DNA from: a virus
Virus record (IMG/VR): IMGVR_UViG_3300025087_000196
Span: 1-38,686 of that record
DNA: 38,686 nucleotides
Reading direction: 5' to 3' (one strand)
Below are positions 1 to 38,686 of this stretch, in pieces (positions within the stretch are counted from its first letter, which is position 1; every line of letters begins with the position of its first letter). The notes beneath the pieces were generated by a model. It did not search any database and was not told the origin of the DNA. It saw nothing but the letters and a program-made list of their open reading frames with translations. The position numbers and the translations under genes were made by a program.

Positions 1-1
1 T

Positions 2-871
2 GAAACGCCGCCGTCACTCAAGGCAGAGGGGGTAAGCAAGGCCAAGGACCCGAGGCATGCCTCGAAGTTATATAAGAAGGCAGAGGCAGATAAAACAGGT
101 CGGTGGCAGGCGTTTCATTTTACCAGTTATGATAATCCCATATTAAGCAAAGAGGCATTAAAAGAGCTAACGCAAAGTGGAGATATGTCACGGGAGTCAT
201 ATCGCCGGGAGATTCTAGCTGAGGATGATGAGATACAAACTTCGTGGCTAGTTTGTTCTAAATTTGACGAGAGTATTTGTAAGATAAAGCGGTTTCCAAT
301 TCCCGATGAGTGGGCTGTTTCCTCCGGGCACGACTTTGGTAAGGCAAATCCCGCAGCTCTATTTGTAACTCAGGTGAAGTTGCCTTTACCGAAGGAAGCA
401 CCAAAATACCTCAGGTATGGTGATTATGTGGCTTTTGCCGAATATGCACCTGGAGCGGGTTTTTCTTCACCCCAGCACATTGATGAGTTCAAGAAGATAG
501 CTGGAAACAAAAAGTTGGCAATAGCCGTTGGTGGGAATCTCACTACTGAGGAGGAGATAAGACAGCTATACCGTGCCGGCGGTTGGCCGGTAAATGCTCC
601 TTCTATCGGGCGGGTCAATGCCCAGATAGACAAGGTAATCATGGTGATGGAGCAAAACCAGTTCTATGTTTTTGATGATTTGTACTTTCTGCTCAGCCAA
701 ATTGCTGATTGCATGTGGGTTCTCGATGAAGACCAGAAACCGACTAATAAAATAAAAGACGAACCAAAATACCATCTAATTGCGTGTTTAAGATATTTAG
801 CCACGACATTCACATCGAGAATGGTGTCTGGCGATTATGAAATAGCGCCAAGTATGAGAATAAGGGGTTAA
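2..871 (+). CDS. terL: Terminase large subunit, C-terminal part (continues from 38003-38686)
   Basis: This is the 3' part of the packaging motor gene that begins at 38003. Joined through the shared 126 bases the protein is about 474 residues, a normal TerL length. This part holds the end of the ATPase domain and the RNase H-like nuclease domain that cuts concatemeric DNA. The nuclease motif is SSGHDFGKANPAAL, whose Asp is near residue 296 of the joined protein. The late segment DEPKYHLIACLRY is the kind of conserved Asp/Arg-Tyr motif seen near the end of phage nuclease domains. The stop at 869-871 is one base before the portal ATG, so the two are translationally linked. The 5' end is missing here only because the contig was opened inside the gene. 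Confidence 0.9.
   Translation, partial: ETPPSLKAEGVSKAKDPRHASKLYKKAEADKTGRWQAFHFTSYDNPILSKEALKELTQSGDMSRESYRREILAEDDEIQTSWLVCSKFDESICKIKRFPIPDEWAVSSGHDFGKANPAALFVTQVKLPLPKEAPKYLRYGDYVAFAEYAPGAGFSSPQHIDEFKKIAGNKKLAIAVGGNLTTEEEIRQLYRAGGWPVNAPSIGRVNAQIDKVIMVMEQNQFYVFDDLYFLLSQIADCMWVLDEDQKPTNKIKDEPKYHLIACLRYLATTFTSRMVSGDYEIAPSMRIRG
5..130. repeat. Contig-end overlap, left copy
   Basis: Bases 5-130 are identical to 38561-38686. The repeat lies inside the terminase large subunit reading frame and joins its two halves in frame, so it is best read as the assembly overlap of a circular or circularly permuted genome, not as physical terminal repeats. Bases 1-4 differ from the corresponding 38557-38560, which suggests an end error or a strain variant. 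Confidence 0.9.
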
Positions 872-872
872 A

Positions 873-2651
873 ATGACCAAAATTGCAGACCTCAGGGGTA
901 CTAAAGCGGTTCCGCAATCAACTTCTTTAGCTCCTGCTATTCCGCCTGTTTCCGATGACAAGATTATGACTTGGATTAACTCGGTCAACATGGAGTGGGG
1001 TAAGCATATATTCCCCCGTATGGATGAGGACGAGAAACTGTGGACAGGAGAGCCTTTTACTCTTTTAGACCCCGAAGGTAACGTTTTGGAGGCTTCAGAG
1101 CATGTCACCATGAACGATGCCCGGGTTTATGGCGAAAGGGTACTGGCGGTACTCAATGAGTCGGAAGAGGTTATTGAGATAAACGGACAACGAAATGGGA
1201 AGTCACTTGATGGGCACCAGTCTAAAGTCATTGAGGACTGGTGGAATGATATAACTTATATGGGCAATGAGCATCTAAACGAAATCCTCTTGCCCGACAT
1301 GGATTCATATTTCTGGGAGCAAATAGGTATCCGAGGGGGAGTTTGCGTAAGGATTCTCTTATCACAGGATAGAAGTGGGTTTAATGCCGACTTTCTACCG
1401 GTGGATAGACGCAAGATGATTTACGGACTGGGCAAAAGGGGATTATCCAGGGTTGCTTTCTGGGATACTCTTGATAGGGATATGTGCAGTGAAGAATATC
1501 CTGACTATAAACCACTGGGAGAATCTGTGACTCGGTGGGATTATTGGGATGGACAGGAAGAAATCGTATTCCTAGACAATAAATTTTATGAGGCTGTCCC
1601 CAATAAACTTGGGCATCCTCCTTTCGTTATCCAGTTATGTCAGCAAGGCACTTTTCTGGACACTTCGCAGAGAGCTTTAAGAATGAGGGGAGACTCTCTC
1701 TTTAGTGCTAATCGAGACCTTTATCCGCATCTTAATAAGATAACCTCTATTTTACAAAGTATGAATATGCTATCGCTCCGGCCGCCACAGGTGCTTAAAA
1801 GTGAATCGGGTACGAAGATGCCTGCAAACCCGATTTACCGGCTAGGAAATGTTCTGGCTCTTAAAACAACCGAGGGCTTGGATAAGGTGGAGGGGCCCGA
1901 TATAATCGGTGCTGCCAGATTCTTCATGGCAACGCTCGCTGGAGCTATACAACGTGGTTCTATCAGCAATATAGACTGGGGCAATCTCCAGTTCCAGCTT
2001 TCCCAGGTGGCTATTGCTACCCTGGCAGGCGCTTCCAAGCAGGTGTTTACGCCGAGACTTAAAACAATGGCACGGTTTAAGAGATTACTTTTTAAGGAAG
2101 CACGGTGGCAATTCATCACGTTTGGAATGACGGCTGATATAGGTCGTACTGGTAACAAGAGAAGTTATACCGCAGATGACCTTAAGGGTGACTATACAGT
2201 TGATTTTGAATATGTACCCAATTTGCCTGAAGAGGTATCAGCCACCTATGGTTTGGCGAGTATGGCTGCCAGGTGGATGGATGACAGAAGCATCCGCAAG
2301 ACAATTCTGAAGTACAAGGACTATGATGATATTGACGAGAAATATCTTGTGCAGACAGCACAGAAGGTTAGCCGGGCACTGACTCTTTTCCAGATGGCGC
2401 AGGCACTAGATAAACAAGGCAAGATGGATGAGGCTAAGATTCTCCTGATTGAGGTAGGGCAGGTTCTTTCTGGAGAAGTCCGTGAACAATTAGGTGAGAT
2501 GACTGGAATTGAGACACCTGAACCGTCACCGCAGGAGAAGTCACAGGCTTTAATGCTGGGTGGTGGCGGGCCAGTAGAGGGAGCGGTCAGAACGACCAGA
2601 AAGGCCGAGCCACCTGGTGCTGGAGAGATTGAGGAGGAGACAAAAGGATGA
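873..2651 (+). CDS. Portal protein
   Basis: A 592-residue protein directly after TerL and before the capsid genes, the usual portal position. It starts at ATG 873 behind AGGGG. The N-terminal 100 residues hold the MTWINSVNMEW segment. The middle has the mixed wing/stem composition of portals (DSYFWEQIGIRGGVCVRIL, then LPVDRRKMIYGLGK). The segment from about residue 270, with ALRMRGDSLFSANRDLYPHLNK and SMNMLSLRPPQVL, matches portal core helices. The C-terminal tail (about 545-592) is Pro/Gly/Glu-rich and probably disordered. The protein would form the dodecameric vertex ring through which DNA enters and leaves and to which TerL docks. Family assignment rests on context and overall pattern, not on one diagnostic motif. 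Confidence 0.8.
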   Translation: MTKIADLRGTKAVPQSTSLAPAIPPVSDDKIMTWINSVNMEWGKHIFPRMDEDEKLWTGEPFTLLDPEGNVLEASEHVTMNDARVYGERVLAVLNESEEVIEINGQRNGKSLDGHQSKVIEDWWNDITYMGNEHLNEILLPDMDSYFWEQIGIRGGVCVRILLSQDRSGFNADFLPVDRRKMIYGLGKRGLSRVAFWDTLDRDMCSEEYPDYKPLGESVTRWDYWDGQEEIVFLDNKFYEAVPNKLGHPPFVIQLCQQGTFLDTSQRALRMRGDSLFSANRDLYPHLNKITSILQSMNMLSLRPPQVLKSESGTKMPANPIYRLGNVLALKTTEGLDKVEGPDIIGAARFFMATLAGAIQRGSISNIDWGNLQFQLSQVAIATLAGASKQVFTPRLKTMARFKRLLFKEARWQFITFGMTADIGRTGNKRSYTADDLKGDYTVDFEYVPNLPEEVSATYGLASMAARWMDDRSIRKTILKYKDYDDIDEKYLVQTAQKVSRALTLFQMAQALDKQGKMDEAKILLIEVGQVLSGEVREQLGEMTGIETPEPSPQEKSQALMLGGGGPVEGAVRTTRKAEPPGAGEIEEETKG

Positions 2652-2803
2652 GTCCCTTCATAAGCGAAGAGTTGAAACAGTTATCACAGGATATTATCAA
2701 TCAGGCGCTTGCCAAGCCAATTGTTAAGTCTCCGAATATTCTTGGTGATAGATTACTGGCCGCTTTGAAAAAACAGAGAGAGCCAAAATTGCCAGAGGTT
2801 TAG
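2648..2803 (+). CDS. Small protein of 51 residues between portal and giant virion protein
   Basis: ATG at 2648 overlaps the portal stop in an ATGA arrangement, with AAAGG-type pairing upstream, and the stop is at 2801-2803, three bases before the next ATG. The product reads MSPFISEELKQLSQDI and continues with predicted helices and a basic Lys-rich end. No cysteine motifs or membrane segment are seen. The tight coupling on both sides supports a real gene, perhaps a small head-completion or scaffold-like helper. Function unknown. Confidence 0.65.
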   Translation: MSPFISEELKQLSQDIINQALAKPIVKSPNILGDRLLAALKKQREPKLPEV

Positions 2804-2806
2804 AAT

Positions 2807-5800
2807 ATGGCAGTTAAACAGATAGAAAAGTTCATAAAAACGCCTGAAAAGACAAGACCTCCTGAAGCAACACCTGAGACGGTGTTGCCAAAACCGGAAG
2901 TTTTGGCAAGAGATAGGAGTAATGCCATTCGTGGGGCATTGGAGAAAATCTATCCTGAAAAGTTCATCAGGGGTGGTGAGTTCTCTCCTGATGAAAACCC
3001 GACTGGGATTCTTAACAGGCTACAGGATAAGGCACTCAGACGGCCAGATGTATTTGTGACTGAACTCCAGACAAAGGGTAGGAATGAGAATACACTGGCT
3101 TTGCTTGATGCTTTCGGTATCCCCGATGAAATAAAAGATGAAATCCTTCCCATACCTCAAATCAGCCGGATTTTTATAAAAGCGTTACCTCTTACTGTCA
3201 GAACTGGCAATGCAGAGCAGATGGTTAAGTATTACACCGAGCGTCCCGATGCACTCAGGCGTAGTCTGATTACGGCGGGAAGGAACGAGAACACCGAGGC
3301 ATTGGTCAGGCAACTTTACCCCCAGATAACCGACAGAGGATTGCAGGACTACTTCAGTACCAGAGTACCAAAGGGAATACCAGGTGTGCCTTTAGCTCCA
3401 GGAGAATTACCTACCGCTACATGGCTGAATAGGGTCAAGGAATTACGGAAAAATCCGACACAGTTAGTCCCTTTTGTCGCTTCCGGGGTAGAGATAATAA
3501 CTCTTGGGAAGCTAATGAAAACCGCTCAGGACTTGGAAGCGGGAAGAGAGATTGGCAAAGATGATTTGCTGGCACTAAGAGATTATGTTAGTCGCTCCCA
3601 GATGGATACCACATGGGGCTATGAAGTGGCGGATATTATCTCTCAATTAGTGCCTTTCGCTGGTGAATTTGTTACTACGGGCGGTATATTCTCGGCTGGT
3701 AAAACCGCTACAGTAAAGGCGGGGGAACAAGCATTAAAGAGGATAGCAACCAGGACTGGTCTTAAAATACTGGAGGGGAAGTTAGCCACATATGGATTAG
3801 AAGTGACTGGAATATTGGCGGGCGGTACTCTACAGACTATTCCTGCCGGTATCACCAGAATACCCGCAGCTATTCTTGAGAAACAGTTGACCGCTACTCT
3901 TACTGGTGATGAAGAGACAGTATTGCGAAGTGCCGTAAAAGCACTTGGAGAACAATGGATAGAAACTGTCAGTGAAAGAATGGGGGGGCTGTTTACGCCC
4001 CTGACCAGCGCTGTGAAAGGGCAACTGGTTAAGGTAGGACTGTTCAAGGCGTTTAAGACGGCTAATCCTGGGAGTAGTGCCAATGATGTTCGTAGAGTTT
4101 TTGAGAAATTGGGCTATAACGGCGTTCTGGAAGAGATGCTGGAAGAGCGATTAGCCGATGTTGGGCACGGTATACTACAATCTTTAGGATTGAGCGACCA
4201 GAAATTCCAGATACCTTCAGTCCGACAACTACTTGTAGAATTGGCAGCCTTTTCTGTTCCTGGTGCTGCTGCTTTGGCGATACAGAATACGCCTGGGATA
4301 ATAGAGAAACTAACTCCCAAAATGAAGCAAGCGCTAACAGAAGCACAGGCTAAACCAGAAGCGGGGTTTACTATCCCAGAGGGTAAACCCGAAGAGATTA
4401 AGCAACCCTGGCAGATGACAAGGGAAGAAATGCTAAAAATAGCAGAGAGAGATTTCCCGACACAAAAAGCTAAACAAGCAGGTTACTTTGATAAGGCCAG
4501 GCAGTGGCATGAAGACCAAATAAAGAAAGCTCTATCTGAAGGCAAACCCGTGCCCCCTGAAGTCTTAAAGGACTATCCTGATTTGGGGCAACAGGTCAAG
4601 CCTGAACCAGTTGCCCCTGAGAATGACCCAGTGGCACAAGCAAAGTTCAAATTGGGTGGCAAGAATGTAGACCTGACCGCCTTTATTTCTATCAGTGAAC
4701 GAAGTTTCCCTTCTTACTTCACTGTCAAACAGGCACAAGCTATCAGACCTGACCAGGATTGGAGTTTTTATACCCAAAAAGGAACAAAGGAATACAATAG
4801 AATCCCAATTACTAATGTCCTGGACGAACTTGCTGATAAATGGGGCATGACTGTTGACCAGATTAAGGACAGGGTAGAGCAGATTCGCAAGGAACGGGCA
4901 AGAATTAAAGAGGCTGAAGCGACAATTAAAAAGCAGATGGTTGAGCCAATAATACCTGAAGAAGTATCTGAAGAGGTTATTCCTCCACTATCTCCACCTC
5001 CGCAATCAGTAACACCTCCGCCAACAGAACCTCCACCACCCGATGCTCCGATTGCGACTCCCTCTGGCATCAAACCTGAACCTACTGGCAGTGAGATAAC
5101 CCGAATTGGTATCCAGTCACAGTTACAGGTTGAGAAGGATAAGGCTGGCAATATGACCAGGCTATTCCAGAAGATTCCTGGTCTAAAACAATTGCTAGAG
5201 TTTGAGCAACCCGGGCTAAAGATGACTGGGAAAAATGAGAAGGTCCTGGTCGCTATGGTGGCTGAGAACGCTGCCAAAAGTGATGTCTCTGTCTGGGCAA
5301 CAAGCACTAGGTTAAGGTTACTCAGAGACATACGGAAAGCATTTGGCAATGATACGGTCAGGGGAGAAAAGACAACGGCGAAATTCCTCGGTACTCCAAC
5401 GCAAGCCAAGAATCCTATCACTGGAACTCTCAAAGATATAGCCGATAATCCTGAACTATACGAACTTTCAAATGAACAGCAAAGAGTTCTCGCCGATATA
5501 GAAGCTAGGAACGACCAACTTTTAAATTATGTGGTGACTGGATATAATGCCGAGATAGGGAGATTTACGGCAAAAGAAGGCGGAGCGTTTCTACCTAATG
5601 TGGATATTTCCGAGGAAGTAACTGAGTATCTTGGCTCAGAGATAAGGGCTGTTACTCAGGGCAGAGGAAAGACACGTGTCTGGCAGACAGTCAGGGAGCG
5701 CATGGCACATGATAAGACCTTCACGCCAGAGACGGATGTCCAGAAACTACTTGAGGGATTGGATAACTTCAAGGCATCTGCGGCTGCTGGGCAGACTTAT

Positions 5801-8800
5801 AAGACTGTTATCGGTGGATTTACAAGGCTTGAAGCAATGGAAAAAACACATCCTGAACTCTACAAGAAGATGTCTGTTTTGAAAGCCAGGATAAGTTCAC
5901 TTCAAGGTAGTGCAGGTACAATAGAATCCAATGTTCATAAGGCAATCTTCAACTTTCTTAATTCTCCGATTGAAGCTACTGATTTGACCGAACTCAAAGA
6001 CCAACTTGATGTGAAATTAAAGACTGGTATCCGTAAGGGGATGGATGTTGAGGCTGTTCAAAATGAGATAGCATCCGTTAGAGAAGATATTAGAAGTCTC
6101 AAACCAGCATGGGAAGCAGCTAATCTCAAACCATATGTCTTTATTCAGGAAGGGTTGTACCGGTACTTCCCTGCAGAGCAAGCTAATCTGATAAAAGAAT
6201 CAAGGAAAGTTACTAATAACCCTGCCCTCAACTTCATAGAGAAATGGAGAGGGCAGACATTTTCTGGAGACTTCTCTCCCTTCGCTATTCAGGGGTTTAT
6301 TGGAGTTCTCGCTGACCCGTGGGGTTCACTGAAGGCTGCGATGGGTGGTGTTAGAACGACTATCCAGGAACATGACTGGAACCACTCCATAAGCGTTGAG
6401 GCACTGGCGGATGACATAGCCAACAATCCTTATGAATGGTCTCAATTTGCCTCTCTCATGGGTAGAGGACTTACGGGAACTCCAAAAGAGTACGCTGCTG
6501 GATTCCTCAGTAAGATACATTTTACGGTGCTCGGGAAGGAATTTGCTTTTGATAAGTTCACCGAGATGACTTATACAACCGTTACCAGAGGGGCATTCAA
6601 TTTATGGCAGAGAAACTATAAAAACTTGATAAAACATGGTGTTCCTGAATTAGAGGCAAAGATTGTGGCAGCGAACCTTGCTTCTCAGGTCTATCCTCTG
6701 GTTAGTGCTACCAGATTAGGGCAATCTCAAGCCCGCCATGCTTTCTTGCGGGCGATACCTACATCTTACTCATTTATCAGGCAACCAGTGACTTTAATAG
6801 CGGAAGCGGTTAATGGACTTGGTAAGGCAATGATTAGGCAGAAATTAACCCCTGCGGAAAGTCTGTCACTCAAAACGTTGATTACTTTGGCTGCCTCCTC
6901 ATTGGTGGTATCCGCTACGAGTGCTGCTATACATGCTAAACAGGAGGGTGGGGATGATGACGATGTTAAGCAGGCGATTTGGGATGCGATTAACCCCGAC
7001 CCGCATAATGGGAAATTCCTGTCTATTCTTGTTGGTAACCTTAGAATACCAATCAGTGGGCCGTACAGAGCGATATTCAGGGCAGTTTACCCACAGAAAG
7101 TAGAAGGTTCTCCATTCCCCTTGCCGTTTGCAGGACTAGGAATATATATTAAGAATCGCCTTAGCCCTGCTATTAGCACTCAGGTAGATTTGATTTTGAA
7201 TAAGGATTATTCCAAACAACAGATAGTCAAAGGTGACTTTCCTGAGAACATAGCCCGCTTTCTAGCTTATGAGTTTGAGAACTTCCTACCTTTGACTCTA
7301 GGTGCCGGTGTTGAGGCTGTACGTCAAGGTGAGAAATACAAAGAAAATATTGGGCAACAGATGATAGGTCAATTCATGGGCGTTAATCCTGTCACTCTTG
7401 ATAACACCTATTTTGATAGACTTTATCGTCAGTTAGGACAACCCAAAGATACAGAAGCTAGACCTTATTCTATTCAGAAACCCGATATTTTTACATTCGG
7501 TGATTTGTGGTCTGGGGTAGCTCAGTATTTGAAAGATTTAGACCCTGCGACTATGACAGAGGCAAGAGGCTATAAGCCCTGGCAGAAAACTATAGCAGAG
7601 GGTATTCAGATTCTTGACGAGATAGAGAAGATACCTAACAGGCAATTGATAAGCGTAAATGCCGACTACACAAAAGGCGATACTTTTATTGAGTTCTACA
7701 ATCAGTGGTATGAACGCTCTTTGATTACCGATGAAACAGAGTTGGCGGAATTTGACAAGAAGTATCCAGACGCTTATCTGGGGAACATGACAATGAACGA
7801 ATATCTACTTCTTCAGAAATATCATAATCAAACAGATGAAATGGCAAAAGGCAAATTCTTGGAGGCGCTACCAGAGAACAAGAAGGTGTTACTGATGGTA
7901 AATCCTAGAACCGAATGGTTGAAATCTCATCCTAAAGAGAATGCCAATCTTGCAATCGGCGGGAAGGCTAAGATATTAACGCAAGCAGCTTATGATGAAG
8001 CACAAAAGTTAATCAAACAACTAAATTTAGCTGATGATGTAGTGACTGACTACCTGCCACCAAAGGAAATCGTTAAACCCTACTTTGAAAGGCAGGACAC
8101 GGTAGATAAGTTCGGAGCGAATAGCTGGGAAGATAAGTTGCTAAGGGCAAAGAATCCAGAACTCAACAAATATCTGGAGTTAGGTGAAGTGGATACGCCC
8201 ATAGCATCGCTGGAGATAAAAACGAAAACTGGGTACAGGAATGTTTACAAAAAGATTCAGGAGTTGGGGGATAAGGACTCACCTGACTATATACCGGATG
8301 AGAAAGCTAGGGCAGATGCAATCAAGAAGCTCAAAACGCCTGAATACTTGGATGATACAAGGCGGATTGAGGCGATTGAGAAGGGAACTAATGAGACTCC
8401 TACTGATAAAAAGATTGTTGAAGCTTGGGTTGATAGAGGCAAGACGATAGACCAGTTCACGGCTAGCAGTTCTGAGGTTAAAGTCTGGCTTCTTGACCAT
8501 CCCGATGTTTGGAAGTGGGCTTTAGATAATGAAATGCTCACCGATGATGGCAAAGATTGGAACGAACCAGTTTTGAGAATCAATGCTACGTGGCGGGAGC
8601 AGGACAAAGCCTACGATGCCTTACAAGTTGAGGGTGATACCAGGGCAAAATATCTGGCAGCAAATAAGGACTACCGCATAGCACGGAGACAACGAGATTT
8701 CTATAGTTTGCGGATACCTGAAGCGACTGACAACCTCCGTGATAAATATGTGGACTTCTACGAACTTCCTGACAAGGGGTTTGTCAAAGAGCATTACCTT

Positions 8801-9538
8801 CTGGATAATCCCGACCTTGAGGCGGTTTTAACCGATTCAACAATCATGGGAGATGGTGTTCTTGATAAGATTGACCTTGCCAAAGTGCCAGATAAGCGGT
8901 ATGACGAGATTTATTCTGAATTTCAGGATATGTTTGATGAGTGGGATGATTACGGCAAGGGCACTTCACCGAAATATATCGCTGATGAGGATAAGCGTGC
9001 TATTGCCAGAAAAGCACTGCTTGCCCGCAATACCAAGTTTAGAAAAGCCAGGACAGAAAGGGAAGGCTATCTGAAACTCATAGGGCAAGAGCATCTAGTG
9101 CCCGATTACGTGGCTTATAGCGAAATTCTGTATCAAGGCAAGCCCACCGGCGAGGATTACTGGTTTGCTGATGATTGGTTTTTACTTGAACACCCTGAGT
9201 TTTACAGAAATATGGTTGATAAAGGCGAATGGCAGAAAAAAGACTTTAGCCGTGTACCAACTAAGGCTATATTCCAGCTTTATCAGATTTACGACAATAT
9301 TATAGGCGACCCTAAAACTTCTAAAGCTGAAGCAAGGCGTGCCTTTAGAAGGCGTCATCCCGATTTTGATGCTTGGTTGGTTATTATCGGTGCTGTCTCA
9401 AAGACAATAGAACAATATGATATAGACCAGAACATGGCAGAAGCCGAAAGAGTTGGAATAACATTAGCGGGGAAAAGAGAAGAAATAAACAGATTAAAGC
9501 GTGAAATAGAGGAAAAACTGGTAGGAATGAGACGCTAA
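2807..9538 (+). CDS. Giant polyvalent virion protein (2243 residues), probable internal or ejected protein
   Basis: This one gene fills 17% of the genome. Residues 1-330 are helical and charged. Hydrophobic patches lie near 330-355, 474-496 (ELAAFSVPGAAALAIQ) and 1355-1378 (TLITLAASSLVVSATSAA, followed by GGDDDD). A proline-rich linker spans about 724-757. The region around 1380-1490 (NLRIPISGPYRAIFRAV, then NRLSPAISTQVDLILNKDY) matches the general pattern of phage large polyvalent proteins. The last ~600 residues contain degenerate repeats around LL(D/E)(H/N)P(D/E). No protease, muramidase or polymerase catalytic motif was recognised. Its place between portal and scaffold, its size and its membrane-prone segments suggest a protein packed in the head and ejected with the DNA. 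The family link is inferred. Confidence 0.75.
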   Translation: MAVKQIEKFIKTPEKTRPPEATPETVLPKPEVLARDRSNAIRGALEKIYPEKFIRGGEFSPDENPTGILNRLQDKALRRPDVFVTELQTKGRNENTLALLDAFGIPDEIKDEILPIPQISRIFIKALPLTVRTGNAEQMVKYYTERPDALRRSLITAGRNENTEALVRQLYPQITDRGLQDYFSTRVPKGIPGVPLAPGELPTATWLNRVKELRKNPTQLVPFVASGVEIITLGKLMKTAQDLEAGREIGKDDLLALRDYVSRSQMDTTWGYEVADIISQLVPFAGEFVTTGGIFSAGKTATVKAGEQALKRIATRTGLKILEGKLATYGLEVTGILAGGTLQTIPAGITRIPAAILEKQLTATLTGDEETVLRSAVKALGEQWIETVSERMGGLFTPLTSAVKGQLVKVGLFKAFKTANPGSSANDVRRVFEKLGYNGVLEEMLEERLADVGHGILQSLGLSDQKFQIPSVRQLLVELAAFSVPGAAALAIQNTPGIIEKLTPKMKQALTEAQAKPEAGFTIPEGKPEEIKQPWQMTREEMLKIAERDFPTQKAKQAGYFDKARQWHEDQIKKALSEGKPVPPEVLKDYPDLGQQVKPEPVAPENDPVAQAKFKLGGKNVDLTAFISISERSFPSYFTVKQAQAIRPDQDWSFYTQKGTKEYNRIPITNVLDELADKWGMTVDQIKDRVEQIRKERARIKEAEATIKKQMVEPIIPEEVSEEVIPPLSPPPQSVTPPPTEPPPPDAPIATPSGIKPEPTGSEITRIGIQSQLQVEKDKAGNMTRLFQKIPGLKQLLEFEQPGLKMTGKNEKVLVAMVAENAAKSDVSVWATSTRLRLLRDIRKAFGNDTVRGEKTTAKFLGTPTQAKNPITGTLKDIADNPELYELSNEQQRVLADIEARNDQLLNYVVTGYNAEIGRFTAKEGGAFLPNVDISEEVTEYLGSEIRAVTQGRGKTRVWQTVRERMAHDKTFTPETDVQKLLEGLDNFKASAAAGQTYKTVIGGFTRLEAMEKTHPELYKKMSVLKARISSLQGSAGTIESNVHKAIFNFLNSPIEATDLTELKDQLDVKLKTGIRKGMDVEAVQNEIASVREDIRSLKPAWEAANLKPYVFIQEGLYRYFPAEQANLIKESRKVTNNPALNFIEKWRGQTFSGDFSPFAIQGFIGVLADPWGSLKAAMGGVRTTIQEHDWNHSISVEALADDIANNPYEWSQFASLMGRGLTGTPKEYAAGFLSKIHFTVLGKEFAFDKFTEMTYTTVTRGAFNLWQRNYKNLIKHGVPELEAKIVAANLASQVYPLVSATRLGQSQARHAFLRAIPTSYSFIRQPVTLIAEAVNGLGKAMIRQKLTPAESLSLKTLITLAASSLVVSATSAAIHAKQEGGDDDDVKQAIWDAINPDPHNGKFLSILVGNLRIPISGPYRAIFRAVYPQKVEGSPFPLPFAGLGIYIKNRLSPAISTQVDLILNKDYSKQQIVKGDFPENIARFLAYEFENFLPLTLGAGVEAVRQGEKYKENIGQQMIGQFMGVNPVTLDNTYFDRLYRQLGQPKDTEARPYSIQKPDIFTFGDLWSGVAQYLKDLDPATMTEARGYKPWQKTIAEGIQILDEIEKIPNRQLISVNADYTKGDTFIEFYNQWYERSLITDETELAEFDKKYPDAYLGNMTMNEYLLLQKYHNQTDEMAKGKFLEALPENKKVLLMVNPRTEWLKSHPKENANLAIGGKAKILTQAAYDEAQKLIKQLNLADDVVTDYLPPKEIVKPYFERQDTVDKFGANSWEDKLLRAKNPELNKYLELGEVDTPIASLEIKTKTGYRNVYKKIQELGDKDSPDYIPDEKARADAIKKLKTPEYLDDTRRIEAIEKGTNETPTDKKIVEAWVDRGKTIDQFTASSSEVKVWLLDHPDVWKWALDNEMLTDDGKDWNEPVLRINATWREQDKAYDALQVEGDTRAKYLAANKDYRIARRQRDFYSLRIPEATDNLRDKYVDFYELPDKGFVKEHYLLDNPDLEAVLTDSTIMGDGVLDKIDLAKVPDKRYDEIYSEFQDMFDEWDDYGKGTSPKYIADEDKRAIARKALLARNTKFRKARTEREGYLKLIGQEHLVPDYVAYSEILYQGKPTGEDYWFADDWFLLEHPEFYRNMVDKGEWQKKDFSRVPTKAIFQLYQIYDNIIGDPKTSKAEARRAFRRRHPDFDAWLVIIGAVSKTIEQYDIDQNMAEAERVGITLAGKREEINRLKREIEEKLVGMRR

Positions 9539-9583
9539 AAACAGCCATTAAGAATAAAATAAAATAGGAGGTTTTAATAAATA

Positions 9584-10390
9584 ATGGCTAAAATAAAGGA
9601 CGAAATCGTTGCGGAGCGGACTGACGAGGAAACAACTCAGGAAGCCACCCACGAAACTACTCCAGAGACAACCGAGGAAACAGAGGATACCGAAGTAAAG
9701 TTATCCTCAAAGGAACACAGAGACCTGATTAGTCAGGCAAAGGCTGCTAAGGAACTTGGTAGAACCTTAAAGACTACTCTTGGAGCACATACCACTCTAA
9801 AAACACAGTATGATTCTCAGAGTAGACGCCTCTCTGACCTTGAGAACACGATTCGTTCTCTCAAACAGAGAGAGAGGGAGCAAGAACTGAAGGCTGCCGA
9901 AGGAGCACCTGACCTAGTGGATTCAGTCCGTCTAAAGCACCAGGCGGAAGATGAGTGGGAAAAAGTCAATAAAGCACGCTCAGAACTGGAGAACGAGAAG
10001 ACTCAACATCAGGCTGCTATAGACAAGGCGGTGAAAGCAGAGGCTACCGAGTTGGCCAATGAACTAGCCAAGTCAAGCGGTATGACGGCGACTCTCCTCC
10101 TTCAGATAGGTACTGATACGGCTGAAAATGGCAGAACCACTTATAACCTTGAACGGATGAAACAGATAGCTAAGTCCGTACCGAAGGATGAATCCGAAGA
10201 GAAAGAAGAGGAAGAAGGTGCTGAAAAAGAACCAGCAGTCAAAGGACAACAAACTAGGGCTGCTGGCGGCGGTCGTACTGCAACGAGGGGATTCCGAACA
10301 TTTGAGGACTATGAGGAGGCATTTATTCATGGTGACATCTCCTACGAACAGTATCAAGAGGCTGCCAAAAGATTCAATAAAAATATCTAA
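9584..10390 (+). CDS. Probable capsid scaffolding protein
   Basis: A 268-residue protein directly before the major capsid gene, with AGGAGG upstream. The first ~40 residues are Thr/Glu-rich and acidic, residues about 75-165 form a long coiled coil (RRLSDLENTIRSLKQRERE), and an acidic Glu-rich linker follows at about 205-220. The last 35 residues (RTFEDYEEAFIHGDISYEQY) form a compact helical end. Acidic N-terminus, central coiled coil and small C-terminal helix-turn-helix are typical of scaffolds that bind the coat protein during procapsid assembly. No protease motif is visible, so how the scaffold leaves the head is unknown. Confidence 0.75.
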   Translation: MAKIKDEIVAERTDEETTQEATHETTPETTEETEDTEVKLSSKEHRDLISQAKAAKELGRTLKTTLGAHTTLKTQYDSQSRRLSDLENTIRSLKQREREQELKAAEGAPDLVDSVRLKHQAEDEWEKVNKARSELENEKTQHQAAIDKAVKAEATELANELAKSSGMTATLLLQIGTDTAENGRTTYNLERMKQIAKSVPKDESEEKEEEEGAEKEPAVKGQQTRAAGGGRTATRGFRTFEDYEEAFIHGDISYEQYQEAAKRFNKNI

Positions 10391-10407
10391 ACTAGGAGGA
10401 TAAGTAA

Positions 10408-11506
10408 ATGGCAACTACAACTGCTGCTGATTTGGCTGCTGGGTCTAGGGCCATGATTGGAGCAGCAAGATTTACCTATGAGCCAATTCAGGTTTTCAAA
10501 AATACCGTCAGTGTCCACCGAATGGGTAAGGATGAAAAGAGCTACTACGTGCCAAAGTTCGGAACGATTACTGCTGAAGGCTTGATTGATGGTGTGGACA
10601 TGGCTAACGCTCAGACACTAAGTATCACCGGCACAACCCACACTACCAATGAGGCGGGATGCAAGGTCATCGTTACCAAGAAACTGAGAAAACAGTTTAC
10701 CGAGGATGTAGCCCGTGCTGCCGGCAGGGTTATTGGTAACGGTATGGGCAAAAAGATGGACCAGGACGGCTTGACTCTTTACTCTGGTCTTGATAACGGC
10801 TTGAGCAATGCCAACACCGCTTTTGGACTCGGCTATGCTGCTGCCTCCTTTACCCAGTGTATAGGTCAGTCTGAACCCGCTCCTATGCCAATGTCCTATG
10901 TCCTGCATCCTCATACCCTCAATACCATCGTGGACGCTATCGCTACACCAGGGACAAGTCACATGCCAGCTAGCTATCAGGAGTCGGTACTCCAGAATCA
11001 CTTTGCTGGTATCATAAAGATGAATGGCGTACCTGTTTTCCATGATGCCAACATCTCTATTGACTCCAGCGATGATGCCTATGGTGCTCTGTACTCAAAG
11101 GAAGCCTTTATCTATGTGGTTGGCTGGGAGCCGGATACGTGGATGGTCTACGATGACTCCCTGAGAGGCTGGGAAATCGGTATCGTGGCCGACTACGCAA
11201 TGGTAGAGGAAGATGGGGGATACGGTAGACGATACTTGCCGTATTCAAATCGGGCTAAACGAGGAACCCTAAGTTCATCTGAATATGGGAATCTCGTGCT
11301 AAACAAAATGTGTAGAGACTATACACCCGACTACTGCGAAGTAGAAGAAATAGTCCGACCTTGCAGGAAACTGCAAGAGACTGGCAGAAATGACCAGTCC
11401 TCTCTAAAGAGAAGTAACAAGAATGAGGTATCTCTTATTCGATGCTACGGCACCAACCAGTTAGAGGATGGTGAAATAATATGGGCTTCGTAAGGCGGTT
11501 GACTAA
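10408..11506 (+). CDS. Major capsid protein, interrupted by a group I intron (exons 10408-11226 and 11486-11506)
   Basis: Exon 1 encodes 273 residues ending GGYG. After removal of the predicted intron the 21-nt exon 2 adds LRKAVD and a stop, giving 279 residues. The protein has an HK97-fold coat pattern: an N-terminal arm with YEPIQVFKNTVSVHRMGKDE, a TITAEGLIDGVDM segment, the helix TKKLRKQFTEDVARAAGR and the C-terminal domain AFIYVVGWEPDTWMVYDDS followed by WEIGIVADYAMVEEDGGYG. It follows the scaffold with AGGAGG at the start. Without splicing the frame runs on through the intron to a stop at 11491-11493, giving a 361-residue form with an unrelated tail. The spliced frame is preferred because it gives a natural coat C-terminus and coincides exactly with P1 pairing. 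Capsid identity is inferred from fold pattern and position. Confidence 0.8.
11227..11485 (+). ncRNA. Group I self-splicing intron (259 nt) in the capsid gene
   Basis: P1: exon end AUACGGU (11220-11226) pairs with GCCGUAU (11238-11244), placing a U.G wobble exactly at the 5' splice site. P3: UCGGG pairs with CCCGA. P4: ACGAG pairs with CUCGU, enclosing a UUCA/UGAA hairpin. P7: GACUAU in AGAGACUAU pairs with AUAGUC in AAAUAGUCC, the conserved R and S elements. P8: CUAC-UGCGAA-GUAG. P9: CUUGCAG-GAAA-CUGCAAG, a perfect stem with a GNRA tetraloop. A further hairpin GACUGG/CCAGUC follows. The intron ends in G (11485). A short P10 (ACGA 11229-11232 with UCGU 11488-11491) is possible. The intron has no ORF of its own. 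Confidence 0.88.
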
Positions 11507-11545
11507 TAGCATCCGTTCTGCTTTAATCCTACTAGGAGGCATAGA

Positions 11546-12085
11546 ATGGATGCTAAATGTCAACTTTGTGGTGGAATCTTTGAGGCTAAGAGGTCTGATG
11601 CAAAGTTTTGCTCGAAATGTCGCCCAATCAAACATCGGGAATATGGGCGAAAAACAGATGCAAAAAGACGGTTCGTTGGCAACTGCATTGATTGCGGTAA
11701 GCCAGTTGGCAGAGGTTCATTGCAAGGGCAAGGTAGATGTCTATCCTGTCGCTTCAAGCGTGAACGCAACAATTTCTGGAAAGGTGGTAGATATAAAGGC
11801 TTTCATGGGTATGTCTATATTTACATGCCAGAACATCCGAGAGCAGATAAATACCATCACCGATATGTTGCGGAGCATGTCTTGGTCTGGGAGCAAGCAC
11901 ATGGTCAGCCACTTCCAGAGGGGTATCTTATTCATCACCTTAATGGCATCAAGGACGATAACCGCCCTGAAAATCTCGTTGCCTTACTACCTAAAGACCA
12001 TTCAACTGGAACACTACGAGAACTTCTACAAAAGCGTATCCGAGAACTGGAATCACAACTCGTTGCAATGAGTGAAAACTCATAA
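11546..12085 (+). CDS. HNH homing-type endonuclease with two zinc modules, downstream of the intron
   Basis: A 179-residue protein with its own AGGAGG site. Residues 4-25 (CQLCG...FCSKC) and about 48-70 (CIDCG...CLSC) are CX2C pairs forming zinc fingers. The C-terminal half has the HNH core: HRYVAEHVLVWEQAHG, then GYLIHHLNGIKDDNRPENL, where the HH is the catalytic/metal pair and N the central residue. The last ~30 residues form a helix. It begins 39 bases after the capsid stop, outside the predicted intron, so it is free-standing. Its position suggests it cuts intron-less capsid alleles and spreads the intron together with itself (collaborative homing). This is inference from arrangement. Confidence 0.85.
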   Translation: MDAKCQLCGGIFEAKRSDAKFCSKCRPIKHREYGRKTDAKRRFVGNCIDCGKPVGRGSLQGQGRCLSCRFKRERNNFWKGGRYKGFHGYVYIYMPEHPRADKYHHRYVAEHVLVWEQAHGQPLPEGYLIHHLNGIKDDNRPENLVALLPKDHSTGTLRELLQKRIRELESQLVAMSENS

Positions 12086-12116
12086 GCGAATATAGAAAAT
12101 TGGAGGTAATAAGAAA

Positions 12117-12656
12117 GTGACACAAAGTATAGCCCAAGTACCATTTCAGGATATACATGACCCAGGAGACATCGTTCAGGGTCGTACGATGGAAACACGT
12201 GTCTATTACCGGCCTGCGACTGTCACTTCCTTCATTGAGAAGAGCACAGAAAAGGAATTGAAGCCATTGACTCCTGAAATAGCAAAGGAGATAAGAAGGC
12301 GAGTTGCTCTCGGTGAAGTGGAGGAGAAAAAAGAACCAATATATATCCCGACTACACCCTTGCCAGCCGATGCGTGGCACATGAACCACTATGTCAAGAA
12401 GGGCTTTAGGCTTTGGCCACCGGGCGAAGAGCCGAATCAAGAATCTCAGGCTACTCTGGAGGCCAGAGTCAAGGAACTTGAAGGGCAGTTGAATGAGGCA
12501 GTAAAGACCGTTAAAACGGAAACAGATAAACCTCAGCCTGCCCAACAAGCAAATCCCCTTGTTTGTCAGGTTGAAGGTTGTCCCAGGGAAGGGCAACCTT
12601 TCGAGACATTCATAGGTCTGGCAAGACACATGAGAACCAAGCACGGTCAAAAGTAG
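12117..12656 (+). CDS. Head-region protein with C-terminal C2H2-like zinc finger
   Basis: A 179-residue protein starting at GTG 12117 with GGAGG nine to ten bases upstream. The N-terminal half is mixed (QDIHDPGDIVQGRTMETRVY). A coiled-coil stretch near 120-145 (ATLEARVKELEGQLNEAV) follows a WPPGEEP segment. The end is a CX4C...HX4H finger (CQVEGC then HMRTKH), with Phe and Leu between the pairs as in C2H2 fingers. Position after the capsid gene suggests a virion or head-assembly role, with the finger binding DNA or stabilising the fold. I do not recognise the family. Confidence 0.7.
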   Translation: MTQSIAQVPFQDIHDPGDIVQGRTMETRVYYRPATVTSFIEKSTEKELKPLTPEIAKEIRRRVALGEVEEKKEPIYIPTTPLPADAWHMNHYVKKGFRLWPPGEEPNQESQATLEARVKELEGQLNEAVKTVKTETDKPQPAQQANPLVCQVEGCPREGQPFETFIGLARHMRTKHGQK

Positions 12657-12695
12657 GGTGGTGGGGGAGGAAAGAAGTAAAAGGAGGTAATCTAA

Positions 12696-13454
12696 ATGAG
12701 TTTCCCATATTTAGCAGCTTTATCCTACGCAGCAGTTATCAATGAGTATGCTGCGACAAGAGCACTCCATGTTGGCGCCAAAGGCATGGTCGAGAATGGT
12801 AGCCTGTATCGTCTCTGTAAGGCGGGGGCAGCCATCACGAACCCACTGGCAGCTAAAATCAATCGCTACACATACCTTGAGGGAGTAACAGGCGATGTGG
12901 CCGAGACTACGGCTACAGCAATCGCAGTCGGCGATACCACCGTGGTCATCACCGATGCCACTAACGCAAGGGCGAAGGACTACTGGCAGGACGGCTATCT
13001 GGCAATACCCAATTCTGGCACCTATGACGTATTCCATCATATATGGAAGAGTGATGCTGAAATCAGTAATACCTACAAACTCTACGTCACAGAGCCATTC
13101 ATCTATGCCTACGCTGCTGGTGGTACTCTGGCAGCCTACCCGAATCCCTGGAGGAATATCAGGAACGCCGGAGCTTACTCGCAGGGGTTTGAGCATTTCG
13201 CTTGCTGTATTGAAAGACCAATCACTTCGGCTTACTACTTCTGGGGCAAGGTGCAAGGGCCACACTGGGCATGGGTAAACAGCACATGGCCTGGTGCTGC
13301 AGCGAGAGATAGAGATGTAATCTTCCATATTGACGGCACTATCCGTATGGCTGATGAAGGCATCAACACAGATGCTCAGTCCAACCAAAGAGCCGGCTAC
13401 CTGATGTACTCCGGCAACTACGGCGATGCCATGATAATGCTTCAGATAGAATAA
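12696..13454 (+). CDS. Virion protein, possible capsid decoration or head fibre
   Basis: A 252-residue beta-rich protein with AGGAGG upstream. The N-terminal part (GSLYRLCKAGAAITNPLAAK) resembles the short segment found in many head-decoration proteins. The middle has repeated Thr/Val/Ala beta strands (TATAIAVGDTTVVITDATNA), and the C-terminal part is rich in Trp, Tyr and Gly (YYFWGKVQGPHWAWVNSTW). No membrane segment or enzyme motif. The gene is the second after the capsid and is probably part of the head surface. The assignment is from context. Confidence 0.6.
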   Translation: MSFPYLAALSYAAVINEYAATRALHVGAKGMVENGSLYRLCKAGAAITNPLAAKINRYTYLEGVTGDVAETTATAIAVGDTTVVITDATNARAKDYWQDGYLAIPNSGTYDVFHHIWKSDAEISNTYKLYVTEPFIYAYAAGGTLAAYPNPWRNIRNAGAYSQGFEHFACCIERPITSAYYFWGKVQGPHWAWVNSTWPGAAARDRDVIFHIDGTIRMADEGINTDAQSNQRAGYLMYSGNYGDAMIMLQIE

Positions 13455-13465
13455 GGAGGTAGAAG

Positions 13466-13579
13466 ATGGCTAAAAAGATTTGTCCTATTTGTCAGGAACA
13501 CGTGGAACAAAAGACAGAAGGGCTAACAGTATGCACCAAGTGCGGGCATCCGTTTAGACCTTCTGACGCTAACGAATAG
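13466..13579 (+). CDS. 37-residue zinc ribbon protein
   Basis: ATG 13466 with AAGGAGG seven bases upstream. The product MAKKICPICQEHVEQ...CTKCGHPF has two CX2C knuckles separated by about 15 residues, a minimal zinc ribbon. It lies just before a strong hairpin at 13588-13613. Role unknown. Confidence 0.75.
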   Translation: MAKKICPICQEHVEQKTEGLTVCTKCGHPFRPSDANE

Positions 13580-13587
13580 GAGGAGTA

Positions 13588-13613
13588 GAGGGAGGGGGTA
13601 ATTCCCCTCCCTC
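13588..13613 (+). terminator. Strong GC-rich hairpin, possible terminator or processing site
   Basis: GAGGGAGGGG (13588-13597) pairs perfectly with CCCCTCCCTC (13604-13613) around a six-base loop. No T-run follows, so it is not a classic intrinsic terminator. It may attenuate transcription or protect mRNA ends between the capsid group and the following genes. Confidence 0.5.
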
Positions 13614-13623
13614 CGTCCAAACA

Positions 13624-13854
13624 GTGAGAAAAGGCTTTTATTTTGGATTCCAGTTTAGCTTTTTTAGAGATAGGCAAGGATTAAAAATTGCCTATAAAGT
13701 AAGGATATTTCGCTTTCATCGTGAAAGAACATGGATTATAAAAAAGAATCCAGAATGGGGCAAAGGCAATTCAGAATTGACTCCAAAGTTGCCCTATCCA
13801 GAGATGTTGGCGAAAGTCCATAGGGGGAAACCACTACAACCAGAGGACATATAA
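13624..13854 (+). CDS. Hypothetical protein, 76 residues
   Basis: Read from GTG 13624, only ten bases after the hairpin and without a visible Shine-Dalgarno site, so the start is uncertain. The N-terminus is aromatic and basic (RKGFYFGFQFSFFRDRQG) and the C-terminus is Pro/Glu-rich (YPEMLAKVHRGKPLQPEDI). The stop is two bases before the next ATG, which supports translation. Function not recognised. Confidence 0.5.
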   Translation: MRKGFYFGFQFSFFRDRQGLKIAYKVRIFRFHRERTWIIKKNPEWGKGNSELTPKLPYPEMLAKVHRGKPLQPEDI

Positions 13855-13855
13855 C

Positions 13856-14149
13856 ATGCCGATTTACGAGTACAGATGTCCTAAATGCGGTAGTCTTTAC
13901 GAAATCAGAAGGGTATCCTTTGACCAAACTGAGGAGATAAACTGTCTTCTGTGTTCCACATTGTGCAAGAGAGTTCTTTCAAAGATTGGCTTCTTCAGGA
14001 TTCATCACACTGAGAAATTGGATTATAACGACCCACTTCGGGTTTACGATAGACAAAAGATGGTGCAGGATTCTGCTGTCAAAAAGGCAGTAAAGGAATA
14101 TGCGGATGAACAAAGAGAGTTACCAAACTCTCCATTTAAAGGGAGGTGA
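13856..14149 (+). CDS. FmdB-type zinc ribbon protein
   Basis: A 97-residue protein beginning MPIYEYRCPKCGSLYEI, the typical opening of FmdB/CxxC_CxxC regulatory proteins. The second knuckle is CLLCSTLCKRVLS. The C-terminal 50 residues are charged and helical. A second gene of the same type is at 18105. In phages these are small zinc proteins of unknown role, perhaps transcription factors or virion assembly aids. Confidence 0.8.
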   Translation: MPIYEYRCPKCGSLYEIRRVSFDQTEEINCLLCSTLCKRVLSKIGFFRIHHTEKLDYNDPLRVYDRQKMVQDSAVKKAVKEYADEQRELPNSPFKGR

Positions 14150-14152
14150 AAT

Positions 14153-14494
14153 ATGGCAGATGGTATAGAAACAGAGGATGCGTGGATAAATACCAACCCA
14201 GACAGAACGAAGTGGATAAGAGTAGACCCTGAAAGCGGTAGTTTGTATGTCTATAATCCAGGTTCGGGGCAGTATGATACCTTACTTCCTGTTTCAATTG
14301 AAGCTATAACTGGACTAACTTCTGCGCTTGCTGGTAAGTCCGACACATCCCATAGTCACCCTACTCACGGCAACATAAACTTCACTGGCACCGTATCGGC
14401 TGATGGAGATGCTGGACTAACAGGTGAGCGAACAGTCGGCGGATACAAATTCACTTTCAAGAAAGGATTGCTGGTAGGATTCCAGGCGGTGTAG
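14153..14494 (+). CDS. Short tail-fibre-like protein
   Basis: A 113-residue protein with GGGAGGTG just upstream. It contains the fibre motif ITGLTSALAGKSDTSHSHPT, common in phage fibre shafts where His-rich turns bind metal or shape the trimer. The N-terminal part (NPDRTKWIRVDPESGSLYVY) is a small beta module. It is followed after seven bases by a larger fibre gene and may form one complex with it. Confidence 0.65.
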   Translation: MADGIETEDAWINTNPDRTKWIRVDPESGSLYVYNPGSGQYDTLLPVSIEAITGLTSALAGKSDTSHSHPTHGNINFTGTVSADGDAGLTGERTVGGYKFTFKKGLLVGFQAV

Positions 14495-14501
14495 GTAAAT
14501 T

Positions 14502-15986
14502 ATGCGCAAACTGATTGAAGCACCAGATTTGACAAAGGGCAAAAGGGAAGTACCCTCTAAGGCAGTTGATAATAAAGAACTGGTTGATGCCTTAAAAACG
14601 ATTACCGAGAAAGCCCAGGAAACGGATAATCTCAAGAAGATGATGCGCTCGGAACTGGACTCTATACGTAAGGATATTGCCAAACTGAGTTCCAGTATTC
14701 AGACGGCTCGGCTTGTAGATAATAAAGAGGTTCAAAACCTGACTTCCGAACAAAAGACACTTGATTCTAAAGTAAGCGACTTAAACGGCAAGATTGAACA
14801 AACCAGTTCCAGGATTGATGATTTATCCTCGCGACCTTCTGTTCCCAGTCAAGATGACATGAACTCCATCAAAGAGGCAATGGCAGGAATCAAGAAGGAT
14901 GTTGATTGGCTTCTTGATGAGATAGACCGGATAAATAATGCCAGGATAAAGGACAAAAAACTACAGACGACCTATATGGTCAATGAGGGGATGACTTCAG
15001 CACAGAAGTCTAACCTGGATGAACTGAGTGGTGGCGGCGTGACAGCACTTCACAGTCATGCTGGCGGTGCAGGCGATATGACCAAAGCTGTCTATGACCC
15101 AGATGCTGATGGGGTGATAGTTGCTGCACAGTTAGATACTTTATTGGCGACTGATGTCGAAGTTGCCACAGCCGTTTCTGACCATGCTGGCGCTGCCGAC
15201 CCTCATACTGGCTACAGGCTAGAAAATGCTGACCATTCTCATCAATCCGCAGGAGCACAAGCGGGTAAGATAGACCACGGTGCTGCCTTAGATGGTCTTA
15301 CGGATGACGACCATACTCAATATCAACTGGAATCCGAGAAGGGCGCAGTCAGTGGTTATGCTTCTCTTAATGCTTCCACTAAAGTAACAGAGCAGCCCGC
15401 AGCGATTACTGACCATCTTGAAGATTCACCTGCTAATGGCGAAGTGACCAAAGCACCTACTTCTAATTGGGCTTTCGACCACAATGCCAATGTCTCTGCT
15501 CATCATACCAAATACACTGATGCTGAGGCTGTGGCTGCTGTTGCTGCTGCTGGATTTACTCTTGCTGAGACAAAGGTTATCCAGGACACGATTCCAGCAA
15601 GTAGTGACCATACCTACGCTGGGAGAGTAGTAACAATGACTGCCGGTACGGCTTTAGTCTTTGGCGATATTTGCTATAAGGGCGCAGACGGCAAGATGGA
15701 GAAGGCCCTGGCGACTAATGCTACCGTAACCTACCCAGCATGGGCAATAGCTCTTGCTACTATAGCTGAAGACGCCACAGGTTTATTCCTGACAAGTGGT
15801 TGGATACGGGATGATTCCTATGACTTCACCGTAGGTTCGGTGGTCTATCTTTCTGATACAACCGCAGCAGCGCCGACCAAGACTATTCCCGCTAGTTCAG
15901 GCGATATTGTACAGATTATAGGAATTGGACATACTGCCGACATAATGTACTTCAACCCGACACTGGACTTCTTGGAGTTGGTATGA
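14502..15986 (+). CDS. Tail fibre or receptor-binding protein, 494 residues
   Basis: Residues about 20-150 form a coiled coil (TSEQKTLDSKVSDLNGKIEQ). The middle carries fibre repeats rich in His/Asp/Thr: HSHAGGAGD, DHAGAADPHTGY, DHGAALDGLTDDDHTQYQL and AFDHNANVSAHHTKYTDAEA. The C-terminal domain from about residue 360 is beta-rich (YAGRVVTMTAGTALVFGDI) and is the likely receptor or glycan contact. DDDHTQY-type repeats are well known in trimeric phage fibres. It overlaps the next gene by four bases. Confidence 0.8.
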   Translation: MRKLIEAPDLTKGKREVPSKAVDNKELVDALKTITEKAQETDNLKKMMRSELDSIRKDIAKLSSSIQTARLVDNKEVQNLTSEQKTLDSKVSDLNGKIEQTSSRIDDLSSRPSVPSQDDMNSIKEAMAGIKKDVDWLLDEIDRINNARIKDKKLQTTYMVNEGMTSAQKSNLDELSGGGVTALHSHAGGAGDMTKAVYDPDADGVIVAAQLDTLLATDVEVATAVSDHAGAADPHTGYRLENADHSHQSAGAQAGKIDHGAALDGLTDDDHTQYQLESEKGAVSGYASLNASTKVTEQPAAITDHLEDSPANGEVTKAPTSNWAFDHNANVSAHHTKYTDAEAVAAVAAAGFTLAETKVIQDTIPASSDHTYAGRVVTMTAGTALVFGDICYKGADGKMEKALATNATVTYPAWAIALATIAEDATGLFLTSGWIRDDSYDFTVGSVVYLSDTTAAAPTKTIPASSGDIVQIIGIGHTADIMYFNPTLDFLELV

Positions 15987-17056
15987 TTACTTATCCGAAT
16001 ACGATTAAATTCAATGTGGATAAACTTCTGGCTATCTATTCGCTTCGTGAGCAAGAGCGGAAAGTCTATAATGACTTTGGTGCTTTGGCTAAAACCGATA
16101 CCGAGCGGTATATTGAGTCGGGGGCGTGGAAGAAATTTAGAGGACTATATCGGGAAGCGGACAGACCGCTAAAGATTGAGTATATTCGGCTCAAAGGTAA
16201 TATACAGAAGGCGAAGTATTCTATCCAAGACTGGCAGACGATTATGGATACTCCTCCAGATGAGAAAATCTTTGAGGATATGTACGGCAACCGCCAGCAA
16301 TTAAAAGTTCTGAGTACTAAGGCTACTTTTGATGGTCTCGAAGCATTAAAAAGGATTAACCTATCAAGTCTGTCTTCTCCATTGATTGACCCATACCAAG
16401 ACTGGACAGGTTATGTTGAGACCGATGCTGGTGGTAAATTAACTGTAGCGGCAAACCAGATTGACTTCACTGATATGGTGAGAAACTCCAACTGCGATGT
16501 TACCAAAGACTTTACGGCAGGACATTTTACTACTTGGTCACATGATTTCCAGTTTATAGTAACCGAGTGGGCTTTCTATACCACTATCCACATGGTCAGT
16601 AACAGCGCCAATGCCCGGTTCGCCACTGACCCTATCTACTGTGCTTATGTCTACCAGACAGGCGGTAATCGTATCAGGATAATGGTAGACGATGGGGCTG
16701 TGGATACTCTGGACACTTATACAGGCTCTACAAGCACCAATTACTACAATGACTTTATCAAGGATGCCGATTCCCTTGATATGGGGATTTATAGTGATGC
16801 CGCCAAGACTAACCAGTTGGATTTACTAACAGTTGCCATAGGTGTAAGCACACTAAGGTATCTGGGTAATGCAGGTAGTTATGACGCTACCTCTGGGACT
16901 TCCGAAAACTCTGGTAGTATTTATAATCTTGATATAAATGAAGCAGTAGGCTGGGCTAACATTGCCAAGTATATGGGGGTAGCAGCAGCCGGCATATCAA
17001 AATGTAATAGTATAGCTGTAGCCAGTGTAGCCAAGTTGAAGGGAGTGGCTGTGTAA
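15983..17056 (+). CDS. Virion structural protein with lectin-like middle and repeat tail
   Basis: A 357-residue protein. Residues 1-115 are helical and charged (ERKVYNDFGALAKTDTERY). About 130-320 form a beta-sandwich-like region (DYVTKDF-type strands, YCAYVYQTGGNRIRIMVDDG) similar in look to concanavalin-like folds. The end, MGVAAAGISKCNSIAVASVA, then KLKGVAV, matches the short Ile-x-Lys-x-Asn-Gly-Val repeats found at the C-terminus of many phage fibre-associated proteins. It overlaps both neighbours, so it is part of the fibre operon. Exact role unknown. Confidence 0.6.
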   Translation: MITYPNTIKFNVDKLLAIYSLREQERKVYNDFGALAKTDTERYIESGAWKKFRGLYREADRPLKIEYIRLKGNIQKAKYSIQDWQTIMDTPPDEKIFEDMYGNRQQLKVLSTKATFDGLEALKRINLSSLSSPLIDPYQDWTGYVETDAGGKLTVAANQIDFTDMVRNSNCDVTKDFTAGHFTTWSHDFQFIVTEWAFYTTIHMVSNSANARFATDPIYCAYVYQTGGNRIRIMVDDGAVDTLDTYTGSTSTNYYNDFIKDADSLDMGIYSDAAKTNQLDLLTVAIGVSTLRYLGNAGSYDATSGTSENSGSIYNLDINEAVGWANIAKYMGVAAAGISKCNSIAVASVAKLKGVAV

Positions 17057-17259
17057 TGGAGAAATTAAAGGAACTTCTGGCTGATGGATTTTTGGCAGGA
17101 TGGGGAACGTTGTCTCTTTACCTGTTCATAAGGATGGCTCTCAACTATGCAGGCATTGCGGTATTTGAGCATAATCCTGTTATTCTCGGAATAGAGATAG
17201 GGGCATCAATAGGAGTGATAGTGCTTGGCATAGAACGCTTCATAAAGGATATAAAATGA
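17056..17259 (+). CDS. Small membrane protein, possible holin
   Basis: 67 residues with two hydrophobic segments, about 17-37 (GTLSLYLFIRMALNYAGIAV) and 43-58 (ILGIEIGASIGVIVLG), and a basic end. It starts at the last base of the preceding stop. Small two-segment membrane proteins after fibre genes are often holins, but no endolysin is seen beside it, so this is tentative. Confidence 0.55.
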   Translation: MEKLKELLADGFLAGWGTLSLYLFIRMALNYAGIAVFEHNPVILGIEIGASIGVIVLGIERFIKDIK

Positions 17260-17339
17260 ATAAGTTTGACAGAATATTTATTGTCTTTATCTTGGTGATT
17301 ATCCTAGTTTTAGTAATATTGGAGAGGGTAGTTCTTTGA
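17256..17339 (+). CDS. 27-residue single-pass membrane peptide
   Basis: ATG 17256 overlaps the preceding stop (ATGA). The product is MNKFDRIF followed by a run of Ile/Val/Leu and ends in ERVVL, a single membrane helix. The stop overlaps the next TTG start. Coupling on both sides supports a real gene, possibly a lysis helper. Confidence 0.55.
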   Translation: MNKFDRIFIVFILVIILVLVILERVVL

Positions 17340-17743
17340 GTAGCTTTACCTCAGCTTTGATTGTTTCTCCAATGCCAAGTGGAAGACGCTGGGAACTCAT
17401 GCGTCCTTTTACCTATCACATTGGCAGTCGTAACAGCAGGCATATAATCAAAGTGCCGAAAGGTTTTGAAACCGACTTTGCCAGTATTCCCAAGTTCCTC
17501 TTTTTCTTACCGTATTGGTCAAAGTACAATAAGAGTCCTGTCCTGCACGATTGGCTTTACCACAGCAAAAAGATACAAGGGGAGAAAATAAGTCGTAAAC
17601 AAGTTGACGATATTTTCCTAGAGGCAATGCTCACAGAATGGCAGTATCGGCGGGAACGACATATCGTAGCTTGGATTGAATATCTGGCAGTCCGCATGTT
17701 CGGATGGTTAGTATGGAAAAGGAAGACGAGCAAAAGTTCTTAG
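17336..17743 (+). CDS. DUF1353 family protein
   Basis: 135 residues starting at TTG 17336 behind GGAGAGGG. The core VPKGFETDFASIPKFL, then PVLHDWLYHSK, is the signature of DUF1353, a phage family often near lysis or tail genes. Conserved Asp/His residues (TDFAS, LHDWLY) suggest a metal or catalytic site, but no activity is established for this protein. The C-terminus is aromatic and basic. Confidence 0.8.
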   Translation: MSSFTSALIVSPMPSGRRWELMRPFTYHIGSRNSRHIIKVPKGFETDFASIPKFLFFLPYWSKYNKSPVLHDWLYHSKKIQGEKISRKQVDDIFLEAMLTEWQYRRERHIVAWIEYLAVRMFGWLVWKRKTSKSS

Positions 17744-17871
17744 ATTTGTGCATCAAGCTAAGGTGCGCCGAAAGCGAACTCGCTGAGGTTCTTGATGAGA
17801 TAAAGAAAGCCAATGAGGCACTGAGAGAAATGATTTTAAGGAAGGAAGACGGCGATGACAAACGGCAATAA
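17713..17871 (+). CDS. 52-residue coiled-coil protein
   Basis: ATG 17713 lies inside the end of the DUF1353 gene and the stop (17869-17871) lies inside the next gene. The product (MEKEDEQKFLDLCIKLRCAE then helices rich in Glu/Lys/Leu) is a single charged helix. Overlaps on both sides and consistent amphipathic pattern support it, but it could be a shadow. Confidence 0.45.
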   Translation: MEKEDEQKFLDLCIKLRCAESELAEVLDEIKKANEALREMILRKEDGDDKRQ

Positions 17872-18103
17872 GATAGCAAACGACCTTGAATTTGAAGATA
17901 TGATAAAGGGTTTTGATGAGCCGGAGAAGTTCTTAGCCAGGCAAGTCCGGGCGATTCAACAAACTTGCTATACTAGACAAAACTGTTACCCGACTATCAA
18001 ATTCTCCAGGAAGCAAGTCGGCTATGGTATTGGCGGACTAGGGGCATACACTACCTTCATCATTGCACTAGTAGAGGCGATGCAGGGACTAACTGGAGGA
18101 TAG
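17855..18103 (+). CDS. Small protein with C-terminal membrane segment
   Basis: 82 residues. The first 50 are soluble (NDLEFEDMIKGFDEPEKFLA) with two Cys. Residues about 56-76 (YGIGGLGAYTTFIIALVEAM) form one membrane helix. Together with 17056 and 17256 it makes a cluster of small membrane proteins that may include the lysis functions. No direct evidence of function. Confidence 0.6.
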   Translation: MTNGNKIANDLEFEDMIKGFDEPEKFLARQVRAIQQTCYTRQNCYPTIKFSRKQVGYGIGGLGAYTTFIIALVEAMQGLTGG

Positions 18104-18104
18104 A

Positions 18105-18536
18105 ATGCCGATATACGAATACTTTTGCTCTAGTCACGGAGTCTTCGAGGTGTTAAGTAGTGTTGTGGGTTGCCCAAATGCAGCCCCATGCCCTTCTTGC
18201 TCGCTACAGTGTGGTAAAATAGTATCTATGCCGTCACCAGCAATAATACACGAAAGGGAACATCTACCGCTTGGCAGTGGTTCTAGGGGGCGTTATATTG
18301 GTTCTGAGGAAACGGGTGGCTTGCCTATTCTTATTCCCAGTTTTGGTGCCCTCGAAAAGGAAGAAGTTGACTATGTAGCTGAAACAGCGATAGCGGGGGA
18401 AAAGGAAAGAGTTAAAAAAGCCGAACCTCGATTGGCTACTGTAGCTCTTAAGAATGTAGTTAGTGAGACTTTGAAAGTGCCAAAAGGAAAGAGAAAGAAA
18501 ACTCTTGACCAAATAACAAAGGAGGGGATGGTATGA
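18105..18536 (+). CDS. Second FmdB-like zinc ribbon protein
   Basis: 143 residues starting MPIYEYFCSSHGVFEV, with a second knuckle CPSCSLQCGKIVS, so the same family as the gene at 13856. Here one CX2C pair is changed to C...H, a variant zinc site. The C-terminal half is charged, with a basic end (VPKGKRKKTLDQITKEG). It overlaps the next gene by four bases. Confidence 0.75.
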   Translation: MPIYEYFCSSHGVFEVLSSVVGCPNAAPCPSCSLQCGKIVSMPSPAIIHEREHLPLGSGSRGRYIGSEETGGLPILIPSFGALEKEEVDYVAETAIAGEKERVKKAEPRLATVALKNVVSETLKVPKGKRKKTLDQITKEGMV

Positions 18537-18718
18537 GTCCATATAGCGAGTCCCAGCGTAGGATGGCAGGAATGGCTTTGGCATGGAAAAGGGGCGATAA
18601 GCCAAAGTTCAATAGTCCTGAAGCCGAAGAAGCCTGTCGTAAAATGAAGGATTCCATGTCTGAAGAGGAATTAAGAGACATGGCTTCGGGTCCAATCAAA
18701 AAGAAAAGGATGATGTAG
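18533..18718 (+). CDS. Small basic protein, DUF3008-like
   Basis: 61 residues. The N-terminus SESQRRMAGMALAWKRG resembles the short motif of DUF3008-type phage proteins. The end is Lys/Arg/Met-rich. It overlaps the preceding stop. Family role is unknown. Confidence 0.6.
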   Translation: MSPYSESQRRMAGMALAWKRGDKPKFNSPEAEEACRKMKDSMSEEELRDMASGPIKKKRMM

Positions 18719-18731
18719 GAGGTAATATAAA

Positions 18732-19097
18732 ATGGCAAATACAGGGGTATTCAAAATAGGTGCTTGGAAGGATTGTCAGATAGATATATCTGACAGCACT
18801 ACACTCTCCGATGAGGTTGATTTAGGGCATGACTTTACTCATCTGTTGGTTCTTGTTCCAACAATAACTTCTACTCAAATCAGTGTTCAGGTAGCAAAGG
18901 GTTCAGGCGGAACTTACTACCCTGTTTACGATTTTCTTGATAGCGATGCTGATACCGATGTTCTCCAGGCGACAGTAGCAGCGACTACGAGTAAAGCGAT
19001 AATCTTCAAGATAGGAGCAGTCAGGTTTATCAAACTTCTATCAAGTCAAGCTCAAGCATCAGACAGAGATTTTGTGGTTCGTGGTTTCAATCTATAA
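18732..19097 (+). CDS. Virion-associated beta-rich protein
   Basis: 121 residues with GGAGG upstream. The pattern DLGHDFTHLLVLVPTITSTQISVQVA and IFKIGAVRFIKLLSSQ is a small beta sandwich like those used as capsid or tail accessory proteins. Next to the neck adaptor gene. Role inferred from context only. Confidence 0.55.
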   Translation: MANTGVFKIGAWKDCQIDISDSTTLSDEVDLGHDFTHLLVLVPTITSTQISVQVAKGSGGTYYPVYDFLDSDADTDVLQATVAATTSKAIIFKIGAVRFIKLLSSQAQASDRDFVVRGFNL

Positions 19098-19108
19098 GGG
19101 GGTGAGAT

Positions 19109-20218
19109 ATGGCTTATCCTGAGACTTATTCCAGCATGCGGGATTTGATAGAGCAAAAATTACAGGATTCTGGGAACGCTCTATTTACAACTGCCGAAAT
19201 TGACCCAGCTATGACTGAAGGGCAGAGAGAAATCGCTCAGTATTCTCCCTATGTCTACAAGGCTGAGTTCAATCTTGAAAGCAGACGAGGAACGGCAACG
19301 GCAACAACGGCTAGTGCTTTGGTTGATACCACTCTTGACCAATTCCTATCGGGTGATGTGGGCAAGTGGATTTATAATGAGACCGACCGCACATGGGCAC
19401 AAGTCACGGCTTATGTCTCGGCTACTCGGTTGACTCTTTCAAAAGACATCATGGTTTCCGGGGAATCTTACCAGATGTTCAATAAGGGTTGCACGGATAG
19501 CAAGGAAATCAATCTGGAAGCACCACAGCAACTTGATGGAGCTTTAGGTAGTCGGCTTCTGGATTGGCTTTACATTGATAAGATAGAGTACCCCATTCTG
19601 CAAGACCCCCCTTCTTTTCTGAAACCAGGGCAATGGGAAATGCAGGAAAACAATATCCTGCGTCTCAAAGTAGACACAGAACCGCCAAACACTAAGGATT
19701 CCGATGCTCCTGATGAGGTCTGGATTTACTTTGCTATGCTCCACTGGTTGTCTAAACTCACTACTCTGCTAGGCAAGGTAGATTTAGTGGCTGGTTATGC
19801 TGCGGGAGTAACTTCAATCCATGTAGACGATATGACTGCCAACGACATTATCTTGAAGGGAGCACCTTTCAAAATTGATGGTGTAAGGGGTATCTATTTT
19901 GCTGATTATCAGAGAACACTGACCAGTGGAGAGAGCGATGTGTCCTTCTGGCCACCGCTTTCGGATGCGGTTGTGGATGATACTACCGTGCGCTTTATCA
20001 GCAATACGATGGATTACAAACTAGAAGGAATCTATGCTGACCTGGTAGCGGGGAAGGCAGCGATAAGCAAGTCCCGATACTATATCAACCGCATCGGCTT
20101 TGGACAGAATATTTACCGCTATATGTATGAGTGGGGAAAACTCCACTACGACAATGCTCTTAGCGAACTCAAGAGACTAAAATATCTGGATACTGCTCCG
20201 AGTATGTCAATGCCGTAA
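19109..20218 (+). CDS. Neck (head-tail) adaptor-like protein
   Basis: 369 residues. The N-terminal region (MRDLIEQKLQDSG, then FTTAEIDPAMTEGQREIAQY) fits the helical core of head-tail adaptors that bind the portal in short-tailed phages. Residues about 55-115 and 220-300 are beta-rich insertions (TATATTASALVDTTLDQFLS; GVTSIHVDDMTANDIIL). The C-terminus returns to helices (YEWGKLHYDNALSELKRLKY). GGGGGTGAG precedes the start. Adaptor identity is inferred from pattern and position. Confidence 0.6.
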   Translation: MAYPETYSSMRDLIEQKLQDSGNALFTTAEIDPAMTEGQREIAQYSPYVYKAEFNLESRRGTATATTASALVDTTLDQFLSGDVGKWIYNETDRTWAQVTAYVSATRLTLSKDIMVSGESYQMFNKGCTDSKEINLEAPQQLDGALGSRLLDWLYIDKIEYPILQDPPSFLKPGQWEMQENNILRLKVDTEPPNTKDSDAPDEVWIYFAMLHWLSKLTTLLGKVDLVAGYAAGVTSIHVDDMTANDIILKGAPFKIDGVRGIYFADYQRTLTSGESDVSFWPPLSDAVVDDTTVRFISNTMDYKLEGIYADLVAGKAAISKSRYYINRIGFGQNIYRYMYEWGKLHYDNALSELKRLKYLDTAPSMSMP

Positions 20219-20227
20219 GGATTTTTA

Positions 20228-21790
20228 ATGCAAACGCTCTCAAACACACTTCTGACGGCACAAAAAGCAATGTTTGTCACGGGCGGGGCTTACGAGCCAC
20301 GCTGGAAGATTGTTTTGTCACGGGCGGGGCAAACTACCCGTGGTTATGACATGGCCCGGATAATTAAAAGCCAACTTACCATAGAGGAAGACTCTGAGGT
20401 AGCGGAGGTATTGCTTGATAATAGTGATTTTGCTCTGAATGACCTCAACTTTGAGCAATTTCAAGGCAAGATTTATTTTGGCTACTATACTGCCGTTGCT
20501 CGTTCAGCTTGGGTAGCTAATACAGCCTATTCGGTTGACGATGTGGTTATTCCTAATACCATCAATGGCTACCAGTACAGGTGTACTGTGGCGGGGGCTT
20601 CACATGCTACCACTGAGCCGACATGGGGAACGGCATTAGGGGTTACTCAGACCGATGGTACAGTCACATGGGAAATGGATGGCAATTCAGGGGATGAGTA
20701 TGCGCCAAGAGCGCCCCTGAAGGTAGATGCACAAGAGTTTCTATCATCGGAAACCCAGTTGACCTGCCGCCTGTACCTTATTGGTATCCCTAATGACCTG
20801 GCGGGGGACAAGGCGGTATCAAAATACACTCAGGAAGATACAAATACCAGTACAGTAAAGACACTTTTAGATGCTGTTGCTGGCGCTACGTTGTCTCCCT
20901 ATACCAGCTATCCCGCCGTGACCTTGACCTACGATACCGGCTATGATGACAGTATCATCAACGCTTTCATTCCAGCCGACTATTTCTCTGTTGCGGTAAA
21001 TGAAAACAGAGACGGCAAAATAAGTGAACTCCTTGCTTATACTCATTGTCATAGACGAGCCGAAGCCGATGGAGCGACTCATATTTTCCAACCTACTGTT
21101 TCTGGGACAACCTATGACTACGAATTTAGACTTGACGTAGATACCTACCATACATTTTTCAGTAAGGCTTTAAGACACAGGTTCGTCAATCCAAATAAGG
21201 AGATAGTGAGTTCTAATCCTGACCATGCGCCTCAATATAGTGGAAGTTCTACAAGCGCCACCAGTTATGCCTTGAGAGCTAAGATAAGAACGACTTACAG
21301 ACGGGTGGTTTCAGATGCCCAGGCTACCTTAATAGCTGCTGCCCTGATAGAACGAGACGAGTTAGCTGCGGAAAGAGGCTCGGCGGTAGTGCCGATGAAC
21401 TGCGGGCAAGAGTTATTTGATTATATCAAGATAACGGATTCCAGGGAAAACGGCGACTCCAGGGTGGGCAATATTCAGTATATGCAGTTCAACTGCGCTT
21501 TGGGAATAGGCAATACCGATGGGCGTTTTGATTTAACCATCCGCTTCGGCAAACTAAATATGCAGAGTATCAGCGCATTACTGGGTGATACAACAGGGGA
21601 ACGGATAACGCAAGTAGTAGGTGGCGGAGTAAGCCAGGATTTAATAAACACAATATACGCTTTGCAGGATGACGTTATCACTTTATTCAAGGGGCAGAAT
21701 GAGATAATTGACTACATCAATCAGGGGATAGTCCAGAAGTGGCACGTTCAGGACTTAATGATAATACCTGTTTATCCGCCATTAGCGTGA
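20228..21790 (+). CDS. Tail hub or tip-like protein with carbohydrate-binding-like insert
   Basis: 520 residues. The N-terminal region (EPRWKIVLSRAGQ, RGYDMARIIKSQLTIEED) looks like a tail-hub module. Residues about 95-155 (SAWVANTAYSVDDVVIP, then GYQYRCTVAGASH and TEPTWG) form the small Trp/Cys beta module often used by phages to bind sugars. The rest is mixed beta with a helical end (LINTIYALQDDVITLFKGQN). It lies between adaptor and fibre genes. A 17-bp direct repeat occurs in its 5' end in two reading frames. Confidence 0.6.
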   Translation: MQTLSNTLLTAQKAMFVTGGAYEPRWKIVLSRAGQTTRGYDMARIIKSQLTIEEDSEVAEVLLDNSDFALNDLNFEQFQGKIYFGYYTAVARSAWVANTAYSVDDVVIPNTINGYQYRCTVAGASHATTEPTWGTALGVTQTDGTVTWEMDGNSGDEYAPRAPLKVDAQEFLSSETQLTCRLYLIGIPNDLAGDKAVSKYTQEDTNTSTVKTLLDAVAGATLSPYTSYPAVTLTYDTGYDDSIINAFIPADYFSVAVNENRDGKISELLAYTHCHRRAEADGATHIFQPTVSGTTYDYEFRLDVDTYHTFFSKALRHRFVNPNKEIVSSNPDHAPQYSGSSTSATSYALRAKIRTTYRRVVSDAQATLIAAALIERDELAAERGSAVVPMNCGQELFDYIKITDSRENGDSRVGNIQYMQFNCALGIGNTDGRFDLTIRFGKLNMQSISALLGDTTGERITQVVGGGVSQDLINTIYALQDDVITLFKGQNEIIDYINQGIVQKWHVQDLMIIPVYPPLA

Positions 21791-21797
21791 GGTAAAG

Positions 21798-22502
21798 ATG
21801 ACGACATTAGCAATAAACGCTAGTCATTCGGGCTTTTTGAATAATGGTAACGGTATGGGGTATGTTGCCGGCTATAATGCTGCTGCCCCAGAAGTCTATA
21901 ATGATGACTATGTGTGGATGGGACAAATATATCACGCTCCTCCTGCCGAGGATTACCATGTTTATCGTGCTGGCATGTCCTTCCCTTTATCTACTGTGCC
22001 ATCAGGGGTTGTGATTACAGGGGCAACTATTTCACTATACGGCGTTTCTGACCACTCAGATACTAATTTTGATATTACGATGGTCTCTGGGGCAGATTTA
22101 GCAGATGTCCTTGTAGCTGCTGACTTTGTTGAAATCATCAGTAGAACAACGGCTTTGGCCACAGTGATTAACAGTTCGGCTATGGTTCTTAATGATTGGA
22201 ACGTGTTTACTTTGAACACGGTTGGCGTAGACGCTATAAGAAATGCACTTAGTGCTGGTGATATAAGGTTCGCTATAAGGAGTTCTAGGGAAATAAGTGC
22301 CACCACACCAAAAGTAAATGGAGCACAAAATGAGGAATGGGTAGCCTTTGACGGCACTTATGTTGGTGGTAATTTCCCTATCTTGACCTTAACGTATGTA
22401 GCAGCAGAGAGTATAGGGGCGATTAAAATAATCCAAACAGAGTTCCATTATATTGATGCCTATGGAGTAGAACGCTTTATTAAAGGAAACGTGGTGAGTT
22501 AA
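21798..22502 (+). CDS. Beta-rich virion protein, 234 residues
   Basis: The product begins TTLAINASHSGFLNNGNGMG and continues with alternating beta strands (GVVITGATISLYGVSDHSD; LNDWNVFTLNTVGVDAIRNA). The pattern resembles distal fibre or carbohydrate-binding modules. It ends one base before the next fibre gene. No catalytic residues recognised. Confidence 0.55.
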   Translation: MTTLAINASHSGFLNNGNGMGYVAGYNAAAPEVYNDDYVWMGQIYHAPPAEDYHVYRAGMSFPLSTVPSGVVITGATISLYGVSDHSDTNFDITMVSGADLADVLVAADFVEIISRTTALATVINSSAMVLNDWNVFTLNTVGVDAIRNALSAGDIRFAIRSSREISATTPKVNGAQNEEWVAFDGTYVGGNFPILTLTYVAAESIGAIKIIQTEFHYIDAYGVERFIKGNVVS

Positions 22503-23351
22503 ATGGCATGGCCTACTTTTACCCCAGACCAGACATCTAGTGGCGCATTGGATGCTGCCCTTTTTGACGCCCACACGATTCTCTATGCCACTACGGACAA
22601 CACGCCTGTAGCCTTGACAGTTGGCGAGCAATCTCTTGTCGGCAGGATTACCAGTGGTAATATCGCTGCTCTGACTGGTGCGCAGGTATTAACAATCCTC
22701 AGTGGTCAAGCGGGGGCTGACTTTGATTGGAATTCTCAAGATGTACTAAATATAGATAGGTTACTACTTGGTACAAGTTCCTTTGTAACTATTCCTACTG
22801 TAACAAAGGGTTTAGCAATAGACCAGGGAACAGCAGACGATGCCGTTCTTGTCTTTAAGTCTACTGGTGATGTAGCTCATGGTGCTACTCTCATAGCTGA
22901 AACTGCTGTATTTGGCTGGATGATGAAGTCAGAGGCTACCTCTGGCGGTCTTACAATAACAGGTGTGAAAGACGCCGATGGTCTAGCTGGTTATGCCATG
23001 CAGTTTAGAGGATTCTTGGCAATGAATGCTGATACCACCAAGAGTGCATCTGGGATAGGAATACAAACATTTTATGTAGCTCAACTAAGTGGTACAGACC
23101 AGACCAATATCGTAGCTGATGGTAATTGTTATGCATGGTTGGCTAGGGTAGGAGCAGCAACTTCCACACTTATGATTCTGGATGAGGATGGCGACTTGTG
23201 GCTTAAAGGTGGAGTAACCCTCGGTGGCTATCTAGGACTTTTCAAGACAGATACAGATAGTCCGGTAGAAGGCGAACTTTGGTATGATGATAGCGAAAAT
23301 GTTTTGAAATACTATAACGGCACAACGGTAAAAACAATAGCCACTGTGTAA
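22503..23351 (+). CDS. Tail fibre protein, 282 residues
   Basis: The N-terminal third (DAHTILYATTDNTPVALTVG, ITSGNIAALTGAQVLTILSG) and the end (SPVEGELWYDDSENVLKYYN) are standard fibre modules. GELWYDD...YYNGT is a common fibre C-terminal motif. The middle is a Gly/Ala/Thr beta region. Probably the last virion gene of the late operon apart from the small coiled-coil gene that follows. Confidence 0.75.
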   Translation: MAWPTFTPDQTSSGALDAALFDAHTILYATTDNTPVALTVGEQSLVGRITSGNIAALTGAQVLTILSGQAGADFDWNSQDVLNIDRLLLGTSSFVTIPTVTKGLAIDQGTADDAVLVFKSTGDVAHGATLIAETAVFGWMMKSEATSGGLTITGVKDADGLAGYAMQFRGFLAMNADTTKSASGIGIQTFYVAQLSGTDQTNIVADGNCYAWLARVGAATSTLMILDEDGDLWLKGGVTLGGYLGLFKTDTDSPVEGELWYDDSENVLKYYNGTTVKTIATV

Positions 23352-23359
23352 GGAGGAAC

Positions 23360-23566
23360 ATGGAAATAGATATGGACGCCGAATCAGAAAAGGTCAAGCA
23401 GGAAATAAACAGAATATCTCAACAACTGGCTATCCTTGACCAGCAGATAGCGGCTTTCCAGGCGCAGAGACAAGCACTTTTCAACAATGGATTGAAGAAA
23501 TCCGGGGAACTGGATTTACTACAGAGACTAGGCAAAGAGGAATTGAAAAAGGAAGTTCCTCCCTAG
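23360..23566 (+). CDS. Small coiled-coil protein
   Basis: 68 residues with AAGGAGG upstream. Residues 8-45 (ESEKVKQEINRISQQLAILD, then QQIAAFQAQRQALF) are a coiled coil. Its stop overlaps by four bases the stop of the convergent gene at 23563, leaving no room for a terminator between the two blocks. Confidence 0.65.
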   Translation: MEIDMDAESEKVKQEINRISQQLAILDQQIAAFQAQRQALFNNGLKKSGELDLLQRLGKEELKKEVPP

Positions 23567-23934
23567 TTATTTTCTGCTTTGTTCATACCGCCAAAAGGTA
23601 GATTTCTAGGGCCAGGGAGAACAATGTTCGGTTTCTTGATTAGCTGTTCCTCAGTAATGGATGTCACATAAATTGTGCCACAAGGCTTTGTCGGGTAGCC
23701 CATACAAATATCTGTAGTTATACGGTAAGCTGGCAAGTTAGTTCCCATTGGCAATCTAGTTTCCAATCCCTTGTCTATACAAGCGCCATCAATGACTTGG
23801 AGGCAAAAGGTTAATTCCTTCCTCATGTGCCCCCTCGCCTTCTCCTGATTCCCAAGAGATTCACAGTAGCGTTCCTTTGAGCCACAAACAGGGCACTTAC
23901 CAAATAAAATTACCTTTGGTTGTTCATTAGTCAT
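23563..23934 (-). CDS. Zinc-finger protein, 123 residues
   Basis: The N-terminus FGKCPVCGSKERYC is a zinc knuckle, and CMGYPTKPCG gives further Cys in the middle. No known enzyme motif. Last gene of the leftward early operon, coupled to the preceding membrane peptide by overlapping ATGACTAA. Confidence 0.6.
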   Translation of the reverse strand: MTNEQPKVILFGKCPVCGSKERYCESLGNQEKARGHMRKELTFCLQVIDGACIDKGLETRLPMGTNLPAYRITTDICMGYPTKPCGTIYVTSITEEQLIKKPNIVLPGPRNLPFGGMNKAENN

Positions 23935-24064
23935 TAGACTTTCCTTTCTTTGTTTTCTTCGCTTTCCAATCTTCCCAGATAACCTCTACAAGTGCTACCA
24001 GAATCCCCAGGATGGCTACTAAGGCCAACCCAGCCAGTATGTAATAGAATTCCTTAAAGCTCAT
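23927..24064 (-). CDS. 45-residue membrane protein
   Basis: ATG at 24064-24062 overlaps the preceding stop by one base. The product MSFKEFYYILAGLALVAILG continues as a single membrane helix, then EDWKAKKTKKGKSND, a basic cytoplasmic tail. Its stop overlaps the next start. Role unknown. Confidence 0.65.
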   Translation of the reverse strand: MSFKEFYYILAGLALVAILGILVALVEVIWEDWKAKKTKKGKSND

Positions 24065-24249
24065 TATTCTGCCTCCTCAATTCGCTTCCCGCAGTTTCTA
24101 CAGTAGTAGTCATTTTTACTGATTTCCTCTCCACAGTAAGGACATCTTGGGTCGCTAATTTGCGGTATCAACACAGTCCCGCAAGTATGGCAGAAATTAC
24201 CGAAGGTGGAAATATCGCATTGGGGACATAACTTAGCTTCTGTGTCCAC
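24064..24249 (-). CDS. Double zinc ribbon protein
   Basis: 61 residues with four CX2C pairs: CPQC, CHTC, CPYC and CRNC. This is the double zinc ribbon (DZANK-like) layout, a common protein- or nucleic-acid-binding module. Downstream of the VRR-NUC gene. Confidence 0.8.
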   Translation of the reverse strand: MDTEAKLCPQCDISTFGNFCHTCGTVLIPQISDPRCPYCGEEISKNDYYCRNCGKRIEEAE

Positions 24250-24283
24250 TTCTCTTAGCCCTCCCTTTCGGCTCTGGACTATA

Positions 24284-24772
24284 CTACCTCAAAATTGCCC
24301 TTACTCTTTCAAAATCAGAGGGGCGGAAAAGATATACCTCTGGCAGATAAATCTCATCGCCATTTTCATCTACGTCTACGAAAATCTGGCAGTCTTTCAA
24401 TAACCTGAACCATTCCTCTTGCTCAGGTGTCATTTGCTTCTTCTCGTCTTTAAGTTCAAAAAAAAGTAAACGCCCGCCCCTGGTTGCGGTGTAATCCAAG
24501 TAACCTTTGTCCCCTGAGTAAGCAGTCTCATAAATCTCTTTCTTTTGGATATTACCGAATCTATCTTTAACTCGCCGTAATACCCTAGCTGGTCTATCGT
24601 GTTTCCACCGCCAGCCGTATAGATTCAAAAAATATTCAACCTGCGAGGCGAAGGCAGTCTCAGTTATTTTTAAGGGGTTAATCTTCCGTTGGCGAGGATT
24701 GCTCACCTTCTTTTCAGGAATCGTATCGGCTAGTTCAGGATTAAGTTTCAGGATGTCAGCACTGTAGGTCAT
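24284..24772 (-). CDS. VRR-NUC type nuclease
   Basis: 162 residues. The motifs fit the VRR-NUC/Holliday-junction-nuclease fold: Glu46 in QVEYFLNLYGW, Asp93 in GDKGYLDY, and Glu106-x-Lys108 in LLFFELKDEKKQ. Such nucleases cut branched or flapped DNA during phage recombination and packaging. It starts at ATG 24772 with GGAG upstream and overlaps the preceding stop (ATGA). Two other VRR-NUC-like genes are in this genome (31206 and 36374). Confidence 0.8.
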   Translation of the reverse strand: MTYSADILKLNPELADTIPEKKVSNPRQRKINPLKITETAFASQVEYFLNLYGWRWKHDRPARVLRRVKDRFGNIQKKEIYETAYSGDKGYLDYTATRGGRLLFFELKDEKKQMTPEQEEWFRLLKDCQIFVDVDENGDEIYLPEVYLFRPSDFERVRAILR

Positions 24773-24930
24773 TCCTTCTCCAATTTTGCTATTGCTTTCT
24801 TTGCACTCTCTTTATTTATAAACAACACGATTGAATCTGGTGGCAAGTCACTAGGTAGCACAAGCACACATTCACCATCAGCATTTATGATAGTCTGACC
24901 TACCGCTTTTATCTCCAGCAAAAAGCGCAT
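24769..24930 (-). CDS. Small protein, 53 residues (start uncertain)
   Basis: Read from ATG 24930. The product MRFLLEIKAVGQTIINADGE continues with VLVLPSDLPPDSIVLFINKE and a Lys-rich end. The same frame is open upstream for about 25 codons with a hydrophobic helix (HIRILLAIWLLAR), so a non-ATG start further up is possible and would add a membrane segment. The stop overlaps the VRR-NUC start. Confidence 0.55.
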   Translation of the reverse strand: MRFLLEIKAVGQTIINADGECVLVLPSDLPPDSIVLFINKESAKKAIAKLEKE

Positions 24931-24991
24931 CCTAGCCAATAACCAGATTGCCAGTAATATGCGGATGTGCTGTTTATCAATATAAGGGTAA

Positions 24992-25441
24992 TCATTTACT
25001 TACCCCCAGTATTACCTTTCTCCAGACTCCAGTTGCATCACCTTTGAGCATATCTTCTTGAGCTTGTTTTTTGTAAAGACCCGCATATTCTCCGACTGGT
25101 GGTAAGTCTTGATTATCAGACAGCTTCACATAGCCCATTTCGTTTGCCATTTTAGGGAACTGCTCATTTATCTGTTTCGTGATTTCTTCGGGCGACTTCC
25201 AGCCCTTTTCCTTAGCCCACTCTTCAAACTTAGACTGCAACCTGATGCTAAAAGTATTATCGTTTGTCTTCAACATAAGATTGATAGCGTCATCAAACCC
25301 TCTACACTCAGCCTCCTCAAAAAGACCGGAGTCTTTAATGAGGCAAATAATGGAATCCGCAGTAGTAAGCTGTTCAAAAGGAATCAACTTGGCTACCCTT
25401 TCTCTTACTTCCTTCCCTTTGTCTGTTAGCTCATTTAGCAT
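24992..25441 (-). CDS. Hypothetical protein, 149 residues
   Basis: ATG 25441 with GGGAGGTGA upstream. It opens MLNELTD, the same leader seen in neighbouring genes. The rest is helical and charged (KGKEVRERVAKLIPFEQL, EEWAKEKGWKSPEEITKQI). No known motif. Confidence 0.65.
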   Translation of the reverse strand: MLNELTDKGKEVRERVAKLIPFEQLTTADSIICLIKDSGLFEEAECRGFDDAINLMLKTNDNTFSIRLQSKFEEWAKEKGWKSPEEITKQINEQFPKMANEMGYVKLSDNQDLPPVGEYAGLYKKQAQEDMLKGDATGVWRKVILGVSK

Positions 25442-25457
25442 TGTATCACCTCCCTAA

Positions 25458-25580
25458 CTAAATACTAAGCAGTATCCAGCACTTTTGACATTTCAAAAAT
25501 AAAGCTGTAGATGAATACTTGGCAACTTGATTTCTCATTGACAGAAATGCCCCGCACTTAGGGCAACGTAACTTTGCCAT
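25458..25580 (-). CDS. 40-residue zinc ribbon protein
   Basis: ATG at 25580 with AGGAGG upstream, stop at 25458. The product MAKLRCPKCGAFLSMRNQ ends with CQKCWILLSI, so two CX2C knuckles. Too short for most gene finders but with a clear ribosome site. Confidence 0.7.
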   Translation of the reverse strand: MAKLRCPKCGAFLSMRNQVAKYSSTALFLKCQKCWILLSI

Positions 25581-25613
25581 CTTTCTCCTCCTTTCTTCTC
25601 TATGTCAGTCAGT

Positions 25614-25955
25614 TCATTTAGCATTGTGAGTCTCCCAGATTGCCCAGAATAGAGAGTTGGCATCTAGTTTATTTACACTAAGGATAAGCCATCTCTTAAG
25701 CAGAAAAAGTAAGCTCTCATACTCATCCATTTCTGGCTGCCTTTTCATAAATTCTTTCAGCCAACAGGGCACAGCATACTTAAAAAGGTTATTGAGGTCT
25801 AACAACCCAGTAAGTTCCGCATAATAGAAGCTGTCTATAATCCAGTAGGGGGCTTCTGGTCTATGGCAGGTTGGGCAAGGCTCGGGGTCTGTATACTTTG
25901 CTCCGCACCATTCCCAGAACTCTTTTAGCTGTTCCTGTGTTAGCTTATTTAGCAT
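25614..25955 (-). CDS. Paralogous early protein A (NLFKYAVP family), 113 residues
   Basis: It opens MLNKLTQEQLKEFWEWCG and has CPTCHRPEAPYW as a zinc knuckle. LDLNNLFKYAVPCWLKEF and SLFWAIWETH are shared with the gene at 26155, so the two are diverged duplicates. Ribosome site GGAGG nine bases upstream. I do not recognise a function. Confidence 0.7.
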   Translation of the reverse strand: MLNKLTQEQLKEFWEWCGAKYTDPEPCPTCHRPEAPYWIIDSFYYAELTGLLDLNNLFKYAVPCWLKEFMKRQPEMDEYESLLFLLKRWLILSVNKLDANSLFWAIWETHNAK

Positions 25956-25991
25956 GATTCATTTCCTCCTTCCTTCTCTATGTCAGTCAGT

Positions 25992-26171
25992 TTATTTGGC
26001 ATTGCGAACCTCCGAAAATAGTAATTTGACTCCAGAAATAATCTGGTGTAAGAAAAGTTTTATTCCTCTCTTTCTGCTAAAAGGATGATGTACAAGGTCA
26101 AGGTAGAAAGCACTACAGCCTCTACCTTTGCTGTCAAAGTGAATACCATTAGTCTTAAATAGGATTGCCAT
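25992..26171 (-). CDS. Hypothetical protein, 59 residues
   Basis: ATG at 26171 lies inside the end of gene 26155 and the stop (25992-25994) lies at the repeated MxNxLTD leader. The product MAILFKTNGIHFDSKGRGCS continues with FYLDLVHHPFSRKRG. The overlap suggests coupling. Function unknown. Confidence 0.55.
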   Translation of the reverse strand: MAILFKTNGIHFDSKGRGCSAFYLDLVHHPFSRKRGIKLFLHQIISGVKLLFSEVRNAK

Positions 26172-26604
26172 GAATCACCTCCCAGATTGCCCAGGATAGA
26201 GCACTCTCAAGTTTAAGTGCGGTTCCTGTTCTAAGGAAATCCCCTTTGTTTATTACCACCATTGTCTCATCCTTCCTAATTCTGATGTCAATTTTATATC
26301 CTTCTTGGAGTAGTTTTGGCACAGCATACTTAAATAAATTGTTAAGGTCTGTAGGTAGCTCCTTAAATCGCTTCCCGTCTGGTGCTCGCCAATATCCAGA
26401 AGCAACATAAAATTGAAACCCACACTCTTGCAATAGAGATATAAGTTGCTCCTGTGTTAGTTTATTAGTATTGTGAACCTCCTGACAATCAACTAACCAA
26501 ATCCAGTCTTCACATAAGGGGCATTGGACACGAATCCGAGAATCGTATAGATTACTCGCATCAAAAACACCCTTGCAATGAGGACAGATAACAATCTTCT
26601 TCAC
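26155..26604 (-). CDS. Paralogous early protein B with N-terminal zinc ribbon, 149 residues
   Basis: GTG start at 26604 with GGAGG eight bases upstream. Residues 8-35 form a zinc ribbon (CPHCKGVF ... CPLCEDW). From about 45 it carries NKLTQEQLISLLQECG, then DLNNLFKYAVPKLLQEG and ALSWAIWEVIHG, matching gene 25614. So the duplicated domain is fused here to a zinc module. Confidence 0.7.
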   Translation of the reverse strand: MKKIVICPHCKGVFDASNLYDSRIRVQCPLCEDWIWLVDCQEVHNTNKLTQEQLISLLQECGFQFYVASGYWRAPDGKRFKELPTDLNNLFKYAVPKLLQEGYKIDIRIRKDETMVVINKGDFLRTGTALKLESALSWAIWEVIHGNPI

Positions 26605-26805
26605 TTACTTCCCCTCCAGTCCATTCTCCTTGAGAAAATCCAGATAATTTTTGGTGTAAAATGTGAGCGCACATCTGCTATGATTCATGCTATTATCAAA
26701 ACTGTTACTCTTTACCCAATCTGCTACTTTCTGCATACCTGCTTTGTAGCCTGCATCAAAACCCTTCTCATATTCTGTTACTTGATGTGTTGATTCTATT
26801 GCCAT
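26605..26805 (-). CDS. Hypothetical protein, 66 residues
   Basis: The frame is open further upstream, but ATG 26805 has GGGAGGAGAAAG directly before it and is preferred. The product MAIESTHQVTEYEKGFDAGY continues with a helix containing KAGMQKVADWVKSNSF. Its stop is followed at once by the GTG of gene 26155. Confidence 0.6.
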   Translation of the reverse strand: MAIESTHQVTEYEKGFDAGYKAGMQKVADWVKSNSFDNSMNHSRCALTFYTKNYLDFLKENGLEGK

Positions 26806-26839
26806 CTTTCTCCTCCCTTTTACTGGCTCTTGACGAGGG

Positions 26840-27241
26840 CTAAATTCTCCTATGTTTTTCGGAATGATGTTTCTGACATAGCCATACAACTTCTAATGGT
26901 TTTGTATAATCCGGATGGTGAGCAGAGGAATTATTCTCACCGCACAATATACAAGGTTCTTTTTTTATTATTCCTTTAATTATCAATCGCTTAATCATTT
27001 GATGCGCTCTAACTCGCTCTTTATATTGTCGCTGGTATTCTCTATAATGTCTCTTCCCATTTTCACTATGTAGCCATCGCTTACTTTTTTCTATGCGCTC
27101 AGGTCTTTTATCTCTTTTACGCCAATATTCTCTTATACAAGCCTTGCAAGTATATCCGTAGCCCAATGGCTTAGTTCTATTTCTACCGAACTCTTCTAAT
27201 GGTTTTTCTTGTTGGCATTTATTACACCATCTTGTATTCAT
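26840..27241 (-). CDS. HNH endonuclease, 133 residues, probably leaderless
   Basis: The N-terminus has a CX2C...CX2C finger (CNKC, CKAC), a basic middle (KRDKRPERIEKSKRW) and the HNH core CILCGENNSSAHHPDYTKPL, then VVWLCQKHHSEKH. A -10 box lies exactly six bases before the ATG and no Shine-Dalgarno site is present. The gene follows the structured RNA region at 27281-27757. Probably a free-standing mobile nuclease. Its target may be near its own insertion site. Confidence 0.8.
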   Translation of the reverse strand: MNTRWCNKCQQEKPLEEFGRNRTKPLGYGYTCKACIREYWRKRDKRPERIEKSKRWLHSENGKRHYREYQRQYKERVRAHQMIKRLIIKGIIKKEPCILCGENNSSAHHPDYTKPLEVVWLCQKHHSEKHRRI

Positions 27242-27247
27242 ACTAAT

Positions 27248-27276
27248 AAGATAACACTTTTTAGCCTTTTAGTCAA
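27248..27276 (-). promoter_or_regulatory. Promoter for the HNH gene
   Basis: On the minus strand TTGACT (27276-27271) and TATCTT (27253-27248) are 17 bases apart, and the ATG at 27241 starts six bases after the -10 box, so the predicted transcript begins at or next to the start codon. Confidence 0.7.
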
Positions 27277-27280
27277 TACC

Positions 27281-27757
27281 CTAGCCTTATGGAAAGAGGC
27301 TCAAAGGAGGGCTGGCTTAACTTGTTTCCTCAGACCTATATTGGTCTTTTGGAACGCACACCCTCCGTGCTTGCGTGTATATGCTAAGCATACTAAACAC
27401 CCTCGCCTTGAGCTTGCCTGAGATTACTGATTGCCAAGCAGAAGCACAGCACTATCAGTTTTAGCTCAGGACTTCTCCTGCCAGCTTGATGACCTTTAGG
27501 ATGCCTCCACGCTTGTCTCTCCTAAGCCCTAATCTCACGACTTCGGGTGGCTGGCTTGTCCTCTGCCTACCGCCTTCTTTCTGTTACATCCTCACTCGGT
27601 CTTGCGTTGTAACTAACGCTTTCGGCTTTGGGCAACTTGCTGGTTCTGAGGCTAGTCCCTTGCAATCAGGCATTCAGTTGCCCATCCCTCTCTCGGATAA
27701 ACCTCCAAAGGGGTGTATTTCTTCCAGAATATCCAGCAAGTTATTCTATTGTTAATG
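27281..27757 (-). ncRNA. Candidate large structured RNA, about 460-480 nt
   Basis: No minus-strand ORF fits this stretch between the annealing protein and HNH genes. Perfect complementary segments abound on the minus strand: AACUUGCUGG (27742-27733) with CCAGCAAGUU (27643-27634); GGGCAAC (27683-27677) with GUUGCCC (27636-27630), which crosses the first as a pseudoknot; CUAGCCU (27655-27649) with AGGCUAG (27287-27281), joining the ends; a GCGUU-AACGC hairpin (27619-27604) whose loop can pair with GUAAC at 27587-27583; GCCAGC (27555-27550) with GCUGGC (27485-27480); UUAGGA with UCCUAA; ACUGAU with AUCAGU; GCUCAA (27413-27408) with UUGAGC (27304-27299), backed by GAGGG/CCCUC; and an AGACC/GGUCU hairpin. 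Class unknown; size and pseudoknots recall GOLLD or ROOL RNAs of phages. Confidence 0.65.
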
Positions 27758-27759
27758 AC

Positions 27760-28722
27760 CTATTCTTTGGCGGAAGCTATTTGTATGTATGCTTCCGCCG
27801 GCGTAACCGCTAATCCATTCCAGTCCGAGATATTTAATTCCTTCCACTGCTCGGCATAACTCAGACCAAAATCATCTCTTAAAGCATGGGCTAGTTGCTC
27901 AATCGTTTTGAGTGACTTAGTGTCTCTCTTGCCCTTCTTAACTTTATCAGGTGGTTTCCCCTCAGTCTTCTCTTCCGTAGGGCTTGCCGTTGACTTGGCG
28001 GGCTGTGATGCAGGTTCGGGAGTCTCATCAGGTTCATTGCACCATTCTTTAGTACCTTCTACGGGATGGGCGTAATTCTTCATCCGCCCACTCTTAAAGA
28101 AATTAACATCATGGACAGGGCAATAATGCGAAGACTTATCTACTGTCCTTCTTTCCTTAACCATTTCACTGACAGTCCCCTCCGTCATTTCTTCCGCCGG
28201 CGTGGGTCTATAACCAGCCAAGACCACTACCCACGCCAGTCTATTTCTGAAGGCTTTTGCCCCTGCCCTGGTCTGTGCCATAGAAGCTAACTGAAACCAG
28301 GGTACAATATCATCGCCGACTTTGAATCTCTTGCGGTTATCGCCTTCGCCTTGCCACTCATACTTAGGACGGGTATTCCAGTGTTCCTCATCCCGCATAC
28401 AGTAGGCTTCCGCTCCCCCCACATAAAGGCCGGTTCTCATATCAATCAGGTCGGCATGAGCTTTAGCACCTTTTACGCCGTCAACTTCAACTGGCACAGC
28501 ATCGCCTGTCCTTACTGTGTAGTGATAGAATTGCCCTAGAAGCTGTAGGTCTTCAAATTCTAGGTATTGCTCGCCGTTCATAATGACTGGTTTCTTTTTC
28601 TTTGAAACCACATCGGCTAATGCCCTAGCTGCTATCCTGGCTTCCTCCAAGATAACATCTGGTGGCAAGATAATTCCTACTTGCCCTTGTTGTGTTACTG
28701 TTACTCTTTGTTCTGTGGTCAT
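27760..28722 (-). CDS. Probable single-strand annealing / recombination protein
   Basis: 320 residues with AAAGGAG upstream. The central motif WFQLASMAQTRAGAKAFRNR, then LAWVVVLAGYRPTPAEEM, resembles the Erf/Rad52-like annealing proteins of phages. A zinc-like segment (HYCPVHDVNF ... EWCNEP) follows, then a Pro/Lys/Glu-rich linker (about 230-265) and a C-terminal helical domain. It would pair complementary strands during recombination-dependent replication, with the VRR-NUC nucleases as partners. The gene end carries a 9-bp inverted repeat (27769-27777 with 27791-27799). Family assignment is moderate. Confidence 0.55.
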   Translation of the reverse strand: MTTEQRVTVTQQGQVGIILPPDVILEEARIAARALADVVSKKKKPVIMNGEQYLEFEDLQLLGQFYHYTVRTGDAVPVEVDGVKGAKAHADLIDMRTGLYVGGAEAYCMRDEEHWNTRPKYEWQGEGDNRKRFKVGDDIVPWFQLASMAQTRAGAKAFRNRLAWVVVLAGYRPTPAEEMTEGTVSEMVKERRTVDKSSHYCPVHDVNFFKSGRMKNYAHPVEGTKEWCNEPDETPEPASQPAKSTASPTEEKTEGKPPDKVKKGKRDTKSLKTIEQLAHALRDDFGLSYAEQWKELNISDWNGLAVTPAEAYIQIASAKE

Positions 28723-28746
28723 CTTTTACTTCTCCTTTATTTATTC

Positions 28747-28825
28747 GGCTTGCTGGAATTACCATCCCGTTTATTGCTCTTAGACTTTCAGGCTCCTGCA
28801 ACTAGCCCTTTCATTCCAGCAAGCC
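28747..28825 (-). promoter_or_regulatory. Structured 5' leader of the annealing protein gene
   Basis: GGCTTGCTGGAAT (28747-28759) is the exact complement of ATTCCAGCAAGCC (28813-28825), so the minus-strand mRNA forms a 13-bp stem 25 bases before the ATG, enclosing about 53 nt with CAGG-AG-CCUG and UUGC/GCAA pairings. The ribosome site follows the stem. Possible translational operator or riboswitch; class not recognised. Confidence 0.6.
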
Positions 28826-28835
28826 AATCCCAGCC

Positions 28836-29018
28836 TTACTCCTTCTTTAAGGCGTTGGGTTCATCCTTTAAGAAAAATGCCGTTTTTGTTAAATCGGAAA
28901 TTGAGAAATTGAACTTTTTAGAAGAAAATGTCCAGGTATCTTCACCATCATACTCAACAGTAACCTCAATTCCTGCTTCTTCCGCTTTATGGTCAGCGCC
29001 GATAAGAATTACTTTCAT
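28836..29018 (-). CDS. Hypothetical protein, 60 residues
   Basis: The product MKVILIGADHKAEEAGIEVT continues with a small alpha/beta pattern (FNFSISDLTKTAFFLKDE). It overlaps the preceding stop by four bases. No motif recognised. Confidence 0.6.
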   Translation of the reverse strand: MKVILIGADHKAEEAGIEVTVEYDGEDTWTFSSKKFNFSISDLTKTAFFLKDEPNALKKE

Positions 29019-29251
29019 CTTTTTCCTCCTTCTAAAATTCCCTGTATTTGCTTCCTGGTGTATTTCCGCTTGGGCTTCTGGTTCAATTCCTTCATCAAGC
29101 AGTCATAGCAGAGGTCTTCCTTACCTATATCCGGGTTCGGCTTGACCTCTACGAAAATCTTGAAGCCATTAGCCTCTATGACAAGCGGTTCAGTCACCAT
29201 ATTGCGACTGAGTGGTTTGTTGCAGGTATCACAAAAAGTTTTCTTACTCAT
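29015..29251 (-). CDS. Zinc-binding protein, 78 residues
   Basis: Two Cys pairs, CDTCNKPLS near the start and CYDC near 52-55, frame a small treble-clef-like domain. The basic end RKYTRKQIQGILEGGKR may bind nucleic acid. It overlaps neighbours by a few bases on each side. Confidence 0.65.
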   Translation of the reverse strand: MSKKTFCDTCNKPLSRNMVTEPLVIEANGFKIFVEVKPNPDIGKEDLCYDCLMKELNQKPKRKYTRKQIQGILEGGKR

Positions 29252-29456
29252 TTAACCTTTCCCTCCCTCCGATGTAAGGATGATTCTCTGGTTTAACCCA
29301 TTCCTTACAGCGAGGACACCACTTTGCTGTGCCATAGCCTTCAGGTGGGTAAATCATCTTAACTTCATATTGGAATCTACCATTCAAAGCCTCATCCCGA
29401 TTAGAGGCATATTTCAATCCAGCCTTGTGGCACTTCGGGCAATAATCAATTTTCAT
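29244..29456 (-). CDS. Zinc ribbon protein, 70 residues
   Basis: CPKCHKAGLKY and WCPRCKEWVKP form a zinc ribbon separated by about 40 residues. It overlaps the next gene by eight bases. Function unknown. Confidence 0.65.
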   Translation of the reverse strand: MKIDYCPKCHKAGLKYASNRDEALNGRFQYEVKMIYPPEGYGTAKWCPRCKEWVKPENHPYIGGRERLNE

Positions 29457-29482
29457 CTAGCCTACTCCCTTAATTCTTTTCT

Positions 29483-29914
29483 CTACTTCTCAGGTGTATG
29501 GTCTTTGCTCAGAAGTTCATTCTCAAACTCGGTGATAGCTTCAGCAATGGCAAGCGCCTTATGGAGTAAACTACCTGAGAATGATTCCAAAGCGAGACTC
29601 GCTATCTTGACTGCGTTCGTGGTATAAGGGCTATAAGTCTCATCTACCGACGGGTTTCTTTCTTGTAGCTTTTCCGTCAAATTTTTAATTTCTTGTTCCA
29701 CGTTTTTATCCTCCAATCTAAATTCCCAATAACGGGTTATAGGGTGTAAGTGGGCACAACCACTTCTTTTGTCTGCCAACTTTTGTTCCACAGTCTTAAA
29801 TGTTTTGGTAAATTGAAGACTCCATTCTTTAGGATAGTAATTATCATTTCGGTATCCTATGAGGTAAAAGGTTTCTCCCTCTTTGAGGGGCACTAAGTTT
29901 GACTGTATATTCAC
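29483..29914 (-). CDS. Hypothetical protein, 143 residues
   Basis: The frame is open to an ATG at 29983, but that would overlap the upstream gene by 62 bases. GTG 29914 is preferred: it lies seven bases after the upstream stop and behind GGAAAGGAT. The product opens MNIQSNLVPLKEGETFYLIG and ends with a helix (SLLHKALAIAEAITEFENEL). No motif recognised. Confidence 0.6.
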   Translation of the reverse strand: MNIQSNLVPLKEGETFYLIGYRNDNYYPKEWSLQFTKTFKTVEQKLADKRSGCAHLHPITRYWEFRLEDKNVEQEIKNLTEKLQERNPSVDETYSPYTTNAVKIASLALESFSGSLLHKALAIAEAITEFENELLSKDHTPEK

Positions 29915-29921
29915 CGCAAGT

Positions 29922-30080
29922 TTATCCTTTCCCTTGTATTCTGGCTTCCAATTCCGGGTCCAAGATATTCTTAGACGGCTCAAAAGGCATCCCTTTTTGC
30001 CAGTGAAGCATCTGTAGAACTAGAGCCTCAGCTTTGTCTCTTTCCTCTGCCAGCTTTTTGAGTTCATTTAGATTTGACAT
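29922..30080 (-). CDS. Hypothetical helical protein, 52 residues
   Basis: ATG 30080 has AGAGGGGG upstream and is preferred over a start 27 bases earlier. The product MSNLNELKKLAEERDKAEAL continues as a helix with PFEPSKNILDPELEARIQG at the end. It overlaps the upstream gene by 17 bases. Confidence 0.6.
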   Translation of the reverse strand: MSNLNELKKLAEERDKAEALVLQMLHWQKGMPFEPSKNILDPELEARIQGKG

Positions 30081-30267
30081 TAGATACCCCCTCTCTAGTA
30101 TATCCAAGTCGCTCCAGCTTTAACAGTTGAGACTTGGCTACTCTAAAGCACAAGTCCGAATCATCAATCTCGCAACATGAGCCACTACCTTTGCCGAAGA
30201 AGTCCTCATGCAATCTAAAGAACTCTTCCTTATTAAGCATCGCCTCTTTGTCTTCTGTGGGTTTCAT
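30064..30267 (-). CDS. Hypothetical protein, 67 residues
   Basis: ATG 30267 overlaps the preceding stop (ATGA) and has AGGGGAG upstream, so the longer frame from 30288 is not needed. The product includes NKEEFFRLHEDFFGKGSGSC and SQLLKLERLGYTREG. No motif recognised. Confidence 0.6.
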   Translation of the reverse strand: MKPTEDKEAMLNKEEFFRLHEDFFGKGSGSCCEIDDSDLCFRVAKSQLLKLERLGYTREGVSNVKSK

Positions 30268-30500
30268 TTCTCCCCTTTCGCTATCCAATAGATTTCTGTG
30301 GCTAATCTTAATGCCATGTCACGGATTAACTCACTACCGTCACTGTCTTTTTTGGGGCGCCAGTACATCAATGTATCTCTAATCAGCCCTATCCTCCTGG
30401 TAGCCTCTAGTTCGGCTTCGCTCACTACAGGTAGCGTTTTCTGCCTCTTTACACGCCTTCTATTAAAGTTATATTCTTCCAATGCTGTCATTCTGCCCAT
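30264..30500 (-). CDS. Hypothetical basic protein, 78 residues
   Basis: The N-terminus ALEEYNFNRRRVKRQKTLP is very basic, followed by helices (EAELEATRRIGLIRDTLMYW; LIRDMALRLATEIYWIAKG). It may bind nucleic acid. Second gene of the leftward operon. Confidence 0.6.
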   Translation of the reverse strand: MGRMTALEEYNFNRRRVKRQKTLPVVSEAELEATRRIGLIRDTLMYWRPKKDSDGSELIRDMALRLATEIYWIAKGEK

Positions 30501-30506
30501 ATCCCT

Positions 30507-30854
30507 TTACCCTCCGTGTTCCTCAGAGCAATCACGCCCCATAGCCTCTTTGTAGTTGGATTTGTGGGCTTGGCAGACAGGGCAGATTTCAGGAGACACT
30601 TCCTTTACATTCACCCAGACAAACTCTTTGCCATCAAACATCTCTTCGTGAATGTCGGTTAGTGTAGAGATTATCCCAAGCCCCGCAGGATATGTTAGCA
30701 GATAGGACTTACCGAAGGAGTCATAGTAGACTGTGGGCATACTCCTGATTACATACCCGCCTGCTTTGAGTTCGCCTACTATTTCATACTTGCGGGCTTC
30801 CCCGAAGAAACCATCTGCATACCCTACCTTTATGATATTAGTTTCAGTTGCCAT
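30507..30854 (-). CDS. First gene of leftward early operon, 115 residues
   Basis: ATG 30854 with GGGAGGTGAAAC upstream. The product has a beta-rich first part (YEIVGELKAGGYVIRSMPTV) and a C-terminal Cys pair (CPVCQAHKSN). Being nearest the strong promoter, it is probably made first and most, as for early host-takeover proteins. Function unknown. Confidence 0.65.
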   Translation of the reverse strand: MATETNIIKVGYADGFFGEARKYEIVGELKAGGYVIRSMPTVYYDSFGKSYLLTYPAGLGIISTLTDIHEEMFDGKEFVWVNVKEVSPEICPVCQAHKSNYKEAMGRDCSEEHGG

Positions 30855-30923
30855 GTTTCACCTCCCTTCCATTACCCTGACAGACGGCGGGTAGATTGCT
30901 TTATTCCTTCTTAGGTAATTAAG

Positions 30924-30952
30924 AGTATAAACTATTTTTCTGAACTTGTCAA
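30924..30952 (-). promoter_or_regulatory. Strong sigma-70-type promoter of the leftward early operon
   Basis: On the minus strand TTGACA (30952-30947) and TATACT (30929-30924) are 17 bases apart. This near-consensus promoter drives the block from 30854 to 23563. The leader is about 63 nt and has a good ribosome site. Confidence 0.85.
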
Positions 30953-30982
30953 TACCCCACGCAATTATTTTTTACAAAGTGC

Positions 30983-31014
30983 TTGACAGGAGTAGATAAT
31001 TATGATAGTCTATC
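30983..31014 (+). promoter_or_regulatory. Rightward promoter with overlapping palindrome
   Basis: TTGACA (30983-30988) and TAGTCT (31006-31011) are 17 bases apart. GATAG-T-CTATC (31004-31014) is a palindrome over the -10 box, a likely operator. The TTG that opens the frame at 30983 is this -35 box and not a start codon. Confidence 0.65.
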
Positions 31015-31030
31015 TTATGGGAGGTCTGAA

Positions 31031-31204
31031 ATGCCGAAGATAGAAATTGAACAAAAGAGACCATTAGACGCTACGCCGGAGCGAGCTTTATCCATGTTCC
31101 GCGCTGGTGTCAAGCAAGTGGAAATTGCTAAACTCTGGGGGATACATCCTAGCAGAGTATCTAAGCTAATAGCTAAAGCTGTCCGAAAAGGGAGGACAAG
31201 TTAA
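31031..31204 (+). CDS. Small helix-turn-helix regulator, 57 residues
   Basis: ATG 31031 with GGGAGG upstream is the start. Residues 20-52 (MFRAGVKQVEIAKLWGIHPS, then RVSKLIAKAV) form a helix-turn-helix. First gene of the rightward block and next to the divergent promoters, so it probably controls them by binding the palindrome at 31004-31014. This is inference. Confidence 0.75.
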   Translation: MPKIEIEQKRPLDATPERALSMFRAGVKQVEIAKLWGIHPSRVSKLIAKAVRKGRTS

Positions 31205-31205
31205 G

Positions 31206-31622
31206 TTGATGACAACAGCTACAGAGCAGGTATTTATTGATAAAATGCAGGCAGAAGGTTGGGAATTATTTCATTACGGCATGCCAGACTTTGTTTGCCG
31301 CAAAGATGAGGATATTATATTCGTAGAGGTTAAAACTTCCGTAACCGAGCGACTTTTACCTACACAAATAAAAACTTTAGAGATATTCCAAAAAATAAAA
31401 CCATGCTTTGTCTGGAGTCCTAAAACAGCTACACTTATACCGGTTAGCGAATATCTAAACACCTTAAAGCCTGTTAATGACCATTATAAACGCACTCGCC
31501 AAGTCACCCCAAAATTGATAAAACTAATGGTAAAGAACGGTCATTCTATAAAGGAAATTGCTACATATTTTGGTACATCTAAAGAAACAATCTATAGAAG
31601 ACTTAAACCAAGTCAACAGTAG
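31206..31622 (+). CDS. VRR-NUC-like nuclease fused to a helix-turn-helix
   Basis: 137-138 residues; TTG 31206 and ATG 31209 are both possible, with GGAGG upstream. The first half has nuclease motifs (numbered from the ATG): Asp27 in YGMPDFVC and Glu40-x-Lys42 in IIFVEVKTS. The second half, KLIKLMVKNGHSIKEIATYF, then GTSKETIYRRLK, is a helix-turn-helix. The fusion suggests a nuclease directed to DNA sites. It shares PDF...VEVK and YxWSP-like features with the gene at 36374. Confidence 0.75.
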   Translation: MMTTATEQVFIDKMQAEGWELFHYGMPDFVCRKDEDIIFVEVKTSVTERLLPTQIKTLEIFQKIKPCFVWSPKTATLIPVSEYLNTLKPVNDHYKRTRQVTPKLIKLMVKNGHSIKEIATYFGTSKETIYRRLKPSQQ

Positions 31623-31653
31623 CCTACGCCATTAACGGCAGGAAAGCGAATAA

Positions 31654-31938
31654 ATGAAACCATATAAAGAACTAATGCGAACGGCGTGGTTAGCATGGGG
31701 TACTCAATCACAATTAGATATGGTTATTGAGGAATGCGCCGAACTCATTGATGCTATCCAAAAATGGCGCAGACACCGAATCGGTGTAAGTAAAGTTTTA
31801 GAAGAAGCTGTTGATGTTGAATTGTGCTTAGAACAATTAAAGCTGATGTTGGATGAACCTGCGCTCTATGAACAGGTTAGACAAGAAAAATTGGGAAGGT
31901 TAGCAACATTACTTGACGGGAAAGCAAAGGAGGAATAA
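31654..31938 (+). CDS. MazG-like nucleotide pyrophosphohydrolase
   Basis: 94 residues, all helical. The metal-binding pattern EECAELIDAIQKW, then EEAVDVELCLEQ, matches the EExxE...ExxD motif of MazG/dUTPase-like all-alpha NTP pyrophosphatases. Such phage enzymes clean or shift nucleotide pools, or lower alarmone levels, during infection. Confidence 0.8.
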   Translation: MKPYKELMRTAWLAWGTQSQLDMVIEECAELIDAIQKWRRHRIGVSKVLEEAVDVELCLEQLKLMLDEPALYEQVRQEKLGRLATLLDGKAKEE

Positions 31939-31940
31939 AG

Positions 31941-32114
31941 ATGGGACTAATAGAAACGTCACGCCCGAATATGACAGATGAACAAATCTGGCAAGGAATA
32001 GTGAGAGACTGCCGAAACAGATTCCAGAAAACAATCAATTGCGGTAGTGCTCTGCGCAGAAAGGCGATTCTTGCAATGGATATGAGGCTAAAAGCAAAGG
32101 GGGGAAGTGAATAA
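31941..32114 (+). CDS. Hypothetical protein, 57 residues
   Basis: ATG 31941 with AAAGGAGG upstream. The product has a helical pattern (MTDEQIWQGIVRDCRNRFQK, ALRRKAILAMDMRLKAKGG). Its stop overlaps the methyltransferase remnant. Function unknown. Confidence 0.6.
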   Translation: MGLIETSRPNMTDEQIWQGIVRDCRNRFQKTINCGSALRRKAILAMDMRLKAKGGSE

Positions 32115-32233
32115 TTCAGATAAGATAATTCTTGACCTCTGCGGTGGAACTGGGGCTTGGAGTAAGCCTTATAAAGAGGCGGGCTATCACTCCACCGGGA
32201 TTTGCCAGAGCATTTTATGAGGCTAATAAATAG
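32107..32233 (+). pseudogene. Internal-deletion remnant of a DNA cytosine methyltransferase
   Basis: From GTG 32107 the frame reads NNSDKIILDLCGGTGAWSKP, then YKEAGY, the SAM-binding motif I and N-terminus of a family of phage cytosine methyltransferases. At about 32188 the match jumps, in another frame (32189-32233), to TPPGFARAFYEANK and a stop, the usual C-terminus of the same family. The whole catalytic middle is missing. In the first frame translation ends at 32218-32220 after 37 residues. Confidence 0.7.
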
Positions 32234-32278
32234 TGAAAAGAGAGTGCCCGCTAAGGATTTGTGACGGAAGGAGGAGCC

Positions 32279-32581
32279 GTGCTTAGTTGTTCGGAATGTA
32301 AAGAACATTTATACCCCGAGGACCCGACTATCCGAACGCCTCGCTGGATAAATGGTAAGATGATACGTTATGCTTCACCTTCTAATTGTGAAATATGTAA
32401 CAAGCCAACTTATTATAGAGAGCTTGAGAAAGAAGAAAAACCTCAATCACAAGAGGTCATACACCGGCACAGCGACATGAGCAAGGAAGAGTTCAGACGG
32501 TTGGATGAGAACACCCGGAGCATCAAGTACCTGCTCGGCAAGATTGAAGAGCTAGAGAAGCGGAAGCACGGTACGTATTAA
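32279..32581 (+). CDS. Zinc ribbon plus helix protein, 100 residues
   Basis: GTG 32279 is preferred because AAGGAGG lies just upstream; the frame is open from 32261. CSECKEHLYPED and CEICNKPTYY form a zinc ribbon, and the C-terminal half is a charged coiled coil (RLDENTRSIKYLLGKIEELE). Its stop overlaps the convergent ATPase gene by four bases. Confidence 0.65.
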   Translation: MLSCSECKEHLYPEDPTIRTPRWINGKMIRYASPSNCEICNKPTYYRELEKEEKPQSQEVIHRHSDMSKEEFRRLDENTRSIKYLLGKIEELEKRKHGTY

Positions 32582-33450
32582 AAGTTCTCATCTCCATAAA
32601 AAGGTTGTATATTACAGAATTGTCCTTTGTCATCAAATTCATAGCTCCAGGTCATATTTGCAGGGTTTGTATTCTTTTGAGCCGGCTTCTTAGCGTGTTT
32701 TATCTTTAGCCTATGACTGCTGAGTGACAGATAAATAAAGGCTCTCTTAGCAGTCGTGCCCCCACCGTAGGCATAATCCCTTGTTATTATTTTCTTAACA
32801 CCTCTTACTATCGTCTCGGTTGGTGGGGGTATCTGCATCCCGATGACTACAATACTGCTGGTCTTACGGAATAGGGCATCTATCTCAGCGCCAGCCAGGT
32901 AAAACTCATTATTCAAGTCCAGATAATCTATAACGGATATGTGGGCCGGGTTAATTACATCTGCGAAGTTGTCGTACCGCTCGTAAACTTTGAATGGTGC
33001 ATCTATCGGGATACCCAAATCTTTGAATCTATCGTGCATTTGTTCGGGCCCGGTTTCCGTATTGAAGAGGTCAATAGGGAAGTTGTACATATTGAGTTTG
33101 ATAAAATCATAGAGGTATGTGGTCTTACCTTCTTGTTTACTGCCGGCGACTATAACGACATTCTTAGGGTAGATAGAGGCATACTTGTGGATTTCAAAGG
33201 GCCAGAGCAAGGGGACGATGTTACCTGGGTCTGCTCGTTGCCAGGGTATCTCGGTAAGCTCATTGTCTATACGCCTATAGTTGCCATAGCCTAATGACTT
33301 AACAGGTAAGCGGGTCAGGATGACCCTTAAATGCTGTTTGCCTTCAGGCGATTGAATATCTAAGTCCGCCCATAGTTCCCTGACATTGAAATTACCAGTG
33401 CCTAGAGCTAACCATTGTTCCACGATACCCTGAGACAACTGCTTTGGCAT
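32578..33450 (-). CDS. RecA/DnaB-like P-loop ATPase, 290 residues
   Basis: Residues 1-65 look like a winged helix. The ATPase core has Walker A GSKQEGKT (103-110), a catalytic Glu in FNTETGPEQ (about 132), Walker B HISVIDYLDL (Asp175) and a sensor-like VVIGMQIPPPT. The layout fits a RecA/KaiC/DnaB-type motor without the usual DnaB N-terminal domain. It may act as a helicase, helicase loader or recombination motor and is the only clear replication-type enzyme here. Coupled to gene 33451. Confidence 0.7.
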   Translation of the reverse strand: MPKQLSQGIVEQWLALGTGNFNVRELWADLDIQSPEGKQHLRVILTRLPVKSLGYGNYRRIDNELTEIPWQRADPGNIVPLLWPFEIHKYASIYPKNVVIVAGSKQEGKTTYLYDFIKLNMYNFPIDLFNTETGPEQMHDRFKDLGIPIDAPFKVYERYDNFADVINPAHISVIDYLDLNNEFYLAGAEIDALFRKTSSIVVIGMQIPPPTETIVRGVKKIITRDYAYGGGTTAKRAFIYLSLSSHRLKIKHAKKPAQKNTNPANMTWSYEFDDKGQFCNIQPFYGDENF

Positions 33451-33702
33451 TTAATCTTGCTCCCACTGAAGTTGATTATGGATAATACGCATCAACTTCT
33501 TGTTAATTCGCAACAAAGTAGCCGGGTCTACCAGGGCATTGCCGATAAGGTATTTTGTGGATAGGTCTCTGAGTGCTGGCGTGTCATTAAAGGCATACTC
33601 ATAGCGGGGTTGAGTGTAGTCAATAGAAACAAGCGGCATACTTTGACTAATTAGAAAGGTAGCAAGTCCGGTGTCTGAAGTTCTAAAAAGGTTCTCTGCC
33701 AT
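33451..33702 (-). CDS. DUF5659-like protein, 83 residues
   Basis: The product LFRTSDTGLATFLISQSMPL, then EYAFNDTPALRDLSTKYLIG, matches the short DUF5659 domain pattern found beside phage replication genes. Ribosome site GGGGGTGATGA. It ends directly at the start of the ATPase gene, so the two are probably one functional unit. Confidence 0.65.
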   Translation of the reverse strand: MAENLFRTSDTGLATFLISQSMPLVSIDYTQPRYEYAFNDTPALRDLSTKYLIGNALVDPATLLRINKKLMRIIHNQLQWEQD

Positions 33703-33738
33703 TCATCACCCCCATCATCAACATCCTTATTTAAGACT

Positions 33739-33767
33739 ACCATATCACTTAAGCACCGCTTTGTCAA
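33739..33767 (-). promoter_or_regulatory. Promoter of the ATPase operon
   Basis: On the minus strand TTGACA (33767-33762) and TATGGT (33744-33739) are 17 bases apart, with a ribosome site and ATG 33702 downstream. Confidence 0.75.
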
Positions 33768-33778
33768 TAGCCCTTGTC

Positions 33779-33815
33779 TTGTTATAACTGTAATGATTGT
33801 TATAACTGTAATGGC
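33779..33815. repeat. Tandem GTTATAACTGTAATG repeats between divergent promoters
   Basis: GTTATAACTGTAATG occurs at 33781 and again at 33799, an 18-bp period, and GTTATAAC is itself a perfect palindrome. The repeats lie between the leftward promoter (33739-33767) and the rightward promoter (33827-33855). They could be operators or replication iterons. A third site is at 34517-34532. Confidence 0.7.
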
Positions 33816-33826
33816 GTCAAACTAGC

Positions 33827-33855
33827 TTGACAGCGTTACAATGATATGCTATTAT
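33827..33855 (+). promoter_or_regulatory. Strong promoter for the HNH gene at 33862
   Basis: TTGACA (33827-33832) and TATTAT (33850-33855) are 17 bases apart. GTG 33862 starts six bases after the -10 box. Confidence 0.8.
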
Positions 33856-33861
33856 TACGTT

Positions 33862-34263
33862 GTGGAAGTCAAAGAGTTTTTAGAGCAATTAAAGGCTAAC
33901 GGGCTTGGTCTTTATGAGGCTATGGATAAGCTAGACATTTTGGCTGCCAGACATGGCTCAGTTGGTGCTCTTTATTATCCTGTTCTTTGCGATGTCTATG
34001 CCAATTGGGAATATCGGGAAAAGCCTAAACGCAAATATAGACCTACTTCTAAATTGTCATCTGAAGAATGGCAAGTGTTACAAGCAAAATACGATTATAG
34101 ATGCTTTTATTGTGGTAAACAAGTACAGAGACTAACTAAAGACCATATCATGCCTATTGCTCAGAATGGAGTAGATACAATTGATAATATTGTGCCTGCT
34201 TGCAAACACTGTAACAGTAAAAAAGGAACGCATCTCGTTCAAGTCCAGGTGAGACTATTATGA
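33862..34263 (+). CDS. HNH endonuclease, 133 residues, probably leaderless
   Basis: The frame is open from ATG 33841, but that ATG lies inside the promoter, so GTG 33862 is chosen. The N-terminal half is helical (EVKEFLEQLKANGLGLYEAM). The C-terminal half is a classic HNH: YDYRCFYCGKQVQRLTKDHI, then NGVDTIDNIVPACKHCNSKK, with both CX2C pairs and the DH catalytic pair. It overlaps the next gene by four bases. Confidence 0.8.
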   Translation: MEVKEFLEQLKANGLGLYEAMDKLDILAARHGSVGALYYPVLCDVYANWEYREKPKRKYRPTSKLSSEEWQVLQAKYDYRCFYCGKQVQRLTKDHIMPIAQNGVDTIDNIVPACKHCNSKKGTHLVQVQVRLL

Positions 34264-34511
34264 GACCTAAAAGCGAATCGGCTCAGAAAATAACCGGTTG
34301 GATAAATCAATCTACTGGCTGGTTCGCCTATTTTAATATTGACCGGGATCTCGGTATTGAAAACAGGAGAGACAAAACTCTACGTAGAGTTATTGTAAAA
34401 CGATTATACGATAGAGGTTTGTTAATTAGAGCGCCTAATAAACAAGGTATCTATAAAAGATTTATACCCGCCAAGGAAATTAACTGGCGGAACTATAACA
34501 AGGGTTTGTAA
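34260..34511 (+). CDS. Small basic protein, possible winged-helix DNA binder, 83 residues
   Basis: ATG overlaps the HNH stop. The segment NRRDKTLRRVIVKRLYDRGL, then IYKRFIPAKEINW, looks like a basic winged helix. Repeats of the GTTATAAC type lie on both sides of this two-gene unit, so it may be their binding protein. Inference only. Confidence 0.55.
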   Translation: MRPKSESAQKITGWINQSTGWFAYFNIDRDLGIENRRDKTLRRVIVKRLYDRGLLIRAPNKQGIYKRFIPAKEINWRNYNKGL

Positions 34512-34516
34512 CGCAC

Positions 34517-34532
34517 CTGTAATGGTTATAAC
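34517..34532. repeat. Third CTGTAATG/GTTATAAC site
   Basis: CTGTAATG is followed directly by GTTATAAC, six bases after the stop of gene 34260. It uses the two half-elements of the 33781-33815 repeats in the opposite order. Confidence 0.55.
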
Positions 34533-34630
34533 AAGCGTGGCCAAGCGTGAGAAAAAGGGATTTTCTAACCCCTATATATATATTCCCCCCTAGGACCCCT
34601 CTTTTAAGAAATAACACGTATATAAGAAAA

Positions 34631-34669
34631 GAGGCAGAGCTTTTAACCCTTCAGGGTGAACCCTGCCTC
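34631..34669. terminator. Bidirectional hairpin between convergent blocks
   Basis: GAGGCAG (34631-34637) pairs with CTGCCTC (34663-34669), with an inner ACCCT-TC-AGGGT hairpin. It lies between the rightward unit ending at 34511 and the leftward block ending at 34708. The rest of 34512-34707 holds A/T-rich spacer and no gene. Confidence 0.55.
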
Positions 34670-34707
34670 TCAAACCTAGAGATTCTGAGCGGAGACGGAC
34701 ATTACTA

Positions 34708-34878
34708 TTATAGCACTCTTGTCAACCCTTTGGGGATGAAGAACGTTTTGCAGTTCTTACACCGCATCTGCATTACTTCAACCACCTTACCGGTTCGGGG
34801 TGGTACTTTGTGCCAGACACGCCGGTTATTGGCGACTTGGGAGCTACCGCATTCAGGGCACGTGAGTTTAACTGTCAT
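34708..34878 (-). CDS. Zinc ribbon protein, 56 residues
   Basis: ATG 34878 with GGGAGAGG upstream is preferred to the longer frame. CPECGSSQVANN and CKNCKTFFIPKG form a zinc ribbon with a basic loop (NNRRVWHKVPPRTGK), like transcription-factor-type ribbons. Overlaps the upstream gene slightly. Confidence 0.7.
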   Translation of the reverse strand: MTVKLTCPECGSSQVANNRRVWHKVPPRTGKVVEVMQMRCKNCKTFFIPKGLTRVL

Positions 34879-35404
34879 TTTTACCTCTCCCTGGCGCATC
34901 GGGATAATACTTCCTGACGATACCGGCGCATTGTTTTAAGGCTGCTGTATAGGTTGCATAGGATGCATGGGCTGCTGCCCTGGCTGCATCGGCTGCATAG
35001 GCTGCATAGGATGCATGGGCTGCTGCATAGGCTGCATCGGCTGCATAGGCTGCATTGGTTGCTGCATAGGCTGCATAGGCTGCATCGGCTACCCTCATTA
35101 TATCCTCAATAGATACCTGCTCGCCACTGGCCCACCGCTCTGTCATCTCAATCGCCTGCAAAGGTCGAGTGTCACCTTTAGTCGCATGCGGTAACGCTAA
35201 CCTGGCACATTCACATGTAGCGAGCACAAGGATTTTGCGCCTTTCAGAGCGGGGGCTTCCTAAGTATTTGCCCACAAGCCAGAGCATCCAATCTCCCCGC
35301 TCGCATTTCTCCCAGGCCTCCTTTAGCGTAGGATAATCCTTTGCCCATTCTAGTGCTTTCCTGCAAGCTCCCAGTTTTTCAATGTCTTCAATCCATTCTT
35401 TCAT
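34868..35404 (-). CDS. Immunity-protein-like protein with Ala/Tyr repeats, 178 residues
   Basis: Residues 1-100 (ACRKALEWAKDYPTLKEAWE, then RGDWMLWLVGKYL and CECARLALP) match a phage/bacterial family annotated as putative immunity protein. Residues 108-155 are a run of AAYAADAA-type repeats, encoded by tandem 9-mers, and probably form a regular helix bundle. Function in the phage is unknown; protection from a toxin is a possibility. Confidence 0.65.
   Translation of the reverse strand: MKEWIEDIEKLGACRKALEWAKDYPTLKEAWEKCERGDWMLWLVGKYLGSPRSERRKILVLATCECARLALPHATKGDTRPLQAIEMTERWASGEQVSIEDIMRVADAAYAAYAATNAAYAADAAYAAAHASYAAYAADAARAAAHASYATYTAALKQCAGIVRKYYPDAPGRGKNDS
34939..35095. repeat. Tandem 9-mer repeats inside the Ala/Tyr-repeat gene
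   Basis: Variants of GGCTGCATA repeat in tandem on the plus strand, encoding AYA/ADA triplets on the minus strand. The array is likely to vary in copy number between relatives. Confidence 0.8.
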
Positions 35405-35439
35405 TTTTATTCTCCTTTCACTAATTTTATTTTAGTGGC

Positions 35440-35751
35440 TTACGTTCTCCCTGTCCAGATTATTTGATGCGGTTTGGCTAGTGCTAACGCAATCTCTTCC
35501 TTATTGCCAGTAATACACCCTACTTTCCTCCCTTTATAGTTAGTACAATGTTGGTGCTTCATAACATTGCAAATAGGCGAGTCATTGTGTATGTGCGCAA
35601 CAGGTTTATAATGTAGGCATATATGGCAAGTGCCCTTTAGGTGCGGCATAGCCTTTAGTCTCCCCCCGTCTACTGTTCTATCGGCGCAACCTTTAGCCTG
35701 TTCTATAAAATGGGTGATAGCCCAGCTATGATTTTTAAGTGTCGCTGTCAT
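35440..35751 (-). CDS. Cys/His-rich hypothetical protein, 103 residues
   Basis: Cys and His residues in CHICLHYKPVAHIHND, then CNVMKHQHC and CITG suggest a metal site. The N-terminus has HSWAITHFIEQAKGC. Family not recognised. Confidence 0.6.
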   Translation of the reverse strand: MTATLKNHSWAITHFIEQAKGCADRTVDGGRLKAMPHLKGTCHICLHYKPVAHIHNDSPICNVMKHQHCTNYKGRKVGCITGNKEEIALALAKPHQIIWTGRT

Positions 35752-35797
35752 TCCTTTATCCCCCTTATCTTATTTGCCAGCTCGTCAGTGGTAGAGG

Positions 35798-36070
35798 CTA
35801 GAAACTAAGTAACCCAACTGAATCTAAATCCTGTTTTATCCGCTTTAGATTTTCTGGGTTATCTAATGTGCTCCTTGCTAATACAGGAAATCGCTCATGG
35901 AAGGCATGTTCACTGAGGAAATGCCACTTATCCTTTACCCAGTTGCCACAATACCAGATACCACCATGTTCTGTTACTGCGACTGTATATTCAGTTTCGC
36001 CTTCCTCTACTTTATCAATCACTAATCCCTTGAAAGAATCCTTACCATTTTTAATAGTTACCAATTCCAT
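35798..36070 (-). CDS. Hypothetical protein, 90 residues
   Basis: ATG 36070 with AGGAGGTAAGAGA upstream is preferred over a start at 36094. The product begins MELVTIKNGKDSFKGLVIDK and is a small beta-rich domain (TEYTVAVTEHGGIWYCGNW) followed by a helical end. No motif recognised. Confidence 0.65.
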   Translation of the reverse strand: MELVTIKNGKDSFKGLVIDKVEEGETEYTVAVTEHGGIWYCGNWVKDKWHFLSEHAFHERFPVLARSTLDNPENLKRIKQDLDSVGLLSF

Positions 36071-36114
36071 TTCTCTTACCTCCTGTTTAGTCAAGCTCTC
36101 CTGAAGTTGTTATA

Positions 36115-36309
36115 CTAACGCTTGTCATTGAGATTCCCCTCGGCTATCTGCTTGCCATTTACCGAGACGTAAAAATTACCGTCTCTTGCCAAAGTGGTGT
36201 CAATTCTGCCTTCCCATGTGGCAAGTTGTGAACTGATAACCCGATGTGCTAACCGATGGACTACTCCTGCATGGTGACCGTACTCCAGATACCCAATTAA
36301 CGCTGCCAT
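36115..36309 (-). CDS. Hypothetical protein, 64 residues
   Basis: The product MAALIGYLEYGHHAGVVHRL continues with SSQLATWEGRIDTTLARDGN. Ribosome site AGAGGTAAG. Function unknown. Confidence 0.6.
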   Translation of the reverse strand: MAALIGYLEYGHHAGVVHRLAHRVISSQLATWEGRIDTTLARDGNFYVSVNGKQIAEGNLNDKR

Positions 36310-36373
36310 TTCTTACCTCTGTCAAGCCCTTTTTAATATTTATTTTCTGACCGACTGACGAAAGGGGGGAAAC

Positions 36374-36649
36374 CTATATTACTCCGGTTCTTGGTAAGAC
36401 CTTTTCAAAGCCGGCATCCGGTGACCATCTATAACACTCAACCCCTCGTTTAGCTAGAGCTTTCATTAACCTCATTTGCTCCCGCTTGAGATGGATGGTT
36501 CTGGCTTTCTTGACTTCTACTAATACTAACCGCCTCCCCTTGAAACATGCGAAGTCAGGCCATCCCCTTTTAGTTACTTCCCATCCGTGCTTTGTGGAAA
36601 ATTCAATGAAGTTTAATTCTGCTTTGTTTCTAGTCCTTTTCTTATCCAT
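36374..36649 (-). CDS. VRR-NUC family nuclease, 91 residues
   Basis: The whole protein is a minimal VRR-NUC domain: basic start (MDKKRTRNKAELNFIEF), Asp32 in RGWPDFACF and Glu45-x-Lys47 in LVLVEVKKA, then CYRWSPD. Ribosome site AAGGAG. First gene of the leftward block from the promoter at 36671-36699. Third such nuclease in the genome. Confidence 0.8.
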   Translation of the reverse strand: MDKKRTRNKAELNFIEFSTKHGWEVTKRGWPDFACFKGRRLVLVEVKKARTIHLKREQMRLMKALAKRGVECYRWSPDAGFEKVLPRTGVI

Positions 36650-36670
36650 TTTACACTCCTTTTAATAAGT

Positions 36671-36699
36671 AGTATAACTGGTTTGTTCCATTATTGCAA
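36671..36699 (-). promoter_or_regulatory. Promoter of the leftward block 36649-34708
   Basis: On the minus strand TTGCAA (36699-36694) and TATACT (36676-36671) are 17 bases apart, followed by AAGGAG and ATG 36649. Confidence 0.7.
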
Positions 36700-36776
36700 T
36701 CTTTTAGCTTTAGTAAGGGGGTAGGGGGATAGTTCTATTCTACGTATTATATCAACTCAACCATCCGTCTATTCCT

Positions 36777-36843
36777 GGTATAGGACTTACGTTGGATTGA
36801 TTTATACTGCCTCCTCTAATCCCCACAACCTGAGTCCTATACC
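36777..36843. promoter_or_regulatory. 11-bp inverted repeat upstream of the terminase small subunit
   Basis: GGTATAGGACT (36777-36787) is exactly complementary to AGTCCTATACC (36833-36843), 45 bases apart, ending 18 bases before the TATAAT box. A candidate looping operator, or a site bound by the terminase small subunit. Confidence 0.55.
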
Positions 36844-36856
36844 CTACTTGACTTAC

Positions 36857-36867
36857 TGTGCTATAAT
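36857..36867 (+). promoter_or_regulatory. Extended -10 promoter of the terminase small subunit
   Basis: TGTGC then TATAAT (36862-36867) gives an extended -10 element (TGnTATAAT). No good -35 lies 17 bases upstream. ATG 36874 starts six bases after TATAAT. Confidence 0.65.
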
Positions 36868-36873
36868 TGTCAT

Positions 36874-37431
36874 ATGACCACTAAAGACCGGCTTAACTCC
36901 AGACAACACCTCTTCGTTCTGAACTTACTTGCCGGTATGAACCAGACTGAAGCTTATATCAAGGCCGGCTATTTACCCGATGGTGCGGCCCAAAACGCAT
37001 CATTACTCCTCATAAACAACCATCATGTTAAGGCTTTCTACGAGAGAAAATTAGCTTTATTAAGCTCAAAGACGCTCGCTTTAGTCGAGAAAACTATCAT
37101 GCAACCAACAGAAATTAAACAACGCCTCTCAACCCTCGCCAGGGCCAACCTGGTTGACTTCCTAGATGCCACCGGGCAGCCCTCATTGACCAGGGACACG
37201 CCCAACCACCAGGCAGCCACCGAATATTATCACCGACACAGGGTAGACAGTGATGGGAATCCTATTATTACTAAGAATATCAAACTGGTAAACCCAATTG
37301 AGCCTCTGCGTGAGCTTGCTAGGATGCATGGGATGTATGCACCGTCCAAGCACCTGGTCGGGCATGTGAGCCTGGTCAACAAGTTCGTGGATAGAAAGCG
37401 CATAGACCTGGAGGAAGAGAATCCTCAATAA
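36874..37431 (+). CDS. terS: Terminase small subunit, 185 residues, probably leaderless
   Basis: The N-terminus LNSRQHLFVLNLLAGMNQTE, then AYIKAGYLPDG and NASLLLINNHHVKAF, is the DNA-binding helix-turn-helix region of the Terminase_2 small-subunit family. The middle has EIKQRLSTLARANLVDFLDA. The C-terminal part likely contacts TerL. It recognises packaging sites and feeds DNA to TerL. No Shine-Dalgarno site; the -10 box is six bases before the ATG. Confidence 0.85.
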   Translation: MTTKDRLNSRQHLFVLNLLAGMNQTEAYIKAGYLPDGAAQNASLLLINNHHVKAFYERKLALLSSKTLALVEKTIMQPTEIKQRLSTLARANLVDFLDATGQPSLTRDTPNHQAATEYYHRHRVDSDGNPIITKNIKLVNPIEPLRELARMHGMYAPSKHLVGHVSLVNKFVDRKRIDLEEENPQ

Positions 37432-37522
37432 CTAAAAATGTCAAGTCGTTATGTTAAGTAAAGTGTGAGTTGAGGCTAGATATTCGTACATAACAAACAT
37501 AGTGCGTAGCTGAGGTTGAAGA

Positions 37523-37819
37523 ATGGCATATAAAGATGGTAGCCGAACAACCGGGGGGAAAGCCTACCGCCAACATCAATCTTTAAAGAAAGTAGTCAGA
37601 GAGCGATATAACTATACTTGTCAGCTTTGCGGTAATGAAGGCTGGATTGTTGACCATATCATCCCCTGGGCAATAAGTCATGATAGTACCCTCGCCAATC
37701 TTAGAGTGCTGTGTCATGGTTGCAACTTGGAGCTAAGACGTAAACGCAAAGATGCAAGACCATCACCTGCAGAGTGGCTCGACTCTCTTAAGAAAGCAAT
37801 GAGGCTAGACAGTGTATAA
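37523..37819 (+). CDS. HNH endonuclease, 98 residues, in the packaging cluster
   Basis: The core is CQLCGNEGWIVDHIIPWAIS, then LRVLCHGCNLELRRK, a standard HNH with two CX2C pairs and the DH motif. HNH proteins of this type between TerS and TerL are known in several phages to be needed for DNA cleavage during packaging. The start is ATG 37523 with GAGG upstream. Basic N- and C-termini suit DNA binding. Confidence 0.85.
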   Translation: MAYKDGSRTTGGKAYRQHQSLKKVVRERYNYTCQLCGNEGWIVDHIIPWAISHDSTLANLRVLCHGCNLELRRKRKDARPSPAEWLDSLKKAMRLDSV

Positions 37820-38002
37820 TAAGGATACGAGTAGCATCAGTACCTACTACGTTAGGAGGAAAGGGGTGGTCGTGTAAATCCCTGGCTACCCCGTTACGAT
37901 AGTATACCCGGAGTTTTTTACACTAATTTTGAAAAGTAATTCTCCGACTTAACATAAAGTTATAGTGGGAAGGGTAGGGGGGGAGAAGTAAGGGGTGAAG
38001 GT
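37820..38002 (+). other. Intergenic region with hairpins between HNH and TerL, possible packaging site or leader
   Basis: No gene is seen. GGGGTGGTC (37863-37871) pairs with GGCTACCCC (37884-37892), allowing two wobbles, and AGTAG with CTACT upstream. A T6 run (37914-37919) follows 21 bases after the stem. From 37961 the plus strand is purine-only up to the TerL start. A cos/pac site or a regulatory leader are both possible. Confidence 0.4.
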
Positions 38003-38686
38003 GTGGTAGAAGCGATAAAAGAAGAGGCAGAGGGGGGGATAAAAGAGGTAGAGGTGAGGACGCCGAGGCCGCATTCGGAGGGGCAGGAGCGGTTTGTGCG
38101 GTGTGTAGCGAAGAGGCAGGTAAACAAAAGTGGGCGGAGATGGGGGAAGACAGTAGCGGTAAGTATAAAGGCGGGATTAGCATTTCAGGGGATATGTAAC
38201 GCATGTTTGGGGGAGGGGTGTGTGGCATGTGATAACACAGGGCGGGTAAAGCCGAAGCGGGTACTATATGCAGCGCCGACAGCGGAGCAGGTGAACAAGT
38301 TTTGGTTTGAGGTATGTTTGGCGTTTGAGGATGCCATAAAGGTTGGGGCATTAAAGAAGGATGAGACGGAGAAATATATTGAGGTTACGGGGACAGAGCA
38401 GAGGATAAAAGCGAAGACAGCATGGAATGCTAATACGCTACGGGGTGACTACGCCGATTTGTTAATACTGGAGGAGTACCAGTTAATGAACGAAGATGCG
38501 TGGCAAGAAGTAGGGCAGCCGATGTTACTGGATAATGATGGTACGGCTGTCTTTATATTTACGCCGCCGTCACTCAAGGCAGAGGGGGTAAGCAAGGCCA
38601 AGGACCCGAGGCATGCCTCGAAGTTATATAAGAAGGCAGAGGCAGATAAAACAGGTCGGTGGCAGGCGTTTCATTTTACCAGTTAT
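38003..38686 (+). CDS. terL: Terminase large subunit, N-terminal part (continues at 2-871)
   Basis: GTG 38003 is the only start codon after the in-frame stop at 37955 and has AGGGGTGAAG before it. Walker A is SGRRWGKT (43-50), a CNACLGEGCVAC zinc-like loop follows at 65-76, Walker B is LLILEE (153-158), and a coupling motif FTPPS lies near 188. The ATPase domain drives DNA into the procapsid. The first 110 codons avoid third-position pyrimidines almost completely. The gene is cut by the contig end after residue 228 and continues in frame at the left end. Confidence 0.9.
   Translation, partial: MVEAIKEEAEGGIKEVEVRTPRPHSEGQERFVRCVAKRQVNKSGRRWGKTVAVSIKAGLAFQGICNACLGEGCVACDNTGRVKPKRVLYAAPTAEQVNKFWFEVCLAFEDAIKVGALKKDETEKYIEVTGTEQRIKAKTAWNANTLRGDYADLLILEEYQLMNEDAWQEVGQPMLLDNDGTAVFIFTPPSLKAEGVSKAKDPRHASKLYKKAEADKTGRWQAFHFTSY
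38561..38686. repeat. Contig-end overlap, right copy
   Basis: Identical to 5-130. See the left copy; it joins the two parts of the terminase large subunit. Confidence 0.9.

Follow-up and report, generated by a model that had tools for sequence, protein, structure and literature searches.

A 518-nt ORF-free gap between two recombination genes

The window analyzed here, the whole stretch of 38,686 bases, is a phage genome from an IMG/VR virus record. Its large terminase gene is divided between both window ends (38003–38686, phrog_2, 9.9e-17; and 2–871, a weak terminase match), so the record appears to be a complete genome that was opened at an arbitrary position. A block of minus-strand genes extends from about 23.6 to 31 kb, and within it we identified one long stretch devoid of minus-strand ORFs, with a gene on the same strand at either side:

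27760–28722, minus strand: RecT/ssDNA-annealing-type protein, 320 aa, complete gene (assigned from its neighborhood).
27242–27759, minus strand: ORF-free stretch, a candidate noncoding or structured RNA or an intercistronic spacer (ORF scan, MFE, Rfam).
26840–27241, minus strand: endonuclease VII/HNH family nuclease, 133 aa (phrog_2340 endonuclease, 6.8e-25; phrog_1035 endonuclease VII, 4.7e-11).

The initial annotation had described this region as lacking a gene on the operon strand, and this was borne out: no minus-strand ORF of at least 40 aa is present in 518 nt, and the next largest minus-strand gap in the 7.4-kb block (23563–31000) measures 146 nt. The minus strand of the gap is purine-rich (147 A and 133 G of 477), which fits the skew of the surrounding minus-strand block. 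The same block contains a possible Holliday junction resolvase/VRR-NUC-like gene (24284–24772, minus strand; phrog_5702, 1.6e-05). Elsewhere in the genome, a canonical group I intron (11174–11377, plus strand) lies at the 3′ end of ORF 10408–11493 and is directly followed by an HNH endonuclease gene (11546–12085; phrog_20891, 4.5e-21); a further HNH endonuclease gene (33841–34263, plus strand; phrog_2118, 5.3e-19) is located in a plus-strand stretch that contains several gaps.

The flanking genes belong to a module that is compact in relatives

Relatives of the endonuclease were found in 508 phage records. They adjoin RecT-like, Erf-like or Sak4-like annealing proteins, RecE-type exonucleases and SSB genes, the usual company of a recombination module. 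We considered that the nuclease might be a homing endonuclease and gave this less weight because its relatives sit in such modules. The annealing-type gene has relatives at 24 IMG/VR loci and 9 MAG loci; the RecT-like identity of its product is suggested by the neighborhood, as the sole PHROG match above noise is unnamed. The C-terminus of the protein aligns to its end with that of a relative (locus L005), so the gene is complete and not split by an intron.

In the relatives, little separates these genes. The ORF before the endonuclease lies at a median distance of 45 nt (81 relatives), and the ORF that follows the annealing-type gene overlaps it by a median of 4 nt (22 relatives). Since neighboring ORFs abut or overlap in the relatives, the gap sets this phage apart within an otherwise tight module. 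In two endonuclease relatives (L137 and L142), apparent upstream gaps of more than 600 nt turned out to be filled by opposite-strand ORFs and gave no Rfam match. In another locus (L021), what seemed to be a 338-nt gap behind the RecT-like gene was an artefact of ORF choice and lies inside an ORF. One phage contig (L002/L004) carries an annealing-type gene 76% identical to 27760–28722 and shares no other gene in the 6 kb upstream, a pattern that points to modular exchange; this contig stops inside the annealing-type gene, just short of the position that corresponds to the gap.

The intergenic place of the gap, adjoining replication and recombination genes, could also suit a DNA element such as a replication origin or a recombination or regulatory site, and in the relative Tunturi_1 a replication initiation gene comes just after the endonuclease. 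We consider this improbable: the gap contains no DnaA box, either exact or with one mismatch, and no iterons, and its A+T content is not raised except at the gap edges.

The gap has no detectable coding origin

Two plus-strand ORFs of 70 and 89 aa, both started by TTG, overlap the gap. Neither matched Pfam or PHROG families, and the minus-strand frames of the gap, searched with stops masked against Pfam and PHROGs, gave no match. A tblastn search with 5,722 ORF products of the fetched loci returned 0 matches to the gap and, from the same set, 88 matches to the neighboring endonuclease. With no ORF and no tblastn, Pfam or PHROG match, we regard the gap as noncoding and without sign of a decayed gene, the contrary explanation that the initial annotation had raised.

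These searches bear on the possibility that the gap is the leftover of an insertion, be it a mobile element, an intron or a gene such as SSB, that has decayed beyond recognition. In several relatives, the annealing gene and the endonuclease are in fact separated by an SSB gene, and this phage has other mobile parts, namely the group I intron and the two other HNH genes. In addition, a 9-bp direct repeat, ATTCTATTG, is found at 27743–27751 and at 26793–26801, where it brackets the gap and the endonuclease together (estimated chance expectation about 0.16); one copy falls within the opening codons of the next gene, and the repeat may represent a target duplication or have arisen by chance. The absence of any tblastn match to the gap from a set that readily found the endonuclease speaks against such a leftover, as does the lack of Pfam or PHROG matches in the masked minus-strand frames and the plus-strand ORFs; a decayed SSB gene in particular was searched for by all three routes and was not found. 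An intron was likewise rejected. The gap contains no group I P3–P8 core and the upstream annealing gene is complete, and no group II domain V or D1–D4 model was detected in the gap at E ≤ 10, nor was a domain V downstream of the endonuclease at the same threshold. On balance, we consider an insertion leftover rather unlikely, although it ranks second among the readings weighed here.

Folding of the gap compared with chance

We then compared the folding of the gap with that of shuffled sequences and of the rest of the genome. The minus strand of the 518-nt gap has an MFE of -166.7 kcal/mol (z -2.78), and none of 100 shuffles was as stable; the plus strand gave z -1.78. Among 160 same-length genome segments on both strands (background mean -0.48, sd 1.33), the gap ranks eighth, and the 7 segments that fold as well or better include several that are coding. 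The strongest fold signal of the genome lies at 13448–13924 on the plus strand (z -5.2), where a small cysteine-rich ORF with a Shine–Dalgarno site is found together with a GGAGGGGGTAATTCCCCTCC hairpin, probably a terminator.

Two parts of the gap were characterized individually:

27629–27743, minus strand: 5′ part, two crossing complementarities that share one 3′ strand (helix list and shuffles).
27299–27413, minus strand: 3′ part, a long imperfect hairpin (pair probabilities 0.75–0.99).

In the 5′ part, AACTTGCTGG and CCAGCAAGTT (27733–27742 with 27634–27643) lie within an 11-bp stem (27743–27733/27643–27633; pair probability 0.94), and TGGGCAACT and AGTTGCCCA would form a crossing 9-bp stem (27684–27676/27637–27629). 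Both stems compete for 27643–27629, and their strength is within the range of the shuffles. They could represent an H-type pseudoknot, a mutually exclusive switch or chance. The 3′ hairpin, with the pairings GCUCAAGG/CUUUGAGC, GAGGGU/GCCCUC and GUUUA/UAAGC, is the best supported local fold (local z about -3.2 for 27312–27491).

The initial annotation had emphasized at least ten perfect complementary segments, two pseudoknot-type interactions and an elaborate overall fold. The segments exist, as they do in any long sequence, where at least ten short, perfectly complementary segments are always to be found. Neither their number nor their strength is exceptional: the gap has 76 helices of -10 kcal/mol or better compared with 71.3 ± 9.5 in dinucleotide shuffles, 103 of 300 shuffles reach 76, and the best single helix is equalled in 95 of 300. 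Crossing complementarity is also present, and the best H-type pseudoknot is matched in 44 of 300 shuffles and so does not rise above chance. What stands of the elaborate fold is its total energy, the only structure measure in which the gap differs, moderately, from its shuffles.

Search for known RNA families and for relatives of the gap

An Infernal search against Rfam, as proposed in the initial annotation, and a blastn search of phage records gave no match that could be distinguished from chance. Rfam returned nothing for the gap at the gathering threshold, and a cmscan of 27100–27900 at E ≤ 10 produced only a chance match to sau-59 (E 7.1), with no match to GOLLD, ROOL, OLE or HEARO. The scan works on this sequence, since it recognized the true group I intron of the window (58.8 bits, canonical core).

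By blastn, we obtained only chance matches to the gap in 50,697 phage records (E up to 10) and in 72,556 plasmids (E up to 1), and the gap sequence was absent from the contigs that carry relatives of the flanking genes. In 450 bacterial genomes of two groups, the best matches were 24–32 nt long and coding or unrelated; neither a short Caldisericota match nor the weak Anaerolineae matches showed similarity beyond that length. Three scans of IMG/VR with segments of the gap found nothing: the pattern TGTAACAGAAAGAAGG occurs at 18 loci whose flanks do not resemble the gap, either on inspection or in blastn, and queries with the translated gap frames yielded nothing that was confirmed. Because blastn and exact-pattern scans reach near relatives only and miss diverged RNAs, these results do not imply that homologues do not exist.

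Taken together, the fold and the searches bear on whether the gap encodes an autonomous large structured noncoding RNA of the GOLLD, ROOL or OLE style, of an undescribed class, that would be processed from the operon transcript and act in trans. This is consistent with its size, the absence of ORFs, the whole-fold energy that no shuffle reached, the local signal in the 3′ hairpin, the preference for the minus over the plus strand and the interruption of a conserved gene neighborhood. On the other side, shuffles match the gap in the number of helices, the best helix and the best pseudoknot, and neither blastn, pattern scans nor Rfam provided a relative. For an abundant and conserved RNA, one would expect IMG/VR to contain relatives, a point to be read with the near-relative reach of the exact-pattern scans. 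We therefore judge an autonomous RNA unlikely, and the more specific proposal of an undescribed large phage RNA class of ~480 nt, made from the recombination operon, with crossing helices and as yet no IMG/VR relatives, more unlikely still. As the claimed pairings are at chance level and no relative was found, we treat the gap as a candidate RNA, as yet unproven, rather than as an established new class.

A candidate promoter at the endonuclease start and the favored reading

No Shine–Dalgarno site precedes the endonuclease start at 27241, whereas such sites are present at the annealing-protein gene and at the two genes before it. A consensus scan placed one promoter-like site at the gap's 3′ end:

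27248–27276, minus strand: promoter-like site TTGACT-17-TATCTT with TG before the -10 element (consensus scan).

This site stops 7 nt before the endonuclease ATG and, if active, would put the start of transcription at about the ATG, which suggests a leaderless message. The scan found 8 promoter-like sites compared with 4.6 ± 2.3 in shuffles; because this count is only slightly above chance, the candidate promoter is suggestive, a lead.

The reading that we tentatively favor is that the gap is a transcribed, moderately folded noncoding intercistronic spacer that separates the annealing-protein and endonuclease genes and uncouples the two. The gap would be transcribed on the minus strand within a recombination operon. 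It would serve as a long 3′ tail, or as an intercistronic leader, and may in this way uncouple the endonuclease from the annealing-protein gene; the endonuclease, which has no ribosome-binding site, may be started separately and leaderless from the candidate promoter described above. Given the 45-nt median spacer and the 4-nt median overlap in relatives, such an uncoupling spacer would be peculiar to this phage. Its standing as the sole gap of more than 146 nt in the minus-strand block, the purine skew, the missing Shine–Dalgarno site, the promoter-like site and the z of -2.78 all count for this reading. Counting against it, and keeping our preference short of confidence, are the promoter-like sites that barely exceed chance, the seven genome segments that fold as well or better and the homologues that were not found. 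We rank the spacer as the most likely reading, followed by an insertion leftover, an autonomous RNA and, last, a DNA element.

In sum, the gap is real, unusual and noncoding, with modest folding potential. Phage genomes seldom contain long stretches free of ORFs, and some of these have proved to encode large RNAs of unexpected architecture, such as GOLLD and ROOL. A large RNA of this sort in the gap would represent a new class with a link to recombination genes. The evidence so far is the unusual gap only, and its worth is therefore that of a marked candidate for when relatives or transcripts appear.

Comparison with known systems

Like GOLLD and ROOL, to which the initial annotation had likened it, the gap is several hundred nt long, noncoding and located in phage or prophage DNA. 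The likeness is not supported beyond size and setting: the gap has no covariance-model match and no known relatives, its pairings are at shuffle level, and it sits inside a recombination operon. Nearby tRNA genes are a feature of GOLLD and ROOL, whereas no tRNA or tmRNA genes were found in the window. A further mark of the GOLLD, ROOL and OLE group is a homo-oligomeric RNA-only complex (PMC12286853).

HEARO (HNH-endonuclease-associated RNA and ORF; the omega RNA of IscB/IsrB) also consists of noncoding DNA directly adjoining an HNH-type nuclease gene. We rejected this reading, as there is no Rfam match and the neighbor of the gap is a 133-aa endonuclease VII relative (phrog_2340, phrog_1035) and not IscB/IsrB. 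Group I introns with a homing endonuclease similarly combine a structured noncoding stretch with a following HNH-type gene. However, the gap contains no group I core (RF00028) at E ≤ 10 and interrupts no gene, and the nuclease family belongs to recombination modules.

A parallel is offered by phage recombination modules composed of an exonuclease, a RecT, Erf or Sak4 annealing protein, SSB and endonuclease VII, as in Tunturiibacter phage Tunturi_1, Xanthomonas phage Kintu and Shigella phage ESh4. Although their spacer is short or filled by SSB, whereas 518 nt without a gene are found here, all three phages share with the window an annealing-type gene followed, in the same direction, by an endonuclease of the same family.
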